NCBI GenBank assembly: GCA_021846565.1
Contig: JAJZWS010000008.1
Coordinates: 1-64,000, forward strand
From: Bacillota bacterium
Lineage (GTDB): Bacteria > Bacillota > Sulfobacillia > Sulfobacillales > JAIMBI01
DNA length: 64,000 bases
Direction: 5' to 3'
Shown here: positions 1-64,000 of the stretch, piece by piece
Layout of the letters: the number at the start of each line of letters is the position of its first letter
Position numbering within the stretch: the stretch's first letter is position 1
Translations under genes and position numbers: made by a program
Notes under the pieces: generated by a model
Told to the model about the DNA's origin: nothing
The model's database searches: none
Seen by the model: only the letters and a program-made list of their open reading frames with translations

Positions 1-387
1 GGTACTCCGGTCCTTCGCCCTCGTCTCTCCTGTTTCCTGCCTTTCACCCCGCTATAGCCGAATTAATGGACAGCCTCCTAGGACCACCGCCATGACGGGG
101 AGGCCGCGACCCTTGTGCTGAACCAGATGGTTCTGTATCACGACCGCCGCGGCGTCGCCACCGTTCCTGGGGCCCTGGGGGCCCCGAGCCCCCTGGCCCC
201 GACGGTGGCAGAAGGCATCCGGGCCCCCTTCCACCAGGCGTTCGACGTGCTGGCCGCGGCCCGGGACTACCGGAGCCGGGATGTGATTCGCCTCGCGACC
301 CATCACTGCGGCGCGACTGTTTGGCGGTCCGGCGGGCTGGGTGGCCCTGTACTAGGACGAACCCGTGCGCGCCAAGGCTCGTTCCTG
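1..387. other. Left edge, no gene assigned
   Basis: I cannot assign a gene here. One + strand frame stays open from about position 79 into the aminotransferase that starts at 388, and its translation has an almost natural composition, so it could be the decayed end of an unrelated gene. I see no ribosome binding site, RNA gene or clear promoter in this stretch. Confidence 0.3.
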
Positions 388-1545
388 ATGGCCTTTCAAC
401 CAGCGGACCGGGTTTCGCGGCTGCCCGCACAGTTTTTTGCCGGGCTGATGGCCGAAGCGACGGCCCGCCAGCGCGCGGGGCAGCGCATCATCAACCTGGG
501 GCAGGGCAATCCCGTCGACCCCACGCCACCGGGGCTCCTCAAGGCGCTCGCCGCCGCCGCCGATCCGCAGCACCAACGCTATGGATCGTTTCGCGGCCTG
601 GCCCCTTTAATAGAAGCCGCCAGCCACTGGTGGCACCGCCGCTACGGCGTGGTACTCGACCCCATGCGCGAGGTGGCGGGGGTCATTGGCGTCAAGGTGG
701 GCCTGGCCGAGCTGTCGCTGCTCGCGGCGAACGAGGGGGACGGCGTCCTGGTTCCAGATCCCGGCTATCCCGACTACGACGCGGGCATCGCGCTGGCGGA
801 AGCCCGGCGCCTCGCCTACCCGCTCATGGCAGGGGACGGGTATCAGCCGGACTTTGCCCGTCTGCCTGACGCCCGCCTCATGTTTTTGAACTACCCCCAC
901 AACCCCACCGGAGCACTGGCCACGTCGGACACGCTGGTGGGCGCCGCCGCGTGGGCCCGGCGCACCGGCGGCCTGCTGGCTCAGGACCTCGCGTACGGTG
1001 ACATGGTGTTTGACGGTGGCCGTGCGCGGTCGCTCCTGGCAGAACCGGGCGCCCGCGAGGTGGGCATGAAGGTGTTAATCCTCTCGAAAACCTTTCACAT
1101 GGCGGGCGGGCGGATTGGGCTGGTGGCCGGGGGATCTGACGTGATCGCCGCGTTCGAGACCCTGCCGGACCACCTGCACTGCAGCCAGTTTGGGGCGATT
1201 CAAGCCACCGCCGTGGCGCTGGAGCAGGGCGACGTGTGGGTCGATGCCTCAACCGCCCTCTATCCGCGACGACGCGATCTGGTGGTGGACGGACTCCGTG
1301 GTGCGGGGATCGTGGTCCCCAAGCCTATGGGGGGATCTTCGTGTGGCTGCCCGTACCCGGTGGGGGTGATGGGAGCCGGTTTGCCCGCTTTCTGCTGGAC
1401 CACGCCGACGTGCTGGTGGCGCCGGTTGGGACCGCGAGCGAGACGCCGGCTAAGATCAGGTGCGGGCTCACGAAGGACTGCGGGCCTGGATTGTCGAATG
1501 GCAGTCGGAGGGATCCAAGGCCGATGGCGGGCTTTATCAAGGTGA
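388..1545 (+). pseudogene. PLP-dependent aminotransferase class I/II, frameshifted near the C-terminus
   Basis: Fold-type I aminotransferase of the LL-DAP/aspartate aminotransferase superfamily, which transfers an amino group through pyridoxal phosphate. Visible features are LGQGNP near the N-terminus, the NYPHNPTGA loop (about residue 170) and the PLP lysine in SKTFHMAGGRIG (Lys234). The reading frame is convincing up to a G6 run at about 1329-1334. Beyond it the annotated frame becomes arginine/cysteine-rich, whereas the frame one base back gives a family-like continuation (GGIFVWLPVPG, then FLLDHADVLVAPVG). One missing G would explain this. The corrected frame has no stop before the thymidine kinase ATG at 1524. 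The start at 388 is the first ATG that gives the usual family N-terminus; its ribosome site is weak. Substrate unknown. The lesion may be a sequencing error or a real mutation. Confidence 0.7.
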
Positions 1546-2126
1546 TTGCGGGCGAAATGTTTTCGGGGAAGTCCACAGAGCTGGCCCGGCTGGTTGAGCG
1601 GGCACTGATTGCGGGTTTGTCGGTCCAAGTGCTGGTGCCGGAGTTTTCCCACCGGGGCAGCCCGCGCGACGTGGACGAGCGGCTCGCCCGGCTGGCGGGA
1701 CGCTGGAGCATCGTGCCGGTGCCAGACGGCGCGGCCGAGCGGTTGGATGAGCTGGTCGACCGCGACGCCCTGGTGGTCGCGGTAGATGAGGCGCAATTTT
1801 TCGATCGGCACCTCGTCACCCACTGCCGACGCTGGCGGGCCGAGGGACGGCAGGTGCTGGTGGCGGGGCTGGATATGGACTACCGCGAGCAGCCGTTTGG
1901 AGCCATGGGTGAACTGATGTGCATCGCCAACGACGTGGTCAAGGTGCACGCGGTCTGCACACGGTGCCGGCAGGCGGATGCGTTTATCTCATACCGGCTG
2001 TCGGCCGAATCCGCCCAGGTGGTGGTGGGCGAACACAACTACACGGCGCTCTGCGGTGACTGCTATCGGGCGGAGAGTGCCGCGAGCGTCTCGCCCGGGA
2101 TGGGATACACTCGGAGCATGCCCTGA
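1524..2126 (+). CDS. tdk: Thymidine kinase (type II)
   Basis: Cytosolic thymidine kinase that phosphorylates thymidine to dTMP with ATP in pyrimidine salvage. It is 200 residues long, normal for the type II family. The P-loop GEMFSGKST lies at residues 9-17, the Walker B-like VAVDEAQFF follows at about residue 90, and the C-terminal lasso region carries two zinc-binding pairs, CTRC and CGDC. The ATG at 1524 starts the canonical family N-terminus (FIKVIAGEMFSGKS). It is in frame with the corrected tail of the upstream aminotransferase, with no stop between them, so translation may be coupled or the upstream end may simply be damaged. Confidence 0.93.
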   Translation: MAGFIKVIAGEMFSGKSTELARLVERALIAGLSVQVLVPEFSHRGSPRDVDERLARLAGRWSIVPVPDGAAERLDELVDRDALVVAVDEAQFFDRHLVTHCRRWRAEGRQVLVAGLDMDYREQPFGAMGELMCIANDVVKVHAVCTRCRQADAFISYRLSAESAQVVVGEHNYTALCGDCYRAESAASVSPGMGYTRSMP

Positions 2127-2146
2127 AAAAAACGGGGAGGTGGCGC

Positions 2147-2947
2147 ATGTCACAACACAGCTGGCAAGGGCATTTTGGGCCGGACGTGGTGTCACGCACC
2201 TGGCCGGAGTTTCGGGAAATCACGGACGTGGTGCCCGTGGCGAGTTCGGACGCACCGGTCACGTTAGCGGGCTGGGAAAGTCCGCGCGCCCTGGCGTCCA
2301 CGGGGGTGGTGGCGGGCGCCTTCGCCCGCAGCAAGGCGGTGGGCCGGATCCTGGGCGGGCGGGCGGTAGGTCCCCTGCTGACCTTTCGCCCCTTTCTCAA
2401 GCTGGTCGTGTTCATACCCCGCACCGCCGTGAACCGGGTGCGCGACGCCGTGGTGGCGGCGGGCGCTGGCAGTATCGGGGCATACACCCACATGACGTTT
2501 GCCGCGGCCGGTGCAGGGAGTTTTCGTGCCACGGCAGCCAACGCACGCGGCGGCCGCGAAGGCCGCATCGAATATGTGGACGAATCGGCCCTCTCCGTCA
2601 TCCTGCCCACCTGGATTGAGGACGAGGTGCTGGCGGCGATGAAGGCCAGCCACCCGTACGACGACCCTGCGTTTGACCTGATTCCGCTGGCCAATCGGCT
2701 GACCGTGCCGCAGGCCTATCTCGGGGACGATGGCACCGTGCGCACGGCGCTCGTGACTGAGGAGCTGGCGTCCTGGGCGGTCAACACCGGAGTGGAGCGC
2801 ATTGAAGCGGAGCGCACCCATGGCGACAGCCGCCTGGAAATGGCCGAGCGCGGCATCCAGGTGGGTTTGGTGCCGCTGGGCACGTGGACAGTGCCTGGCC
2901 TCGTCAGCATTCTGGCTGAGGTGGCTCCACGGGGCGGCAGCACATGA
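2147..2947 (+). CDS. Reduced Nif3/YqfO-like protein
   Basis: 266 residues related to the YqfO branch of the Nif3 family. The middle (about residues 84-185) matches the CutA/PII-like insert of YqfO: KLVVFIPRTAVNRVRDA, GAGSIGAYTHMTF, RIEYVDESAL and ASHPYDDPAFDLIPL. The last 80 residues resemble the end of the Nif3 fold. Full YqfO proteins are about 370 residues and hold a dinuclear metal site built from His, Asp and Glu on both halves. I cannot find the usual HHP-type and TGD-type ligand motifs here, so the metal site looks lost. Ribosome site GGGGAGG lies ahead of ATG 2147. The gene overlaps rnhA by 4 bases (ATGA). In other Firmicutes yqfO sits near rpoD, which fits this region. Function unknown. 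Confidence 0.7.
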   Translation: MSQHSWQGHFGPDVVSRTWPEFREITDVVPVASSDAPVTLAGWESPRALASTGVVAGAFARSKAVGRILGGRAVGPLLTFRPFLKLVVFIPRTAVNRVRDAVVAAGAGSIGAYTHMTFAAAGAGSFRATAANARGGREGRIEYVDESALSVILPTWIEDEVLAAMKASHPYDDPAFDLIPLANRLTVPQAYLGDDGTVRTALVTEELASWAVNTGVERIEAERTHGDSRLEMAERGIQVGLVPLGTWTVPGLVSILAEVAPRGGST

Positions 2948-3375
2948 CGCGAGATGCCATCCCCCACTGGATCCTTTATTCCGATGGGGCCTCGCGGGGC
3001 AACCCGGGACCGGCAGGCTATGGCTGTTATCTCGTGCGCGAAGATTCTGGCCAGGTGGTGGAGCTTTCCGGCTTTCTGGGCGTGACCACTAACAACGTCG
3101 CGGAGTACGAGGGGCTGCTGGCAGGGCTCCGGCACGTGCTGGCGCACGGCGGCGGACGCGTGGCGATACGCGCCGACAGCCAGCTCATGGTGCGCCAACT
3201 GGAGGGACGGTACCAGGTGAAGCATCCCCGCCTGGTTCCCCTCTACCGTGACGCGATGGCCATGCTGGCCCGCACCGCCGGGTGGACGGCGACGCACGTG
3301 CCGCGTGAGCAGAACCGGGACGCTGACCGACTGGCCAACCGGGGCATCGAGGAGCACGGGGGCCGCGCCCGCTGA
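2944..3375 (+). CDS. rnhA: Ribonuclease HI
   Basis: Cleaves the RNA strand of RNA-DNA hybrids, for example primers and R-loops, using two metal ions. It is 143 residues, a standard length for RNase HI. The acidic catalytic residues are visible: Asp14 in YSDGASRGNPGPAGYG, Glu54 in NNVAEYEG, Asp78 in RADSQLMV and Asp126/Asp128 in NRDADRLAN. The short form without the basic protrusion resembles the YpdQ/RnhC-like bacterial group. Its ATG overlaps the stop of the Nif3-like gene, implying co-translation. Confidence 0.9.
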   Translation: MTRDAIPHWILYSDGASRGNPGPAGYGCYLVREDSGQVVELSGFLGVTTNNVAEYEGLLAGLRHVLAHGGGRVAIRADSQLMVRQLEGRYQVKHPRLVPLYRDAMAMLARTAGWTATHVPREQNRDADRLANRGIEEHGGRAR

Positions 3376-3413
3376 TCGGGTGGTGGTCAGGGACAAGAAG
3401 GGTGGAACTTCGC

Positions 3414-4325
3414 ATGAAATGGCTGCCGCATACCTCGCTCACCCGCATCGCCGATTTGGATCGTCAGGACATTGACCGACTCATCGCCGTCGCGGGACAG
3501 ATGGCGGGCGCGCGCGCCCCCGCCATCTCCCCACTGGCGGGCCGCATTGTGGCCACGCTGTTTTACGAAGTGAGCACGCGCACCCGCCTGTCGTTTGAGT
3601 CAGCGGCGATCCGGCTGGGGGCCCAGGTGATTTCCGTCGCCGACGCCGCAACCTCGTCGGTGGCCAAGGGCGAAACGCTGGCGGACACCGTCCGTATCGT
3701 GGCCGGATACGCGGACGCCATCGTCCTGCGCCATCCGCAGGAAGGCGCAGCCCATGAAGCGGCGGTGGCACTCCGGGGCCGTACCCCGCTGATCAACGGC
3801 GGGGACGGCGCGGGCGAGCATCCCACGCAGGCACTGACCGATGCCTACACCCTGCACCAGCATTTCGGTCGACTGGATGGCCTCACGGTGACATTCGTGG
3901 GAGACCTGCGCTACGGACGGACCGTGCATTCGCTGGCGGCGCTGTTCGGCTCCTATGCGCTCACCGCCGTACAGCTGGTGGCGCCCGAGGGCTTGGATGC
4001 GCCCAGCGACCTCACGCGCTCACTCGGTGGCGCGCCCGTGAACCGCCTCCCGTCGTTGGTCGAGGCGGCGGCCACCACCGACGTATTGTACATAACCCGC
4101 ATTCAGCACGAACGCCTGCCGGCCGGTGCGACGCTGCCCGACGCGCTACAGGTGGATCGGGCGGTGCTGGACGCGTTGCCAGCCTCCAGCGTGATTTTGC
4201 ATCCACTGCCGCGCAAGAACGAGCTGCCGACGGTGGTCGACGAAGATCCGCGTGCCATTTATTTTCAACAGGCCGCCAACGGCGTGCCGATGCGCATGGC
4301 GCTGTTGGCGCATGCGCTGGGTTGA
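3414..4325 (+). CDS. pyrB: Aspartate carbamoyltransferase catalytic subunit
   Basis: Condenses carbamoyl phosphate and aspartate to N-carbamoylaspartate, the committed step of pyrimidine synthesis. 303 residues, like the Bacillus trimeric enzyme. Phosphate-binding STRTRLSFE is at residues 54-62, the mobile-loop lysine is in SVAKGETL (about Lys85), HPTQALTD binds the carbamoyl group, and DLRYGRTVHSL and HPLPRKNE complete the active site. I chose ATG 3414 because AAGAAGGGTGG lies about 10 bases upstream; a GTG at 3402 is possible. No pyrI regulatory subunit or other pyr gene is adjacent, so this copy stands apart from a pyr operon. Confidence 0.95.
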   Translation: MKWLPHTSLTRIADLDRQDIDRLIAVAGQMAGARAPAISPLAGRIVATLFYEVSTRTRLSFESAAIRLGAQVISVADAATSSVAKGETLADTVRIVAGYADAIVLRHPQEGAAHEAAVALRGRTPLINGGDGAGEHPTQALTDAYTLHQHFGRLDGLTVTFVGDLRYGRTVHSLAALFGSYALTAVQLVAPEGLDAPSDLTRSLGGAPVNRLPSLVEAAATTDVLYITRIQHERLPAGATLPDALQVDRAVLDALPASSVILHPLPRKNELPTVVDEDPRAIYFQQAANGVPMRMALLAHALG

Positions 4326-4361
4326 GGCGGGCACACGCGCCAGTGTTGGCGAGCGTTGGTC

Positions 4362-4390
4362 TTGAATGACAGCGCGCCGCCGGCTACACT
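4362..4390 (+). promoter_or_regulatory. Sigma-A promoter of the RNase P RNA
   Basis: The -35 hexamer TTGAAT at 4362-4367 and the -10 hexamer TACACT at 4385-4390 are separated by exactly 17 bases. The predicted start of transcription falls about 7 bases downstream, at the 5' strand of the P1 helix of the RNase P RNA. Confidence 0.7.
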
Positions 4391-4397
4391 GCTTGAT

Positions 4398-4765
4398 GCA
4401 CGCGAGTGGACACGACGGCCGCCGCGCCGAGGCCGTTTGACGGCGCACCCGGCGGGGAGGAAAGTCCGAGCTGCACAGGGCAGGGTGCTGGATAACGTCC
4501 AGTGGGGGCAACCTTAAGGAAAGTGCCACAGAAAACAAACCGCCGGCGGTCAAGACCGCGGGGAAGGATGAAACGGTGCGGCAAGAGCGCACCAGAAGCT
4601 TGGTGACAAGCTTGCTTGGCAAACCCCACCCGCAGCAAGACCAAATAGGGGAAGGATGACGCGGCCCGCCGACTTCCCGGGTTGGTCGCTCGAGGCGTCG
4701 GGCAACTGGCGCCCTAGATAGATGGTCGTCCACGACAGAACTCGGCTTATGGTCGACTCGCATGC
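4398..4765 (+). ncRNA. rnpB: RNase P RNA, class A
   Basis: Catalytic RNA that removes 5' leaders from precursor tRNAs. The conserved blocks appear in the right order: GAGGAAAGTCCGAGCT and GCACAGGGCAGGGTGCTGG (CRI region), AGGAAAGTGCCACAGAAA, the GTGCGGCAAGAGCGCACC hairpin, AAACCCC and GCAAGACCAAATAGGG, then AGATAGATGGTCGTCC and GACAGAACTCGGCTTA near the 3' end. The ends pair as helix P1 (about 4398-4411 with 4752-4765, two mismatches). Length about 368 nt is typical of ancestral type A RNA. It has its own promoter just upstream and a GC-rich hairpin immediately after it. Confidence 0.96.
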
Positions 4766-4809
4766 CCTCAGACGCCGGCATCTGGTTCATCCAGAGCCGG
4801 CGTTTGAGG
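4766..4809 (+). terminator. Hairpin terminator after rnpB
   Basis: A 14-base stem, CCTCAGACGCCGGC pairing with GCCGGCGTTTGAGG with one G-T wobble, encloses a 16-base loop. It begins one base after helix P1 of the RNase P RNA closes. No strong T-run follows, so it is either a poor intrinsic terminator or a processing barrier. Confidence 0.65.
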
Positions 4810-4857
4810 TGCCAGGCTTCATACGCCCAGGCGCCTGACGCCTAGGAGGTTCAGGAT

Positions 4858-5169
4858 GTGAGGTTCATTGACGCCCGCGAGTTCACGCCCGACCGCGCCT
4901 GGGGCGCACGGGATGTGGCCGCCATCGACAACGCGACGCTCCGGCTGCATTGGACGGACAGCGCCCATCCCTGGCACGTGAACGACGGACCGGAAGTGTT
5001 TGTCGTCCTGGACGGTGCGGTGGATATGCACTACCGACAGGCGGGCGCCGAACACGTTGAACGCTTGGTTCCGGGTCGCATCTGCTACTGCGAGCCCGGC
5101 GATGAGCATCGGGCGATCCCAGTGCCCGAGGCGCGGATTCTGGTCATCGAGCGTCGGGGCAGCGTGTAA
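4858..5169 (+). CDS. Small cupin-domain protein
   Basis: A single-domain cupin of 103 residues. Cupin motif 1 is degenerate (HPWHVNDGPEVFVVLDGAVDM) and motif 2 is PGRICYCEPGDEHRAIP, which retains a His in the position of the usual metal ligand. Such proteins bind small molecules or act as isomerases or dioxygenases; the substrate cannot be read from the sequence. The start is GTG 4858, chosen because AGGAGG lies 8 bases upstream and no in-frame ATG fits. It follows the RNase P terminator and has no obvious operon partner; downstream on the opposite strand is a decayed glyoxalase-like gene. Confidence 0.8.
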   Translation: MRFIDAREFTPDRAWGARDVAAIDNATLRLHWTDSAHPWHVNDGPEVFVVLDGAVDMHYRQAGAEHVERLVPGRICYCEPGDEHRAIPVPEARILVIERRGSV

Positions 5170-5189
5170 CGGCACCCGGGCTGGCGTCA

Positions 5190-5589
5190 CGGCGTCGCTC
5201 GGTCGCACGGTCACACCGTCGCACGACGACCTCGACCTTGATGCGATCCGGGTCCTCGAGGAGCGCTCCCTAGTTGCCCGCTCCCCAGCGTGGGGGTGAC
5301 GTTCCGGGTCCAACCGCTGCGTGCCCCAAAGGGGCAGCTGTTTCCCGACGCGGTCCCCGATCGCCTCGCGGCTCACGGCGAAAACCAAGTGGTTGAGCCC
5401 CGCGCGTCGACGATGGAACGGCCCGTGCAGGCGAAAGCGCGACTCAACCTGGCAGAACACCAGACAGTGGTTGGCCAGGCGCCAGCTCACCCCGATCGGC
5501 CACGACTGGTACGGCTCTCACCCTAATTCCAGGAGCAGCCACCCCCAAAACGCGCGGCTCCGCTCCAAGTCCGACACATTGATCTGCAT
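5190..5589 (-). pseudogene. VOC (glyoxalase/bleomycin-resistance) family pseudogene
   Basis: Reading the minus strand from ATG 5589 gives 23 residues (MQINVSDLERSRAFWGWLLL then ELG), the classic start of a vicinal-oxygen-chelate domain. An in-frame TGA at 5518-5520 follows, and the same frame continues with EPYQSWPIGVSWRLANHCLV, FHRRRAGLNHLVFAVS and so on. Near 5290-5250 the family-like ending (EDPDRIKVEVV) appears in another frame, so there is also at least one frameshift. The stop may come from a TGG to TGA change. Ligands of the metal site are partly present (His in NHLVFAV). The gene is non-functional unless TGA is read through, which I doubt. Confidence 0.75.
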
Positions 5590-5655
5590 GTGACTCAGCA
5601 GTGCACCGCCCATTCCCCGGCACCTCCCCCGCGGCATGGTGGAGCAACACAGCCC

Positions 5656-6402
5656 TCACACGGCTGGGTGAGACGCGTTCACAAACCACTCTGCCGAGCT
5701 GTCCGATGCCGACCCCAACCGGGGAACTGCAGCGGAGCGGTCCACCTCTCCGGCCCCCTCGACATCCCCCGGGTAGCCGCGCGCGATGAGCTCCTGAGCC
5801 GAACGCGTGGCGGCCAGCACGTCGACAAGGCGTGTGCGACAGCCTTCATATGCCAGACGCGCGGCGCGCGCTTCCTCGCTCAAGATGGCCCACGGCAGTG
5901 CGGCGGCCACCGCTCCCGCACCCAGCCAATCCTCCAGTGCTGGGCGGAGGCTCCCGTCGGGCCACCGCTCCCCCGCGGGGACCAGCAGCGCCACCCCGTC
6001 AACCGCCCGCAGGAAGTCCGCCACGGCCTCAGCATTCACCAGCGCCCCCAACACCACCGGCACGCCCGCGCTATGGGCGGCCAGTGCACAGGCGGCCCCA
6101 TTGGGGGACGGCACCACCACGTGCGTGCCCGCGCGCAGCCGCGCCAGCGATCCGGGAGAAAGGTTGGGTTCGGCCTCTCCGCGGCGTCCCGCCACCATGG
6201 CCCCGCGCGTGGCGGCATACGCCGCCGCCGCCGCGCCATCACCCCAGGCATGCGGATGCACCCACACCCCGGCGTCCAGGGCCGCCACTACGGCGGTGGA
6301 AAAAATCAGCACGTCAAACACAACTACTACCCCCAGGGCCCCATCGCCAGCCACGGCCGCGATGCCGGGCGGCCCCCACTCGCATGCAATCCGGCCGGGC
6401 AT
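5656..6402 (-). CDS. ComB-like 2-phosphosulfolactate phosphatase family protein
   Basis: 248 residues matching the ComB fold. The best anchors are VVVVFDVLIFSTAVVAALDAG near the N-terminus, VVVPSPNGAACALAA in the middle, VPVVLGALVNAEAVADFL, and LLVPAGERWPDGSLRPALEDWLGAGA, the family's acidic region. ComB of methanogens dephosphorylates 2-phosphosulfolactate in coenzyme M synthesis, but many bacterial relatives occur without that pathway and their substrates are unknown; none of the neighbours is a sulfolactate gene. The start at 6402 is an ATG. The gene lies downstream of the copZ pair on the same strand but 115 bases away. Confidence 0.75.
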   Translation of the reverse strand: MPGRIACEWGPPGIAAVAGDGALGVVVVFDVLIFSTAVVAALDAGVWVHPHAWGDGAAAAAYAATRGAMVAGRRGEAEPNLSPGSLARLRAGTHVVVPSPNGAACALAAHSAGVPVVLGALVNAEAVADFLRAVDGVALLVPAGERWPDGSLRPALEDWLGAGAVAAALPWAILSEEARAARLAYEGCRTRLVDVLAATRSAQELIARGYPGDVEGAGEVDRSAAVPRLGSASDSSAEWFVNASHPAV

Positions 6403-6517
6403 GCCGCACCGCCTCTCGGCGGCGATTCTACTCTACCCGTCCACAGGCGCCAAGACGGCGGAGCGCACTCCGCCGTCTTTCGCGCCGTCCATTCGCTGCC
6501 ATGCCCGCGTTCGTGGC

Positions 6518-6688
6518 CTAAGGGGTCGTGCTGTTGTCCCTGCATTCGCAGTGGGCGCAACTGCACGTGCTGCCGCAGCTGCAATCGTGGTCGCACTGGT
6601 CGCCACGGCAGTTGGTGCAGCAACAGTGCCCGGCATCCTCCGTCAGGGTTGCGTCCGTCGTCGCCATCGTCCGGGGTCTGGTCATCAT
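6518..6688 (-). CDS. Cysteine-rich metallothionein-like peptide
   Basis: A 56-residue peptide with 11 cysteines packed between residues 22 and 49, in a pattern C-C-C-x2-C-x4-C-x3-C-x-C-x3-C-x-C-x2-C-x-C with interspersed His and Asp. Such clustering is the hallmark of metallothioneins, which chelate Cu(I), Zn or Cd. I chose the ATG at 6688 because GGAAGGCGGCG precedes it; the ATG at 6667 has no ribosome site. It lies 87 bases downstream of copZ on the same strand, which supports a role in copper storage or buffering. It does not show the exact spacing of SmtA or MymT as I remember them, so homology is uncertain; a structural zinc peptide remains possible. Confidence 0.6.
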   Translation of the reverse strand: MMTRPRTMATTDATLTEDAGHCCCTNCRGDQCDHDCSCGSTCSCAHCECRDNSTTP

Positions 6689-6775
6689 CTCGCCGCCTTC
6701 CGCTTCGTAGTCGCACGCGGCTAGACTGCACCGCTTTGGCGAAAACATACGAGCCGGGCGCGCGGCGCCAGGTCT

Positions 6776-6991
6776 TTAGGCGACGTGGTAGCCGGCGTCT
6801 TCGATGGCCCGCGCCAGCGCCTCCGGGGTCGCCGCTGCCGCGTCGTAGGCCACGTGCGCCCGCTCTTCTTCGAGCGACACCGTGACCGTCTTGACTCCGG
6901 GCACCTCTTCCAGCGCCTCGGTCACGTTCATCACGCAGTGGTGGCACGTCATCCCCGTCACCTTGATGTCGGTTTCGACCAGGTTGGCCAT
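6776..6991 (-). CDS. copZ: Copper chaperone CopZ, heavy-metal-associated domain
   Basis: A 71-residue heavy-metal-associated domain protein. GMTCHHC (residues 13-19) holds the two Cu(I)-binding cysteines, and the rest follows the beta-alpha-beta-beta-alpha-beta pattern (VTEALEEVPGVKTVTVSLEE, ALARAIEDAGYHV). It hands Cu(I) to P-type ATPases or repressors in the cytosol. No copA or csoR is adjacent. Ribosome site GGGAGGG precedes ATG 6991. A cysteine-rich small gene follows and a divergent HxlR regulator precedes it. Confidence 0.92.
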   Translation of the reverse strand: MANLVETDIKVTGMTCHHCVMNVTEALEEVPGVKTVTVSLEEERAHVAYDAAAATPEALARAIEDAGYHVA

Positions 6992-7037
6992 AGTATCCCT
7001 CCCGTTCGCGGCTTGCTCGCTGGCCGCACTGGAGGTC

Positions 7038-7043
7038 ATTATA
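7038..7043 (-). promoter_or_regulatory. Probable -10 box of the copZ promoter
   Basis: A perfect TATAAT on the minus strand lies about 45 bases before the copZ start codon. No good -35 is found at 17 bases, which is common for promoters that depend on an activator or on an unusual spacing. Inferred only from the sequence match. Confidence 0.45.
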
Positions 7044-7098
7044 CCCCGTGGCCGAGCACATGGTCCCTATACGCTCCTTCCTATCGATGCACTACTGA

Positions 7099-7135
7099 TG
7101 CACGTCGTGCAATCCCCGTGCGCTGGTGATATGAT
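7099..7135 (+). promoter_or_regulatory. Palindromic operator and -10 box before the HxlR gene
   Basis: TGCACG-T-CGTGCA at 7099-7111 is a perfect palindrome, followed by a -10-like TATGAT at 7130-7135, about 40 bases before the HxlR start. At 17-base spacing the -35 position would overlap the palindrome. GATGCAC also occurs twice, at 7086 and 7097. This is the expected place for autoregulation by the HxlR protein, possibly also controlling copZ. Confidence 0.5.
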
Positions 7136-7175
7136 GAGGAGGGCCAGGGGGGACGCCCAACTAGGAGGCATCGCG

Positions 7176-7529
7176 ATGGCACTGGAGGACAAGCCACACC
7201 GCGCGGCGGAGGCGGCATTGCACAACGAACACTGTCCCGTAGCCCTGACGGCGCGGCTCATCGGGGACCCGTACATCCTCATGATCGTGCGCGACTTGGC
7301 CAATGGCACCCTGCGGTTCGGTTCGCTGTCCGACTCCGTCAGTGTCAACCCGCGCACTTTGACGGCCCGTCTCCGACGCATGGAGCAGGACGGGCTGGTC
7401 GTGCGGCACATGTTTGCGGAAATTCCCCCGCGCGTGGAGTATACGCTCACAGACAAGGGACGCGCGCTGTTGCCCGTGGTCGAGGCGCTCCGCGCCTACG
7501 GTGACGCCTGGCTGGTGCCCCCCGTCTGA
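7176..7529 (+). CDS. HxlR-family transcriptional regulator
   Basis: A 117-residue winged-helix regulator of the HxlR family. The typical start is seen as CPVALTARLIGDPYILMIVRDL, with the conserved Cys (about residue 24) that some members use as a redox or electrophile sensor. It is followed by the recognition helix region (SVNPRTLTARLRRMEQDGLV) and the wing (PPRVEYTLTDKGRAL). AGGAGG at 7163-7168 precedes ATG 7176. It is transcribed away from copZ and 35 bases ahead of the lactonase-like gene, so the latter is the likely co-transcribed partner. Confidence 0.92.
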   Translation: MALEDKPHRAAEAALHNEHCPVALTARLIGDPYILMIVRDLANGTLRFGSLSDSVSVNPRTLTARLRRMEQDGLVVRHMFAEIPPRVEYTLTDKGRALLPVVEALRAYGDAWLVPPV

Positions 7530-7564
7530 GGCAGACATTAACTCGGGAAGCGGGGCCGGCCATT

Positions 7565-8362
7565 ATGAAGCTTTGGATCTTGCCCGTCGGCACCTTTGAT
7601 GCCGACGTTGCCACGCTGACGCCCCAGGACCGCTCAGGGAAGCGCACAGACTGCCCGGTCTACGCGTATCTCCTAGACATGGGGGAGCGCCGGCTCTTGT
7701 TTGACACCGGTTGCTCGCGCGCGCTCATGATGGACCCGAAAACCATTTTGGGAGCGGGCGTCGCGTCGCTGACCCCGATCATGCATCCGGAGCGGGACTA
7801 CATCACAGCCCGCCTGGACAGGCTGGGCATCGCCCCTTCGCACATTGACATCATCGCCACGTCGCACATGCATTTTGACCATGCCGGTGCCAACAGGGAC
7901 CCGGCGTGGTCTGGCGCAGAGTTTTGGGTTCAGCGCGCCGAGTGGGAGGCCGTGACGGCCACCCCCCGCCACTATCCCGACGCGGGGTGCCAACCGCCGC
8001 CTGGTGCCCCGGTGCGTCTCGTGGACGGCGACGTCCCGGTGGCCCCCGGCGTCACTCTGGTGGCCACGCCCGGGCATACGCCCGGCCATCAGTCGCTCAT
8101 GGTGCAGTTTCCTGGGGGTGGCGGGGTGTTCATCACCAGCGACGCCGTATACACCCGGTCGCACTACGACCCCGACCATGTGGGGGCCGCCGTGGACCGC
8201 GACGCCAGTGCCCGGTCCGTCGAAAAGATCCAGGCGCTGTGCCGCCAACACGGCCTCGTCCCCTTCTTCAGCCACGATCCCGACCAGGCGCGCGTTGAAG
8301 GCTGGCGTCTGGCGCCGGACGCGTACACAGACGGGCGGTTTCCGGGTCCCCGTCGCATCTAA
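7565..8362 (+). CDS. Metallo-beta-lactamase-fold hydrolase, AHL-lactonase-like
   Basis: 265 residues of the AttM/AiiA-type branch of the metallo-beta-lactamase superfamily. The zinc motif is HMHFDHAG at 101-108, with ATPGHTPGHQSLMV carrying the next histidine, SDAV the bridging Asp and a late FSHD histidine. Members hydrolyse N-acyl homoserine lactones or other lactones. It sits directly after the HxlR gene and before an acyl-CoA synthetase, so a fatty-acyl or lactone substrate is plausible. Quorum quenching cannot be claimed without assay. Confidence 0.85.
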   Translation: MKLWILPVGTFDADVATLTPQDRSGKRTDCPVYAYLLDMGERRLLFDTGCSRALMMDPKTILGAGVASLTPIMHPERDYITARLDRLGIAPSHIDIIATSHMHFDHAGANRDPAWSGAEFWVQRAEWEAVTATPRHYPDAGCQPPPGAPVRLVDGDVPVAPGVTLVATPGHTPGHQSLMVQFPGGGGVFITSDAVYTRSHYDPDHVGAAVDRDASARSVEKIQALCRQHGLVPFFSHDPDQARVEGWRLAPDAYTDGRFPGPRRI

Positions 8363-8443
8363 TCCCACGAGTGCCCGCAACCCTGTCAGAAAACGAACAG
8401 GATTTTTGGGCGCGGCGGCGAAGTCCTCCCCGAGGTGGACGGC

Positions 8444-10213
8444 ATGGCGAATTTTGGAACCAATGTGCTGCGATACGGGATGGCTCACCCGGCGGACCCC
8501 GCCCAGTGGGTGCGCACCACCGATGGCTGGACGTCCCTTTCGTACGAAGGCCTGTCCACGCGCGTAACCAGCCTTGCCCAGTGGCTTCGCCAAGAGGGGA
8601 TCACGGTGGGCGATCGGGTGGCGCTCATGGCCCCCACGTCCCCAGAGTGGGTGTGGACTGACCTCGCGGTGCTGGCGTTGGGCGCGGTGGTGGTTCCCAT
8701 CTATCCCTCGCTCCAAGCCGCGCAGGTCACCGAGGTGCTGGAGGATTCCGGCGCGCGCCTGGCGGTGATGGCCAATTCCGAACACGAGGCCAAACTGCCG
8801 GTGGCGTTTCCCCGCCTCGTAATGAGCTACCCCCGCTGGCAGCAGGCCGTCACCCAGGCCAACCGTCCCGACCTGGCTTCCTGGGTCGACGAGATCGACG
8901 GGGTGCCCGACGACCACTTGGCGACGCTGGTTTACACCTCAGGTACGACCGCCCATTCCCGCGGTGTCATGCTGACCCATGGCAATCTTCTCAGCAATCT
9001 CGCGGGGCTCGACTTGCTGGCCGACGGCGACCCCACCGTCCGCCTGACCCGTCGGGACCGGGCGCTGGCTGTGCTGCCGCTGGCCCACATCTTTGAGCGG
9101 CTGGTGCACCACTACATGCTGGGGCGCGGCGTGGCTATGTACTACACGGCCCCTGACCGACTCGCGGTCGACATCACTTCCGCGCGCCCCACCGTGATGA
9201 TATCGGTGCCCCGCATCTACGAGCGCGTGTTTGCCACCGTTCACGAACGCGCCAACGGGCCCCTGTCGCGCCCCATTCTGGCCGCCAGCCTCCCGGTGGC
9301 GCGCCGACGGGCAAACCGGACCGCCGGCACCGCCCCCCGTGCCGGCGAGTGGGTGGCCGAGCGCGTCTATGACCTTTTGGTGTACCGCAAGATCCGGCGG
9401 GCGCTGGGGGGAGCGCTGCGGTTTGCCTATTCGGGCGGCGCGCCCCTGCATCCGGACCTGGCCCGCTTCTTCGTAGGGGCCGGCATTCCGGTGTTGGAGG
9501 GCTACGGCCTCACGGAAACCTCGCCGGTTGTGTCGGTCAACACGCTGACGTCACTGGCCATCGGGACCGTCGGCCGCCCCCTGCCCAATGTCCGCGTCAC
9601 GATTGCTGAAGACGGAGAGGTGTGGTGCCAGGGGCCAAACGTTATGGCGGGCTACTGGCATCGGCCGGACGAAACCGCCGAGGTGCTGGTGGACGGGTGG
9701 TTTCACACGGGGGACGTGGGCGAGCTGCTGCCATCGGGGCATCTGAGAATTTTGGACCGCAAGCGTGCCATCCTCGTGTTGTCCACCGGCAAGAACGTCG
9801 TGCCGCTGGCCATCTGCCAGGCGCTGGAGGCCTCGCCCTGGATCGAGCAGGCGGTCCTGCTTGGCGACCGCCGCAAGTACGTGGCCGCGCTGTTGACCCC
9901 CAACCTCACCCAGCTGGGGGCGTGGGCGGCGAGCCAGGGGCTGGCGACGCTCGACCCGGCGGCGCTCTTGCGCCACCCCGCCTGCCAAAGCCTTATCGAG
10001 GCCGAGATCGCGGTCCGCACCGCCGACTTTGCCGCCTTTGAGCGGCCCAAGCGCTGGGCCTGGGTGGACGAGCCGTTCACCGAAGAAAACGGGCAACTCA
10101 CCCCCACGCTGAAAATCAAGACGCGGGTGGTCGAAGAGCGCTACCGAGAGCTCATTGCCACGCTGTATCCGGACGACGACACCGGGGTGCTGGCACGCCA
10201 CAGTACCCGCTGA
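8444..10213 (+). CDS. Long-chain fatty-acid-CoA ligase (AMP-forming)
   Basis: 589 residues of the ANL superfamily. It adenylates a fatty acid and then makes the CoA thioester. Core motifs are LVYTSGTTAHSRGVMLTHGN (A3, residues about 165-185), VLPLAHIFER, YGLTETSPVVS (A5), GWFHTGDVGEL (A7), and a modified LDRKRAILVLSTGKNV (A8), which resembles the FadD15 group. The final catalytic lysine is probably in PTLKIKTRVV. The ribosome site GAGGTGG supports ATG 8444, with GTG 8435 as an alternative. It follows the MBL hydrolase by about 80 bases. Confidence 0.92.
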   Translation: MANFGTNVLRYGMAHPADPAQWVRTTDGWTSLSYEGLSTRVTSLAQWLRQEGITVGDRVALMAPTSPEWVWTDLAVLALGAVVVPIYPSLQAAQVTEVLEDSGARLAVMANSEHEAKLPVAFPRLVMSYPRWQQAVTQANRPDLASWVDEIDGVPDDHLATLVYTSGTTAHSRGVMLTHGNLLSNLAGLDLLADGDPTVRLTRRDRALAVLPLAHIFERLVHHYMLGRGVAMYYTAPDRLAVDITSARPTVMISVPRIYERVFATVHERANGPLSRPILAASLPVARRRANRTAGTAPRAGEWVAERVYDLLVYRKIRRALGGALRFAYSGGAPLHPDLARFFVGAGIPVLEGYGLTETSPVVSVNTLTSLAIGTVGRPLPNVRVTIAEDGEVWCQGPNVMAGYWHRPDETAEVLVDGWFHTGDVGELLPSGHLRILDRKRAILVLSTGKNVVPLAICQALEASPWIEQAVLLGDRRKYVAALLTPNLTQLGAWAASQGLATLDPAALLRHPACQSLIEAEIAVRTADFAAFERPKRWAWVDEPFTEENGQLTPTLKIKTRVVEERYRELIATLYPDDDTGVLARHSTR

Positions 10214-10265
10214 GGGGACGGCGCGCTTAAGACTCGGCACCAATTGACGAAACGCACCCCCAAGG

Positions 10266-11132
10266 CTATCTGACCAAGGACAGCCACCCGTTTCGGTAGT
10301 CCGCAATCACGCTGGTGAACTGGCGGAGCAACTCCCCGCCCAGCGCTCCGCAGACGGGACGATCCAAGAAGGTCCATGCCTCGAAGTTGGCATCGGGTCG
10401 CCCGGTAAACCACACCGGCCCAACCTGGTGCCCGGCCATCTCCACCAGCGGCACGCGAATCAGGGACCCGCCCCGGATCGCATCTCCTGCCTGAACGCAA
10501 AGCCAGTCAGGATGCCGGGTCTGCCACTCCCGCAGCAGGCTCTCGCCCACGAAGCAGGTTGCACGCAAGGTTGGTCCCCCACCCTCCATGCGGGCAGACG
10601 CCGCCGACGTTAATGCCACCCGCGCCCCCGTATCGAAGAGAAATACAAGGACTCGCCCAGCAATGCACGCCTCCACAGTGGCAAACGCGTGCGGCCGACG
10701 GCCAGCCTCGGTCAGCGGCGGCAGACCCAAACAGATAGAGTGCCCGAGACGGCGCGGCCCCTGTCCCACGGCATCGCCCACCCAGAGACGCCCCAAGCGA
10801 TAGTCGTACGTCCACACGCGATCCGCATGCCACTGCTGTCCCAGCATGCCATCCCCCTGCATCCAGGAGAGCTCGTCTTGCACCATGAAGGACATGGTCG
10901 GCGGTGGTACGCGCGTTCCGGCGTCAAACGTTAAATCGACGACCGAGACCTTGCCGCCCCACTCGGCTTCCTGCTCCCTCGCCGCGAGACCCAAACGTGC
11001 CACGGTCCGGCGGAAAAGGATCATCGTGCCTCCGGAGTCCACGTCAAACACCAACGGCTCCCCGTCGGGCGTCCGCGTCTGCACGGTGATTAACCCGGCG
11101 TGAAACTGAGCCGGAATCCGTTGAGCGTCCAT
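10266..11132 (-). CDS. Retropepsin-like aspartic protease with two D-[ST]-G motifs
   Basis: 288 residues. Two aspartic-protease half-sites are visible: VFDVDSGGTMILF near residue 30 and VFLFDTGARVALTSAAS near residue 160. This is a pepsin-like internal duplication made from retropepsin-type halves rather than the usual single retroviral-type domain that dimerises. Each half shows the expected pattern of hydrophobics followed by D-[ST]-G. No signal peptide or membrane segment is evident, so it should be cytosolic. Start ATG 11132 has AAAGAGGG upstream. No homologous partner is nearby. Whether it is active or only a structural relative cannot be told. Confidence 0.65.
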   Translation of the reverse strand: MDAQRIPAQFHAGLITVQTRTPDGEPLVFDVDSGGTMILFRRTVARLGLAAREQEAEWGGKVSVVDLTFDAGTRVPPPTMSFMVQDELSWMQGDGMLGQQWHADRVWTYDYRLGRLWVGDAVGQGPRRLGHSICLGLPPLTEAGRRPHAFATVEACIAGRVLVFLFDTGARVALTSAASARMEGGGPTLRATCFVGESLLREWQTRHPDWLCVQAGDAIRGGSLIRVPLVEMAGHQVGPVWFTGRPDANFEAWTFLDRPVCGALGGELLRQFTSVIADYRNGWLSLVR

Positions 11133-11303
11133 GAGGTCCCTCTTTTCCCTCGACGTCCCTGCCCCCCCTCCCGGCCCGCCGCCCACCGTCGCCGCCGACC
11201 TCGCTCGGTCCGAACTCCCCTCTCGACGCTGAGCCTGTTTTCGCCGCCGCTGCATACCCTACCGACAGAACGCTCACGATCCGACGGCCAGGAACGGGGA
11301 GGG

Positions 11304-11498
11304 ATGCCCATGACGCTGTTGGACGAGTACCACCAAGCCCTGGCGGAATGGCAGAACGCCACCGCGGCGTTCGAGGCAGCGGATGACGCCTACGTCGACT
11401 ACTATACGTTGCGCCTCACCGCCGCCGAGCACAAGCTGGACATGGTGCTGCGTATGCTGAAAGCCCAGCATACGGAGCCGGCCACGCTCACCCGCTGA
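11304..11498 (+). CDS. DUF2508 (YaaL-like) small protein
   Basis: 64 residues predicted to be mostly helical. The pattern LLDEYHQALAEWQNATAAFE followed by DYYTLRLTAAEHKLDMVLRM matches the DUF2508/YaaL family of spore-forming Firmicutes, where yaaL precedes bofA. Function is not known. GGGGAGGG precedes ATG 11304. The 3' end overlaps the convergent quinone oxidoreductase gene by 11 bases. bofA is not next to it here. Confidence 0.7.
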   Translation: MPMTLLDEYHQALAEWQNATAAFEAADDAYVDYYTLRLTAAEHKLDMVLRMLKAQHTEPATLTR

Positions 11499-12471
11499 CG
11501 GCCAGCAGCACCTTTCCCGTGCTGGCGCGTTCCTCCACGAGGCGCTGGGCGTCGCCCGCCTGCTCGAGGGGCACTACCCGCCCCACGTGCATCGTGAGGA
11601 GGTGGTGGGCCAAGAACGCCAACACTGCCGCCGCGGCCGGCGCCAGGTCCCGGGGCCGGTGCCGCCGCGTCGTGCCCAGGCTGAATCCAAGGACGGCCCG
11701 GCAACTGCCGTGCAGGTCGACGGTCGGCACCCGGCCGGTCTCCCCGCTGGCATCCCCGAAATTGACCAGCCGGCCAAACGGCGCGAGGCATCGGAAGCTG
11801 TCCCCGGTGACCTGCCCCGCCACCGAGTCGAGAATGACGTCAACGCCCCGTCCGGCGGTGGCTTCGCTGACGCGGTCGGGCCAGTCGGCCTCGCGGGTGC
11901 TCACCACCATGTCGGCGCCGGCGGCCAGCGCGGCCGGCTCTTTACCGGCACTGCCCACGGCTCCTACCACCAAGCCTGCACCCAACACGCGCGCCAACTG
12001 CAACGCGGTGGTGCCCACGCCCCCGGCGGCCGCATGCACCAGCACCGCCTCGCCCGGCTGCACCCGCGCGACATCCACCAAAAGCTTGTAAGACGTGAGA
12101 CCCACCACCGGGCAGGCCGCGGCCTGGTCGTCCGCCACCTCGTCGGGGACCGCAAACACCAGGGCCGCATCGGCCAGCACCAACTCGGCGTAGGACCCGG
12201 CGGCGGGAAAGGCGATCACCCGCTGGCCCACCGACAAGCCCACGACGCCAGGCCCCAACCTCTCCACGGTCCCCATGGCATCCAATCCCGGCACGTACGG
12301 CGGCGTCCCGCCCCCGTGGTACTGCCCGTGCCGCGCCTTGATGTCCGCGAAGTTCACGCTGGCGTAGCGCACGCGGATGAGCACCTGGCCCGGGCCCGGC
12401 ACCGGACGCTCCTGCTCCACCAGCGCCAAAACCTCGGGTCCCCCCAAGCGCTCCACCACCACTGCCCGCAT
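11488..12471 (-). CDS. Zinc-free quinone oxidoreductase / MDR-family NADPH dehydrogenase
   Basis: 327 residues of the medium-chain dehydrogenase superfamily. The N-terminal GroES-like domain begins MRAVVVERLGGPEVL and lacks the zinc ligands. The Rossmann motif is VLVHAAAGGVGTTALQLARV (about residues 140-160), then GADMVVSTREADW and GRGVDVILDSVAGQV follow. This is the signature of quinone oxidoreductases that reduce quinones or enones with NADPH. The ribosome site GAAAGGGGTG is ahead of ATG 12471. No neighbour indicates its substrate. Confidence 0.9.
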   Translation of the reverse strand: MRAVVVERLGGPEVLALVEQERPVPGPGQVLIRVRYASVNFADIKARHGQYHGGGTPPYVPGLDAMGTVERLGPGVVGLSVGQRVIAFPAAGSYAELVLADAALVFAVPDEVADDQAAACPVVGLTSYKLLVDVARVQPGEAVLVHAAAGGVGTTALQLARVLGAGLVVGAVGSAGKEPAALAAGADMVVSTREADWPDRVSEATAGRGVDVILDSVAGQVTGDSFRCLAPFGRLVNFGDASGETGRVPTVDLHGSCRAVLGFSLGTTRRHRPRDLAPAAAAVLAFLAHHLLTMHVGRVVPLEQAGDAQRLVEERASTGKVLLAVSG

Positions 12472-12508
12472 ACCGCACCCCTTTCGTCGTTGGCCACTGA
12501 CCGACCCA

Positions 12509-13426
12509 CTATGATCGGACGCCGCCGCTCTCCGCCGGCGTCCCGCCGGCCTCGAGCCGCTCATGCCACAACAAGTAGCTCACCCAGCCCCGATACGGCT
12601 GATACGGTTCCAGCCAGCGCGCGAGCTCGCGTGCGGTGAACGGCTCGGCCGCCTGGGCCACCCGCGCGGCCGCCGATCGGAGCACAAGGTCGCTCGCCAT
12701 CACCGCGTCGTCGTCACCCCACCCAAAAAGCCGCAGGCCGGCGGTGGTCCACGGTCCCACGCCGTGAATGGTCTCCAGCCCGCGCACCACCTCCGCGGGA
12801 GACCCCACGAGGCCGCCGTCCGCGGCCCAGCGCGCCACCCGCTTGAGGGTAGCGGCGGGCCGTCGCGGAATGCCGCCCGCCACCAACCCATCCACCGTTT
12901 GTGCGGCCAGAACCTCGGGCGCAGGCCAGGCTGCCACCCTGGACCCACTGGGGGTCAAGGTGGGGTACCCCCACCGGGCCAGCAGCCGGTTCACCAGCGT
13001 CCGGTGACTAGCCACCGACACCTGCTGGCCCAGGATCAAGCGGGCCAGGGCCACCCAGGGCGAGGCGTCGCGCATCGGCCGAATGCCCCACCAGCGGGCG
13101 GCCAGGGGACCCATCCACGGGTCAGCCTCAAGCCGCGCGTAAATCGCGTCCCCGTTGGCTTCCACGGCCAAGCGCCAGGCGACGTGACGCACGACCGCGT
13201 CGTGCCGCGCCGCGTCTGACGCGGTGCTGCGCACACGAATGGCTTTTGGGCAACCCATCACCGTCACCCCCACGCGGTCGCCCCCCATGGTGGTCACCAC
13301 AGACTCCCAGATGGCCTCGCCGCCCTGGCCCACGTGCACATCCTGGGCGGCCTGCTCACGGGGCCGCACCAAGCTGCGCTCCCAATGGAACGGACCGGCG
13401 ACCGGCACGGACGTCTCTCTCGGCAT
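12509..13426 (-). CDS. alkA: DNA-3-methyladenine glycosylase II
   Basis: 305 residues. An N-terminal AlkA-type wing is followed by the helix-hairpin-helix glycosylase: LARLILGQQVSVASHRTLVNRL, IHGVGPWTTAGLRLFGWG and the catalytic Asp in DAVMASDLVLR. It excises alkylated bases such as 3-methyladenine. It lies divergent from ogt, separated by 103 bases, so a shared alkylation-response control region is likely. The ribosome site ahead of ATG 13426 is weak. Confidence 0.9.
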   Translation of the reverse strand: MPRETSVPVAGPFHWERSLVRPREQAAQDVHVGQGGEAIWESVVTTMGGDRVGVTVMGCPKAIRVRSTASDAARHDAVVRHVAWRLAVEANGDAIYARLEADPWMGPLAARWWGIRPMRDASPWVALARLILGQQVSVASHRTLVNRLLARWGYPTLTPSGSRVAAWPAPEVLAAQTVDGLVAGGIPRRPAATLKRVARWAADGGLVGSPAEVVRGLETIHGVGPWTTAGLRLFGWGDDDAVMASDLVLRSAAARVAQAAEPFTARELARWLEPYQPYRGWVSYLLWHERLEAGGTPAESGGVRS

Positions 13427-13529
13427 GCACCCAGTCTAGCGCAAGAGCCTCGCCAGCATGGTGCCGCGTCCCACTGGGGCGCTACAATGATGAGGAACCC
13501 CGCATCCGAACGACACCGAAAGGAGCCCC

Positions 13530-14060
13530 ATGGAGAGCACCAGGAATCCCAACGCCTCGACCACCTGCGCTTGGTGCTGGCATGACACGCCAGTCGGGCG
13601 CTTCCACCTGACGGCCAGCGCGGCCGGCCTGGTCTCGGTGGGGCTGCCTACCCGGGACGGGGACCACCCCCCGGCGCTCTCGGCCAGCCGGCGTGACGCC
13701 CGCCCAAAGGCGGCAGCCGTCTTGGAGACGGCCCAACGGCAGTTGGACGAGTACTTCGCCGGCCGGCGCCGGGTGTTCGCGCTGCCCCTCGATGTGCGGG
13801 GCACCCAGTTCCAGCGGCGTGTCTGGGACGTGGTGGCGACCATTGGGTACGGGCACACCCTCACCTACGGGGAGGTGGCCGCCCGGCTAGGCGAGCCGAC
13901 GGCTGTGCGCGCCGTGGGCGCCGCGAATGGGCACAATCCCCTGCCCCTCGTCATTCCCTGCCACCGGGTCGTCGGGCGTGGCGGCCGTCTCGTGGGATAC
14001 GGGGGTGGTCTGGCGCTGAAGCAGGCGCTTTTGGTCCTGGAAGGGGCCCGGCTGGTATAG
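13530..14060 (+). CDS. ogt: Methylated-DNA-protein-cysteine methyltransferase
   Basis: 176 residues. Suicide repair protein that moves the methyl group from O6-methylguanine to its own cysteine. The active-site motif is IPCHRVVG (Cys about 142), with the helix-turn-helix start FQRRVWDVVATIGYGHTLTYGEVA and the LVGYGGGLALKQALL ending. No Ada-type N-terminal zinc domain. AAAGGAG precedes ATG 13530 and a -10-like TACAAT sits at 13483-13488. Divergent from alkA. Confidence 0.94.
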   Translation: MESTRNPNASTTCAWCWHDTPVGRFHLTASAAGLVSVGLPTRDGDHPPALSASRRDARPKAAAVLETAQRQLDEYFAGRRRVFALPLDVRGTQFQRRVWDVVATIGYGHTLTYGEVAARLGEPTAVRAVGAANGHNPLPLVIPCHRVVGRGGRLVGYGGGLALKQALLVLEGARLV

Positions 14061-14098
14061 CCCGAGGCCCCGGCGGCACCCTGACCTCGGGGAGTGCG

Positions 14099-14197
14099 AT
14101 GCCCAGTGGACCGTTGGTGTACACGGTGGGGTATCCGGTGCTCCTCGCGCTGTTCATCGCCGTGCTGGCGTATGTGACGTCAAAGAAGCAGGACTGA
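14099..14197 (+). CDS. 32-residue single-pass membrane peptide
   Basis: A very short gene: MPSGPLVYTVGYPVLLAL, then FIAVLAYVTSKKQD. One membrane helix (about residues 9-27) with a positive, cytosolic C-terminus. CTCGGGGAG lies 5 bases ahead of ATG 14099, and the stop lies in the arm of a hairpin terminator. It follows ogt by 38 bases and converges on rpoD. I do not recognise the family. Similar tiny membrane peptides are known in spore-formers, but I infer function from nothing here. Confidence 0.55.
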   Translation: MPSGPLVYTVGYPVLLALFIAVLAYVTSKKQD

Positions 14198-14225
14198 GCA
14201 GAGGCGGCGAGCCTCCGCTCAGTCC
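14191..14225. terminator. Bidirectional terminator between the small membrane gene and rpoD
   Basis: The 35-base inverted repeat GGACTGAGC-a-GAGGC / GCCTC-c-GCTCAGTCC with a 5-base loop lies between converging genes. It overlaps the stop of the small gene and ends 4 bases before the rpoD stop, so it should end transcription from both sides. Confidence 0.75.
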
Positions 14226-14228
14226 GCG

Positions 14229-15401
14229 CTAGTCGAGGTAGTCTCGCAGCTTTTTGCTGCGGGTCGGGTGCCGGAGCTTTCGCAATGCCTTGGCCTCGAT
14301 TTGCCGGATGCGCTCCCGGGTGACGCCAAACACCTGCCCCACCTCTTCCAGGGTGCGGGCGCGGCCATCCGACAGCCCGAACCGCAGGCGGAGCACCTTC
14401 TCTTCGCGGCTCGTGAGCGTGTCCAGGACCTCCTCCAGTTGCTCTTTCAGCAGTTGGTACCCCGCGGCCTCCGCCGGCGCCGGCGCTTCCTCGTCTTCGA
14501 TGAAGTCACCCAGGTGGGAGTCTTCCTCCTCACCTATAGGGGTTTCCAGCGAGACGGGTTCCTGGGCCACTTTCTGAATTTCCCGGACGCGTTCCACGGT
14601 GATGCCCATCTCCGCCGCGATCTCTTCGGGCAGCGGGTCCCGGCCCAGATCCTGCAGCAGCTTGCGTTGGATGCGTATGAGCTTGTTGATGGTTTCCACC
14701 ATGTGCACCGGAATCCGAATCGTCCGCGCCTGGTCGGCAATGGCCCGCGTGATGGCCTGCCGAATCCACCAGGTCGCGTAAGTGCTAAATTTGTACCCCT
14801 TGCGGTAGTCAAACTTCTCGACAGCCTTGATGAGACCCAGGTTGCCTTCCTGGATCAGGTCCAAAAACAGCATGCCGCGGCCGACGTAGCGCTTGGCGAT
14901 GGACACCACCAGCCGGAGGTTCGCCTCCGCGAGCTTCTTCTTGGCCTCTTCATCTCCCTGCTCGATCTCCTTGGCCAGCGACACTTCCTGCGCGGCGTTC
15001 AAGAGGGGCACCCGGCCAATCTCTTTCAAATACATGCGCACGGGGTCGTCAATGGCCACCCCTTCCGGTACGGCCAGCGTATTGGGCGCCTTGTGGGGCT
15101 CCTCGTCTTCCTCTTCGTCCTCCTCGTCGTCGGATGCCACCTGATCCCCACCATCTGCCGCTTTCTTGTCGTTGACCAGGTCCACGTTCTCCTGGCCAAT
15201 CAACTCGTACACCGCGTCGATCTGGTCGGTGGGGATGTCCATGGCTTGGAGTGCATCCAACAGCTCCCCGTAGGTCAGCTTGTTGCCGCGGTCCTTGGCA
15301 CGGCTCACCAGGGTTCGCACAATCTCCAGCACCGCCCGCTGTTCTTCGCGCGGCACATCCTCTGACGACAATCCGTGGGCTAGTCCGCCTGCCTTCGCCA
15401 T
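14229..15401 (-). CDS. rpoD: RNA polymerase primary sigma factor SigA
   Basis: 390 residues, the Bacillus-type size. Region 1.1 is followed by an acidic stretch (about residues 90-105), then region 1.2/2 ([38 protein letters not shown]), region 3 and region 4 with [20 protein letters not shown]. It directs core polymerase to -35/-10 promoters. Its start is 3 bases after the dnaG stop, and the ribosome site GGGAGGGATGAGG spans the end of dnaG, so they are co-translated. The order dnaG-rpoD is conserved in Firmicutes. Confidence 0.98.
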
Positions 15402-15404
15402 TCC

Positions 15405-17222
15405 TCATCCCTCCCTTCTGGGCGCGCGCTTGCTCGCGCTGATTTCCTGAAACAACTGACTGATCTCCGCCGCCACCACCGGGTCGTCGGGGTCAGCCAC
15501 CGACTTTAGGTGCCGCCACTCGCGTTCCCGCCACTGGGTTTTCACCTGTTGGGCCAGCTCCATGACCAAGTCCCCCGAGACGGGCCACGGGACCGCCGCC
15601 GCCGCCGTGACCAGTTCCTGCGCCTCCGGCGGCAACCGCACCAGCCAGGTGGCCAGCGACGCACCGCCCTGCTCGACCAAGGCGGGCCACTCGGCACGAA
15701 TCGCCTCCCAACGGGGATCTCGACAGAGTTCGGGAAGCGCGGCCAAAACCCCTTCCATGCGGTCGGGAAATTGTATCAAGGACGCCAGCAAATTGACCTC
15801 CACATCCCGCGGGCCAAGATTTACCTCTGAACGGCGCATATTATGCCGGGTTTTTACCGAATTATTCCCGACCGGCCCTTGTTTCCCGCTGGAGCGCTGT
15901 GATAGAATCTTTTGCTCCACACCCCACGCCCTCTCCAGCAAAGCCGCATACTCCGTCCGCTCCACGGGGTCGGTCATGGCGTCCAACAGCTCCCGCATCT
16001 CGCGGACCGCCCGCGCCTTGGCCTCGGGCTGGACACGCACCGACCCCTGCCCATCCCGAATGCGGCGGGCCAGATATGGCATGCGCGCGCCGACGGCCGC
16101 CACCAGGGCCTCGGGCCCTTGCGCACTCACAAGCTCGTCGGCGTCCTTGGCCGGGTGGTAGTCGACCGACGAAACCGCGAGACCCTCCGCTGCGAGCACC
16201 ATGAATGCCCGGCGCACCGCCTCCTGCCCGGCCGCGTCCTGGTCATACGCACACACGACTTCATTTGTAAAACGCCTCAGATACCGAACATGTTCCACCG
16301 TCAGCGCGGTCCCGAGCGCCCCCACCGCCTCGGACAGGCCGACCCGGTGCATGGCCAGCACGTCCATGTATCCCTCGACAATGATGGGCGCCCGTCCCTG
16401 AGACCACGCCGCGCGCGCCCGGTCGGCCCCGTAAAGAATGCGGCCCTTGTGATACACCGGAGTCTCGGGCGTGTTCAGGTACTTGGGCACGCCCGCGTCG
16501 TCCACCACCGCGCGTCCGCCGAAGCCCACGACGCGTCCATCCGGATCGCGAATGGGAAAGGTGACCCGGCCCCTAAGGCGGTCATAAGCCCCACGGTCCC
16601 GCTCCACGGCCAACCCCGCCTCAACGACGTCTGCCACCGGATACCCCTGCTGGCGGAGGCTTCCGAGCAATCCCTCCCACTCATCGGGCGCCCACCCCAG
16701 GCCAAAGCCGTCCACCATCGACGCGGGAAGACCCCGACGCTCCAGGTACGCGCGGCCCGCCTGGCCAGCGCTGTCTGCCAGTGCGTGGCGAAAATACTGC
16801 TGGGCCGCCGCCAGCACCGCCAACAGGGCGGTGCGACGGCCGCCCCCGTGCCCCGTCCGATCCGGCAAGGCAATGCCCGCGCGGTCGGCCAGCTCGGCCA
16901 GCGCTTCGGGAAAGCTCTTGCCATCGCGCCGCATGAGAAACGTGAACACGTTGCCGCCCACCTGGCACCCGAAGCAGTAAAACAACTGCCGCGCCGAGTC
17001 CACGCTGAACGACGGCGACTTTTCGGCGTGAAAAGGACAAAGCCCCCAAAGCTTTTGGCCTCGCCGACGCAAGGTCACGGTTTCACCAATCACGGCGGCA
17101 ATATCGGTGGCGTCGCGCACGCGGTCCACCGTCGCCGCCCCCGAACCGTCGTCTGTTCGCACCCTATTCACCACGCCCCTGATTCGCGCTCGTCCATCCA
17201 GATTCCTGCTGGCCGACGTCAC
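15405..17222 (-). CDS. dnaG: DNA primase
   Basis: Synthesises RNA primers for replication. 605 residues from a GTG at 17222; later GTGs at 17174, 17171 and 17162 fit the normal family N-terminus better, so the true start is uncertain. The zinc domain is CPFHAEKSPSF with YCFGCQVGGN, the TOPRIM domain is PIIVEGYMDVLAMHRVG and VVCAYDQDAAGQEA, and a helicase-binding domain follows at the C-terminus. Followed by rpoD in the same transcript. In related genomes this pair adjoins ppdK, but here about 9.7 kb of accessory DNA lies between. Confidence 0.97.
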   Translation of the reverse strand: MTSASRNLDGRARIRGVVNRVRTDDGSGAATVDRVRDATDIAAVIGETVTLRRRGQKLWGLCPFHAEKSPSFSVDSARQLFYCFGCQVGGNVFTFLMRRDGKSFPEALAELADRAGIALPDRTGHGGGRRTALLAVLAAAQQYFRHALADSAGQAGRAYLERRGLPASMVDGFGLGWAPDEWEGLLGSLRQQGYPVADVVEAGLAVERDRGAYDRLRGRVTFPIRDPDGRVVGFGGRAVVDDAGVPKYLNTPETPVYHKGRILYGADRARAAWSQGRAPIIVEGYMDVLAMHRVGLSEAVGALGTALTVEHVRYLRRFTNEVVCAYDQDAAGQEAVRRAFMVLAAEGLAVSSVDYHPAKDADELVSAQGPEALVAAVGARMPYLARRIRDGQGSVRVQPEAKARAVREMRELLDAMTDPVERTEYAALLERAWGVEQKILSQRSSGKQGPVGNNSVKTRHNMRRSEVNLGPRDVEVNLLASLIQFPDRMEGVLAALPELCRDPRWEAIRAEWPALVEQGGASLATWLVRLPPEAQELVTAAAAVPWPVSGDLVMELAQQVKTQWREREWRHLKSVADPDDPVVAAEISQLFQEISASKRAPRREG

Positions 17223-17340
17223 GAGTGGCGCTTTGGAAAAATTCTGTGTGCGCAGTTCTCCCCACCCGCACTAGCAGGGAGAGTGGCTATCCATCGCGAA
17301 GCCCTCGGTGATGGCCGGCAATTTGAGGAGGGGCTTTGTC

Positions 17341-18321
17341 TTGCGGATATTGGTCTTGGGAGGCACCGTCTTTTTGGGACGCCACTTGGTCGAGGCCGCT
17401 GTGGCGGCGGGCCACGAGGTGACGCTGTTCAACCGCGGTCAGAGCGAGCCCCGGGTGTTTTCTCAGCTCGAGCAGATCCACGGTGACCGCGACGGAGGCC
17501 TGGCCCCGCTGCGGGACCGGCGTTGGGACGCGGTGGTGGACACGTCTGGCCGGCTGCCCCGGCTGGTAGCGGCGTCCGTGGCCGCGCTCGCCCGTGCCGG
17601 ACAATATTTGTTTGTGTCCTCCATCTCCGTCTACCGAGACGTCTCGTCTCCCGGCGTCCGGGAGAATGCCCCCGCCAAAACCCTCTCCCGCCCCGATTCC
17701 GAGGATGAAGGCACCGACTACGGCGCGCTTAAGTTTCTGTGCGAAGAGGAAGTGCGGTCGGCCTTCGGCGAGCGCGCCACGATTGTGCGACCGGGCCTGA
17801 TCGTCGGCCCCTGGGACCCGAGCGACCGGTTCACGTACTGGCCGGCCCGCCTGGATCGGGGCGGAGACGTGCTGGTGCCCGGCCGCCCGGATCGGCGCAT
17901 TCAGTTTGTGGACGGCCGCGACTTGGCCGCGTTCATGCTGCGGCTGGTAGAGCAGCGCATCCCGGGCACCTTCAACGCGGGCCAGCCGCCGGGCGCCGTC
18001 ACCATGGGCACCCTCATGGCGGCGTGCCAAGCCGTAGCCGCCAAGCCCTCGCGGCTCTACTGGGTTGACGACGCCTGGCTGACGCAGGAGGGCGTGGGCC
18101 AATGGATGGAGCTCCCGCTCTGGATAAATCCCACCCCGGATCGGAAGGGCTTTTACGAAGTGGACTGCACCCTCGCCCATGAGGCCGGCCTCACCCACCG
18201 AAGCCTCGCCGAGACGGTCCGCGACACCCTTTCGTGGCACCGCGAGCGCGAGCCTCACTCCTGGACCCAAACCGGGCTCGCGACCGAGCGGGAGCGGGAT
18301 CTGCTGGAGCGGGCGCCGTAA
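17341..18321 (+). CDS. NAD(P)-dependent epimerase/dehydratase-like extended SDR
   Basis: 326 residues. Rossmann start MRILVLGGTVFLGRHLVEAA with the GGTxFLGR form found in the CSP41/isoflavone-reductase-like group rather than GxxGxxG. The frame shows VFLFVSSISVYRDV-like strand 5 (QYLFVSSISVYRD) and IVRPGLIVGPWDPSDRFTYW, and the Y-x3-K pair lies in DYGALKFLCEE. Start TTG 17341, because GAGGAGGGG lies 8 bases upstream. Substrate unknown. It is divergent from dnaG and is the first gene of the accessory block. Confidence 0.85.
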   Translation: MRILVLGGTVFLGRHLVEAAVAAGHEVTLFNRGQSEPRVFSQLEQIHGDRDGGLAPLRDRRWDAVVDTSGRLPRLVAASVAALARAGQYLFVSSISVYRDVSSPGVRENAPAKTLSRPDSEDEGTDYGALKFLCEEEVRSAFGERATIVRPGLIVGPWDPSDRFTYWPARLDRGGDVLVPGRPDRRIQFVDGRDLAAFMLRLVEQRIPGTFNAGQPPGAVTMGTLMAACQAVAAKPSRLYWVDDAWLTQEGVGQWMELPLWINPTPDRKGFYEVDCTLAHEAGLTHRSLAETVRDTLSWHREREPHSWTQTGLATERERDLLERAP

Positions 18322-19054
18322 CGCACCCGCGGAAGCGGCCCCCACCTCCAGTGCGACGTCCAGGAGAGGGACACAGTGGCGTCCTGACGGCGCGCATCCC
18401 CTCCCGCCAGGCAGACCACCGACTGGAGTTGGCGACGCCCACGCCTCCGGGGCGGTACGGGGACATGATGGGCAAACAGCCGCCGCTACAACGGCGCGTC
18501 CTCCCTGGAGTCCCGTCCCATTGCGTCGGACAACCGCATCATGTGGTTCATCGCGGCGCGGCCATCATCATCCCGAACCCAACCGTACGCCAATCATCAC
18601 GCGAAACGGCGACGAGAGCCCCTTTGCCTGGTCGCGAGTCACCTCATCTTGCACGACATAGCCGCGACAGCCCGCGCGCCCGAACTCCCCCAGGTGCTGG
18701 AGGCTTTCCGCCTCGCGCTGTTGAGGCGCAATCCCCGACGTGGTCCGGCTGTTCATTCCCGCCCTCCCGCACCCGCCCCATCAAGGGGGAGTTATACGAT
18801 GTCGCCGTATCTCACCGCACCGGGTGGACCCGGAACCGAGTAGATGGCCAGCCGCGCGAGCACGCAGCACGATTAGCCACCCCGGAACGCCGCCTACCGC
18901 CAGGGTGAAAAAATTTCTCATTGCGGCGACGTGGTGGCAGGAGAATGGCGGTTCAACGCGAATCTGCCGGCGCACTGCTGCGAGATGCCTTGATCCCCGG
19001 AGAAGCAAGGCGCGGCGGAAGCCCCAAGGGGCGACGGCAGAAAGAGGTGAGAAG
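18322..19054. other. Gene-poor stretch with one small candidate gene
   Basis: About 730 bases between the SDR and the FAD oxidase. Apart from the 62-codon frame described separately I see no coherent coding frame, RNA gene, or repeat. The last 150 bases contain a purine-rich leader (AAAGAGGTGAGAAG) feeding the GTG start of the oxidase. Confidence 0.5.
18568..18756 (-). CDS. Hypothetical 62-residue protein
   Basis: Not recognised. A short soluble reading frame (MNSRTTSGIAPQQREAESL and so on) with a very good ribosome site, GGGAGGGCGGGA, immediately before ATG 18756. The middle (GEFGRAGCRGYVVQDEVTRDQ) looks like a normal globular protein. It stands alone on the minus strand in an otherwise empty stretch. 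It could be a remnant. Confidence 0.35.
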   Translation of the reverse strand: MNSRTTSGIAPQQREAESLQHLGEFGRAGCRGYVVQDEVTRDQAKGLSSPFRVMIGVRLGSG

Positions 19055-20215
19055 GTGGCGGACGCATCCGTGATTATCGTTGGGGGCGGCATCATCGGGC
19101 TTAGCACTGCGTTCGAGATGGCCCAACGACAAAGTCATGCGGGCATCACGGTATTGGAGCGCAACCGCGTGGGATCCGGCACCACGTCGAAGGCCACTGG
19201 CGGCATTCGCACTCAATTTTCGTCGGAAACCAACGTGCGGCTGGCACTGCTGTCGCGTGAGCGATTTGCGCACTGGCAAGGTATTTACGGCGGCAATCCC
19301 CGCTTTGTCCGCATCGGATACTTGTTCGTCACGGCTAGCGAGCGGCAGGCGGCGCTGTTGCAGGCTGGTGCCCGGGAGCAACGGCGCTGGGGGGTGGAGG
19401 TGTCAATGCTGACGCCCCCGGAGCTGGCACGGACCGTACCGGGTATGGCGACCGGTGATCTGCGTGTGGGCACGTTTACCGAATCCGACGGCATGGCCGA
19501 CCCCGGTGCCGCCACTGCAGCGCTGGAGTCCGCGTGCCGCCGTGCCGGTGTGACGCTGCGCGAGGGCGCGGAGGTGCAATCCGTGCGCATAGGCACGGAT
19601 GGCGCCGCCACCGGGGTCATTCTAAAGGACGGAACGCCCTTGTCGGCGGATCGGGTGGTGGTGGCGTGCGGGCCCTGGACAGCGCCCCTGCTGGCCACCA
19701 TTGGCTTGTCGGTGCCCATCCGCCCTCACCATCGCCAGGTTTACCGAACCGGGCCCCTTCCCGCCTGGCCTCCCACCATTCCGCTGACCGTGGACCTGGA
19801 TACCGGCCTCTATTGTCACAGTGATGGTGGTGCGGTCGTTTTTGGCGGCGGCGACCGGGATACGTCCCCCAGTTTCGACGATGGAGCCCGGCCGTCCGAC
19901 GTCGTGCGCCTCGGGGACGCGCTAATAAAGCGCTGGCCCCGGTTGGGGGAGGCCCCCATCACCCACACGTGGGCAGGCCTGCGCGAAATGACGCCCGACG
20001 ACCACGGGGTGGTGGGCGAACTGCCGGACCACCCCGGCCTCTTTGTCGCGGCGGGATTTAGTGGCCATGGCTTCATGCAGGCTCCGGCCGTTGGCCTGAT
20101 AATGGCTGCGTTGGCGACGGGGAGTCCTTCCCCGGTGGATGCATCGGCGCTGCACCCTGGCCGTTTTCTCCGCAACGAAGATAGGCGGGACACCGCGGAG
20201 CGGTATGTGTTTTAA
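19055..20215 (+). CDS. FAD-dependent amino-acid oxidase (DAO/sarcosine oxidase-like)
   Basis: 386 residues of the DadA/SoxB/glycine-oxidase family. FAD-binding start ASVIIVGGGIIGLSTAFEMA, then GSGTTSKATGGIRTQFSSE, and the C-terminal closing motif HTWAGLREMTPDDHGVVGE with VAAGFSGHGFMQAPAVG. It oxidises an amine or D-amino acid with FAD. Start is GTG 19055 with AAAGAGGTGAGAA upstream. It is followed 51 bases later by a racemase-like gene on the same strand, and an amino-acid permease converges on the pair, which suggests use of an amino acid as nutrient. Confidence 0.88.
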   Translation: MADASVIIVGGGIIGLSTAFEMAQRQSHAGITVLERNRVGSGTTSKATGGIRTQFSSETNVRLALLSRERFAHWQGIYGGNPRFVRIGYLFVTASERQAALLQAGAREQRRWGVEVSMLTPPELARTVPGMATGDLRVGTFTESDGMADPGAATAALESACRRAGVTLREGAEVQSVRIGTDGAATGVILKDGTPLSADRVVVACGPWTAPLLATIGLSVPIRPHHRQVYRTGPLPAWPPTIPLTVDLDTGLYCHSDGGAVVFGGGDRDTSPSFDDGARPSDVVRLGDALIKRWPRLGEAPITHTWAGLREMTPDDHGVVGELPDHPGLFVAAGFSGHGFMQAPAVGLIMAALATGSPSPVDASALHPGRFLRNEDRRDTAERYVF

Positions 20216-20266
20216 CGACCGTTGGCCGCGTGGCGGCTGAGGGCGGGACGGAAAGGAGATGGGTCC

Positions 20267-20974
20267 ATGATAGTGGGGGGACAGCCGTTCTACGGACAAC
20301 GCTTAGGGGTGGTTCTGTTGGACGCTCGGTATCCTCGCCTTCCCGGAGACGTCGGGCACGCGGACACCTACGAGAGCCCGGTGCAGTTCGAGGTGGTTCC
20401 CGGCCTGACGGCCGATCGTTTGATTCATCACTTCGACGCCGAGATCCTGGGCCTGGTGCAGGACACCCTGCAGCGTCTGGCGAACCACGGCGCGACCGTG
20501 GCCGTGGGCGGGTGCGGATTTTTCGCCCGCGTGCACCGCGAGTTGCGCGACCAGGGACCGATCCCTTTCTTGTCATCGTCCCTGCTCCAGGTGCCGTGGC
20601 TCCGGATGCTTTACGGCGACCCCGTGGGCGTCCTCACCATTGATGAGGCGTCCCTGACCGATCAGTACGTCCATGACGCGGGGTGGTCGCGCACGGATCC
20701 CGTCGTCGTGCAGGGGATCGATCCGGCGTCGCTGTTCTGGCATGTCTACTTTGAAAACCGGGACCGGTTCGACCCGTCCGTGATGGAAGCCGATGTCGTG
20801 CGGGCAGCGGTCCGCTTGGCCGCGCGCGCGCCGACCCTGCGTGCACTGGTGCTGGAATGCACCAACATGGCGCCGTTTGCCGCCGCCGTGCAAGCGGCGG
20901 TGCCGGTGCCCATCTTTGACATCCAGGGACTGGCTCACTTTGCCGCCCACGCCGCGGACCGGCACCCCTACTGA
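20267..20974 (+). CDS. Aspartate/glutamate/hydantoin racemase superfamily protein
   Basis: 235 residues. Two cysteines lie in the expected places for two-base racemases: VAVGGCGFFA (about Cys85) and VLECTNMAPF (about Cys204), the latter matching the LGCTHF/ECTNM active-site loop. The start (RLGVVLLDARYPRLPGDVGH) is typical of the aspartate/glutamate racemase and arylmalonate decarboxylase-like group. It may invert an amino acid so that the FAD oxidase before it can act. AAAGGAG precedes ATG 20267. Exact substrate unknown. Confidence 0.75.
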   Translation: MIVGGQPFYGQRLGVVLLDARYPRLPGDVGHADTYESPVQFEVVPGLTADRLIHHFDAEILGLVQDTLQRLANHGATVAVGGCGFFARVHRELRDQGPIPFLSSSLLQVPWLRMLYGDPVGVLTIDEASLTDQYVHDAGWSRTDPVVVQGIDPASLFWHVYFENRDRFDPSVMEADVVRAAVRLAARAPTLRALVLECTNMAPFAAAVQAAVPVPIFDIQGLAHFAAHAADRHPY

Positions 20975-21067
20975 CAAGCAGCCCTGGGCAGCCGTCCGAC
21001 GCCCCGAGGGCATTTTGTCCTCGGAGCGTCGGCTTGCGGTCGTATAGCTCGTATTTCCAGATGCCAG

Positions 21068-22618
21068 CTACCCTGACGCGGCTTGTGAGACGTCGGTGGC
21101 GGGCGCCTGCCCCAGGGCGGGCAGACGGGCAGCCACACCCCAGGGCAAAAATACCGCGACGGACACGACCACCACGATGGCACTCCCGAGTGGCATGGGC
21201 AGCAGCGACAGGCTCCCCACCCCCCCGATGTACGTCATGCCCACGAGGAACGCGATATAGGCCACGTACCAGATGGCGTTGCGCCACGCGTCCACTTTGT
21301 ACCACACCCCAAACACGAGCGACGCCGCGGCTACCAGGATTGTGGCATAGGGCACCGACGGCCACCCACTCCAGTAGACGATGAGCGACGCAAAGGCAAA
21401 CGCCGACCCGGCGATCAGACCCCCCGCCTTGTACAGACCCGGATGCCCGGCCCGCCGCACCGCCAGCATCACCACCGGATTGATGGCGTACCCGAGATAG
21501 CCGGCGACCACCGCATCGCCGATGAGTCCGTAAATGGACGGCAGCGGTGCCGCGATGTACGCCACAATCGCTCCGACGATGGTGAACACCAGCAGCGCCC
21601 AAAAAGGAATGGCGTACCGCTCGTTCAGCTCTTTCAACTTGTTGCTGACGATGCCGGTCCGGCTCATGGCAAACAACGTCCGGCTGCCACCGCCCTGGTA
21701 GATGTATCCGGTCACGAAGGGTCCCAGAATGGCAATGACCAGGGTCACCGCAATGAGCCAGTGCAGGTTTGCGTTGCTGGCGATCGTTAGGAATGGGTTG
21801 CCCGGAATCTTCGTCAGGCTGCTCCACTGGCCCACCGGCAACTTCAACTGCTTCCAGTTGAGCGCCAGCATGAACCCAAAGGCGAACAAGAGGTTCAGCA
21901 CGGTTTGTCCAATCAGCGCCCATACCAAAGCCCGTCCGATGCGCTTGGGTTCCTTCATCTCTTCCGCATAATCGGGTATGACACGGATGGCGCCAAAGGA
22001 AAACATCGCCAGGGGGATCGCGACAAACACTCCGCTCATGCCGAACGGCATGAACCCACCGAATCGAAAGAAGTTCACGGTGCGAAACACGGTCACGAAC
22101 CCGATGGCCGCCGCCATATACAAGAACAGCTTCACAATTCCCAGCCAACGCGTGGTTTTGCCAAAGTTTTTTATCCCGAAGTAGTTGAACGGAAGAAAAA
22201 ACAGCATGAATAGCACGCCCAGGAGCGCTCCCAAGGTCGTGGGATCGCCCGTCGCAGCATTGACCAGATGCGGATAGAAGTAGTTCAACCCTTCTGCGGT
22301 GGCCAGTGCCTCAATTGGGGGGATGAACAGGTACCAGAACAAGTTCGCGAACGCGTTGATGACGTTGGTCGTGCGCCCATGCGTATAAGCGCTATAGCGC
22401 GATGGCCCCCCGGCCTCGGGATAGGCGTAGGCGGTTTCCACGTAAGTCAGCGTCAGGGGGAGATACATTACGAACCCAATGATCCAGGCCAGGATCACGC
22501 CCGGACCGGCGTCCGCCGTCATCGCGGCATTGCTGAACAGCACGCCCGTACCGACAGCGCCCACAATCCCAATAATGACCAGGTTGACGATGCTCAGTTC
22601 CTTCCGAAGCCCGCCCAC
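21068..22618 (-). CDS. APC-superfamily amino acid permease
   Basis: About 516 residues with roughly 12 to 14 membrane helices. The start of helix 1, LVIIGIVGAVGTGVLFSNAAMTA, has the GxG unwound segment typical of APC transporters. YPEAGGPSRYS and later SMPFGMSGVFVAIPLAMF-like segments complete the core. I chose GTG 22618 because AAGGAG lies 10 bases upstream; a longer TTG start at 22693 is possible. It converges on the oxidase-racemase pair, making uptake of their amino acid substrate a reasonable inference. Confidence 0.88.
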   Translation of the reverse strand: MGGLRKELSIVNLVIIGIVGAVGTGVLFSNAAMTADAGPGVILAWIIGFVMYLPLTLTYVETAYAYPEAGGPSRYSAYTHGRTTNVINAFANLFWYLFIPPIEALATAEGLNYFYPHLVNAATGDPTTLGALLGVLFMLFFLPFNYFGIKNFGKTTRWLGIVKLFLYMAAAIGFVTVFRTVNFFRFGGFMPFGMSGVFVAIPLAMFSFGAIRVIPDYAEEMKEPKRIGRALVWALIGQTVLNLLFAFGFMLALNWKQLKLPVGQWSSLTKIPGNPFLTIASNANLHWLIAVTLVIAILGPFVTGYIYQGGGSRTLFAMSRTGIVSNKLKELNERYAIPFWALLVFTIVGAIVAYIAAPLPSIYGLIGDAVVAGYLGYAINPVVMLAVRRAGHPGLYKAGGLIAGSAFAFASLIVYWSGWPSVPYATILVAAASLVFGVWYKVDAWRNAIWYVAYIAFLVGMTYIGGVGSLSLLPMPLGSAIVVVVSVAVFLPWGVAARLPALGQAPATDVSQAASG

Positions 22619-22825
22619 TCGCCTCACACTCCTTGGCGTATCGGATGTTGGCTCCACGACCGGCCGCGGCGACCTTGATCTTCCCGCGATCAATCACGTC
22701 TGGTGCGTGGCAGCGGAAGATTCGGCACCTTTCGCCGTTGTCCTGCCAGCGGAAGCGCCCAAGCCAGCTTTCTCCCCATGCTCACTGCGGCACCGGGCAG
22801 ATGCGACCCTCAGTCGAGCGCGCGG

Positions 22826-23746
22826 CTATCCGGCTGCCACGACCGACACCGACGGGGGGGCCAGTCGAGAGCGCATAACTCCTGCCACTCCCATCAACAG
22901 CAACGCGCCTCCCACTGCGGTGTGCAGTGTCAGAGGCTCCCCCAGTACCAGTGCACCTAGAAGCACCGCAATCACGGGATTCACAAACGCATAGGTGCCA
23001 GCGATGGTCATTGGCAGCAGGCGCACCGCGGCGGCAAAGCTGGCATACGCCAGCGCCCCCACCACCACCAGGTACAGCGCCGCCGCCGCCGTGGGTGCGT
23101 CCCAGTGCGGCCACGGCTCGTGAGCCGCCCAGGTCAGCGCGAGGAACACCGGGGCGGCCAACCACTCCTGCCAGGTCGCACTCACCAGCGACGGAACTGA
23201 CCGGAGCCGGGTGTGCTGCACCACCAAGCTCCCGGCCTGGGCGATGGCCGCCAACAGCAGCCACAGCACATCCACGGCATGACCCCCACGAATCTGAGCA
23301 GGCACATTGGACAGCACCACCAACCCGGCACAACCCAGACCCATCCCGACGACCAGTGCCCACGACCGCCGCTGGCGTCCCGCCAGCAGGTCGATCGCGC
23401 CCACCAGCAACGGCACCATCCCCATCATAAGTGCGGCATAGCCGGTGGCCAGATGGCGCTCTGCCACCATGATGAGTCCGTTGGCACCGACCCACAGCAG
23501 GAGACCAGCCAGTCCCGCCCACGCCAACTGCTGCCAGGGCACCCTGAGCGACTGGCGCGCCAGCGCCGCCATGCCCGCCAGGATCCCTCCGCCCAGCACC
23601 ATGCGGATGAAGCCCAGCATCATCGGGGGGGCACCGTGAGGTCCTCGCACGGCAATCCCGATGGCCAAAAACGTCGATCCCCACACCACATACACCACTA
23701 GGAGATTGGCCATGCCCCAGCGTGCGGATGCCGGCGTTCCCTCCAC
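22826..23746 (-). CDS. EamA/DMT-family exporter
   Basis: 306 residues with ten predicted helices in two EamA repeats. Repeat 1 begins ANLLVVYVVWGSTFLAIGIA and repeat 2 covers VDVLWLLLAAIAQAGSLVVQ to FVNPVIAVLLGALVLGEPL, the usual end of the second repeat. These carriers export amino acids or other small metabolites. GTG 23746 or ATG 23713 may be the start. It lies upstream of the permease on the same strand, with 207 bases between. Confidence 0.9.
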   Translation of the reverse strand: MEGTPASARWGMANLLVVYVVWGSTFLAIGIAVRGPHGAPPMMLGFIRMVLGGGILAGMAALARQSLRVPWQQLAWAGLAGLLLWVGANGLIMVAERHLATGYAALMMGMVPLLVGAIDLLAGRQRRSWALVVGMGLGCAGLVVLSNVPAQIRGGHAVDVLWLLLAAIAQAGSLVVQHTRLRSVPSLVSATWQEWLAAPVFLALTWAAHEPWPHWDAPTAAAALYLVVVGALAYASFAAAVRLLPMTIAGTYAFVNPVIAVLLGALVLGEPLTLHTAVGGALLLMGVAGVMRSRLAPPSVSVVAAG

Positions 23747-24025
23747 GATGTGCCCGCCCCTTCACGCAGTCCGCTGTGTGCACCGTGAGAACGGGCGCGT
23801 CCCCTGGCCAGACGCATGCCCGCACTGCGTCTCGGCAGAAGCATCGTACAGGACATCTGGCCAACTCACCACACGGCGGATGGTTTCATGCCAGACGGCG
23901 GACGACGTCCGCTGCCCCTTGGATTAAACGCGGTGAGCCAGATGGACCAGGTCACGGCGCCGCACCATCCTCGTGCCGCCAACGTCAGTACCTTCCGCAC
24001 CCGCCCGCGTTACACCAGCAGGGCG
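23747..24025. other. Intergenic edge of a decayed region, no gene seen
   Basis: About 280 bases between the EamA exporter and the hypothetical gene. Open frames here lack ribosome sites and natural composition. It marks the border of the transposase graveyard that runs to 26.9 kb. Confidence 0.4.
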
Positions 24026-24400
24026 TCAAACCGCGCCCCGTTCCACGGGGGCGGGTTTCGGGAACGCGCCGTCCCACCACATCGCCGGCTCGTCCTCCAG
24101 ACTATGCACGGAGCGAGGCCGTGGCGGCCAATTTCGTTCGGCGAGCCGACGCGCGAGCTCGTCCGGCACGTCGCAGCACCGGAGGTCCAGGCGACTCCGA
24201 CGGTGCGCGCATACCGCCTGAGCACATCGCGTTCCTTCCACGCCCAAATTCCGTTGTGACAAGATCACGGAGATGGCCTGCAGCAGCAGGCTGTCCGTCA
24301 GGACCCGGTGCAGGAGTTTCACCCGCCGTTTGGGGGCGTCAAACAGGTCGAGGGCGAGCTGCCCCAGCCACTCATCCGACGAAAGGCGCATGGCCGGCAT
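24026..24400 (-). CDS. Hypothetical 124-residue protein
   Basis: Not recognised. ATG 24400 has a strong ribosome site (TTTGGAGGACGAC). The protein starts MPAMRLSSDEWLGQLALDLF and is soluble, with an Arg-rich middle (about residues 65-95) and a Trp/Pro-rich end. It ends in a frame that could be altered by a frameshift, since another minus frame stays open past its stop. It borders transposase remnants and may itself be a passenger or broken gene. Confidence 0.4.
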   Translation of the reverse strand: MPAMRLSSDEWLGQLALDLFDAPKRRVKLLHRVLTDSLLLQAISVILSQRNLGVEGTRCAQAVCAHRRSRLDLRCCDVPDELARRLAERNWPPRPRSVHSLEDEPAMWWDGAFPKPAPVERGAV

Positions 24401-24452
24401 GTCGTCCTCCAAACGGCGCCCGCGTGCGCTTGTCTGACCGGGCTAAGCCGCA

Positions 24453-25345
24453 CATGAACACGACCCGTGGGCGGGTGGCGGAGGCGACCGTGCGGAAGTG
24501 GGTCATGCGGCAGCCGGACCGCGCCACCCTGCTGGTGTGTTCCGACGCCGGCCCGACGGCGTTTGGATGGCAGCGGGCGGGGCTCGGCGGGACGTGCCGG
24601 ATCTGGTGCTGACCCGGCCGACGGATCGCATGAAGGCGGACCGGCGGGATGCCCGCCACTTAGCGGACGCGTTGCGCTCGGGGACGCTGACGCTGGGGCC
24701 ATCGAGGCGGAGCCAGCCGTCCGGGACTGGGTGCGGGCGCGGACGCTGGCGGTGCCGGTCCGGCAGTGGGTCCAGAGCGCGCTGCCGTGGTGGGGTCTCC
24801 GGCTGCCGGGGAGCCTGGCCACAGGGGGGCCAGCCTACCGGGCCCGGCTCGCTCACGCCGACGCCGGGCCCCCGGGACCAGGTATGGGCGGAGTTCCTGA
24901 CAATGGGACGAAGCAGACACGCGGGTGGACCAAATCACCCGGTCACGGCCGGCCACGTGGCCGGCACACCCACTCGCGCCGCTGATGCGCGCGTGGCAGG
25001 GGTTGTGGGACATCGACGGGCTCACGGCCACGACACTGGCCATGGAGCTGCGTGACCTTGCGACCTTCACGCACCCGCGGTCGGTCATGGCCTGGGGGGG
25101 CCGGCCAAAACGTCCCGTGGCGTCACGCGGCACCAGGCGGGATCACGAAGAGGAACCGGGCACATCCTCGCCGCACCTTGGTCGAAGCCGCGCACCGCTA
25201 TCGGTTCCGTCGCCGGCGGGACGGGGCCCTGGAGGCGCCGCCTCGTGGCACGGGGAGCCTGGGTACGACCGTCAGCGCCATCAGCGGGCGGCTGCAGCAA
25301 CGGCGCAAGAACTGTGCGGGTCCCTGTGGGCAATGGCGGTCTGGA
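24453..25345 (+). mobile_element. Decayed IS110-family transposase
   Basis: A broken DEDD transposase of the IS110/IS492 type. Fragments appear in order but in different frames: LLVCSDAGPTAFG (the CYEAGP-like site), TDRMKADRRDARHLADALRS (the classic DRVKTDRRDA block), AEPAVRDWVRARTLAV, then the Transposase_20 part GLWDIDGLTATTLAMELRDL with FTHPRSVMAWGG, and finally GGITKRNRAHPRRTLVEAAHR. At least four frameshifts separate them. IS110 elements lack long terminal inverted repeats, so I cannot set exact ends. It is not functional. Confidence 0.8.
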
Positions 25346-25446
25346 TCCGCGTCCAGGCTCCGGAGGCGGTGCCGCCCGCCGCGTCAGCCGGATCGCGGGT
25401 CCTGGATCCTGGAGCTGTGAGCCCTGACCAGGACCTCGGCACGGGG

Positions 25447-26173
25447 TCAGGGGAGCCCTTGTGAGTCCTCAACGCCCCACGGCGCACAACGGGCTTTCCC
25501 AGCACGCTGACGCCAACAAATGGCTTGCCACGTTAACCCAAGATAATAAACAGGCAACCGACCCTTAACCACCACTTTGCGTCGTTGCTGCGCCACAAGC
25601 GCCATCACCTCGGGCGACTCGGCTTGCGGGACGTAGCCCGCGTCGGGCACCAGCACGGTGTACCCGTTCAACTGCGGGGCCACGGCTCGAGCCCCGGCGG
25701 CCGGACGCTGGAGGTCGCGGCCTGGGACGCCCATGACCACCCATGTACGCGCCCGGCTCCTGCAGGCGGGGTGCGAGGTCCGGCGCCAGAGCCCGCATGG
25801 CCCCCACCGGCGCGACCCAGTGCCCCTGGAGGCGAAGGGCGGCGCGGATGTTTTGGTAGTGGGACCTGAACCACCGCAGCTTGGCGGGGGTGAGCAACCG
25901 GTAGTCCGCGGGCCCCAGCCGTGGCCCATAAGCCTTAGCCATCCCACCGCCTGCGCCAGCCGCTCCAGCGCGTTGGACTGGCGCCGCACCACCGGCGAAA
26001 CGAGCCCCACGTCCGGCTTCTTGGCCGGTGCCAGGGCGGCCGCCAGAAGCGGCACGGTCACGACCCAAGACACAAAGCGGACCCGGAGGGCGGCGTGCGC
26101 ATTGCGCCAGGCGTGGCGCGGACCGGGTGGTCCCCAGGGTGAACCCGGCGATGTGACACGGGCGAAAGGCCAC
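25447..26173 (-). pseudogene. Unidentified degraded coding sequence
   Basis: The minus strand shows natural-looking stretches in two alternating frames: RFVSWVVTVPLLAAALAPAK near 26080, then YGPRLGPADYRLLTPAKLRW and SHYQNIRAALRLQGHWVAPV near 25850, and finally QLNGYTVLVPDAGYVPQAES and QQRRKVVVKGRLPVYYLGLT near 25600. Two frameshifts would join them into one protein of about 230 residues. I do not recognise the family. Its position between two transposase remnants makes a transposase or IS passenger gene likely. Confidence 0.45.
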
Positions 26174-26248
26174 GGCCGCTAAGGGGGATGGCTCCTTAAG
26201 CCACCAACGGACGCAGAGCGTGCCCCGGGCAACCGGGGCCCGCTCATC

Positions 26249-26428
26249 ATGGCCGTGCTTGTGACCCCGGCGAACACGGCCGACGGTGCAGGCCGCCGCA
26301 GCGTCCGCCAGTCAGGTGGAGGCGCCCGTGCCCCCGGCAAAGAACCGGGCGGGGTGGTTCCTCAAGGCCGGGGTTACGGTGGACCCGGCGAGACCGTGAC
26401 GGGTCCGCAGGGGGAACCGGTGGCGTAG
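26249..26428 (+). pseudogene. Short remnant of a DDE transposase
   Basis: The frame reads MAVLVTPANTADGAGRRSV, which resembles the second-Asp region of IS4/IS5-type transposases (PLAVLVTPGNVHDS). The rest (GGVVPQGRGYGGPG) may be a shifted DRGYG strand. Only about 60 codons remain before a stop. No inverted repeats could be found by eye. Confidence 0.4.
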
Positions 26429-26908
26429 GGGCCGTGCGGCCGCGAGCCGATAGCCGCCGAACCGGGCGCTGGGCGGCGGCCACGTGTGCGGTGCAGTGTG
26501 TACCGGGATCTCAGCCCCGGAGTCTCGCGAGTCGGGCGGATGAAGCGGTGGTCCAGGCGACGTGGCCAACCCCCGACCGCCGCGGAGCCACATCGAGCAT
26601 GGTCAAGCGCAGCAGACATACCGGGCGCGCGGGCGGCCCGATACTGTGGACCCCGCAAGGTGCTTGGGCAAGAGCGGTTGATGGCGGTGCGGTGCAACGC
26701 ACTGGAACGGGAACGCGTCGGGGGCTCACGCGCCGACCCCTGGGGCCGCGGAAGGTCCGCGACCCCCCTCTCGGACCCCCAACGCACCCCCACGAGCGCG
26801 AACGAGCCGCTTCCCCTCTCCAAAATCCCACGATCCCTAGTCCCGGTCCATCCCCTAGGCGAGCGGGCGGGACCGCTCTTGCGTCCCGCCCGCGCACCGC
26901 CTGCACAG
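26429..26908. other. Decayed region before ppdK, no gene
   Basis: About 480 bases with several long but arginine- and proline-rich frames on both strands, none with a convincing start or family match. Probably mobile-element debris that separates the ppdK end from the accessory block. Confidence 0.4.
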
Positions 26909-29551
26909 TTATTGGCGGGTAGGGGCACCCAATGCCGCCTGTGCCGCCGCCAGCCGCGCAATGGGCACGCGATACGGGCTGCAGCTCACATAGTCCAACC
27001 CCACCTCGTGGCAGAAGCGAATCGAGGCGGGATCGCCGCCGTGCTCGCCACAGATGCCCACCCGCAACTCGGGGCGCGTCTTCTTGCCAGCTTCCAGCCC
27101 CATGCGCACCAGTTGACCCACCCCGTCGGCATCCAGCACGACGAATGGGTTCTCGGGCAAGATTTTGTCGGCCAGATACGCCGGCAGGAACTTGGACTCG
27201 GCGTCGTCGCGGCTGTAACCAAACGTGGTTTGAGTAAGGTCGTTGGTGCCAAACGAGAAAAACTGGGCGGTCTCGGCGATGGCGCCCGCCGTAAGCGCTG
27301 CCCGCGGCACTTCGATCATGGTGCCCACCTGGTACGGCAACGGTCCGCCGTGGCGCCGCTCTTCTTCAGCGTGGACGTCGGCCACCAGCTCCGCCATGCG
27401 CTCCAGCTCCGGCGCCACGCCCACCAGGGGAATCATGATTTCGACATGGGGACTGTGGCCCGCAGCCAAGAGCCGCGCCTCGGCCCGAAAGATGGCCCGC
27501 ACCTGCATCGCGTAAATCTCGGGGTACACGATGCCGAGGCGCACGCCCCGAAACCCCAGCATGGGATTGAACTCAAACAACTGACGGGCCCGCCCCAGGA
27601 CTCGGGTGAGCCGCTCGACCGCCCGGGTGTCGCCCTGCTCGCGGCTCTCCGCCAGCTCGGCCACCACGTCTCCTTCGTCGGGCAGAAATTCGTGCAGAGG
27701 GGGATCCAAGAGCCGAATCGTCACCGGGTGGCCGTCCATGGCTTTCAGGATGCCGAAGAAGTCCTCCTCCTGCATGGGCAGGAGCCGGTCCAAGGCTCGC
27801 GCCCGCTCGCGCTCGGTCTCGGCCAGGATCATCTCCTGCACCACCGGCAGGCGGTCCTGGCCCATGAACATGTGCTCGGTGCGGCAGAGTCCCACACCCT
27901 CGGCGCCGAAGTCCCGCGCGCGTTGGGCATCCTCAGGGGTGTCCGCATTGGCCTCCACGCCCAGGCGCCGGATGTCGTCCGCCCAGCTTAACAGGGTCTC
28001 AAACTCGTCAAACAGCGTCGGCGCCACCGTCTCCACCTCCCCCTGGATCACCCGGCCGGTCCCCCCATCGATGGTGATCACGTCGCCTGCCTTGACGGTC
28101 ACGTCGCCCACCGTGAACACGCCCTCGGCCAGATTGATGCGCAGGGTCTCGCACCCGGTCACCGCGGGTTTGCCCATCCCCCGCGCCACAATCGCCGCAT
28201 GCGAGGTCATGCCCCCGCGGCTCGTGAGCACCCCCTCGGCCGCCACGATGCCGTGAATGTCATCGGGTGTGGTTTCGGGCCGCACCAGAATGACGGCCTC
28301 GCCTTGTTGGCCCCGGCGCTCCGCCTCATCCGCATCAAAGACGACCTCGCCCGCCGCGGCGCCGGGTGACGCGGGCAATCCCCGAGCCATCTCGTTCAGC
28401 TCGGCCGCGGGGTCAATCTGCCGATACAGCAACTGCGCCACCTGGGCGGGGTCCTGCCGTGCGATGGCGTCTTCTTTGGACAACACGCCGTCCTTCACAA
28501 GGTCGACGGCAATCTTCACGGCCGCACGGGCCGTGCGCTTGCCGGTCCGCGTCTGGAGCAGGTACAACCGTGCACGCTCAATCGTAAACTCGATGTCTTG
28601 CATGTCGCGATAGTGCCGCTCCAAGAGCGCGCACACCTCCTGCAACTGCTGGTGGGTCTCGGGCAGCACCAACTTAAGCTCATCGATCGGCCGGGGCGTG
28701 CGCAGACCCGCCACCACATCCTCGCCCTGGGCGTTGGTGAGAAACTCGCCATACATGCCCGGCTCGCCCGTGTTGGGGTTGCGGGTAAACAGTACGCCAG
28801 TGCCCGACGTGTCGCCTAAATTTCCAAAGGCCATGGCCTGCACGTTGACGGCCGTCCCCAGCTGGTCGCTGATTTTGTTGATGCGCCGATACACCTGGGC
28901 GCGGGGATTGTTCCAGGAGTCAAACACCGCCTCGATGGCCATCTGGAGCTGCTGTCGGGGGTCGGTGGGAAACGACTGCCCGGTTCGGTCTTCGACCAAC
29001 TGCAGGTAGCGGTCGATCACGTGCTGAAGCGCATCGGCCGACAACTCCTGGTCCTCGTGAACACCCGCCTCGCGCTTGACCGCCTCCAATACACTTTCGA
29101 AGTAACCATGATCCATGTGCATCACCACGTTGCCAAACATCTGGATGAACCGCCGATAGCTGTCCAACGCAAACCGCCGGCTCCCCGCCTCCTGGCCCAG
29201 GCCCTCGGCCGTCTCGGCGTTCAAGCCAAGGTTCAGCACGGTGTCCATCATCCCGGGCATCGAGATCGGGGCGCCGGAGCGCACCGACACCAAAAGTGGC
29301 GCCTCGGCATCCCCCAGGCGGCGTCCCGCCTTGTCCTCCAGCTGCGCCAGATGCGTCCACACCGAATCCAACAGCCCATCCGGCAGCCGCTTTTGGTCTT
29401 GGAATGCCAGGCACGCCTCGGTCGTGATCGTAAAGCCGGGCGGCACGGGCAGCCCGATGCGGCTCATCTCCGCCAGACCCGCCCCCTTGCCGCCCAACCG
29501 GGCGCGATCCTCGGCGGACCCTTCTTGGAATGCCAATACCCACGGCATCAT
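26909..29551 (-). CDS. ppdK: Pyruvate, phosphate dikinase
   Basis: 880 residues. Interconverts pyruvate, ATP and phosphate with PEP, AMP and pyrophosphate. Domain order: ATP-grasp start (LGGKGAGLAEMSRIGLPVPP), SVRSGAPISMPGMMDTVLNL, the swivelling phosphohistidine domain with the catalytic His in GGMTSHAAIVARGMGKPAV, and the PEP-binding TIM barrel ending with GICGEHGGDPASIRFCHEVG. The regulatory Thr lies two residues before the His. It starts one base after the stop of ppsR, whose product controls that Thr/His, with GGGGAGG as ribosome site. Confidence 0.98.
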   Translation of the reverse strand: MMPWVLAFQEGSAEDRARLGGKGAGLAEMSRIGLPVPPGFTITTEACLAFQDQKRLPDGLLDSVWTHLAQLEDKAGRRLGDAEAPLLVSVRSGAPISMPGMMDTVLNLGLNAETAEGLGQEAGSRRFALDSYRRFIQMFGNVVMHMDHGYFESVLEAVKREAGVHEDQELSADALQHVIDRYLQLVEDRTGQSFPTDPRQQLQMAIEAVFDSWNNPRAQVYRRINKISDQLGTAVNVQAMAFGNLGDTSGTGVLFTRNPNTGEPGMYGEFLTNAQGEDVVAGLRTPRPIDELKLVLPETHQQLQEVCALLERHYRDMQDIEFTIERARLYLLQTRTGKRTARAAVKIAVDLVKDGVLSKEDAIARQDPAQVAQLLYRQIDPAAELNEMARGLPASPGAAAGEVVFDADEAERRGQQGEAVILVRPETTPDDIHGIVAAEGVLTSRGGMTSHAAIVARGMGKPAVTGCETLRINLAEGVFTVGDVTVKAGDVITIDGGTGRVIQGEVETVAPTLFDEFETLLSWADDIRRLGVEANADTPEDAQRARDFGAEGVGLCRTEHMFMGQDRLPVVQEMILAETERERARALDRLLPMQEEDFFGILKAMDGHPVTIRLLDPPLHEFLPDEGDVVAELAESREQGDTRAVERLTRVLGRARQLFEFNPMLGFRGVRLGIVYPEIYAMQVRAIFRAEARLLAAGHSPHVEIMIPLVGVAPELERMAELVADVHAEEERRHGGPLPYQVGTMIEVPRAALTAGAIAETAQFFSFGTNDLTQTTFGYSRDDAESKFLPAYLADKILPENPFVVLDADGVGQLVRMGLEAGKKTRPELRVGICGEHGGDPASIRFCHEVGLDYVSCSPYRVPIARLAAAQAALGAPTRQ

Positions 29552-30367
29552 TCAAACAGCCTCCCCTTGAAATATCTCCAGGATTTTGTTGGCGGTTTCT
29601 TCGACCGCGTGGTTGCTCACGTCAATCACGGGACAGCCGACATCGGCAAACACCTGCCAGGCGTAGTCCAGCTCCTGCAGGATGCGTTCGCGGGTCGCAT
29701 ACTGCGCGCTGGAGGACAGCCCCAGGGTGCGCAGCCGCTGCCGGCGGATGGGCATCAGGAGATCGGGGTCAATCACCAGGCCGACGCACTTGCGTTTGGC
29801 CGGACCCATCACCTCCTGAGGCGGTGGCACCTCCGGCACCAAGGGAATGTTGGCCACCTTGAGCCGGTGGTTGGCCAGATACAGGCTCACCGGCGTTTTG
29901 GATGTCCGCGACACGCCCAAGAGCACGATGTCGGCCAGTGGCACGCCGCCCGGGTCCTTGCCGTCGTCATATTTGACCGCAAACTCGATAGCCTCGACAC
30001 GGGCGAAGTAGTCCCGGTCGAGCCGATGCACCAAGCCCGGCACCCCCTGCGGCTCACGGCCCAGCATCAGGTGCAGGGCGTCCAGCACGGGACCCAACAG
30101 GTCCACGTGCGGGATGCCCACCTCCCCGGCAATGCGCGCCAGGTATGCCCGGAGCTCCGGCCGCACCAGCGTAAACACGATCAACGCCGGCGTCTTTTTG
30201 GTCACCGCGTCCACCGCGTGGCGAATCGCGCCCTCGTCAATCACATGCGGCACACGCACCACGTCCAGCGGCCCGCCGCCACCATTGAACTGGATGGCGG
30301 CGCCGCGCACCACCAGCTCGGCCGTCTCGCCCAGCGAGTCGGATACCACGTACACCGTCAGCGCCAT
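29552..30367 (-). CDS. ppsR: PPDK regulatory protein (kinase/pyrophosphorylase)
   Basis: 271 residues of the DUF299 family. It inactivates PPDK by ADP-dependent phosphorylation of a threonine and reactivates it by phosphorolysis. The P-loop-like GVSRTSKTPVSLYLA lies at about residues 150-165, and the N-terminal VYVVSDSLGETAE is the family signature. Located directly before ppdK, its target, and directly after glyS with a gap of no bases, so all are one transcript. Confidence 0.95.
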   Translation of the reverse strand: MALTVYVVSDSLGETAELVVRGAAIQFNGGGGPLDVVRVPHVIDEGAIRHAVDAVTKKTPALIVFTLVRPELRAYLARIAGEVGIPHVDLLGPVLDALHLMLGREPQGVPGLVHRLDRDYFARVEAIEFAVKYDDGKDPGGVPLADIVLLGVSRTSKTPVSLYLANHRLKVANIPLVPEVPPPQEVMGPAKRKCVGLVIDPDLLMPIRRQRLRTLGLSSSAQYATRERILQELDYAWQVFADVGCPVIDVSNHAVEETANKILEIFQGEAV

Positions 30368-32419
30368 CTACCCCACCCCCCCGCTTCCCATCTCGCTGGC
30401 CGGCAGGGACGTGACCCGCGTCCAGTCGACGGGGCCGTGCAGCCAGGCGCTCACCGCCGCCACCAGGCCCAGCCGACGGGCCCGCACTGCGGGGTCCGGG
30501 TCCATCACCATCACCGCATCGAAAAATTGTGCCACCGGCTCCACCAAGCTCTCGGCGGCTAAGGGCCACCCCTCCCAGGGGGGCGGCACCGCCCGAAGGG
30601 CCTCAAGCTTGGTCGCCAGCGCGGCGGCCGTCGGCTCGGGATGTCCCTGGGCGCCACCCGGGGCAGGCTCCACACCGGCCGACAGGCGCCCCACCCGTTT
30701 GGCCGCCGTCGCCACCCGACCCCAGCCGGGTGTGGTCGCAAAGCGCCGCAGCATGGCCAGGCGCTCGGGGAGCGATGCCCAGTCCGATGGCGCGGCCAGC
30801 GCCGCCTCCAGCACATCAGCAGGCACACCCGCCTCGAGCCACGACTTTAACCGGCTTTCAATCAGGGACACCAGGGATTCCACGCCCGTCGTGGGATCGG
30901 GCACCCCCACCCGCGCCAGCGCGTCCGCCAGGAGCTCACGCTGGTCGACGGGGCCAAGGCCCCCCTCGACCAGGATTCGGCCCACGGCCAGCGCCGCCCG
31001 CCGCTGTCCAAAAGGGTCGCTCGACCCCGTTACCGGGACACCCAAGGCGACACCGCTCGCCAAATCGTCCAGATGGTCCAACAGCGAGAGTGCCCGGTCC
31101 ACGCGGCCCGGGGGCAGGGGATCAGCCGCGGTGCGCGGCTGGTACTGGCCCGCGATGGCCGCGGCGGACAGCGCGGACTCGCCGGCCGCTTCGGCATACA
31201 CGCCCCCCATCACGCCTTCCAGCTCAGGAAACTCGCCCACGACGTGGGTCACTAGGTCCAGTTTGGCGAGCGAGGCAGCCCGCACCAGGGCCACCGACTC
31301 CGCACCGCAGAGTCCGAGCCGCTGCCCCCAGGCATTGGCGGCCGCCACGAGGCGCTCGGTCTTGTCCTGGTAGCTGCCAAGGCCCTCGCGATAGGTCATG
31401 CCGCGAAGCCGCTCGCGCCGCTCGGACTCGGCCGTCTCCCGGTCGGCGGCGTAGAAGAACGCTGCGTCCGCCAGCCTCGCCGCCAGGACCCGCTCGTTGC
31501 CGGCCACCACCGCGTCCAGCGCCTCCCCCACCCCGTTGCGGGCGCCGATAAAATAAGGCAGGAGGGCGCCGTCCCGCGTCACGGGCAGATACCGCTGGTG
31601 GTGCACCATGGCCGACGCCAGAATGGCCGCGGGTACGTCCAACAGGGTCGGGGCAAAGCGTCCGCGAAACACCGTGGGCCACTCCACCAAATCCGCCACC
31701 TCTTCCACAACCCCGGGCTGGTTGGCTTGGCCCCCCACCTCGGCCGCCAGCTCATGCGCCCCCGCGGCAACCACCTGCCGCCGCTGGGCAGAGGACACCA
31801 TCACGCCGATCTCGAACAAACGGGGGACATACTCGTCCGCTCGCGCCAGGGACACCGCATCGGGGTGATCGGTGCGATTGCCCCACGTGCACCGCCCCGC
31901 CGCGATGCCAAACGCCGACACCGGCAGGACCTCCTCGCCCACTAGTGCCATGAGCCAGCGCACCGGCCGCACGAACCGCACCTCGTCATCCCGCCAGCGC
32001 ATGGGCCGCGGTGCCTCCAGTCCCTCGAGGACGTCGGGCAACATCCGCGCCAACACGCGCTCCACCCCCTCAACCGGTGCCTCCACGTCGGCCACCACCC
32101 GTCCGCCGTCGGATTCGAGGCGCATCACGTCCACCCCGGCCCGGCGGGCAAACCCCACGGCAGCGGCCGTGGGGACGCCGTCGCGATACGCCACCGCGAG
32201 CGGCGGGCCCACAAGCCGCCGCCGCTCGGGGGTCTGTTCTTCCGCCACCGTCCCCCACGCCGCGAGCCGCCGCGGCGTCCCGTCCACGGTCAGCGCGCCC
32301 GTGGTCAGCCGCTCCCGGTCCACCGCTGCCGTGAACTTGGCTCGCAGGTCCGCGATGAGGGCGGGCAGCTGGGAACTGGGAAGTTCTTCTAGCCCCAGTT
32401 CTACCACAAACGGCCTCAC
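30368..32419 (-). CDS. glyS: Glycine-tRNA ligase beta subunit
   Basis: 683 residues. Beta chain of the bacterial alpha2/beta2 glycyl-tRNA synthetase; it binds tRNA. It begins VRPFVVELGLEELPSSQLPA, a near-perfect family start. Later features are FEIGVMVSSAQRR, the FRGRFAPTLLDVPAAILASAMVHHQRYLPV segment around residues 250-290, and the C-terminal anticodon-binding helix bundle. GTG 32419 was chosen because GGAGGAGG precedes it and it overlaps the glyQ stop by 4 bases. Confidence 0.97.
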   Translation of the reverse strand: MRPFVVELGLEELPSSQLPALIADLRAKFTAAVDRERLTTGALTVDGTPRRLAAWGTVAEEQTPERRRLVGPPLAVAYRDGVPTAAAVGFARRAGVDVMRLESDGGRVVADVEAPVEGVERVLARMLPDVLEGLEAPRPMRWRDDEVRFVRPVRWLMALVGEEVLPVSAFGIAAGRCTWGNRTDHPDAVSLARADEYVPRLFEIGVMVSSAQRRQVVAAGAHELAAEVGGQANQPGVVEEVADLVEWPTVFRGRFAPTLLDVPAAILASAMVHHQRYLPVTRDGALLPYFIGARNGVGEALDAVVAGNERVLAARLADAAFFYAADRETAESERRERLRGMTYREGLGSYQDKTERLVAAANAWGQRLGLCGAESVALVRAASLAKLDLVTHVVGEFPELEGVMGGVYAEAAGESALSAAAIAGQYQPRTAADPLPPGRVDRALSLLDHLDDLASGVALGVPVTGSSDPFGQRRAALAVGRILVEGGLGPVDQRELLADALARVGVPDPTTGVESLVSLIESRLKSWLEAGVPADVLEAALAAPSDWASLPERLAMLRRFATTPGWGRVATAAKRVGRLSAGVEPAPGGAQGHPEPTAAALATKLEALRAVPPPWEGWPLAAESLVEPVAQFFDAVMVMDPDPAVRARRLGLVAAVSAWLHGPVDWTRVTSLPASEMGSGGVG

Positions 32420-33297
32420 GGCGACACCTCCTCCGCGGGGGACGAGAGCGCGAGCCACTGCCGTGCCGCGAGCCGAGCCAGCGTGCGCAGTCGGCCGATG
32501 TACGCCTGGCGCTCGCTGACCGAAATCGCTCCCCGGGCGTCCAGTTCGTTAAACACGTTCGAGGCCCTGAGCAGAAATTCATACCCCGGCAGGACCAGCG
32601 ACGCGTCCAGCAGGCGACGGGCCTCCCCTTCTGCATGCTGAAACGTGGCCGCGAGCCCGTCCGCGTCGGACTCCTCTAGTACATAACGGCCGTATTCGTA
32701 TTCGGGGCGCCCCCACAGCGCTCGGTACGTGACCCCGGGCGCCCACTCCAGCGCCCAGATGTCACTCACGCCCGCGAGGTAGCTGCCGAGCCGCTCCAAG
32801 CCATATGTGATTTCGGCGGACGGTGGACGGCAGTCAAGCCCGGCCATTTGCTGAAAGTACGTGAACTGGGTGATTTCCATCCCGTCCAGCCAAACCTCCC
32901 AGCCCTGTCCCCACGCGCCCAGCGTCGCCGCCTCCCAGTTGTCTTCCACGAAGCGCACGTCGTGCCGCCGGCGGTCCAGGCCCAACGCCTCCAGGCTTCC
33001 GAGGTACGTCTCCACCACGTCGTCGGGCGTGGGCTTCAAGAGCACTTGAAACTGGAAGTGCCGATACAGCCGGTTGGGGTTATCCCCATAGCGCGCATCC
33101 ACCGGCCGGCGGCACGGCTCCACGTACGCCGCGCGCCAGGGGTCGGGGCCCAGCGCGCGAAAGAACGTCAGAGGATTCATGGTGCCCGCCCCCTTCTCCA
33201 CGTCGTGTGCGACGCCAATGAGACACCCGCGGGCCGCCCAGTAGTCCTCCAGGCGCCGGATCATCTCCTGCATGGTCATCGCCGGCCGCTCGGTCAT
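32416..33297 (-). CDS. glyQ: Glycine-tRNA ligase alpha subunit
   Basis: 293 residues. Catalytic class II subunit that activates glycine. Typical stretches are MTMQEMIRRLEDYWAARGC, GAGTMNPLTFFRALGPDPW, YVEPCRRPVDARYGDNPNRL (motif 2 region) and WEVWLDGMEITQFTYFQQMA. ATG 33297 overlaps the recO stop (ATGA). No T-box leader is possible here because the gene is inside an operon. Confidence 0.98.
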   Translation of the reverse strand: MTERPAMTMQEMIRRLEDYWAARGCLIGVAHDVEKGAGTMNPLTFFRALGPDPWRAAYVEPCRRPVDARYGDNPNRLYRHFQFQVLLKPTPDDVVETYLGSLEALGLDRRRHDVRFVEDNWEAATLGAWGQGWEVWLDGMEITQFTYFQQMAGLDCRPPSAEITYGLERLGSYLAGVSDIWALEWAPGVTYRALWGRPEYEYGRYVLEESDADGLAATFQHAEGEARRLLDASLVLPGYEFLLRASNVFNELDARGAISVSERQAYIGRLRTLARLAARQWLALSSPAEEVSP

Positions 33298-34100
33298 ACC
33301 GTCATCCCCTTGGACGTGGGTGCCGCCGCCAGACCTTTCAGTCGGGGGGCGGCGGCCAGGGGCGCCACCGCATCCCAGAACCGAAACGCGCGCGGCAGCC
33401 GGCCCACGTGATAAATCAGAAAGTCGCGCGCCTGCTGGTCCAAGACCGCATAGACGGCCGGGGCCGCCTGCACGCGGCCCAACTCCGCCGGGTCGGTCTG
33501 ACTGTCCATCAGGCGGAGCCACTGCAGGGCGCCGGGCAGCAGCGGACTGTCGCCCGCCCTATGGCAGGCCCGGTCCACCGGGCCTGCGCCGCCCCGCCAA
33601 AACCAGGGCGGCGCGGTCCATGGGGCGCCGCACTGCTGACAGCGGTCAAACTCGGGCTTTAAGCCCGCCGCGCCCAAGAGGCGCCACAGTGCGTGCAGGT
33701 ACACGGGCGTCGGGTCCCGGTCGGATCCCAGGCTCACGAGCGCAGCCACCAGGGTGTCGTACACCCCGGGCGCGGCGTCCAGGTCGGAGGTGAGTTCGTC
33801 CACCGCATCCGCCAGGATGGCCGCCCGGCCGGTGCGCCCTAAATCGCGCCGCACGCCGGCGTTCAGCGACACCAGCTCGGCCTCGGTGACCGTCATGAGG
33901 CTCGACCGACCCTGGTACAGCTCCATGCGCGCCACCGCCAGCGGCTCGGTGGATGCCGTGAGCCGCCCTTTGACCGACCGAGCGCCCCGCGCCACGGCCG
34001 AAATTTTGCCGTGGTGCTGGGAAAACAGCAGCAAGAGCGCGTCCTGCTCCCGGTAGGCCCGCTTGCGCAGGACCACCACCATGTCCGCGATGCGGCTCAC
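33294..34100 (-). CDS. recO: DNA repair protein RecO
   Basis: 268 residues. Recombination mediator that helps load RecA through RecFOR. N-terminal OB domain IADMVVVLRKRAYREQDALL with LFSQHHGKISAVARGARS, then a helical domain; a CQQC pair near residue 160 with a later CH could form the zinc site. GTG 34100 overlaps the era stop by four bases (GTGA) and has GGGAG upstream. Position between era and glyQ is canonical. Confidence 0.93.
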   Translation of the reverse strand: MSRIADMVVVLRKRAYREQDALLLLFSQHHGKISAVARGARSVKGRLTASTEPLAVARMELYQGRSSLMTVTEAELVSLNAGVRRDLGRTGRAAILADAVDELTSDLDAAPGVYDTLVAALVSLGSDRDPTPVYLHALWRLLGAAGLKPEFDRCQQCGAPWTAPPWFWRGGAGPVDRACHRAGDSPLLPGALQWLRLMDSQTDPAELGRVQAAPAVYAVLDQQARDFLIYHVGRLPRAFRFWDAVAPLAAAPRLKGLAAAPTSKGMTV

Positions 34101-34987
34101 CGCTTCGGCTCCCGGTATCCCAGCCGGTTCAGCCACTCTGCCCGGTCGGTCCAATCCTCGGCCGCCTTAACCCACAGGTCCAAAAATACTCGGTGGCCAA
34201 AATACTCTTCCAGGGCGGTACGCGCCTCGGACCCGATGGTCCGCAGCATCCGCCCGCGTTCGCCTATCAGAATGCCGCGCTGGCTGTCGCGCTCCACCAA
34301 CAGCGTCGCCCGAATGTAGGTGAGGTCCGGCTGGCGACGAATCTTCTCATCCACTTGGACCGCTACTTGGTACGGCACCTCCTGATGGGTTTCCAGCATC
34401 ACGTGCTCGCGCACCACTTCGCCCACGTAAAAATCTTCGGCTTGGTCGGTCACCATGTCGTCAGGGAAGAACTGCGGTCCCACCGGCAATCGGGCCAGCG
34501 CTGCCTCCACCAGCTCCGGCACCCCGTCGCCGTTTTTGGCTGACACCGGATAGACGGCCTGATACGCGGCCAGCGCCCGGTACGGTGCCAGCGCCGTACG
34601 CCAGTCGCTTACGGCATCCTGCTTGTTGGCCACCAACCAGATGGGCGCGGGGGTGCGGCGCGCCAGCTCCGCGGTCCAGCCGTCCTCTTCGTTGGGCGAC
34701 CGCGTGAGGTCAACCACCTGCCACACGAGCTCCACGTCCGACACCGCTCGCTGTGCCGTGTGCACCATGGTGCGGCCCAGGCGTGTGCGCGGCCGATGCA
34801 TCCCGGGCGTGTCCACCAGCACCAGCTCTGCCCTGTCGGTGTGGAGGATGCCACGAATGCCGTTGCGCGTAGTCTGCGGCTTTTGGGTCACCATGGCCAC
34901 CTTGCTGCCCACCACTTCGTTCAGCAGCGTGGATTTGCCCACGTTGGGACGCCCGACCAGCGCCACGAAGCCGCTCTTATACTCCAT
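34097..34987 (-). CDS. era: GTPase Era
   Basis: 296 residues. 16S rRNA and 30S assembly GTPase. G1 GRPNVGKST (about residues 12-20), G3 DTPG, and G4 NKQD with SAK as G5, followed by a C-terminal KH domain (RGILIGERGRMLRTIGSEAR, about residues 235-260). ATG 34987 overlaps the end of cdd by 11 bases. Partners nearby include ybeY and recO as in most Firmicutes. Confidence 0.97.
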   Translation of the reverse strand: MEYKSGFVALVGRPNVGKSTLLNEVVGSKVAMVTQKPQTTRNGIRGILHTDRAELVLVDTPGMHRPRTRLGRTMVHTAQRAVSDVELVWQVVDLTRSPNEEDGWTAELARRTPAPIWLVANKQDAVSDWRTALAPYRALAAYQAVYPVSAKNGDGVPELVEAALARLPVGPQFFPDDMVTDQAEDFYVGEVVREHVMLETHQEVPYQVAVQVDEKIRRQPDLTYIRATLLVERDSQRGILIGERGRMLRTIGSEARTALEEYFGHRVFLDLWVKAAEDWTDRAEWLNRLGYREPKR

Positions 34988-35423
34988 GCGCCGCCCCTCC
35001 ATGCAGAAACGGGTGCGGCAACAACTGGTCCAGCGTGTAGCGGGTCCACGGCCCCGACGGGCCGCCCACCAGCACCACGAGGTTCGGATTAAACTCCGCC
35101 AACACCTGCCGGCAGCCGCCGCAGGGCGTCGCCGGTGGCTCCCCCCGGGACGCCACGGCCACAGCCAGCAACCGGCGGGCTCCCGCGGCCACGGCGGTGC
35201 CCACCGCGGTACGTTCCGCACACACCGCCAACGGGTAACTGGCATTTTCCACGTTGACCCCCAAAAACGTCGTGCCGTCGTCCGCCAGCACGGCGGCGCC
35301 CACCGGAAACCCCGAGTACGGCGCGTACGCCCGGCCCATGGCGTCGCGCGCCGCCTCCATCAGATGCGCCAGAGCCACTGCCTCCACGTTGTCCGCGAGC
35401 TCGCCTCCTGCCCATTCCGTCAC
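34977..35423 (-). CDS. cdd: Cytidine deaminase
   Basis: 148 residues. Deaminates cytidine and deoxycytidine to uridine forms in salvage. The zinc site is formed by the Cys and catalytic Glu of AVCAERTAVGTA and the two Cys of TPCGGCRQVLAEF. The start region has the substrate motif YAPYSGFPVGAAVL. It overlaps era by 11 bases and lies between era and the CBS-domain protein. Confidence 0.96.
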   Translation of the reverse strand: MTEWAGGELADNVEAVALAHLMEAARDAMGRAYAPYSGFPVGAAVLADDGTTFLGVNVENASYPLAVCAERTAVGTAVAAGARRLLAVAVASRGEPPATPCGGCRQVLAEFNPNLVVLVGGPSGPWTRYTLDQLLPHPFLHGGAAHGV

Positions 35424-35447
35424 CGTTTGCCTCCTTGGGTCCCTGTC

Positions 35448-36785
35448 CTATCCCGTTTCGTGGTCGGGGCGCCGGCCGCCGGGCACATCATCCGTCTCCA
35501 AAGGTTTCCGCTTCATCCGCACGCGCTTGACCCGGCGGCCCACCACCTGGGCGGCCGTCAGCTCCAGGTCCCCAGAGCGCACCGTCTCTCCCTGGACGGG
35601 CGCTCGTCCCAACAAGTGTAGGATAAATCCCCCGAGCGTATCGACGTCGGCATCCGGGTCCGCCACCTGGAACCCCGGCGGCAGATCCTCCAGCGCGGTG
35701 CGGCCGTCGGCTTCGAGCTCGTCGCCCCCCACTTCCCGAAACGGGGGCTCCTCGGCGTCATACTCATCGTGGATCTCGCCGACGATTTCCTCCAGCAGGT
35801 CTTCAATGGTCACCAGCCCGGCGGTGCCGCCAAATTCGTCCACCACGATGGCCAGGTGCGTGCGCTCCCGGCGAAAGTCGGCCAACAGCTCGTCCACTTT
35901 TTTGCTTTCGGGCACGTAGTACGCGGGGCGCAGCAGCGAGGCCACCGGCGTCTCCAACGATCGCTCGCGCGCATACGCCAAAATATCGCGCGCGTACAGC
36001 ACCCCAATCACGTCGTCAATCGACTCGCGCCATACGGGAATGCGGGAGTGGCCCACCTGAATGACGGCCTCCCATGCCGACGCCAGCGTTGTGTCTGCCG
36101 AAATCGTGTGCATGTCCATCCGCGGCACCATCACGTTGTGCACCGGAGTATCGGACAACTCGAAGATGCCTTGGATCATTTCCCGCTCTTCTTGCTCCAA
36201 AAGACCCTCTTCCTGACCCACGTCCACCAGGTTGCGAATCTCTTCCTCGGTCAAGAGCCGCCGCCCGTCGGCCTGACCTCCAAGCGCGCGGATGGCTCCC
36301 AGCCCCAGCCAACTCAACACATTGACCACCGGCGTGAAAATGGCGGCCGACACCGCCAAGAGCCGGTGCAGAGCCAGCGCCACGCGGTCCGGGTGGTGGG
36401 CGGCGTAGGTTTTGGGCGTGATTTCCGCGACCAGCAACACCACCACCGTCATCACCACCGTGGCGACGGTGACGCCCAGCGGACCCAGCGCCGCCACCAG
36501 CAGCGCGGTGGCAATAGCCGACGCGGCGATGTTCGTGAGGTTGTTGCCCACCAGCACGGTGCCCAACACGCGGTTGGGCTCGCGCGCCATCCGCTCGATG
36601 TCCGCGCCCCCGGGCAAACCGTCATCCGCCAGCCGTCGGGCCCGCCCCCGCGAAAGCGCCATCATGGCGGTTTCCGACATCGAGTACAAGGCGGACAGGC
36701 CCAGCAGCACCGCGATCAGGACGAGCTCCAGCCACGGCAGATGCCCCGCCAATTGCCCGAGGTGCGCCCAAGTGCGTGCGTTAAT
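35448..36785 (-). CDS. CNNM/CorC-type membrane protein with CBS domains
   Basis: About 445 residues. N-terminal DUF21 transmembrane domain (LELVLIAVLLGLSALYSMSE, then GTVLVGNNLTNIAASAIATA), a CBS pair (VMVPRMDMHTISADTTLASA and VASLLRPAYYVPESKKVDEL), the linker FRRERTHLAIVVDEFGGTAG and a C-terminal CorC/HlyC domain. The family is linked to magnesium or cobalt efflux and resistance. The start is unusual: no in-frame ATG, GTG or TTG fits upstream, and an ATT at 36785 is placed after AAGGAGGCGGACGGTC and overlaps the dgkA TAA. An alternative is a downstream GTG inside the first helix. Confidence 0.9.
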   Translation of the reverse strand: MNARTWAHLGQLAGHLPWLELVLIAVLLGLSALYSMSETAMMALSRGRARRLADDGLPGGADIERMAREPNRVLGTVLVGNNLTNIAASAIATALLVAALGPLGVTVATVVMTVVVLLVAEITPKTYAAHHPDRVALALHRLLAVSAAIFTPVVNVLSWLGLGAIRALGGQADGRRLLTEEEIRNLVDVGQEEGLLEQEEREMIQGIFELSDTPVHNVMVPRMDMHTISADTTLASAWEAVIQVGHSRIPVWRESIDDVIGVLYARDILAYARERSLETPVASLLRPAYYVPESKKVDELLADFRRERTHLAIVVDEFGGTAGLVTIEDLLEEIVGEIHDEYDAEEPPFREVGGDELEADGRTALEDLPPGFQVADPDADVDTLGGFILHLLGRAPVQGETVRSGDLELTAAQVVGRRVKRVRMKRKPLETDDVPGGRRPDHETG

Positions 36786-37284
36786 GACCGTCCGCCTCCT
36801 TCCGTCGGGCGGGCGAGGGCCACACCGCGGCGGCGGCCACAAACAGGAGACCTGCCAGCAAAAGCGCCAGGCCGGCGGGCGTGTGGGTGGCCCACACGCC
36901 CACACGGCCGGGGATTTCGGGGAGGCGGCCACCCAAAATCCACACGCCCAGCACCAGCGCACCCGCCGCGCCAAACAGGACCGCGGCCGCCGCCAGATCT
37001 TTAGCCGTCCCGGCCAGCGGAGAGAAGCCGGGGTGGGCCAGATCCGTGACCGCTTCGATTGCCGTGTTCACGAGTTCCAACGCCACCACCAGGATGAGAA
37101 GCACCACCAGCACCGAAAATTTGGTCGGCCCGATGCCTTCGAGCATCCCCAGCGCCACGGCCACCGCCCCCAGCACCGTGTGCACGCGCAGGTTGCGCTC
37201 GTGCCGGTAGGCCCACCAAAGGCCGTGGGCTGCGTAGCCAAACGACGCCCAAAAAGACCCGGCCGTATGTCGATCTTGGGTCAC
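36781..37284 (-). CDS. dgkA: Diacylglycerol/undecaprenol kinase
   Basis: 167 residues with three helices in the kinase core. The signature ALELVNTAIEAVTDL and KDLAAAAVLFGA are the active-site helices. In Gram-positives it phosphorylates undecaprenol rather than diacylglycerol. It has an extra helix at the C-terminus (THTPAGLALLLAGLLFVAAA), longer than the 123-residue Bacillus protein. It follows ybeY by two bases. Confidence 0.93.
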   Translation of the reverse strand: MTQDRHTAGSFWASFGYAAHGLWWAYRHERNLRVHTVLGAVAVALGMLEGIGPTKFSVLVVLLILVVALELVNTAIEAVTDLAHPGFSPLAGTAKDLAAAAVLFGAAGALVLGVWILGGRLPEIPGRVGVWATHTPAGLALLLAGLLFVAAAAVWPSPARRKEADGH

Positions 37285-37286
37285 GC

Positions 37287-37730
37287 CTACCCGCGCTCCA
37301 ATCCTACGGCGGCCAAAATGGCCTCGGTCGTGGCCATCATACGCGCTTCGTCATCGGGCACCTCATGGTCGTACCCCAGCAGATGCAACAGGCCATGCAC
37401 CGCGAGAAACCCCACCTCACGTTCGGGCGAGTGCCCGTAGTCGTCCGCCTGGGTCAGTGCACGCTCAATCGAGATCACAATGTCGCCCAACACCGGGTCC
37501 TCGGGGTCCGCCGCCTCGCCCTCCCGCTGGCTGAAGGACAACACGTCCGTGGGTCCCTCACGGCCCCGCCACTCGGCGTTCAACGCCGCAATCGTGGGGT
37601 TGTCGGTCAACAGCACTGACACGGCCGCCTTCTCCAGGTGCAGCTCACTGAGGCCGCGAGTTAGGACCCGACGAACCGTCTCCTCCCACGCGGCGCAGTC
37701 GTCGGGCTGACTCGTGACCCATATCTCCAC
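37287..37730 (-). CDS. ybeY: Endoribonuclease YbeY
   Basis: 147 residues. Metal-dependent RNase in 16S rRNA 3' maturation and ribosome quality control. The zinc motif HGLLHLLGYDHE (about residues 115-126) and the upstream PTDVLSFSQ are diagnostic. GTG 37730 follows AGAGGAG and lies inside the end of pgpH, an 86-base overlap. The usual order phoH-pgpH-ybeY-dgkA is kept. Confidence 0.96.
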   Translation of the reverse strand: MEIWVTSQPDDCAAWEETVRRVLTRGLSELHLEKAAVSVLLTDNPTIAALNAEWRGREGPTDVLSFSQREGEAADPEDPVLGDIVISIERALTQADDYGHSPEREVGFLAVHGLLHLLGYDHEVPDDEARMMATTEAILAAVGLERG

Positions 37731-39879
37731 GTTTCTGGCTCCTCTCCATTTCTTTGAGGACCGGGTCGGGGTACTCGATCCGGGTGTGGAACACCCCCGT
37801 GAGGACCCGGGTGAACGTGCGGGCCACCGTGTCCAGGTCGCGCAGCGTCAGGTTGGCCTCGTCCAGCTGGCCGTCTTCCAGCCGTTCGCGAATGAGCCGC
37901 CGCACCACCTGTTCAATCGACTGCGCGTTGGGATTCTTCAAGGTCCGGGTGGTGGCTTCGCTGGCATCGGCCAGCATGACGATGGCCGCCTCCTTGGTTT
38001 GGGGCTTGGGACCCTCATAGCGAAAGTCCACTTCGGCCACCCCCTCGCCCGTGTCCAGATCGCGCGCCTTCTCGTAAAAATAGCGCATGACGGTCGTCCC
38101 GTGGTGCTGCCGGATGAACTGCTGGATGACGTCCGGCAGCCGGTGCTGGCGCGCCAGCTCTACACCATCTTTGACGTGCGAGCCGATGATGAGCGACGAC
38201 AGGCTGGGGGCCAGCTTGTCGTGCGGGTTTTCTGCCCCGTACTGGTTGTCGATAAAGAAATACGGCCGCTTCAACTTGCCCACGTCGTGGTAGATGGCCC
38301 CCACACGGGCCAAGAGCGCATCGCCCCCGACCGCCTCGGTGGCGGCTTCCGCCAAATTACCCACCATGATGCTGTGCAGATACGTCCCGGGCGCTTCCAC
38401 CAACAGCTTGCGCAGCAGGGGCTGATTCGGGCCGGAGAGTTCGATGAGGCGGACGGCCGAGACGATGCCGAACGGCGCTTCGAGAAAGGGTGTGGACCCC
38501 ACCACCAGCACCGCCGCCAGGGCGCCGTCCACAAACGCCCACACAAGCTGCTGCCACACCGCCACCTGGACAAGCGCGGCGCCCGACATGAAGTCCAGCG
38601 ACAGCAGGGTCACCAGGTTCACCACGCCGACCAAAAGTCCCACGCGAATCACGTCATGGCGGTTGGAAAGGCGCGACACCCCCACCACCCCCGCGACCGA
38701 TCCAAACCACGCCACCGCGGCGGTCGGCAAGTCCGTCCCGGACAGAAGCCCCGTCGCCGTGGCCAGGACGGCGGCGGTCATTATCGCGACGGTGGGATCC
38801 ACCAGGGTCGCCAGCAAAATGGCAGCGGTGGGCACGATCACAAACGCCGCTTCGGGCACCTGGGCCAGCAGCTGCGCGGCCAAGAGCCCCAGAACCGTCA
38901 CCACGCCCCAAATCAAGAGCCGGGACCAGTCTCGGGCCATCTGGCGCCGAAATCCCCAGAGAAAGCCCGCTTCGACGGCGGCCAGCACCAGGCCAAACAG
39001 AAAGCCTCCCGCCAGCGGGGCGGGATCGAATCCGCGGTTCAAAAGACCGAGCGCGGACAGCGCCCGCACCTCACCCGCCGTGACCACCTTGCCCGCGACA
39101 ATGACCCGCTGCCCCTTGAAGATGCGCACGTCGGGGACAGCCCCCTCGGCGGCCTGACGACGCACCGCCGTCTGGGTCTTGTTTACAAATGTGTTGGGCT
39201 TCAGCAGACTCGTGGAGAGCGACGTCAAAAACAGCCGGAGCCCAGGATCGGGCTCTTCGGTGTTGGCCAAGTCCCCAATGAAGCCTTTGGCTTCCGCCAG
39301 CGAGGTGCTGGTGTTGCGCACGCCCGTGCCATTGCCCAGCACTGACGCCAGGATGACGTTGGTGTCCTGGGACAAGCCCGCGAGGGTCGCGGGCGGCAGC
39401 GTCAGCACCTCGCCCCAGACGCTCTGGGGCAGCCCAATGGGAATGGCGGACGAGGCGGTGGCTTCACGCGCCGCCAGCGGGACGGCAGCGTCGGCCGACA
39501 GATTGGTGATGGTTTGAAAATCGTTGGCGGCCGCCTGCTGGGCCGACGTGAGCACATGGGGGTCGGTGGAGTACACCGGAGGCACGGCGCGCGCTGCCGC
39601 CGCCCGGGCTGCGGCCGTGGAGGCGTAATCAATAGCGGCAAACGGGGCCACGACCGTCTTGGGCGCGACGTCCCCCACCTGCACGTTCACGCGCTGGCCG
39701 TACAGGCTGGCGGAAAAGATCACCCCCACGAGCAACCACACCATCAGACCCAGCAACACGAGGCGCGCCGTGCCCGACGGCGGCGTCCGGCCGCCCCCCG
39801 CAGCCGCCAGCCACTGCCGCCACCCGCCAACGGCCGGCGGCACCGGCTGGCCGCCGGCCTTATCTGTTGGCCTGTCCAT
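37645..39879 (-). CDS. pgpH: Seven-TM HD-domain phosphodiesterase PgpH family
   Basis: 744 residues. An N-terminal helix (ARLVLLGLMVWLLVGVIFSA) leads to an extracellular 7TMR-HDED domain, then a seven-helix membrane bundle (about residues 300-470) and a cytosolic HD domain with VGAIYHDVGKLKRPYFFIDN and IIGSHVKDGVELARQHRLP. Family members hydrolyse c-di-AMP. It overlaps phoH by 20 bases and ybeY by 86; the last 40 residues are charged and could be a read-through into the neighbour. Confidence 0.95.
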   Translation of the reverse strand: MDRPTDKAGGQPVPPAVGGWRQWLAAAGGGRTPPSGTARLVLLGLMVWLLVGVIFSASLYGQRVNVQVGDVAPKTVVAPFAAIDYASTAAARAAAARAVPPVYSTDPHVLTSAQQAAANDFQTITNLSADAAVPLAAREATASSAIPIGLPQSVWGEVLTLPPATLAGLSQDTNVILASVLGNGTGVRNTSTSLAEAKGFIGDLANTEEPDPGLRLFLTSLSTSLLKPNTFVNKTQTAVRRQAAEGAVPDVRIFKGQRVIVAGKVVTAGEVRALSALGLLNRGFDPAPLAGGFLFGLVLAAVEAGFLWGFRRQMARDWSRLLIWGVVTVLGLLAAQLLAQVPEAAFVIVPTAAILLATLVDPTVAIMTAAVLATATGLLSGTDLPTAAVAWFGSVAGVVGVSRLSNRHDVIRVGLLVGVVNLVTLLSLDFMSGAALVQVAVWQQLVWAFVDGALAAVLVVGSTPFLEAPFGIVSAVRLIELSGPNQPLLRKLLVEAPGTYLHSIMVGNLAEAATEAVGGDALLARVGAIYHDVGKLKRPYFFIDNQYGAENPHDKLAPSLSSLIIGSHVKDGVELARQHRLPDVIQQFIRQHHGTTVMRYFYEKARDLDTGEGVAEVDFRYEGPKPQTKEAAIVMLADASEATTRTLKNPNAQSIEQVVRRLIRERLEDGQLDEANLTLRDLDTVARTFTRVLTGVFHTRIEYPDPVLKEMERSQKRGDMGHESARRLRRVGGDGSSGPNSRPQ

Positions 39880-40840
39880 CGCCCTCCCGCCGCTCCTTCG
39901 CTTCGTAGGCCTGCACGATGGCTTGCACCAACGGGTGCCGCACGACGTCGCGCTGTGAAAATCTTACCACCGCAATGTCGGCCACGCCTTGGAGGATGCC
40001 GGCGGCCTCAGTCAGCCCGGAGGCCGTGCCGGACGGCAGATCCACCTGCGTGACGTCCCCGGTCACCACCACCTGGGACCCAAAGCCAATGCGCGTCAGA
40101 AACATCTTCATCTGCTCCGCCGTGGTGTTCTGCGCCTCATCCAAAATCATAAAGCTATTGTCCAGGGTGCGCCCCCGCATGTACGCTAGCGGCGCCACTT
40201 CGATCTGACCCCGTTCCCGATACCGCTCCACCGCCTCGATGCCCAACATCTCAAACAGCGCGTCGTACAGCGGCCGCAAATACGGGTGCACCTTGTCTTC
40301 CAGGTCCCCGGGCAGAAACCCGAGCCGCTCTCCGGCCTCCACCGCCGGGCGCGTGAGCACCAGCCGCTCCACAGACCGGGCCTTCAACTCCGCCACAGCG
40401 CGGGCCATGGCCAGAAACGTCTTGCCCGTGCCGGCGGGCCCAATCCCAAACACCAGCGAGTGGTGCCGCATCGCCGCCACGTAGCGCGCTTGGCCGAACG
40501 TTTTCGGTCGCAGGGGCCGACCGCGCACGGTCGTGGCCACGATGTCGGTCAGCAGATTGCGAAATGCGTCCACTCGATCCTCGCGGACCGCTTCCAAAGC
40601 GGCCTCCACCGTCTCAACGCCCACCGCCTCGCCGGCCGACACCCACTCCGCCAGGAGGTCCAGGGTTTGCTGCACCTGATCCTGCGCCTCGGGCGCCCCC
40701 ACAATGCCCACCACATTTCCACGCGCGGTCAGGTGCACGTCCAACGCGCGTTCCAAGCGCTTCAGGTGCACATCGCCGCGCCCCCACAGGCGTGCGGCCA
40801 GTCGGTTGTCCCCAATCACCCATTCGACGGCTTGGGGCAT
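39860..40840 (-). CDS. phoH: PhoH family ATPase
   Basis: 326 residues. A short RNA-binding-like N-terminus, then the P-loop GIGPAGTGKTFLAMARAV (about residues 130-147) and Walker B ILDEAQNTTAEQMKMFLTR. Typical of PhoH proteins, predicted RNA helicase or nucleoside-triphosphatase. It lies between yqfD and pgpH in the conserved order; the stop overlaps pgpH. Confidence 0.95.
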   Translation of the reverse strand: MPQAVEWVIGDNRLAARLWGRGDVHLKRLERALDVHLTARGNVVGIVGAPEAQDQVQQTLDLLAEWVSAGEAVGVETVEAALEAVREDRVDAFRNLLTDIVATTVRGRPLRPKTFGQARYVAAMRHHSLVFGIGPAGTGKTFLAMARAVAELKARSVERLVLTRPAVEAGERLGFLPGDLEDKVHPYLRPLYDALFEMLGIEAVERYRERGQIEVAPLAYMRGRTLDNSFMILDEAQNTTAEQMKMFLTRIGFGSQVVVTGDVTQVDLPSGTASGLTEAAGILQGVADIAVVRFSQRDVVRHPLVQAIVQAYEAKERREGDGQANR

Positions 40841-40866
40841 CGGGTCCCCCCTTCACTCGCCCTTGG

Positions 40867-42066
40867 TCAGGGTTGTACTGCTGATGATGGCTCGATCCCG
40901 ATCGGCGACAAATGGCTGACGGGTATCGCAATATCCTGTTCCACGCGGGCCGTCGCCGTGCATGCCGCCCCAGTCTGCGTCGGCCGACATTGAACCTGCC
41001 GCGTCCCCAGGCGTGCCCCCGGCTCCAGCTGGCGACTCATCGCCGCCAGCGCCGCCGCCCGAGCGCGGGACACGGCCACCCGTGCACTCAGGCGCACGCG
41101 AACCAGCGCCTCTTCAGTATATACCACGCGAACCCACGCGCCCGGCAGGCGCACGCCAAACCAGGTGAGGGGCGTCGACTGGACCCGGGCGCGCCAGTAG
41201 CGCGGCAGCTCACGACCAAGCCCCCCCACCTGCCACACGTCGCCCGACAGCACCAGGTACGACCGGACCACAATGCGGCCGGTAGCGTGGGGACGCTCCA
41301 CCGTGCCGGATTGGAATCCCGTGGCCTGTACCTGAAAGCCGCCCACCACCTCACCGGCCGCGCCCCCGCGCTGCCCGCTGGCCAAAGTCCAACCTCGGAT
41401 GAGCGGCGTGCCGCGCTGGACGTCCTGGCCATCGCGCACCAACACCTCCCCCAGGTACCCGTGGATCCGGACAATGCGCGCCGCACGGGAGGCCACCAGC
41501 TCGGTCACGGGGCCTGCGTGGGGTGCCCGGCCATAAAAGCGATGCAGGGACACCACCGCCAGGGCGCCATGGACGCGGATGCCCACCCACGCCAGGCCGG
41601 GGATCTGCTGCACAATGCGGGACTCGATGCGGTCAACCGGCAGCCCGTCCCGCATGGCACCCGGCGACAAGCCAGCGGCTTCGGCGGCCGACAGGACGCG
41701 GGCAGCCATGACCGGAGTAGTGCCGGCCACCGCGACCACCCAGACTCGCGGCGTGGCATACGCAAACAGGGTGGCGGCCAGCACGGCCCCCACCCACAAC
41801 CCGGGGCGTGTCCATGTCTGGCGCCAAACGACGGGCCATCCCCCCCGCCGCCCAAAATGCACGCGCACGCTCAAGCCGGCCGCCTGGTGACGCAAGGTAC
41901 GAGCCGCTGGCAGCGTCATGCGCCACACCGCACCCCGCCGCCGGCAGCGCACGTCCGTCACCCGACACCCAGCGAGGGCCAGCCGCGACAGCAGTTCGGC
42001 CGTCTCGGTCGACCGCACCTCGACCCAGACCCAGCCCTGCAGAAATGCCAGGATGCGCGTCAGCAC
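40867..42066 (-). CDS. yqfD: Sporulation protein YqfD
   Basis: 399 residues. The family is found in spore-formers and made under sigma-E; its role is structural or signalling in the mother cell. Two features are clear: one membrane helix (LWVGAVLAATLFAYATPRVW, about residues 92-112) after an N-terminal cytosolic part, and a long extracytoplasmic domain beginning about residue 115 with the GIRVHGALAVVSL part and the GEVLVRDGQDVQRGTPLIRG barrel segment. It directly follows yqfC, with a short overlap. Confidence 0.88.
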   Translation of the reverse strand: MLTRILAFLQGWVWVEVRSTETAELLSRLALAGCRVTDVRCRRRGAVWRMTLPAARTLRHQAAGLSVRVHFGRRGGWPVVWRQTWTRPGLWVGAVLAATLFAYATPRVWVVAVAGTTPVMAARVLSAAEAAGLSPGAMRDGLPVDRIESRIVQQIPGLAWVGIRVHGALAVVSLHRFYGRAPHAGPVTELVASRAARIVRIHGYLGEVLVRDGQDVQRGTPLIRGWTLASGQRGGAAGEVVGGFQVQATGFQSGTVERPHATGRIVVRSYLVLSGDVWQVGGLGRELPRYWRARVQSTPLTWFGVRLPGAWVRVVYTEEALVRVRLSARVAVSRARAAALAAMSRQLEPGARLGTRQVQCRPTQTGAACTATARVEQDIAIPVSHLSPIGIEPSSAVQP

Positions 42067-42350
42067 CGCTCACCGTTGTCAAACCGCAGATGGCGAATCT
42101 GCCCGGTCACCACCAGCTCGTCTCGGCTGATCCATCCGATAACCAGATTGGCGCCTTCGACGGCCACCGTGGCCCGGGCGGTGGGCAGGTGCACCACCAC
42201 CAGCCGCGGTCCGAACCGGGCTACGCCCCGGTGGTTGGTGATACGCACCTGGAAGCGGCCCACCACCTCCACCCGCGCAACGTTCATCAGAGCGTCCGGC
42301 GGGAGGTCTAGCCACTCGGCGGCACGCTGACGCAGGCCCAGTCCCCGCTG
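42060..42350 (-). CDS. yqfC: YabP/YqfC family sporulation protein
   Basis: 96 residues, the same length as the Bacillus 93-residue protein. The pattern AAEWLDLPPDALMNVARVEV, RFQVRITNHRGVARFGPRLV and LVIGWISRDELVVTGQIRHL matches the family. I chose GTG 42350 by length alignment; GGGGGGCAAGGC lies upstream. GTG 42395 and TTG 42386 are alternatives. It is the first of the pair yqfC-yqfD, usually transcribed by sigma-E. Confidence 0.88.
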   Translation of the reverse strand, partial: QRGLGLRQRAAEWLDLPPDALMNVARVEVVGRFQVRITNHRGVARFGPRLVVVHLPTARATVAVEGANLVIGWISRDELVVTGQIRHLRFDNGERC

Positions 42351-42507
42351 CACCGCCTTGCCCCCCGCTCGACGCCTCGTTGGGGTCAAGCTATGCACCC
42401 CCCGGGCGATGATGACCCGACGCCAAGCAGGAATCTCGGCCGCTACCGCGAAATTGCGACGCAGTGACCCACGCGTGTTGCTGAGACCCACCCGAGGAGG
42501 CCAATCC

Positions 42508-43155
42508 ATGTTCATTGGAGCCGTGCGTATCGTCACCGCCGAGGACTATCGCCGTCTCGTGGCCACCGGCGCCGTGGTAATGGACCTCCGGTGGCCCATC
42601 GACTACTTGGATGGGCACTTGGATGGCGCATTGTCGTGTCCGGGGGGTCGCTACCTGTGGCGGCCGCGCCTGGCGACGCTGCTAGGAGGTCGCCCCGCCG
42701 TGCTGATTGGCCGCGGCCCGGTGGACGTGGGCGACATCGCCGCCGAAATGGAACAGCAGGGCTTGGACGTCATCGGCATGCTGAGCGGCACCCCGGCCGC
42801 TTGGAAGGCACGCGGCCTGCCGGTTCGCAGCTGGCGCCGCATCTGGCGCAGCGACTGGGAGCTTTTGAATCCGCGCCCCCCGGTGCTGGACGTGCGGGAG
42901 CCGGAGGAGGCGCACGACGACTGGCCGGAAGGCATTGCGCTGCCCCTGTCCGGGTGGACCGGCACCTTGCCCGAGCCGGCGCAAGCCGCACAACAAGCTT
43001 TGGTGGTCGGGCCGCGTCCACGGGTGGCTTGGGCGGCCACGCGCCTGTTTGAGGGAGGGCTGACGAAAGTGTTCTGTCTCCCGGATGCGACAGAAATTGA
43101 TCCCCGCGAGGCTCGGGGGGAGCGCGAGCCTGCTATTCGGTACCCAGGCGGTTGA
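42508..43155 (+). CDS. Tandem rhodanese-like protein without catalytic Cys
   Basis: 215 residues with two rhodanese-like halves. The first (VVMDLRWPIDYLDGHLDGAL) and second (PPVLDVREPEEAHDDWPEGI) show the family's Asp-x-Arg start. The position where each active-site Cys should be reads AVLIGRGPVDV and ALVVGPRPRV, so neither half can transfer sulfur. It may be a regulatory or binding domain. GAGGAGG precedes ATG 42508. It is on the plus strand between yqfC and yqeY and converges with yqeY, overlapping it by 23 bases. This is an island within the minus-strand housekeeping array. Confidence 0.8.
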   Translation: MFIGAVRIVTAEDYRRLVATGAVVMDLRWPIDYLDGHLDGALSCPGGRYLWRPRLATLLGGRPAVLIGRGPVDVGDIAAEMEQQGLDVIGMLSGTPAAWKARGLPVRSWRRIWRSDWELLNPRPPVLDVREPEEAHDDWPEGIALPLSGWTGTLPEPAQAAQQALVVGPRPRVAWAATRLFEGGLTKVFCLPDATEIDPREARGEREPAIRYPGG

Positions 43156-43591
43156 GCCGGTCCCGCACCACATCCGACACCGTCCGGCCGTCGGCGCGCC
43201 CGCGCGTTTCCGGAAGCACCTTGGCCATGACCGCCCCCAGGTCGCGGGCGCTGGTGGCCCCGACGTGTTCGATGGCGCGGTCCACCAGTGCTTGCAGTTC
43301 GGCAGGCGACAGGGCCGCCGGCAAATACCGGGACAACTCGCTGATTTCAGCCCGTGCCTTGTCTGCCAAGTCTTCGCGGTGAGCCCGTTCAAACTCGGCC
43401 AAGGCATCGCGGCGTTCTTTGATCTCCTTCACGATGACGGCCTGGATCCCCTGGTCATCCATCGTCGTGCGCACGTGGCGCGTCTCCTGGGCCAAGACGG
43501 CTGCCTTCACCTGGCGAATGACCGAGAGGCGCACCGCATGGCGTTCCCTGAGGGCCCGCTTCAAATCTGCGTCCAACTGGTCCCGCAACAT
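43133..43591 (-). CDS. yqeY: GatB/YqeY domain protein
   Basis: 152 residues. Small helical protein related to the tail of GatB, which binds tRNA; in bacteria YqeY has an unclear role in translation or stress. The start MLRDQLDADLKRALRERHAV and the IKERRDALAEFERAHREDLA, SELSRYLPAALSPAELQAL parts are typical. GACGGGAGGGG precedes ATG 43591. It follows rpsU by 38 bases and shares its promoter. Confidence 0.93.
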   Translation of the reverse strand: MLRDQLDADLKRALRERHAVRLSVIRQVKAAVLAQETRHVRTTMDDQGIQAVIVKEIKERRDALAEFERAHREDLADKARAEISELSRYLPAALSPAELQALVDRAIEHVGATSARDLGAVMAKVLPETRGRADGRTVSDVVRDRLNRLGTE

Positions 43592-43629
43592 GCCGCCCCT
43601 CCCGTCTTCGCCTGGTGGTCGCGCCATCG

Positions 43630-43803
43630 CTAGCGCTTCTTCTTGCGGGCCGCCTCGGCCTTCTTCTTCTTGCGAACGCTGGGCTTCTCATAGCGCTCGT
43701 GTCGACGGGCCTCGGCCAGCACCCCCGCCTTTTGGATCTGGCGCTTGAAGCGACGGAGGGCGGCTTCTAAGGTCTCGTTCTTGCCAACCTTGATCTCGGA
43801 CAA
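43630..43803 (-). CDS. rpsU: Small ribosomal subunit protein bS21
   Basis: 57 residues, starting [20 protein letters not shown] and ending in a lysine/arginine-rich tail ([13 protein letters not shown]). It binds 16S rRNA in the 30S head and platform. The start is TTG 43803, with AGGGAG six bases upstream. A consensus promoter lies 57 bases before it. Co-transcribed with yqeY. Confidence 0.95.
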
Positions 43804-43859
43804 AATCGCTCCCTCCCCTCCACCCGAACAGGGTCGGGATCAAAGAATGTGCTCACCGG

Positions 43860-43888
43860 ATTATACGGGCGCCGAGATCGAGCGTCAA
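43860..43888 (-). promoter_or_regulatory. Strong sigma-A promoter of rpsU-yqeY
   Basis: On the minus strand TTGACG (43888-43883) and a perfect TATAAT (43865-43860) are separated by 17 bases. This is the best sigma-A promoter match that I found in the window, as expected for a ribosomal protein gene. Confidence 0.85.
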
Positions 43889-43946
43889 ACGCCCTGGACC
43901 TCGTGCACAGCCCACTGACGAGGCGGACGGCGCACTCGACCGCCGG

Positions 43947-43980
43947 TGGACGGCCGACGGTCAGATGACTACAATAGTCA
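43947..43980 (+). promoter_or_regulatory. vapBC promoter with overlapping palindromic operator
   Basis: A -35-like TGGACG (43947-43952) and a -10 TACAAT (43970-43975) are 17 bases apart. The -10 is inside the palindrome TGACTA-CAA-TAGTCA (43966-43980), the usual arrangement for autorepression by a toxin-antitoxin complex. Confidence 0.65.
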
Positions 43981-43993
43981 CCGGGAGGTGTCT

Positions 43994-44284
43994 ATGGTGC
44001 GCAAAACCGTCGGCGTGCGGGAAGCCAAAGCGCGACTCAGCCAACTCCTGCGTGAGGTGCAGCGAGGCGACTCCTGGACCATCACGGACCACGGGCGTCC
44101 CGTTGCCCGTCTGGGGTCCGCCGAGGAAAGCGACTTATCATTGCCCGAGCGCATCCAGCGACTGAAAGACCGAGGCTGGATCGTCCCCCTGAACCATGAG
44201 CCCCTGCCCTTGCCCCCCCCCCTGCCGCTGGAGCAGGGCACCGCCTCGCGTTGGCTCGAGGAAGACCGCGGTCATGACATCTAG
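43994..44284 (+). CDS. vapB: Phd/YefM-type antitoxin
   Basis: 96 residues. N-terminal Phd/YefM DNA-binding fold: TVGVREAKARLSQLLREVQR and SWTITDHGRPVARLG. The C-terminal half wraps the toxin; it has a proline-rich segment encoded over a run of ten C (44213-44222). GGGAGGTG precedes ATG 43994. It overlaps the toxin gene by 11 bases. The operator just upstream suggests autoregulation. Confidence 0.9.
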   Translation: MVRKTVGVREAKARLSQLLREVQRGDSWTITDHGRPVARLGSAEESDLSLPERIQRLKDRGWIVPLNHEPLPLPPPLPLEQGTASRWLEEDRGHDI

Positions 44285-44693
44285 GGTCACATACTGGGAT
44301 ACCTCCGCGCTCGTGGCCACCTTGTTTGTGGAGAAGCGGAGCGCAGAAGCTCGGGCCCTGGCCGGTTCAGCTGGCGTGCATCTGATGTCGAGCCTCGCGT
44401 GGGCGGAGCTGCACGCCGTACTCGCACGTGCGCGACGCACAGGGTCCTTTCCGGAGGCCAGAGTCGACGCGATGCAGGCTGCCGTGGTCGCAGGCCCCTG
44501 GCACTATGTGAACACGGCGCCCAGACAGGACGTGTGCCAGTCCCTCGCGCGGCGCTGGGGCCTTCGGGGAGCCGATCTCTGGCACCTCGCGCTCGCCAAG
44601 ACTCTCTGCGCGGATCTTCCGGAATTGACATTCGCGGTCTATGATGCCCGGTTGGCCGAAGCCGCGGCCGGCGAGGGTCTCCTCATCCTGTAG
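44274..44693 (+). CDS. vapC: PIN-domain ribonuclease toxin VapC
   Basis: 139 residues. PIN nuclease with the acidic residues in VTYWDTSALVATLF (Asp8 or nearby), LAWAELHAVLARA (Glu), GLRGADLWHLALAK (Asp) and FAVYDARLAEAA (Asp). VapC toxins cleave tRNA or rRNA. ATG 44274 is inside the antitoxin gene, so translation is coupled. The pair is a plus-strand island between hinT and rpsU in a minus-strand array, suggesting insertion. Confidence 0.9.
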   Translation: MTSRVTYWDTSALVATLFVEKRSAEARALAGSAGVHLMSSLAWAELHAVLARARRTGSFPEARVDAMQAAVVAGPWHYVNTAPRQDVCQSLARRWGLRGADLWHLALAKTLCADLPELTFAVYDARLAEAAAGEGLLIL

Positions 44694-44705
44694 CCGGCCG
44701 CCGGC

Positions 44706-45047
44706 CTATCCCGGCGGCCAGGTCATCAGACGTCCGCCCAGCACATGCCAGTGCAGATGATTCACGGTCTGCCCGCCGTCCGAGCCAATGTTGGACACGA
44801 CCCGGTATCCCGCCGTGTCCAACCCGCGGTCGCGCGCCACCCGCTGCACCGTGTGCAGGCAGGCCGCCACGACCGCCCAGTCGTCGTCGTTGGTGCTGGC
44901 CAGGCTGTCCACGTGGCGTTTGGGAATTACCAGCAGGTGATGCGGAGCCCGGGGACGCAGGTCGGGAAACGCCAGCGTGTCGTCGTCCTCGTACAGCCGT
45001 TCCGCCGGCAGTTCACCGGCAACGATTTGGCAAAAAATGCAATCCAC
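44706..45047 (-). CDS. hinT: HIT-family nucleotide hydrolase (HinT)
   Basis: 113 residues. Purine nucleoside phosphoramidase-like. Start CIFCQIVAGELPAERLYEDD, catalytic triad VNHLHWHVLGGR near the C-terminus. GTG 45047 with GAGGAG. It is 13 bases from the vapC stop on the other strand and continues the prmA-rsmE-hinT order. Confidence 0.95.
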   Translation of the reverse strand: MDCIFCQIVAGELPAERLYEDDDTLAFPDLRPRAPHHLLVIPKRHVDSLASTNDDDWAVVAACLHTVQRVARDRGLDTAGYRVVSNIGSDGGQTVNHLHWHVLGGRLMTWPPG

Positions 45048-45100
45048 CCGTCACACTCCTCGAGGTTGGATTCGCCATGGCGGCCGGCCGATCCTGCCTG

Positions 45101-45250
45101 CTACCAGGGGCGGTACAGGTGGCCGTACTTGGTGAGGCATTCTTTACACAGGGTGCTTTCCAAAAAGCCGCCGGCCGCTTGCGCCAGCTCCCGCTTCACC
45201 ACGGGCTTGCGGCAAATGTCGCAAAACTTCAGCTCGATCAGCTTGCCCAC
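45101..45250 (-). CDS. Small zinc-ribbon protein
   Basis: 49 residues with CDIC and CKEC pairs about 25 residues apart (FCDICRKPVV and STLCKECLTKYGH), the signature of a four-Cys zinc ribbon. GTG 45250 follows GAGGGGG. It lies between rsmE and hinT on the same strand. I do not recognise the family; a nucleic-acid or ribosome-associated role is only a guess. Confidence 0.65.
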   Translation of the reverse strand: MGKLIELKFCDICRKPVVKRELAQAAGGFLESTLCKECLTKYGHLYRPW

Positions 45251-45299
45251 GGCCAACCCCCTCGTGGGGTTAGCATGACTGCGCACCAGACGCCCTATC

Positions 45300-46007
45300 C
45301 TAGCAGGATTTCGCCCCAGCGGCGTCCTCCTGCCAAATGGACGCCAGCAGCCAAAAAATCGCGAAGGCGCCCGCGTGCTCCGCTCGCAGAACCCGCGGCC
45401 CCAGTCCGGCGGCTGCGTCGCAGCGGCCGATCTCTCGGGGCGCCAGGCCACCCTCGGGGCCTACCACGAGATGCACCCGCTCCGGACGCCCCATCTGGGC
45501 CCACACCCGCGGCAACGGATCCTCGCTGGGCACCAGCGCGATGGTCGGCGCGTCGGGCCGCCACCGGACCCACGAGACGGGCTCGGCAATCCGAGGCACC
45601 CGGCCCCGGCCGGACTGTTCGGTGGCTTCGGCCGCCACCGCCCGCCAGCGCTGGAGCCGGGCCGCGCTGACGGTGCGCGCAATGCTGCGTGCCGACACCA
45701 CCGGCTGTACTTCGTTCACGCCTGCCTCCGTAGCGCGCTGCAAGAGGCCTGCCATCTGGTCGCCCTTCAGCAGCGCCTGCACCAGCGACACGGCCACCGC
45801 GGGGGGAGGTGCCATTGGCACCGGTGCCTCCAGCCGCAGCGTGGTGGAATCCTCCAGCACAGCGTGGCGGGCTTGGCCGTCCAGCAAAACCTCCACGACA
45901 TCCCCCGGCTCTTGGCGCATCACCCGTCCCAGATAGTGGGCCTGGGCCTCCGACAGGTGGATGCGGTCGGCGTCTTGCTGGTCGGGCGCCACCACCAGGC
46001 GAATCAT
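45300..46007 (-). CDS. rsmE: 16S rRNA (uracil1498-N3)-methyltransferase
   Basis: 235 residues. SPOUT-family methyltransferase. HYLGRVMRQEPGDVVEVLL start, then RSIARTVSAARLQRWRAVAA, the EATEQSGRGRVPRI motif and the knotted HLVVGPEGGLAPREIGRC and ILRAEHAGAFAI-like end (LGPRVLRAEHAG). ATG 46007 overlaps the prmA stop (ATGA). Confidence 0.95.
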   Translation of the reverse strand: MIRLVVAPDQQDADRIHLSEAQAHYLGRVMRQEPGDVVEVLLDGQARHAVLEDSTTLRLEAPVPMAPPPAVAVSLVQALLKGDQMAGLLQRATEAGVNEVQPVVSARSIARTVSAARLQRWRAVAAEATEQSGRGRVPRIAEPVSWVRWRPDAPTIALVPSEDPLPRVWAQMGRPERVHLVVGPEGGLAPREIGRCDAAAGLGPRVLRAEHAGAFAIFWLLASIWQEDAAGAKSC

Positions 46008-46951
46008 GGGACCGTGAGCGCCGCCGCCACCCAGCCATCCTGCCGCCGCACCGCAGTCGGCACGAGCCCACCGCCCCCCAGTGGTGCCAACACCTGGGGC
46101 CAGCGCTCCTCGATGATGCCGGACAAAAGCAACCGCCCTCCGGGCCGCACTCGGTCGGCCAAGCCGCGCCACTCCCCGAGCAGAATATCCGCCGTGAGGT
46201 TGGCCGCCACCCCGTCCAAGGCCCATTCGCTGGCCGGTACGTCTCGGACCGTTCCCTGCCACACGGCAATCGGGGCCTCGTGCGCCGCCACGTTGCGGCG
46301 GGCGGCGTCCACCGCGACCGGGTCAATGTCCACGGCCCCAACGTGGGCTCCTAAGCGCCACGCCGCCAGCGCCAGGATCCCCGAGCCCGTCCCGACGTCC
46401 AGCCATCGCTGCCCGGGCTCCACGCTCTCTTCCAATAGCGCGATCATGAGAGCCGTGGTGGCGTGCGTCCCCGTGCCAAACGCCATGCCCGGGTCCAGGC
46501 GCACGATGAGCCCCTCGGGATCCGGGGGCGCTTCCCAGGCGGGCACGACCCAGACCCGCCGGCCGGGGCGCACCGCGTGAAAAAATTTCTGCCACGCATG
46601 GGCCCAGTCGGTCTCCTGCACGGGCTCGACCGCCCACTCCCCGCCGGCGCACGCCAGCGCCGCCGTAAGCCGCCGGTGGCGCGATTCCCAGTCGGGCCCC
46701 ACCGGGAAGTAGGCCCGCACAAAGGGGCGCCCCGGCGGCAGATCCTCGTCAACCCAGTCGGCACGCGCCACCATGCCATCTTCGTATTCCAGGCCCGGTG
46801 CGCCCAGAGCGTAAAAGCACGCGCTCACGTCGTCCAGCCACGCAGCCTGGACGTCGGCACCGCCCTGCAGCGCCGCCGACGGGCAGTGGGCGGTCACGGC
46901 CCACCACGCGCCCTGGTGTCCACTCGCGCCCCCGTCAGGACCCGAAGGCAT
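46004..46951 (-). CDS. prmA: Ribosomal protein L11 methyltransferase
   Basis: 315 residues. N-terminal substrate domain followed by a Rossmann methyltransferase. Features: [58 protein letters not shown] (SAM motif I), [26 protein letters not shown]. It begins inside the end of dnaJ (17-base overlap) at ATG 46951. Confidence 0.95.
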
Positions 46952-48065
46952 CGCGCACCCGATGAAACAAGCCCCGTCCGCCCGACGCCACCTGCTCGCC
47001 GCGCAGCTCCGCCCAGCGGCGCAAGAGCTCCTGCTCTTCGTGCGACAGCTTTTTGGGCACGTCCAGCGCCACATGCACCTTGAGTGCGCCCCGGCCCTGC
47101 CGCCCCAGCCGCGGCAGGCCACGCTCGGGCAGCGTCAGCACATCTCCGGGCTGGGTGCCCGGGGGCACTTTGACCGCGACCGTCCCATCCAATCCCTGAA
47201 ACTCCACTTCGGCCCCCAGGCTGGCCTGAGCGAATCCCAACTTGAGCGTCCCCAGGAGGTCCGCGTGCTCCCGGCGGAACCGCGGATGCTCCTTCACGTG
47301 CACAAACACAAATAGGTCGCCCGCCGGTCCGCCCATCACCCCGGCGGCTCCTTCGCGCTGCACCCGAATGCGAGTGCCCTGCTCAACGCCCGGGGGGATG
47401 CGCACACCCACCTCTCGCACCGCCCGCACCGCCCCACGACCGTGACAGGTGTGACATGGTCGCAAGATCACGCGCCCCCGCCCCTGACACTGCGGGCACG
47501 GGCCGGTGCGCACCACCTGGCCCAAAAAGCTGTTGTGCACCTGCCGCACCTGTCCGGTACCCCGACACTGGCGGCACGTTTCCGTGGAACCCTTGCCCTC
47601 GCCGCCCTCGCCGTGGCAGGTGGCGCACGTCTCGGTGCGCTCCACCTTGAGTGTGCGCGTGGTGCCGGTCATCACGTCGTCCAGGTCCAAGACGACGTCG
47701 GCGCGCAGGTCGTCACCCCGCTGCGGCCCTTGCCGCGTCTGACCGGCCCCGCCAAACCCAAACATTTCAAACAGGTCTTCGATTCCCCCAACGCCGCCGG
47801 CGCCCGGACCGCCCGTGTTGCCAAAGTTGAATCCGCCGGCACCCGCCTCCGCCTGCCCGAACCGATCGAAGCGGGCCCGCTTCTCCGGGTCGCTCAACAC
47901 CTCGTAGGCGGCGTTGATTTCTTTGAACTTCTCTTCGGAGGCCGGATTGCCCCGGTTGGCGTCTGGATGGTGCTGGCGGGCCAGCCGCCGATACGCCTGC
48001 TTGATTGCCTCGGCCGACGCATCGCGCGGCACCCCCAGCACATCATACGGGTCACTGGCTGCCAT
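46935..48065 (-). CDS. dnaJ: Chaperone DnaJ
   Basis: 376 residues. J domain with the HPD motif ([14 protein letters not shown]), a G/F-rich linker, and the zinc domain with four CxxCxGxG repeats ([32 protein letters not shown]). The C-terminal substrate domain has the usual end. It follows grpE by 32 bases without the usual intervening dnaK. Confidence 0.97.
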
Positions 48066-48097
48066 GCTCACCCTCCTTGCACGGGCAACGGCGCCCG

Positions 48098-48706
48098 CTA
48101 ATTGTCGTCGGCGGCGGGGCCGGACGACACCTTGACCAAGGCGGCACGCAACACGCGGTCCCGCCACCGGAATCCGGCCTGATACTCGTCCAACACCGTG
48201 CCTTCGGCCGACGCGTCCGGGGTGCTCTGGATCGCCTCATGGATCGTCGGGTCAAACGGCTGACCCGTCGTCAGCACACGCTCCACACCCTGGCCAGCCA
48301 ATCCATCCAGAAAGCTTTGCCGCGTCATCTCCAGGCCCTTCACCAACCCCGGGTCGACGTCACCGGTCACCGCCTTTAACGCCCGCTCCAGGTTGTCGTA
48401 TGCCGGCAGCAGCGACGTCAACAGCTCACGAGCCACTGAGGCCCTGAGCTCATCGCGCTCCCGCTCCACCCGCCGCCGAAAATTGTCGAAGTCGGCGGAG
48501 AGGCGCAGGAACTGGTGGTGGCGCTCCTCCGCCAGAGACTCGGCCGCCTGGAGCCTCAGCGCGTCCGCGGCGGGCGCGTCCCCCTCGCCCTCGGCCGTTG
48601 TGGGCTCCTCGAGGCTCTCCTCGACGATCTCCACTGCCGGGTCGTCGATGATTTCGTCGGAGCGCTTGGGGTCCTGCTGAGCCCCGTCAACTGTCCGTTC
48701 ACTCAC
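48098..48706 (-). CDS. grpE: Nucleotide exchange factor GrpE
   Basis: 202 residues. N-terminal acidic segment, the coiled-coil [20 protein letters not shown] and the beta domain end ([17 protein letters not shown]). GTG 48706 has GAGGAG 11 bases upstream; GTG 48718 is an alternative. It should work with DnaK, whose gene is not next to it. Confidence 0.95.
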
Positions 48707-48740
48707 TCGTCCACTCACTCCTCGTCAGCCCGGTCCACCG

Positions 48741-49754
48741 TCAACCGAGTGCCCGATTCCATTCTGCCGCCACCTGCTCGACAGCCGCCAGCACGTGCCC
48801 GTAATCCATGCGCCGTGGACCCACCACCGCCACATGGCCCAGCACGTGGCCGCCCGAGCGCAATGTAGCCCCGACCAGCGACAGGTCATGGCCCGCCGCC
48901 TCCGCCAGCTCTTCCCCAATTCGCACCGCCAGCGCCTCATCGCCCAACCCGGTCAGCAGTCGGCCCACCAACGTGTGCCGCGTCAAAAGCTCCCACACCG
49001 CGCGGATGCGCTCAACCTCGTGAAACTCCGGGAACCCAAACAGCGTGTCAAAACCCTCGACCGTGGCTACGGGAGCCTGCTCAGTATCTCCCCCCGGCAG
49101 CACCGACAGCAACTCCTCCACCAGCGCGGCGTGACGACCGAGCGCTCGCTCCAAATTCGCCAAGTGCACGTGGGCCACTTCGGCCAGCGGCATGCCGGAC
49201 AGCTCCCGCGACAGCACCGCCGTCATAAGCGCCAAATCCGCGGGCGCCACGTCGGCCGGGATGGACAACACGCGGTGCGCCACGAGCCCGGTGTCCGTTT
49301 CCGCCAGCAGCGCCGCGCCCCCCTCGCCCATCGGCAGCAGTTGCAGGCTCAAAAGTCGCGCGGTGGGCGGCGGCGGGATGATGACCACCGCCGGGTACCC
49401 GGTCACCCCAGACAGCAGGCGCGCGGTCTGCTGGAGAAACCACGTGGCTTCGCGCACATGCGCACGGTACGCGGCGCGAATCCGGTCCGCCTCCTGGGCC
49501 GACAGTGTACGCCGCACCAACAGCCGATCCACATAATATCGATACCCTTTGTCGGAGGGCACACGGCCCGCCGAGGTGTGCGGCTTATCGAGATACCCCC
49601 ACTCTTCCAGGTCCGCCAGTTCATTGCGCAACGTCGCCGCCGAGAGGCCAAAGGCGTTGCGCCGCGCCAACGTGCGCGAGCCCACCGGCTCTGCCGACTC
49701 GAGGTACTGGTTGATGACCGCCGCGAGCACCCGCGACTTCCGATCGTCCACCAC
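48741..49754 (-). CDS. hrcA: Heat-inducible repressor HrcA
   Basis: 337 residues. Winged-helix start (DDRKSRVLAAVINQYLESAE, VGSRTLARRNAFGLSAATLR), the LDKPHTSAGRVPSDKGYRYYV motif, then GAF-like domain with VIIPPPPTARLLSLQLLP. It represses heat-shock operons at CIRCE. A CIRCE sits 32 bases before the start. GTG 49754 or 49751. Confidence 0.97.
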   Translation of the reverse strand: MVDDRKSRVLAAVINQYLESAEPVGSRTLARRNAFGLSAATLRNELADLEEWGYLDKPHTSAGRVPSDKGYRYYVDRLLVRRTLSAQEADRIRAAYRAHVREATWFLQQTARLLSGVTGYPAVVIIPPPPTARLLSLQLLPMGEGGAALLAETDTGLVAHRVLSIPADVAPADLALMTAVLSRELSGMPLAEVAHVHLANLERALGRHAALVEELLSVLPGGDTEQAPVATVEGFDTLFGFPEFHEVERIRAVWELLTRHTLVGRLLTGLGDEALAVRIGEELAEAAGHDLSLVGATLRSGGHVLGHVAVVGPRRMDYGHVLAAVEQVAAEWNRALG

Positions 49755-49786
49755 GCCACCCCCGCTCTTCGCCTGGGATACGCCGG

Positions 49787-49813
49787 TTAGCACTCTCTCT
49801 ATGAGAGTGCTAA
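49787..49813. promoter_or_regulatory. CIRCE operator
   Basis: A perfect match to the consensus: TTAGCACTC, 9 bases, GAGTGCTAA. It lies between the hrcA promoter and start codon and is the HrcA binding site. Confidence 0.97.
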
Positions 49814-49823
49814 GTCACTGTAC

Positions 49824-49852
49824 ACCGTACCGGCGCGGCCCACCGCTGTCAA
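49824..49852 (-). promoter_or_regulatory. Sigma-A promoter of the hrcA operon
   Basis: TTGACA (49852-49847) and TACGGT (49829-49824) on the minus strand with a 17-base spacer. Transcription should start close to the CIRCE, so HrcA would block it or early elongation. Confidence 0.8.
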
Positions 49853-49900
49853 GACCCTGGGCGTGCAGCAACCGGCGCCGCCCTGGTCGCGGCGGGGTAC

Positions 49901-51106
49901 CTAAGGGTCCACGGCACTGGGCAGCACGGCCGTCAGAAAGCGGGTGAACACCTGGTTGCCCACCGCCATCCCCCGCCGGGTCAGGAGGATGGTCTCGGGC
50001 GTGCGCCGCAACAGGTGTGCGGCTTCCAACGGGCCCAGCACACCTGGAAACGCTTGCTCCAGCTCCACGCCAAACCGCTCGCGAAACGCCGACAGCGAGA
50101 CGCCGGCCGTCTCTCGAAGACCGAGCCAGACCGCTTCACCCGCCAGCTGGGCCATCGACAGCCGCTCTTCCCCCGCAGTAGGGTCACGGCCCGACAGGGC
50201 TTCGGTCATGTACGCGCGCACATGGCGGCCGTTCCACCAGCGGCGGGCGCCCGTGGGGCCGGAAAAGCTGTGGGCTCCGGCCCCCACCCCGATGTACGGA
50301 TGGTGGCGCCAATACGCCCGGTTGTGTCGCGACTCCCGTCCCGGCCGCGAAAAATTGGACAGCTCGTAGCGTCGATAGCCCATCGCCGGCAGCGACGTCT
50401 CGGCCAGGTCCGCCATGTCCCCCACCAGGTCTTCGCCCGGCAGGGTCGACGTCCCCCGCCCGACCGATCGGGCCAGCGGCGTGCCCTCTTCCACCTGGAG
50501 CGCATACAGCGACACATGATCGGGCGCCCAGCTGGTGAGGCACCGAATCGTCTCGTGCCACTCGGCCAGCGTTTGGTCCGGCAGGCCGTAAATCGCATCG
50601 ACCGACAGATTGTCAAAGCGGGCGCGGCGCAACTGACGCACGGCCCGGTGCGCCTCGGCCACATCGTGCTCGCGGTGCAGGCGCCGAAGGTGGTGGGCCT
50701 GCGCCGCCTGCACGCCCAGCGAGACCCGGTTGACGCCCACTTGGCGGTAATCCGCCAGGTGGCTCGCGGTCATTGTGCCAGGATTGGCCTCCAGGGTCAC
50801 TTCCGTCCCCGAAGGAACCCAGGCCCGTGCAGCCAGCGCCTCCAGGACGCGCCCGATGTCGCGCGGTTCCGCCAACGACGGCGTCCCTCCGCCGAAGTAC
50901 ACGCTGGTGATGGGACCGGGGGGCAGCGCTTCCCGTCTCCACTCGGCCACCACGGCGTCCATGTAGCGGGAGCGCGCGTCCCCATCCATCCCGACGACGA
51001 TGGGGAAGTCACAGTAGGTGCACCGGCGCACGCAGAACGGGACGTGCACGTACACAGCGAATCCGCCTGGCGGCCACATGGCTTCGGGCGCCGCCGCGGC
51101 GCTCAC
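49901..51106 (-). CDS. hemW: Radical SAM protein HemW
   Basis: 401 residues. Radical SAM Cys motif in [16 protein letters not shown], then [13 protein letters not shown], and the HemW C-terminal domain ([20 protein letters not shown]). HemW is a heme chaperone, often mislabelled coproporphyrinogen oxidase. GTG 51106 overlaps the lepA stop by 4 bases; ATG 51079 starts closer to the core and is an alternative. Confidence 0.94.
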
Positions 51107-52908
51107 TCCGGGTCCAGCCGCAGGATGGCCATGAACGCCTCCTGCGGCACCTCGATGATCCCCACCGTCTTCATGCGGCGCTTGCCCTCTTTTTGTTTCT
51201 CCAACAGCTTGCGCTTGCGCGTGATGTCGCCGCCGTAGCACTTGGCCAAGACGTCCTTCCGCATGGCCCGCACCGTCTCCCGCGCCACCACCCGCCCCCC
51301 GATGGCCGCCTGGATCGGCACCTCAAACATCTGGCGCGGAATCACCTCGGCAAGCTTCTGCGCCAGAGCGCGCCCGCGCGTGTAAGCAAAGTCGCGGTGG
51401 ACGACGACCGACAGCGCGTCGACCGGCTCTCCGTTCAACAGCACGTCGAGGCGCACCAGGTCCGACCGCTGGTACCCGGCCATCTGATAGTCCAGCGACG
51501 CGTACCCGCGCGTCCGACTTTTCAGGGCATCAAAGAAGTCATACATGATTTCTCCGAGCGGCAGCCGATACGAGACGCGGGCCCGCCCCCCCTCTAGGTA
51601 TTCCAGGTCGCGGTACACGCCGCGCCGCTCCTGCGCCAGTTCCATGACCGCCCCGATGGACCCCTGCGGAGTGAGCATCTCCGCATCCACCATGGGCTCC
51701 TCGAGATACGCCAGCTCGCTGCCCATCGGGACGCGAGCCGGATTGTCCACCCGCTCCATCCGACCGTCGGTATAGTGCACCTGCCACACGACGTTGGGCG
51801 CCGTGGTGATAAGCGCCAATCCGTACTCCCGCTCCAGCCGCTCCTGAATCACGTCCAGGTGCAACAGGCCCAAAAACCCCGCCCGAAAGCCAAATCCCAG
51901 AGCTTGCGACGTCTCCGGCTCAAACGTCAGTGCGGCATCGTTCAGCAAAAGCTTCTCCAAAGCTTCCCTAAGGCGCCCGTAGTCTTCGGCCGCTACCGGA
52001 TACAGACCGGAAAACACCATCGGCTGCGCCGGACGATACCCGGGCAGCGCCAGGGCGGCTGGCCGCTCGGTGCCGGTGACCGTGTCGCCGACGCGGGTTT
52101 CGTGCACGCTCCGAATCGAGGCCGCGAAGTAGCCCACCGCGCCTGGGCCCAGTCGGGCAACGGGCTCCCGGCTGGGTCGAAACACGCCCACTTGGTCCAC
52201 CTGGAACTGCCCGCCACCGGCCATGAAGGAGACCGAGTCCCCCGCTTGGATCCCGCCGTCCATCACCCGGATGTACACCAGCACCCCCTGGTAGGTGTCG
52301 TAACGCGCATCAAACACTAGGGCCCGCAACGGCGCCGCCGCATCCCCGGTCGGTGCCGGCACCTCGCGCACCACCGCCTCCAGCACGTCAGCAATGCCCA
52401 CCCCGGCCTTCGCCGACACCAAAAGGGGGGGCCGGTCCAAACCGACCTCCTCCAGCTGGCGAACCGCCGCGTCCGGGTCCGCACTGGGCAGGTCAATCTT
52501 GTTGATGACCGGCACAATGGCCAGATCGTGCTCCAGCGCCAGGTACAGGTTCGCGAGTGTCTGCGCCTCCACCCCCTGGCTGGCATCGACGACCAGGAGC
52601 GCTCCCTCGCACGCTTTCAAGCTGCGCGACACCTCGTAGGCGAAGTCCACGTGGCCCGGCGTGTCGATGAGGTTCAGCTGATAGGTTTCGCCGTCCGGCG
52701 CCGTGTACGCCATGCGCACCGCCTGGGCCTTGATGGTGATGCCCCGCTCGCGCTCCAGCTCCATCTGGTCCAAGAGCTGCGGCGCCATGTCGCGCGGTGC
52801 CACCGTACCCGTGGCCTCCAGCAGCCGGTCCGCCAGCGTCGACTTGCCGTGGTCGACGTGCGCTATGATGCAGAAGTTCCGGATGCGGCTCTGATCGTGC
52901 GTCATCAC
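51103..52908 (-). CDS. lepA: Elongation factor 4 (LepA)
   Basis: 601 residues. Ribosomal back-translocase GTPase. G1 [14 protein letters not shown], switch [11 protein letters not shown] and [16 protein letters not shown]4 NKIDLP, then the EF4-specific C-terminus ending AIIRLDPE-like (AILRLDPE). Start GTG 52908 or ATG 52905 with GGAGG upstream. First gene of the lepA-hemW pair, upstream of hrcA. Confidence 0.98.
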
Positions 52909-52984
52909 GTGGGCGATCCTCCGTCACAGCGTTCCTCGATAGGGACAGGGCCAATCGCGCCAGGCCCCGTCGTCGCGGTGTGTC

Positions 52985-54433
52985 TCATCCCTGGACCTCC
53001 GAGGGCCGAGCCGCTGACGGGCGTTCCGAGGGGCCGCGCAGCGCCGACATGATGGCGGCCACCACCAAAGCCGCGACGGCCGTGTAGAACGCCACGTGGA
53101 TGCCATGCAGAAAGGCGGCTCCGGTGGCGGCCGACAGGCGCCCACTGCCGACGAAAATGGCAAAGGCCAGCTTTCGGTTGATGGCATTGGCGGCCACCAC
53201 CAGCGCCATGGAGAACGACAGCACCATGCCCAAGTTTGAGATCGTGCGCAAGAGACCGGACGCCACCCCGAAGGACCCAGGCGGTGACGCCTTCATCACA
53301 GCGGCGTTGTTGCTGGGGAAAAAGCCGGCGCTGCCGAGCCCATTGACCATGCTCACGGCGCTCACGACCCACAGCGGGCTTGAGAGCCCCAGACCCGCAT
53401 ACAGCACCAGGGCGATGCACTGAATCCCCAACCCCACCGTGGCCGGCACCGCCGGCGACAGCCGGTCGGCCAGCCTCCCGGACCAGGGCGCCATGATGCT
53501 GCCCAAGATGTATCCCGGCACCAGCCACAGGGCGGCGTCCAGCGGAGACAGCTGCCGCACCCCCTGCAGGTACATGGTAATGAGAAACAGCACGGCGAAG
53601 TTGGCCAGCGCCTGAAAGAAGCTGGCCAGAAACGACGACGTGAGCGTCGGCACCTTAAAAAGATCCAGGTGGATCATCGGGTCGGTGGTCCGGGCCTCAA
53701 CCACTGTGAAAGCCACCAGCATCAGGACTCCGGCAGCCAGGTACGCCGCCAGCGTCCCCGAAAAGGGTACGGAGGTCATTTGCACCAGGCCCCACAGGAT
53801 GGACAGGAGACCCGCGCCCAACAAAAGCATCCCGGCCACGTCCAGGCGGCGAGGCTGGCGCTCACTGGCCGCGTCCAGCACGTACAGGGACAAAATCAGG
53901 GCGGCCCCGCCGATGGGCACGTTGATCCAAAAGATCCAGCGCCAGGACAGTAGCGTGATGAGCGCCCCACCTGCGAGAATGCCCAGCACGGCGCCAATGT
54001 TCCAGCCGATGGCGGTGAAGCCATACGCCCGCCCCCGCCGCTCCTTGGGGAAGATGTCGGCAATGACGGCGCCGCTATTCGCGGAAATAAAGGCGCCGCC
54101 CACCCCCTGCAAAATCCGAAAGGCTACGATCGAGGCTTCGTTCCACGAGAGCGCACACAGCGCCGACCCCACGATGAAAACCAAAAAGCCGGCCTCGTAC
54201 ATGCGCACGCGCCCAAACATGTCGCCCAGTCGCCCGACCTGGGTGGCCAACAGCGTGATGACCAACAAATACCCCAGCACCACCCACACCACAGCCGAGA
54301 ACCCGACGTGCAGGTTCGTCCGCATGACGGGCAGCGCCAAGATGACGATGGTCGTGTCCACCGCCGCAATGAGGGTCCCCATGACAATCACCAGCAGTTG
54401 CAGGCTGGTGCGCCGATCGTCCACGGCCGTCAA
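52985..54433 (-). CDS. MFS transporter, DHA2 (14-TMS) family
   Basis: 482 residues with about 14 membrane helices. Features of drug:H+ antiporters: VIVMGTLIAAVDTTIVILAL (motif D1), LATQVGRLGDMFGRVRMYEA (motif A), FRILQGVGGAFISANSGAVI (motif B), and GWNIGAVLGILAGGALITLL with RWIFWINVPIG (motif C). Start TTG 54433 with GGGGGG upstream; longer starts at 54529 or 54583 are less likely. Substrate unknown. Confidence 0.88.
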   Translation of the reverse strand: MTAVDDRRTSLQLLVIVMGTLIAAVDTTIVILALPVMRTNLHVGFSAVVWVVLGYLLVITLLATQVGRLGDMFGRVRMYEAGFLVFIVGSALCALSWNEASIVAFRILQGVGGAFISANSGAVIADIFPKERRGRAYGFTAIGWNIGAVLGILAGGALITLLSWRWIFWINVPIGGAALILSLYVLDAASERQPRRLDVAGMLLLGAGLLSILWGLVQMTSVPFSGTLAAYLAAGVLMLVAFTVVEARTTDPMIHLDLFKVPTLTSSFLASFFQALANFAVLFLITMYLQGVRQLSPLDAALWLVPGYILGSIMAPWSGRLADRLSPAVPATVGLGIQCIALVLYAGLGLSSPLWVVSAVSMVNGLGSAGFFPSNNAAVMKASPPGSFGVASGLLRTISNLGMVLSFSMALVVAANAINRKLAFAIFVGSGRLSAATGAAFLHGIHVAFYTAVAALVVAAIMSALRGPSERPSAARPSEVQG

Positions 54434-54600
54434 CCGCTCGCCCCCCCTACTATCTTTGTCCCAGGGCCCGTGTCCATGGGCCTGTCCCGGCTTCACCTGG
54501 GCGGCACATCGCCGCCGGTCCTTCAGCATAGAGTAATCCGGACCGCCGGGGCCAGCATCCGCCCCGCGGCCGATGGGCCGCACACGAAAGGGACATCTCG

Positions 54601-55036
54601 GTGATCATACGTGATTTGACCAACCTCGCATGGCAACGGGACACCGACGCCCACGATGTGAAAGACACCTGGCCGGGATCCCCACGGCTGCTGGTCCCGT
54701 GCTCCACCCGGCTCGGACCGGCCCACGACGTGGCGCTGGTGATCCTGCGTGGCGAAGGCGAGATGAGCTGGGGGCATGCGCGCTTGCCGGTCCAAGGCAG
54801 CCTGACGGTGCGGGTCGGCGCCGCCACTGGGATGGAGAACGCCCCGGCCGGGGGTGGACATGGTGGTGATGGATTGATCCCGCCAGGATGGCGGTCGCCC
54901 CCGCGACGAGACGCCTCCCGAGCTGGCCGCGGCCTCCGAGACCGCGGCGCCCGTCCTGACGGCACACGGCGTGGAAATGCCTGACGCCCCATGGATTGTC
55001 TTCGTGCACATCTCGGGCACCGCTGCCACACTCTGA
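54601..55036 (+). pseudogene. Broken hypothetical gene
   Basis: Starts at GTG 54601 with AAAGGGA upstream. The first 80 residues (MIIRDLTNLAWQRDTDAHDV, DVALVILRGEGEMSWGHARL, QGSLTVRVGAATGM) look real. Two frame changes follow between about 54840 and 54900, and the natural ending is in another frame (ETPPELAAASETAAPVLTAH, PWIVFVHISGTAATL, stop at 55034). I do not recognise the family. Sequencing error or decay cannot be separated. Confidence 0.45.
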
Positions 55037-55079
55037 GCCGTTCCTGACGGCGCAGCCCGCGACCCACCACGACCACCCC

Positions 55080-56143
55080 GTGTCGGTCCGCCGCCTTTCA
55101 GCGTTCTGTCAGGTGGTGCAGATGGGCACTCACCTGCGCCGGCAGGACGGCATCCATCGGGCGGTCAGCCTGCCGAGCGCGCCGAGCCGTGGCGGCTGCC
55201 GTCGCCCTGGGACGTCACCCTCCTGCTGGATCCGCACCCGCCCCTGATCAAGGTGTTCCTCGACCCGGTCCTGTCCGTGGTTCACGCATGCCCACCCCCG
55301 AAGGGTCATCCGCATTCTCCTAGACCAGTTCTTGCTCCCGGATGAGTCCGCCGAACCTTCCACCGTCCCGCCCGGGATGACGCCTCGGCCCCGCAACCCG
55401 GCGTCGCGTGGAGGCGCTTTCATTGTCACCCAGAGCGAGGCAGGGCTGGCCGTGAGACGGGGCTGGCATTGGGTGGTCGGCCTGGACGGGTCAGCCCACG
55501 CCGCACCACCAGGTGACGGCCGTGCGGATCCATGGGCATGGCTTCCGCCCCTGCTGGGCCGTTTTGTCCCCTCGGCCCTCACGGTGTCGGTAGCGTTGCC
55601 TCGCGGGTCGGCACCCACCCCCTGGCCACCATCCCATCCGATGCGTTGGGCACCCCCATGGCGTGGCCGCTGGAGGTGGGTCAGGTTGAGGAGGTCGTCC
55701 CCCTGCCCGCTGGCAAGCTCTCCGCCTGGTTCATCCACCACATGACGACGCTGGGCCACCGCAACGCGGGCTCCGGTACGGCGTCCACGGCGGGTGGGGC
55801 CGCGGTGCCCTCGCTCCTGTTTGCCTGCCGTCGCCGCTGGCGACGCTCTCCATCACCGTGGCCTGGATCCCGGCCGGACCAAGCCGCAGCGTGGTCACCT
55901 ACTGGGTGACCGACCTGCGGCTCCCGGCGCGCCCCGCGGGAGCCCAGCTGCCTCGCCGTCACCGAGGTGCAGTTGACCCTCATCACCACCACGGGTCAGC
56001 ACAGCACCGTGCTCACGGGCGGATGCGGGCTCACGGTCAACGGCGTGTCCCTGTGGGACGCCACCGGCGCCGTGACCAATCAGACCGACGGACTGTTCCC
56101 GAAGGAAGCGCACGGGCCGCCTTCGACAGAAGGCGCGCCGTAG
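55080..56143 (+). pseudogene. Decayed coding region, unidentified
   Basis: Natural-looking segments occur in succession in different plus frames: PSPWDVTLLLDPHPPLIKVF near 55200, RVIRILLDQFLLPDESAEPS near 55310, MAWPLEVGQVEEVVPLPAGK then AWFIHHMTTLG near 55700, ATLSITVAWIPAGPSRSVVT near 55860, and AVTEVQLTLITTTGQHSTVL through WDATGAVTNQTDG ending at the TAG 56141-56143. These resemble repetitive extracytoplasmic or virion proteins in tone only. It is adjacent to another broken gene. Confidence 0.4.
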
Positions 56144-56154
56144 GCCCCCCCGCG

Positions 56155-56967
56155 TCAGTGCCGTCCCGTGGTCCGAAGCCAGTCGGCCAGGATGCGGTTG
56201 AACTCCGCCGGCCGTTCCAGGCTGGGCAGATGGGCGGCGTCGTTGATGACCGCGCCCGTGGCGCGCGGCAGAGTCCGCATCAAAAAGTCAGCGGTCTCGC
56301 GAACGTCAGCACAGTCCTGGTCCCCGACCACCACCAGCACGGGGATCTCCAATGCCGAGAGCGCGTCCACGTCCGACTCCCGGCCATCCAGGTACTCGAC
56401 CGGGGTATCCTCATACGCAAACTTGGTCCGGTTCATTTCACGGGCCAGCGCTCGCACCTCCGCCGGCACCGACGAGGCGTCGCGCCTAAGCCCCACCACC
56501 CAAGCTTTTTCTTCCAGGTCCAGCACACTCTCGTAGTCGTGCGCCGTGTAAGCTTCCTCAATCTGGTCGAACAGGGGATCGAGCGGCGACGCCGCCTGAA
56601 ATCCAGACACTCCTGCTCCCACCAGCACCAAGCGCTCCACGCGCTCGGGATGCGTCACGGCGGCGTGCAGCACGGTGCCACCTCCAAAGGAGCAGCCCAC
56701 CAGCGTGGCCCGTGGCACCCCGAGCGTGTCCATCAGGGCGATGAGGTCGTCGGTGTAGGAGAGCGGCCCCGCGACGTGCGGCGAGTGCCCAAAGCCCCGC
56801 GCGTCGTAGCGGATGGTGCGGTGGGTCTCCGCCAGCCACGGCATCTGCGCGTCCCACATCCGGTGGTCCGCCACGCCCGCGTGGACCAGCACGACCACAG
56901 GCCCCGTCCCCTGCTCCTCCGCATACAGCACCACCCGACCGGCATGAATCGCCATCGATGTCGTCAT
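56155..56967 (-). CDS. Alpha/beta-fold hydrolase
   Basis: 270 residues. Strand order and HG-equivalent VVVLVHAGVADHRMWDAQMP, RTIRYDARGFGHS, the nucleophile elbow VGCSFGGGTVLHAA (Ser about 96), the acid in VVVGDQDCADV and the His in INDAAHLPSLERP. Typical of enol-lactonase or esterase-like hydrolases. AAGGGGG precedes ATG 56967. Its 5' leader has two strong hairpins. Confidence 0.9.
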   Translation of the reverse strand: MTTSMAIHAGRVVLYAEEQGTGPVVVLVHAGVADHRMWDAQMPWLAETHRTIRYDARGFGHSPHVAGPLSYTDDLIALMDTLGVPRATLVGCSFGGGTVLHAAVTHPERVERLVLVGAGVSGFQAASPLDPLFDQIEEAYTAHDYESVLDLEEKAWVVGLRRDASSVPAEVRALAREMNRTKFAYEDTPVEYLDGRESDVDALSALEIPVLVVVGDQDCADVRETADFLMRTLPRATGAVINDAAHLPSLERPAEFNRILADWLRTTGRH

Positions 56968-57370
56968 GATTGGTCCCCCTTGCTTGGTCGGGCTTCCCAC
57001 ATTCAAACATAAGTTCCCCCATCGTGCATGCAACAGGGCCGCCTTGGCAGGGCGGCCCGCCTCCGTCCACGGGGTTCGGCCCACCCCACGCCCAGAGGAC
57101 GCACCCTGTGGTGGGCCCTCTGGGCGCGGACGACGAGCCAGTCGCCTGGGCGACCCATGCTCAAGCCCGTCCCATGCGACGAGCTGACGATTCACGGCCC
57201 GCGCGGGGACCTCTTTGGGATGCAAACGCCTCCGGAGTGCCGGCGGTGAGGACGACCTTGCTGCCGCGGATGGTCTGGCCCTGGTACTCAATGATAGGCG
57301 CATGATGGGCGCGTCGGGGCCGGCCCCGGCAGCTCGTCACGGTCGCAGCTGTTGACCGGAAGCGGCCGCA
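56968..57370. other. Leader region with two strong hairpins
   Basis: No gene is assigned to these 400 bases. Two perfect stems occur: GGGCCGCC/GGCGGCCC (57036-57058, loop 7) and CGCCCAGAGG/CCTCTGGGCG (57089-57126, loop 18). They lie in the expected 5' leader of the hydrolase. They could be a structured regulator or terminator of upstream transcription. Confidence 0.45.
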
Positions 57371-58291
57371 TCACCGGTCGCCGGAAGGCCCGCCGTGCCA
57401 CTCCTGGGCCAGCAGGGCGTACACCACCTCGTCCTGCCACTCGCCCTTCACCCATTCACTCTCCTGAAAATAGGCTTCCCGCCGCATGCCCAACCGTTCC
57501 AGCACGTGCGCCGATGCCTGGTTTCGCGCTTCCAGCCGGCCCACGATGCGATGGAGCCCCACGGTGTCAAACCCAATGGCCAACAGCGTCTCAGCCCCCT
57601 CCGTCGCATAGCCCCGCCCCTGGTGATCCGGGTGCACGATGAACCCCACTTCCCCCTGGCGGTGGGGGCCGTCCGCCCAGGCAAGCGTCACATGCCCCAC
57701 GGCCTGTCCCCCGTCCCGAGTGACCATGACCAGCTGCAATACATCCCCCGGCGCAACGAGCGCCACGCGGCTCTTCCGCGCCGGCATCGCCTGGGCGACC
57801 TCCTCGGCGGTCAGAGTCGGCTCATACAGCCACCGCACCACCTCGGGACGGGCCATCAGGTCGACCAGAAACGACTGGTCCCCGTCCTCAAACGGGCGAA
57901 GCCTGAGACGCGGCGTCGCGATGGGCCCGGACCACCGAAATGCGCCCGATGCCCCACCGGAAGTTGGAGGGGTCTCCATCGCGAAACCCTCCTCAGTTTC
58001 CTCAGTTTTTTCAGTTTTCGCACGTGATAACGAGTCCGGCGGTCTCGGGCCCTCGCGCAACACCAGGAGGCGGTCCAGCTGCTGGCGCTGCTCATTCAGC
58101 CAAGCTTGCCGAAGCGTTTCCTCGGAGGGGGGATTCACCTGGGAGAGCGACAACAGCCGCCGACGCCGCCTGGCGTCCGCCGCCACCCGCCGTTCGAAGG
58201 CGCCCGTCTGCCACCACACGTCCACCGCTCCGGCGATGGCCGCCAGCACCAAGAGCACCTCTAAGCCCCGGACCACCAGGGCGAACGGCAT
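57371..58291 (-). CDS. Membrane-anchored GNAT acetyltransferase (RimJ/RimL-like)
   Basis: 306 residues. The first 100 have a membrane helix (ALVVRGLEVLLVLAAIAGAV) and a basic, helical cytosolic part. The last 190 form a RimJ/RimL-type GNAT domain: TPRLRLRPFEDGDQSFLVDL, EVGFIVHPDHQGRGYATEGA (acetyl-CoA site) and LEARNQASAHVLERLGMRRE. The junction is a linker rich in Lys, Thr and Glu made by short DNA repeats. An internal ATG 57979 has GAGGAGGG just upstream and could start a soluble GNAT alone. GGGGAGG precedes ATG 58291. Confidence 0.8.
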   Translation of the reverse strand: MPFALVVRGLEVLLVLAAIAGAVDVWWQTGAFERRVAADARRRRRLLSLSQVNPPSEETLRQAWLNEQRQQLDRLLVLREGPRPPDSLSRAKTEKTEETEEGFAMETPPTSGGASGAFRWSGPIATPRLRLRPFEDGDQSFLVDLMARPEVVRWLYEPTLTAEEVAQAMPARKSRVALVAPGDVLQLVMVTRDGGQAVGHVTLAWADGPHRQGEVGFIVHPDHQGRGYATEGAETLLAIGFDTVGLHRIVGRLEARNQASAHVLERLGMRREAYFQESEWVKGEWQDEVVYALLAQEWHGGPSGDR

Positions 58292-58333
58292 GAGGACCGC
58301 CTCCCCGCTGCCTGGCAGTATAGCGGTGGGCGC

Positions 58334-58855
58334 CTACGGGGTAAAACGGCGGCGGCATTCGCCCAGCACGGTGAGCGCCCGCTCCGCGGTCCGCCACTCG
58401 CCCACCATGGTGGGCAGCCCCTGCAGCTCTTTGTACGTGGAGAAGAAGTGTACGATTTCCTTCAGCGTGTGGGCCGGCAGGTCTTCCAGCGTGACGACCC
58501 CGTCATACCGAGGGTCGTCAGCGGCCACGGCAAACAGCTTGTCATCGACGCCGTGCTCGTCATGCATCTCCAGGAGGCCCACGATGCGGGCGCGCAGCTG
58601 GCAGCCGGGAAACGTGGGCTGCGTGATCATGACGATCACGTCCAAGGGGTCGCCGTCCTCGGCCAGGGTGTCGGGAACGAACCCGTAGTCTGCCGGGTAG
58701 TGAAAGGGCGAATACAGCACCCGGTCCAGCCGGATGCGGCCTGTGTGATGATCTAGTTCATACTTGTTCTGACTGCCGCTCGGGATCTCGATCACCGCCT
58801 CCACCGTGTTGGCGGTGATACCCGCCGCCCCCGTTGTCTTGGGAACGTCACTCAT
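58334..58855 (-). CDS. ppa: Inorganic pyrophosphatase (family I)
   Basis: 173 residues. Hydrolyses pyrophosphate to drive biosynthesis. VEAVIEIPSGSQNKYELDHH, FHYPADYGFVPDTLAEDGDPLDVIVM with the catalytic D-x-D-P-x-D motif, and the closing HTLKEIVHFFSTYKELQG. ATG 58855 starts the normal family N-terminus. It may support the AMP-forming ligase nearby. Confidence 0.96.
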   Translation of the reverse strand: MSDVPKTTGAAGITANTVEAVIEIPSGSQNKYELDHHTGRIRLDRVLYSPFHYPADYGFVPDTLAEDGDPLDVIVMITQPTFPGCQLRARIVGLLEMHDEHGVDDKLFAVAADDPRYDGVVTLEDLPAHTLKEIVHFFSTYKELQGLPTMVGEWRTAERALTVLGECRRRFTP

Positions 58856-58945
58856 CGAAACACCTCCCAAGTTGCTTGAGATCCCTACTGTCCTTGGTCA
58901 TGCCGAAACCGCGCCCGCCTCATCGCTGTTCTCGCTGCGTCACGT

Positions 58946-59719
58946 TTAGTGTCCCTCGAAGTGGGGCGGACGCTTGTCCAAGAACGCCTGCATCCCTTCT
59001 TTCTGGTCCTCCGTGGCGAACAACAGCGCAAACAGGCGGCGCTCGTGCAAGAGGCCGGTTTCCACCGTACTGTCCAAGCTGAACAGCACCGACTCCTTCG
59101 CGAGCGCCAGCGCCATCGGCGGCCCCCCCGCCAGCTCCGTCGCCCAGCGCATGGCCTCCGTCAGATAATGCTCGGCCGCCACGACCCGGTTGACCAGCCC
59201 CCACGCGTGGGCCTCCTGGGCCGTGAGGTGGCGCCCACTCAGGACCAGATCCATCGCCCGCACCTTGCCCACGGTGCGGGTGAGCCGCTGCGTGCCCCCC
59301 GCGCCCGGCATGACCCCAATGCGGATTTCCGGCTGTCCAAAGCGCGCCGTCTCCGACGCCACCAGCAAATCGCAACTCATCGCCAACTCCATCCCGCCTC
59401 CCAGTGCCCACCCCGACACCGCACCGATGAGCGGCTTGGAGAAGCGGCGAATGGCCTCCCAGCGGGTGAGTTGGCGGGAGCGGAGCATTTCCGCCGCACC
59501 CTGATCCTTCATCTCGGCAATGTCGGCCCCGGCGGCAAACGCGCGTTCGCTGCCCGTAAGCACCACCACGCGCACGCTCTCGTCGTGGTCCCAGTCGGAC
59601 AGCACGGCGGCCAGGGCGTCCATGACCTCGCTGTTCAAGGCGTTCAAAACGTGGGGGCGGTTCAGCCGAATCACCCCAACCGGTCCTTCATGCCCTGTCA
59701 GCACCACCGCGTCGCTCAC
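58946..59719 (-). CDS. Enoyl-CoA hydratase/isomerase
   Basis: 257 residues of the crotonase family. GPVGVIRLNRPHVLNALNSE, the oxyanion loop RAFAAGADIAEMKD, and WALGGGMELAMSCDLLVASE with PEIRIGVMPGAGGTQRL carrying the two Glu. This fits enoyl-CoA hydratase in fatty-acid or phenylacetate breakdown (PaaF/PaaG-like). ATG 59719 overlaps the EthD stop. Confidence 0.92.
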   Translation of the reverse strand: MSDAVVLTGHEGPVGVIRLNRPHVLNALNSEVMDALAAVLSDWDHDESVRVVVLTGSERAFAAGADIAEMKDQGAAEMLRSRQLTRWEAIRRFSKPLIGAVSGWALGGGMELAMSCDLLVASETARFGQPEIRIGVMPGAGGTQRLTRTVGKVRAMDLVLSGRHLTAQEAHAWGLVNRVVAAEHYLTEAMRWATELAGGPPMALALAKESVLFSLDSTVETGLLHERRLFALLFATEDQKEGMQAFLDKRPPHFEGH

Positions 59720-60024
59720 GACGGCACCACCTCCTGCACGACCATGTCAAACAAGTCCGCCGCAAACGCGCGAACATCGCGTCCCGCCGCCCGGCCCGCC
59801 TCCGACGCCATCGCGGCGTCGAGCTGGGTGCGGTCGGCAAACGTGAGCCAGGCGAGGTAGAACCACTCGTCGGAACCCACCAGCGACGCCCGCACGGGCC
59901 CATGCTGGAAGGCCACCAGCCCGGGAAACCTTTCGACCAGCGGCGCGTGGACACGCGCATAGTGTTCCAGGAAGGCCTCGGGATCCGGAGGTCGCCGGTA
60001 CAACACCACCAGGTTAACGGCCAC
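59716..60024 (-). CDS. EthD-family protein
   Basis: 102 residues. A dimeric ferredoxin-like alpha/beta barrel: VNLVVLYRRPPDPEAFLEHY, HAPLVERFPGLVAFQHGP. EthD proteins accompany degradative operons; function is poorly known. ATGA overlap with the following hydratase gene. Confidence 0.85.
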   Translation of the reverse strand: MAVNLVVLYRRPPDPEAFLEHYARVHAPLVERFPGLVAFQHGPVRASLVGSDEWFYLAWLTFADRTQLDAAMASEAGRAAGRDVRAFAADLFDMVVQEVVPS

Positions 60025-60051
60025 CGTCCACCTGCCTTTCTCCCTGCCGCC

Positions 60052-61350
60052 TCATACCGAGGCCCCCTCGACGTTCGCCCGCTGATCCACCACCCGCACC
60101 GCCTTGCCCTCGGAACGCGGCAACGTTCCCGGCGCTTCCACCACCACCTGGAGCGTCAAACCCAGCTCGGCCCGAATACGACCCACCACCGCGGCCGTCA
60201 CACCCTCGGCCACGGGGCCGGGATGTCGCTCGACGAAGACGGTGGCCACGTCCAGCCCGTCGCCCGACCGGGTCAGCACCACGCGCCAATGGGGCGCCAA
60301 CATGGGGAATGACAGCAGGATGCGTTCAATCTCACTCGGGAACACATTCACTCCCCGCACGATGAGCATGTCGTCGACGCGGCCGGCGACGCGCGACATG
60401 CGCCGGTGCGTGCGGCCACAGCGGCAGGGTTGGTCGGCGTCCATCAGGCTTACCAGGTCCCCAGTGCGGTACCGCAGCAGCGGCATGGCTTCTTTAGAGA
60501 GCGTGGTCAGCACCAACTCCCCCACCTCGCCCGGCGCACACGCCCCGCCGCTCTTGGGGTCCACCACCTCTGGATAGAAATGGTCCTCGAAGATGTGGAG
60601 GCCATGCTGTTCCTCCTGGCACTCGATGGCCACCCCTGGGCCGACAATCTCGGACAGGCCATAGATGTCCACGGCTTTCACATGGAGGCGCGCTTCAATC
60701 CGGTCGCGCATCGCCTCGGTCCACGGCTCCGCTCCCAGCACCGCATAGGCGAGGGATTGCTGGGCGGGATCGACCCTCATATCCGCCATCGTGTCCGCCA
60801 AGCGCAGGGCAAACGACGGCGTGCACGACAGCCCGTCGGGCTTCAAGTCCTGGATGAGGGTCACCTGGCGCCGCGTCGCGCCACCCGACACCGGCACCAC
60901 CGTCATCCCCAGCCGCTCGGCGCCCTGGTGCAGGCCCAACCCTCCGGTGAAGAGACCGTAGCCGTAGGCGTTGTGGAGCCGATGGCCAGGCCGGGCGCCC
61001 GCGGCCGCCAACGACCGGGCTACGACGTCCGCCCACACCGCGAGGTCTTCATCCGTGTACGCCACGACCGTGGGTTTGCCGCGGGTGCCGGACGAGGCGT
61101 GCAACCGCCGCACGGCCGGAGCTGGCACCGCCAGAAACCCCAACGGATAGGCGTCGCGAAGGTTGGCCTTGGTTGTAAACGGCATGTCCGCCAGCGCGGC
61201 CCGCGGCTCTGCCCTGACCGCCCGTGAATCCGGCACCGCCCCTCGATAGAACGGCGACGCCCCCAGACGTTCCCAGAGACGACGGAGCCGTTCGTCCTGC
61301 AGACGGTTCAGGTCACCCCGCGGCAGCGCTTCCCACTCCGGTTGAAACAT
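60052..61350 (-). CDS. paaK: Phenylacetate-CoA ligase
   Basis: 432 residues of the PaaK branch of adenylate-forming enzymes. PEWEALPRGDLNRLQDERLR start, HASSGTRGKPTVVAYTDEDL (P-loop), NAYGYGLFTGGLGLHQGAE, VDIYGLSEIVGPGVAIECQE and the C-terminal RVAGRVDDMLIVRGVNVFPS. It forms phenylacetyl-CoA or a related aryl-CoA. GGAGGAGG precedes ATG 61350. The three-gene unit with EthD and enoyl-CoA hydratase suggests aromatic acid catabolism. Confidence 0.93.
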   Translation of the reverse strand: MFQPEWEALPRGDLNRLQDERLRRLWERLGASPFYRGAVPDSRAVRAEPRAALADMPFTTKANLRDAYPLGFLAVPAPAVRRLHASSGTRGKPTVVAYTDEDLAVWADVVARSLAAAGARPGHRLHNAYGYGLFTGGLGLHQGAERLGMTVVPVSGGATRRQVTLIQDLKPDGLSCTPSFALRLADTMADMRVDPAQQSLAYAVLGAEPWTEAMRDRIEARLHVKAVDIYGLSEIVGPGVAIECQEEQHGLHIFEDHFYPEVVDPKSGGACAPGEVGELVLTTLSKEAMPLLRYRTGDLVSLMDADQPCRCGRTHRRMSRVAGRVDDMLIVRGVNVFPSEIERILLSFPMLAPHWRVVLTRSGDGLDVATVFVERHPGPVAEGVTAAVVGRIRAELGLTLQVVVEAPGTLPRSEGKAVRVVDQRANVEGASV

Positions 61351-61457
61351 ACGACGCCTCCTCCACGATGAGCGGGAGTTGGGCGGACCCCGCCGCCCAT
61401 CCCGCTTCGTCCCCGCCATTTTAACGCCTAGCGCGCCGGTCCGGTTGGACCGCCGGG

Positions 61458-62720
61458 CTATCCCGCGGCAGACGAGGCCATTCCCGGGATGCTGCCCGCC
61501 CGGATGAGTACGGCCAGCGCGTCCGCCAGCTCCACCACCGCCCGCCGCTCCTCGGCCAGCGTGTTGCGCGGCCCGCCAATCTCCACCTGCACGTCGGCCG
61601 GCAGGAGCTGCTGATTGTACCGGTAGGGCACCGTCTCCACACCGGGGCTTCGCACGATGCCGGGCGCGAGCTGGCTCAATTCCCGCGACAGCGCCAAGGC
61701 GAAGGCCAGATTTTCATGCCAGTGGGGATTCGGGAGCAGCTGACTGGTGCCCACCACCAGCAGAATCCGGGCGGTCGGCTGGCCGCCCAACGCAAGCGTG
61801 GTGGCGGCGGCCGCGGCGTGCCCCCGGTGCACGTCCAGCAGTATTTTGACCGTAGGCCACCAGCGCATCAGGGTTTTAGCGGTGCCTAACGCCATCGTAT
61901 AACTGGCCAACAGCCCATGCTGCATGTTGTCCACCCGACTCTGCACCACGGGGATGCCCCCAAGCGATAAGTCCTGGGCGAGCCACCATCCCACCTGGAC
62001 GACGGTGTGGGGCCAGTCCGTGGAATACGCGAGCGTGGCCCCTGCCGGCAGCGTGGGCAGGAACGCCTCATGCGAATGCGACTGATAAATGCCCACTAGG
62101 GGCCTGGCCCCCAGCTGGGCCCATACGCGCCCGTGGTCGCCCGGCAGCCCGGGAGCGGTCGTGCGCAGGGCCGGCGGCAGGTGCACCGGGGGCCCGGCCG
62201 CCACGGGGAGCGCCCCCACCGGCGGAATCGCCGACGACAGCAGGCGGTTTAGATTGTTGAGCGGGGTACCAGTCAGCGCGGCCACGCCGTCCGCCGCCAA
62301 TCCCTGCCAGTGCACGGGCCAGGGGGACGGCAACTGTCCATCGGCCCACGACAGCAGTGGCAGACCCGCGTCCAACCAGTCGCGACCCGTCTTTGGTCCC
62401 ACCGTCAAGCGTGAAAGCCACCGAGCCCATCCACTGGGTTGGCCGGACGCCACCCGAGCCGTCACGGGAACCACCCGCGGCGCCGGTGCCGTCCCGCTGG
62501 CCATCAGGACGGCTAATGCCAAGACCGCCACCAGACCATAACTGGTGAGGGCCGACCACGCGCTTTCCGCCGTGGGCGGCCGACGCGCGGCCGGCGGCTC
62601 ACTGGGCGATGGGTCCGGGGACCGGTCGGCGCGCGTCGGGGCCGCAGGCGACAAGGGAGGCGCCTGCGTCCAGGGCACCCGCCGCCATCGAGACCGAGTC
62701 CCCCAGAGCGGTCGTGCCAT
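61458..62720 (-). CDS. spoIIP: Stage II sporulation protein P
   Basis: 420 residues. Cell wall amidase/endopeptidase of the engulfment complex. A long proline-rich cytosolic N-terminus is followed by one membrane helix (GLVAVLALAVLMASGTA, about residues 62-80) and the catalytic domain VGIYQSHSHEAFLPTLP, VKILLDVHRGHAAA and LAFALALSRELSQLAPGI. The zinc His residues are in SHSHE and HRGH. GGGAGGAGGG precedes ATG 62720. In Bacillus spoIIP sits just before lepA; here about 8.5 kb separates them. Confidence 0.93.
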   Translation of the reverse strand: MARPLWGTRSRWRRVPWTQAPPLSPAAPTRADRSPDPSPSEPPAARRPPTAESAWSALTSYGLVAVLALAVLMASGTAPAPRVVPVTARVASGQPSGWARWLSRLTVGPKTGRDWLDAGLPLLSWADGQLPSPWPVHWQGLAADGVAALTGTPLNNLNRLLSSAIPPVGALPVAAGPPVHLPPALRTTAPGLPGDHGRVWAQLGARPLVGIYQSHSHEAFLPTLPAGATLAYSTDWPHTVVQVGWWLAQDLSLGGIPVVQSRVDNMQHGLLASYTMALGTAKTLMRWWPTVKILLDVHRGHAAAAATTLALGGQPTARILLVVGTSQLLPNPHWHENLAFALALSRELSQLAPGIVRSPGVETVPYRYNQQLLPADVQVEIGGPRNTLAEERRAVVELADALAVLIRAGSIPGMASSAAG

Positions 62721-62964
62721 CGCTTGTCCCTCCTCCCGCCCTCGCAAGCTCACGTGATTCTGGTGCGACTGTACGGGCTCCGCCCCGCCGGTATGCCATC
62801 CCATGCCCTCGAACGATGTCGAAGTTTTGTGTACGGTAGCACGTGATGGCGCTGCTATGACGTCCTACAATAATCATGATCCACATTCACCAAGCTCTTG
62901 ATCGCCATGTTTCGACTTAAACCGGCACAACTCACTTAGCCATTTTACGGAGAGGTGGACCACT

Positions 62965-64000
62965 ATGGACACGCCCATGACCGACTGGCTCGACGGGCTC
63001 CACCAGCGCCTGATGAACCAGGTGCCCGCCCTCACTCTCGACAACCTGGGAACCGTGGCCGATATCCTTCGCCAAACGGCGCAGCTGCTCACAGCGTTGG
63101 CGGAGATGCCTGCTGGCTTTTGGCACGGGGCGGCGACCCCACACGCCGCGAAGGCACTGCTCCCGCCCGCGCCCACGCGCCCCCCCTCGGGAAATCGCAT
63201 GGTGCGCCGGCTCCGGGGTGGGTTCCTACCCGAGGTGGGCGTCTCGGTGCCCGAGGCCGCCATCCGCCGGCTCGGGCTGGCCCATGGCGACTATCTCGCT
63301 CTCGACCCGATCGGCACATTTCCCGATGGCCGGCGGCGGTATCGGTTTCAGTTGGCGGAGCGCGCTGTCGAACCGCCGGGGGATGTCCGCGAGCGTGGGG
63401 AACTGCCCATGGCCATCGTGGAGCCCAGCGATCAGGGCGGTCTCATGGTGCAGCGGTCCGTCGACGGACCACTGCCGGCCCGCATCGTCCTGAACGCGGA
63501 GGACGTGCAGTATCTGAATCTCGCCGCGGGCGACGTCGTGGATTTGGCCTACTGGGCCGACGATCCAAACGACGTCCGGGTATGCTGGGTGCATCGGACG
63601 CGGGACACCGAGGGCGGCGACGCGGCACCGGCCGCCCCGCTTCACGACTCGCGGCCCGCCCAGCGGCGTCCACTCGCGGGCCGTGATGCGGAGGAGGACG
63701 ACCGCCTGCTGGACGACCTGGCGGTCGACGCACTCTCGGGCAAGCGCGTCCTGGTGGTGGGCTGCGAGCCCAAGCGCCGAGAGTACGAGGCTGCGATTCG
63801 CCGTTTGGGGGGCGAAATGGACTGGGTCGAAGGCACCGAGGGACAGGCTCGTCTGGAGGCGGCCATCCGCCGCGTGGACGGCGTGGTGTTGCTGACGCGT
63901 TTCATCCGCCACCAATCATTCTGGGACGCGACCGCGCTGGCCAAGGACCACGGGGTGAAAGTGGTGGCCTGCCCGAAGCTGGGCATTCGCTCCGTATCGC
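62965..64000 (+). CDS. DUF2325-domain protein (3' end beyond window)
   Basis: At least 345 residues; no stop before the window ends. N-terminal helical part (NLGTVADILRQTAQLLTALA), a middle region with two similar beta-rich segments (GFLPEVGVSVPEAAIRRLGL and PARIVLNAEDVQYLNLAAGD), an acidic linker and the start of a C-terminal DUF2325 domain (VLVVGCEPKRREYEAAIRRLGG, then RRVDGVVLLTRFIRHQSFWD). DUF2325 is a Rossmann-like domain of unknown function, common in Firmicutes. GGAGAGG precedes ATG 62965. Divergent from spoIIP. Confidence 0.8.
   Translation, partial: MDTPMTDWLDGLHQRLMNQVPALTLDNLGTVADILRQTAQLLTALAEMPAGFWHGAATPHAAKALLPPAPTRPPSGNRMVRRLRGGFLPEVGVSVPEAAIRRLGLAHGDYLALDPIGTFPDGRRRYRFQLAERAVEPPGDVRERGELPMAIVEPSDQGGLMVQRSVDGPLPARIVLNAEDVQYLNLAAGDVVDLAYWADDPNDVRVCWVHRTRDTEGGDAAPAAPLHDSRPAQRRPLAGRDAEEDDRLLDDLAVDALSGKRVLVVGCEPKRREYEAAIRRLGGEMDWVEGTEGQARLEAAIRRVDGVVLLTRFIRHQSFWDATALAKDHGVKVVACPKLGIRSVS

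Follow-up and report, generated by a model that had tools for sequence, protein, structure and literature searches.

We identified a gene for a 55-residue, cysteine-rich peptide within a 64,000-nucleotide stretch of DNA (referred to as 'the window'), which, as judged from its sequence, founds a new metallothionein-like family that is absent from both Pfam and NCBIfam. We consider it rather probable (at about 0.6) that the peptide is a metallothionein made in the forespore, which would bind several soft metal ions, likely Cu(I), and serve as a metal buffer or store of the spore. Expression in the forespore, binding of metal, identity of the metal and physiological role are all features that we infer. 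The elements of the locus to which we refer in the following are:

6452-6479, minus strand: strong hairpin 3' of the peptide gene, a possible transcript end without a T run (from folding)
6518-6685, minus strand: metallothionein-like peptide gene, 55 residues plus stop (open reading frame, genus-shared ATG, dN/dS and family alignment)
6542-6625, minus strand: 11-Cys core CCCx2Cx4Cx3CxCx3CxCx2CxC (pattern match, invariant Cys columns)
6693-6701, minus strand: probable ribosome-binding site GGAAGGCGG (conserved in the genus alignment)
6722-6750, minus strand: putative forespore sigma-type promoter GTATG-N17-CAGTCTA, located between copZ and the peptide gene (de novo motif, genus conservation)
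6776-6991, minus strand: copZ-type copper chaperone of 71 residues, upstream of the peptide gene (PF00403, E 1.3e-19)
7038-7043, minus strand: TATAAT box of copZ, identical throughout the genus alignment and separate from the element of the peptide gene
7176-7529, plus strand: HxlR-family regulator, divergent from copZ (PF01638, E 4.4e-22)

The gene encodes MTRPRTMATTDATLTEDAGHCCCTNCRGDQCDHDCSCGSTCSCAHCECRDNSTTP. Its open reading frame starts, in the longest form, at 6748, and 6688 and 6667 represent further alternative starts; since the ATG at 6685 is the sole start common to all five genus copies, where it is preceded by the conserved GGAAGGCGG, the length of the peptide is taken to be 55 residues. 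A sequence-only reading of the same DNA had described eleven cysteines within 28 residues, encoded directly downstream of a copper chaperone and facing an HxlR regulator: the open reading frame with its core, the copZ-type gene on the same strand and the divergent regulator gene are all present. The good ribosome site that it likewise reported is found for copZ, whereas the peptide's own site is only fair in the window (it reads AAGGAGG in other genera). The peptide gene is real and under strong purifying selection, with dN/dS within the genus amounting to 0.06-0.09 for the entire gene and to 0.00-0.04 for the core alone. Cys-rich frames on the antisense strand were rejected as shadows of the peptide gene. 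The region with the hairpin that follows the gene folds with -42.4 kcal/mol (z -3.0), and a terminator scan of the peptide/copZ region yielded no T-tract terminator.

When 42 genomes of the order were screened at the DNA level for the 11-Cys pattern, with up to one mismatch tolerated and the reversed pattern serving as the control, the exact pattern was found in 24 of them, every match having 0 mismatches, while the reversed pattern matched in none of the 42; its recurrence is thus far beyond chance. A profile search adds three genomes, which brings the family to 27/42, and uncovers variants such as MAKHCCCTACQTGACGQDCTCSQGATNCSCSTCNCSQG, in which the middle loop is longer by two or three residues. 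The search for the Cys pattern in related genomes, which had been put forward as a check, came out in favor of a conserved family. In the alignment of the 27 members, the 11 cysteines are the only invariant columns, and identity to members outside the genus drops to 29-43%. Several relatives with near-complete genomes lack the gene, which is therefore an accessory trait.

In the rest of the class, outside the order, there is one real copy (genome G109); a second pattern match there, in G117, was rejected as a poly-Cys (TGC) repeat artefact. Sampling beyond the class covered about 1,200 genomes from three phyla (∼400 each): about 400 genomes from the window's own phylum added nothing new, 397 from the phylum of a Pseudonocardia genome contained no family copy, and 399 from the phylum of an Acidithiobacillus provided nothing convincing, the one match being partial, located inside a 178-residue frame (E 0.0015) and rejected. 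A plasmid collection gave no match to the Cys pattern, and of the 120 matching stretches in a viral collection, those that were read all turned out to be poly-Cys (TGC) repeat frames and were likewise rejected. With the G109 copy as the only one outside the order and the phylum samples adding no other, the family is limited mainly to one order, whose members form spores.

Within the genus, each of the five copies of the peptide gene has copZ as its same-strand neighbor (for the copZ-type gene of the window, the best NCBIfam models are CopZ families, with scores below cut-off), and the HxlR gene lies near copZ in four of them, the two being separated by an inserted ORF in G003. This context is kept only within the genus and does not describe the family at large: in most relatives outside the genus the peptide gene stands alone beside unrelated genes. 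In two genera it adjoins genes for EPSP synthase and a polysaccharide deacetylase, in others glycoside hydrolase 31 and CtaB/COX1 genes are nearby, and in one further genus molybdenum hydroxylase genes are adjacent. Genes of ∼780 codons upstream of several copies were considered as copper ATPases and rejected, as they encode glycoside hydrolases of family 31. Directly 3' of the HxlR gene of the window (7565-8362, plus strand) lies a gene for a metallo-beta-lactamase-fold protein, which is conserved together with HxlR in the genus and most resembles lactonases of the AiiA type (NF045699 with E 3.6e-49, not reaching the cut-off of the model). A 2-phosphosulfolactate-phosphatase-like gene, which is matched in two frames and is probably frameshifted, is located 218-852 nt downstream of the peptide core on contig C52 of G002 (L038).

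Two lineages beyond the genus place the peptide gene among copper genes. In G012 and G030 it is the last in a run of copA, copZ, CcdA-like, SCO1/TlpA and DUF4396 genes (with the CcdA-like and copA assignments in G012 made by reading the sequence), and in G109 it comes after a cupredoxin gene and has an HMA ATPase, a two-component system and a CsoR-like frame (the last assigned by eye) no more than about 5 kb away. An HMA gene is found within about 5 kb of the peptide gene in these two lineages and in none elsewhere beyond the genus. Together with copZ in 5/5 genus copies, these clusters uphold the link to copper genes that had been claimed from the window. Copper-linked contexts number three among about 12, for which the estimated chance is about 2e-4, given a rough background rate and contexts treated as independent. 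The copper clusters of G012 and G030 (L198/L208) are near-identical, although the genomes belong to two genera, which may reflect horizontal transfer or bin mixing; G030 carries a second peptide copy, of its own type, elsewhere in the genome. A separate observation concerns an HMA-domain frame (L255, G000:C51:1972-2148) with one in-frame TGA at the first Cys of CxxC (MG-TGA-SGC) and a P-type ATPase directly downstream. Similar HMA-domain frames with one in-frame TGA occur in G002, G003, G012, G015, G029, G030 and G033, the NCBIfam model UxxU_metal_bind is related to them, and the L255 frame is a probable selenocysteine metal-binding protein.

A recurrent two-box element was first noticed by side-by-side comparison of the regions upstream of the peptide genes. 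An unsupervised two-box search in 27 such regions returned GCATAA-N15/16-GCACnCTA, which is equivalent to GCATA-N17/18-CANNCTA, with a log-likelihood of 131 compared with 44 ± 2 for 12 dinucleotide-shuffled sets. The element is common to most of the family, the copy in G109 having a spacer that is one base longer. When four genus copies of the element are aligned, 69% of its columns are invariant, as compared with 11% just upstream; between the element and the start codon, conservation is just as high (72%), in keeping with a leader that includes a ribosome site. The family motif fits the sigma-G consensus of B. subtilis (GNATA with CAWAMTA; PMC3416734), with degeneracy at positions 3-4 of the -10 boxes, and does not fit those of sigma-E and sigma-K (PMC3416734); the consensus of sigma-F is GTATA with GGNAANAMTR (PMC3416734). 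A high-scoring promoter-like site at position 15867 of the window lies inside a dnaG-like ORF and was judged incidental.

SASP genes are present in 28/28 family-bearing genomes. A weight matrix trained on the peptide promoters only, when applied to 740 kb of G018, marks 21 sites that precede a gene having a ribosome site, compared with a mean of 6.7 and a maximum of 13 for 20 permuted matrices, and three of the ten annotated downstream genes are sporulation genes, encoding the germination protease GPR, a SASP and YtxC. A second G018 contig that was scanned showed no clear enrichment of promoter sites. When 1.1 Mb of G018 was compared with 0.79 Mb of G008, the element turned up before both members of four homologous gene pairs (25 permuted matrices: mean 0.6, maximum 3), and three of these four encode a SASP, YtfJ/GerW and YIEGIA. 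In G008, the element also precedes genes for a D-Ala-D-Ala carboxypeptidase and a PBP1A-type protein; as annotation in G008 covered genes selected by visual inspection, only the count of pairs constitutes a fair test. At a score of 6, the peptide-promoter matrix recognizes 9 of 30 SASP upstream regions versus 5 of 114 for control genes. Conversely, a matrix trained on SASP genes does not recognize the peptide promoters, and the main SASP promoters differ from these in the -35 box. Taken together, the sequence evidence indicates that the peptide gene is likely controlled by a forespore sigma factor, for which sigma-G and sigma-F are alike possible.

The same type of promoter also precedes other genes. 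Two small Cys-rich frames of 52 and 63 residues follow it in G008 (L359:9502-9657 and contig C14 near 23095) and possibly encode further forespore metal-binding peptides. A gene for a PF04020 four-helix membrane protein is located after a forespore-type promoter in both G018 and G008 (L311:15885-16217 and L372:18098-18433).

We propose that a sigma factor of the forespore, sigma-G and possibly sigma-F as well, would read the peptide gene from GTATG-N17-CAGTCTA, while read-through from the copZ promoter may add peptide during vegetative growth. The 11 Cys thiolates, grouped in CCC and CxC clusters, would hold several soft metal ions together as a single cluster inside the spore compartment, the bound metal being most likely Cu(I), with Zn(II) as the alternative. 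The preference for copper comes from the two further lineages in which the gene belongs to copA-copZ-SCO1 or cupredoxin clusters. The peptide may then buffer or store metal in dormancy, or prevent redox damage caused by it, and CopZ-type chaperones would be its likely exchange partners. It is tempting to speculate further, if only tentatively and at somewhat less than even odds, that the peptide represents the first bacterial spore metallothionein, which would provide a protected Cu(I) pool or a copper shield and thus be the forespore counterpart of Csp3.

Co-transcription with copZ, as assumed in the sequence-only reading, can be at most a second route because the peptide gene has its own conserved promoter. 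The position of this promoter, between copZ and the peptide gene, also argues against a copper-induced metallothionein of vegetative cells, which would be co-transcribed from the copZ promoter and exchange Cu(I) with CopZ and CopA. Such a peptide would be consistent with copZ as same-strand neighbor throughout the genus copies, with the invariant TATAAT, with the lack of a T-tract terminator in the region, and with the copper clusters in two further lineages; most relatives, however, are devoid of copper neighbors, and we regard this explanation as unlikely. Somewhat less probable still appears a spore peptide that acts as a zinc/cadmium metallothionein or buffers thiol redox state, for which the copper neighbors would be incidental: the best PDB matches are indeed zinc/cadmium metallothioneins (wheat Ec-1 and Cd7-MT-2) and many copies stand alone, but three lineages carry copper genes independently, an association having the low rough chance given above.

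Spore coats are known to contain structural proteins rich in cysteine, and transcription of the coat genes depends on sigma-E or sigma-K in the mother cell. A disulfide-linked structural protein of the spore that binds no metal would have precedent among these coat proteins, but the promoter lacks the match to a mother-cell consensus, and the invariant CCC and CxC clusters are spaced as in a metallothionein, so that we consider such a protein very improbable. The family, present in about half of the order's genomes, is compact and has no name in the standard libraries. Should the peptide indeed be a forespore metallothionein, spores may possess a dedicated metal-thiolate store, built on a Cys scaffold of which one half is spaced like the vertebrate MT beta domain, a likeness that apparently arose by convergence. 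The handling of copper and zinc by dormant spores then becomes a directly testable question. Established families of bacterial metallothioneins are few, to our knowledge sporulation has been linked to none of them, and a search of the open-access literature retrieved no description of the present peptide family.

Apo-metallothioneins do not fold. In the broad sense, metallothioneins are small, Cys-rich proteins with CC/CxC clusters, and with its CCC and three CxC motifs, invariant in 27 members, a metallothionein reading of the peptide is well supported at the level of sequence. The window peptide matches no model of Pfam or NCBIfam (E 1), and at E 10 the 27 members give sub-threshold Pfam matches only, which are led by two metallothionein families, Metallothio_11 (PF02066; 4 of 27 members, best E 0.049) and Metallothio_Euk (PF12749; 3 of 27, best E 0.1), neither of them matched by the window peptide itself. 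Against the PDB, the family profile returned four chains, all of them metallothioneins (wheat Ec-1 with E 0.015, and three mammalian MT-2 chains with E 3-4), which align to the second half of the family. The spacing CxCx3CxCx2CxC in this half is the same as in the MT-2 beta domain and in Ec-1. The vertebrate and wheat proteins are, however, eukaryotic, do not start with CCC, and match at E 0.015 to 3.8, and we read the likeness as the result of convergence and not of homology.

SmtA/BmtA (PF02069) resemble the peptide in being small, Cys-rich, bacterial and presumed to bind soft metals, but their Cys spacing is different; the PF02069 profile matches 0/27 members at E 10, and SmtA is absent among the PDB matches of the family profile. 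The claim that the peptide is of a new metallothionein-like type, distinct from SmtA, is thus sustained. MymT of mycobacteria is likewise a small bacterial metallothionein of Cu(I) type, linked to copper resistance (PMC7558416). The window peptide has no match in NCBIfam, a library that may lack a MymT model, and there is no phylogenetic overlap in the 397 genomes sampled from the phylum of a Pseudonocardia.

Csp3 of B. subtilis is a Cys-lined Cu(I) store that is raised in sporulation under sigma-K in the mother cell and may, as has been proposed, supply CotA, a laccase of the spore (PMC9484137). Csp proteins are four-helix-bundle chains with a Cys-lined core, whereas the peptide has 55 residues only and no Pfam/NCBIfam match. 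A folded bundle produced in the mother cell under sigma-K thus contrasts with a short peptide behind a forespore-type promoter. Csp3 is nonetheless its nearest functional analogue, being a Cys-based Cu(I) store that is tied to sporulation.
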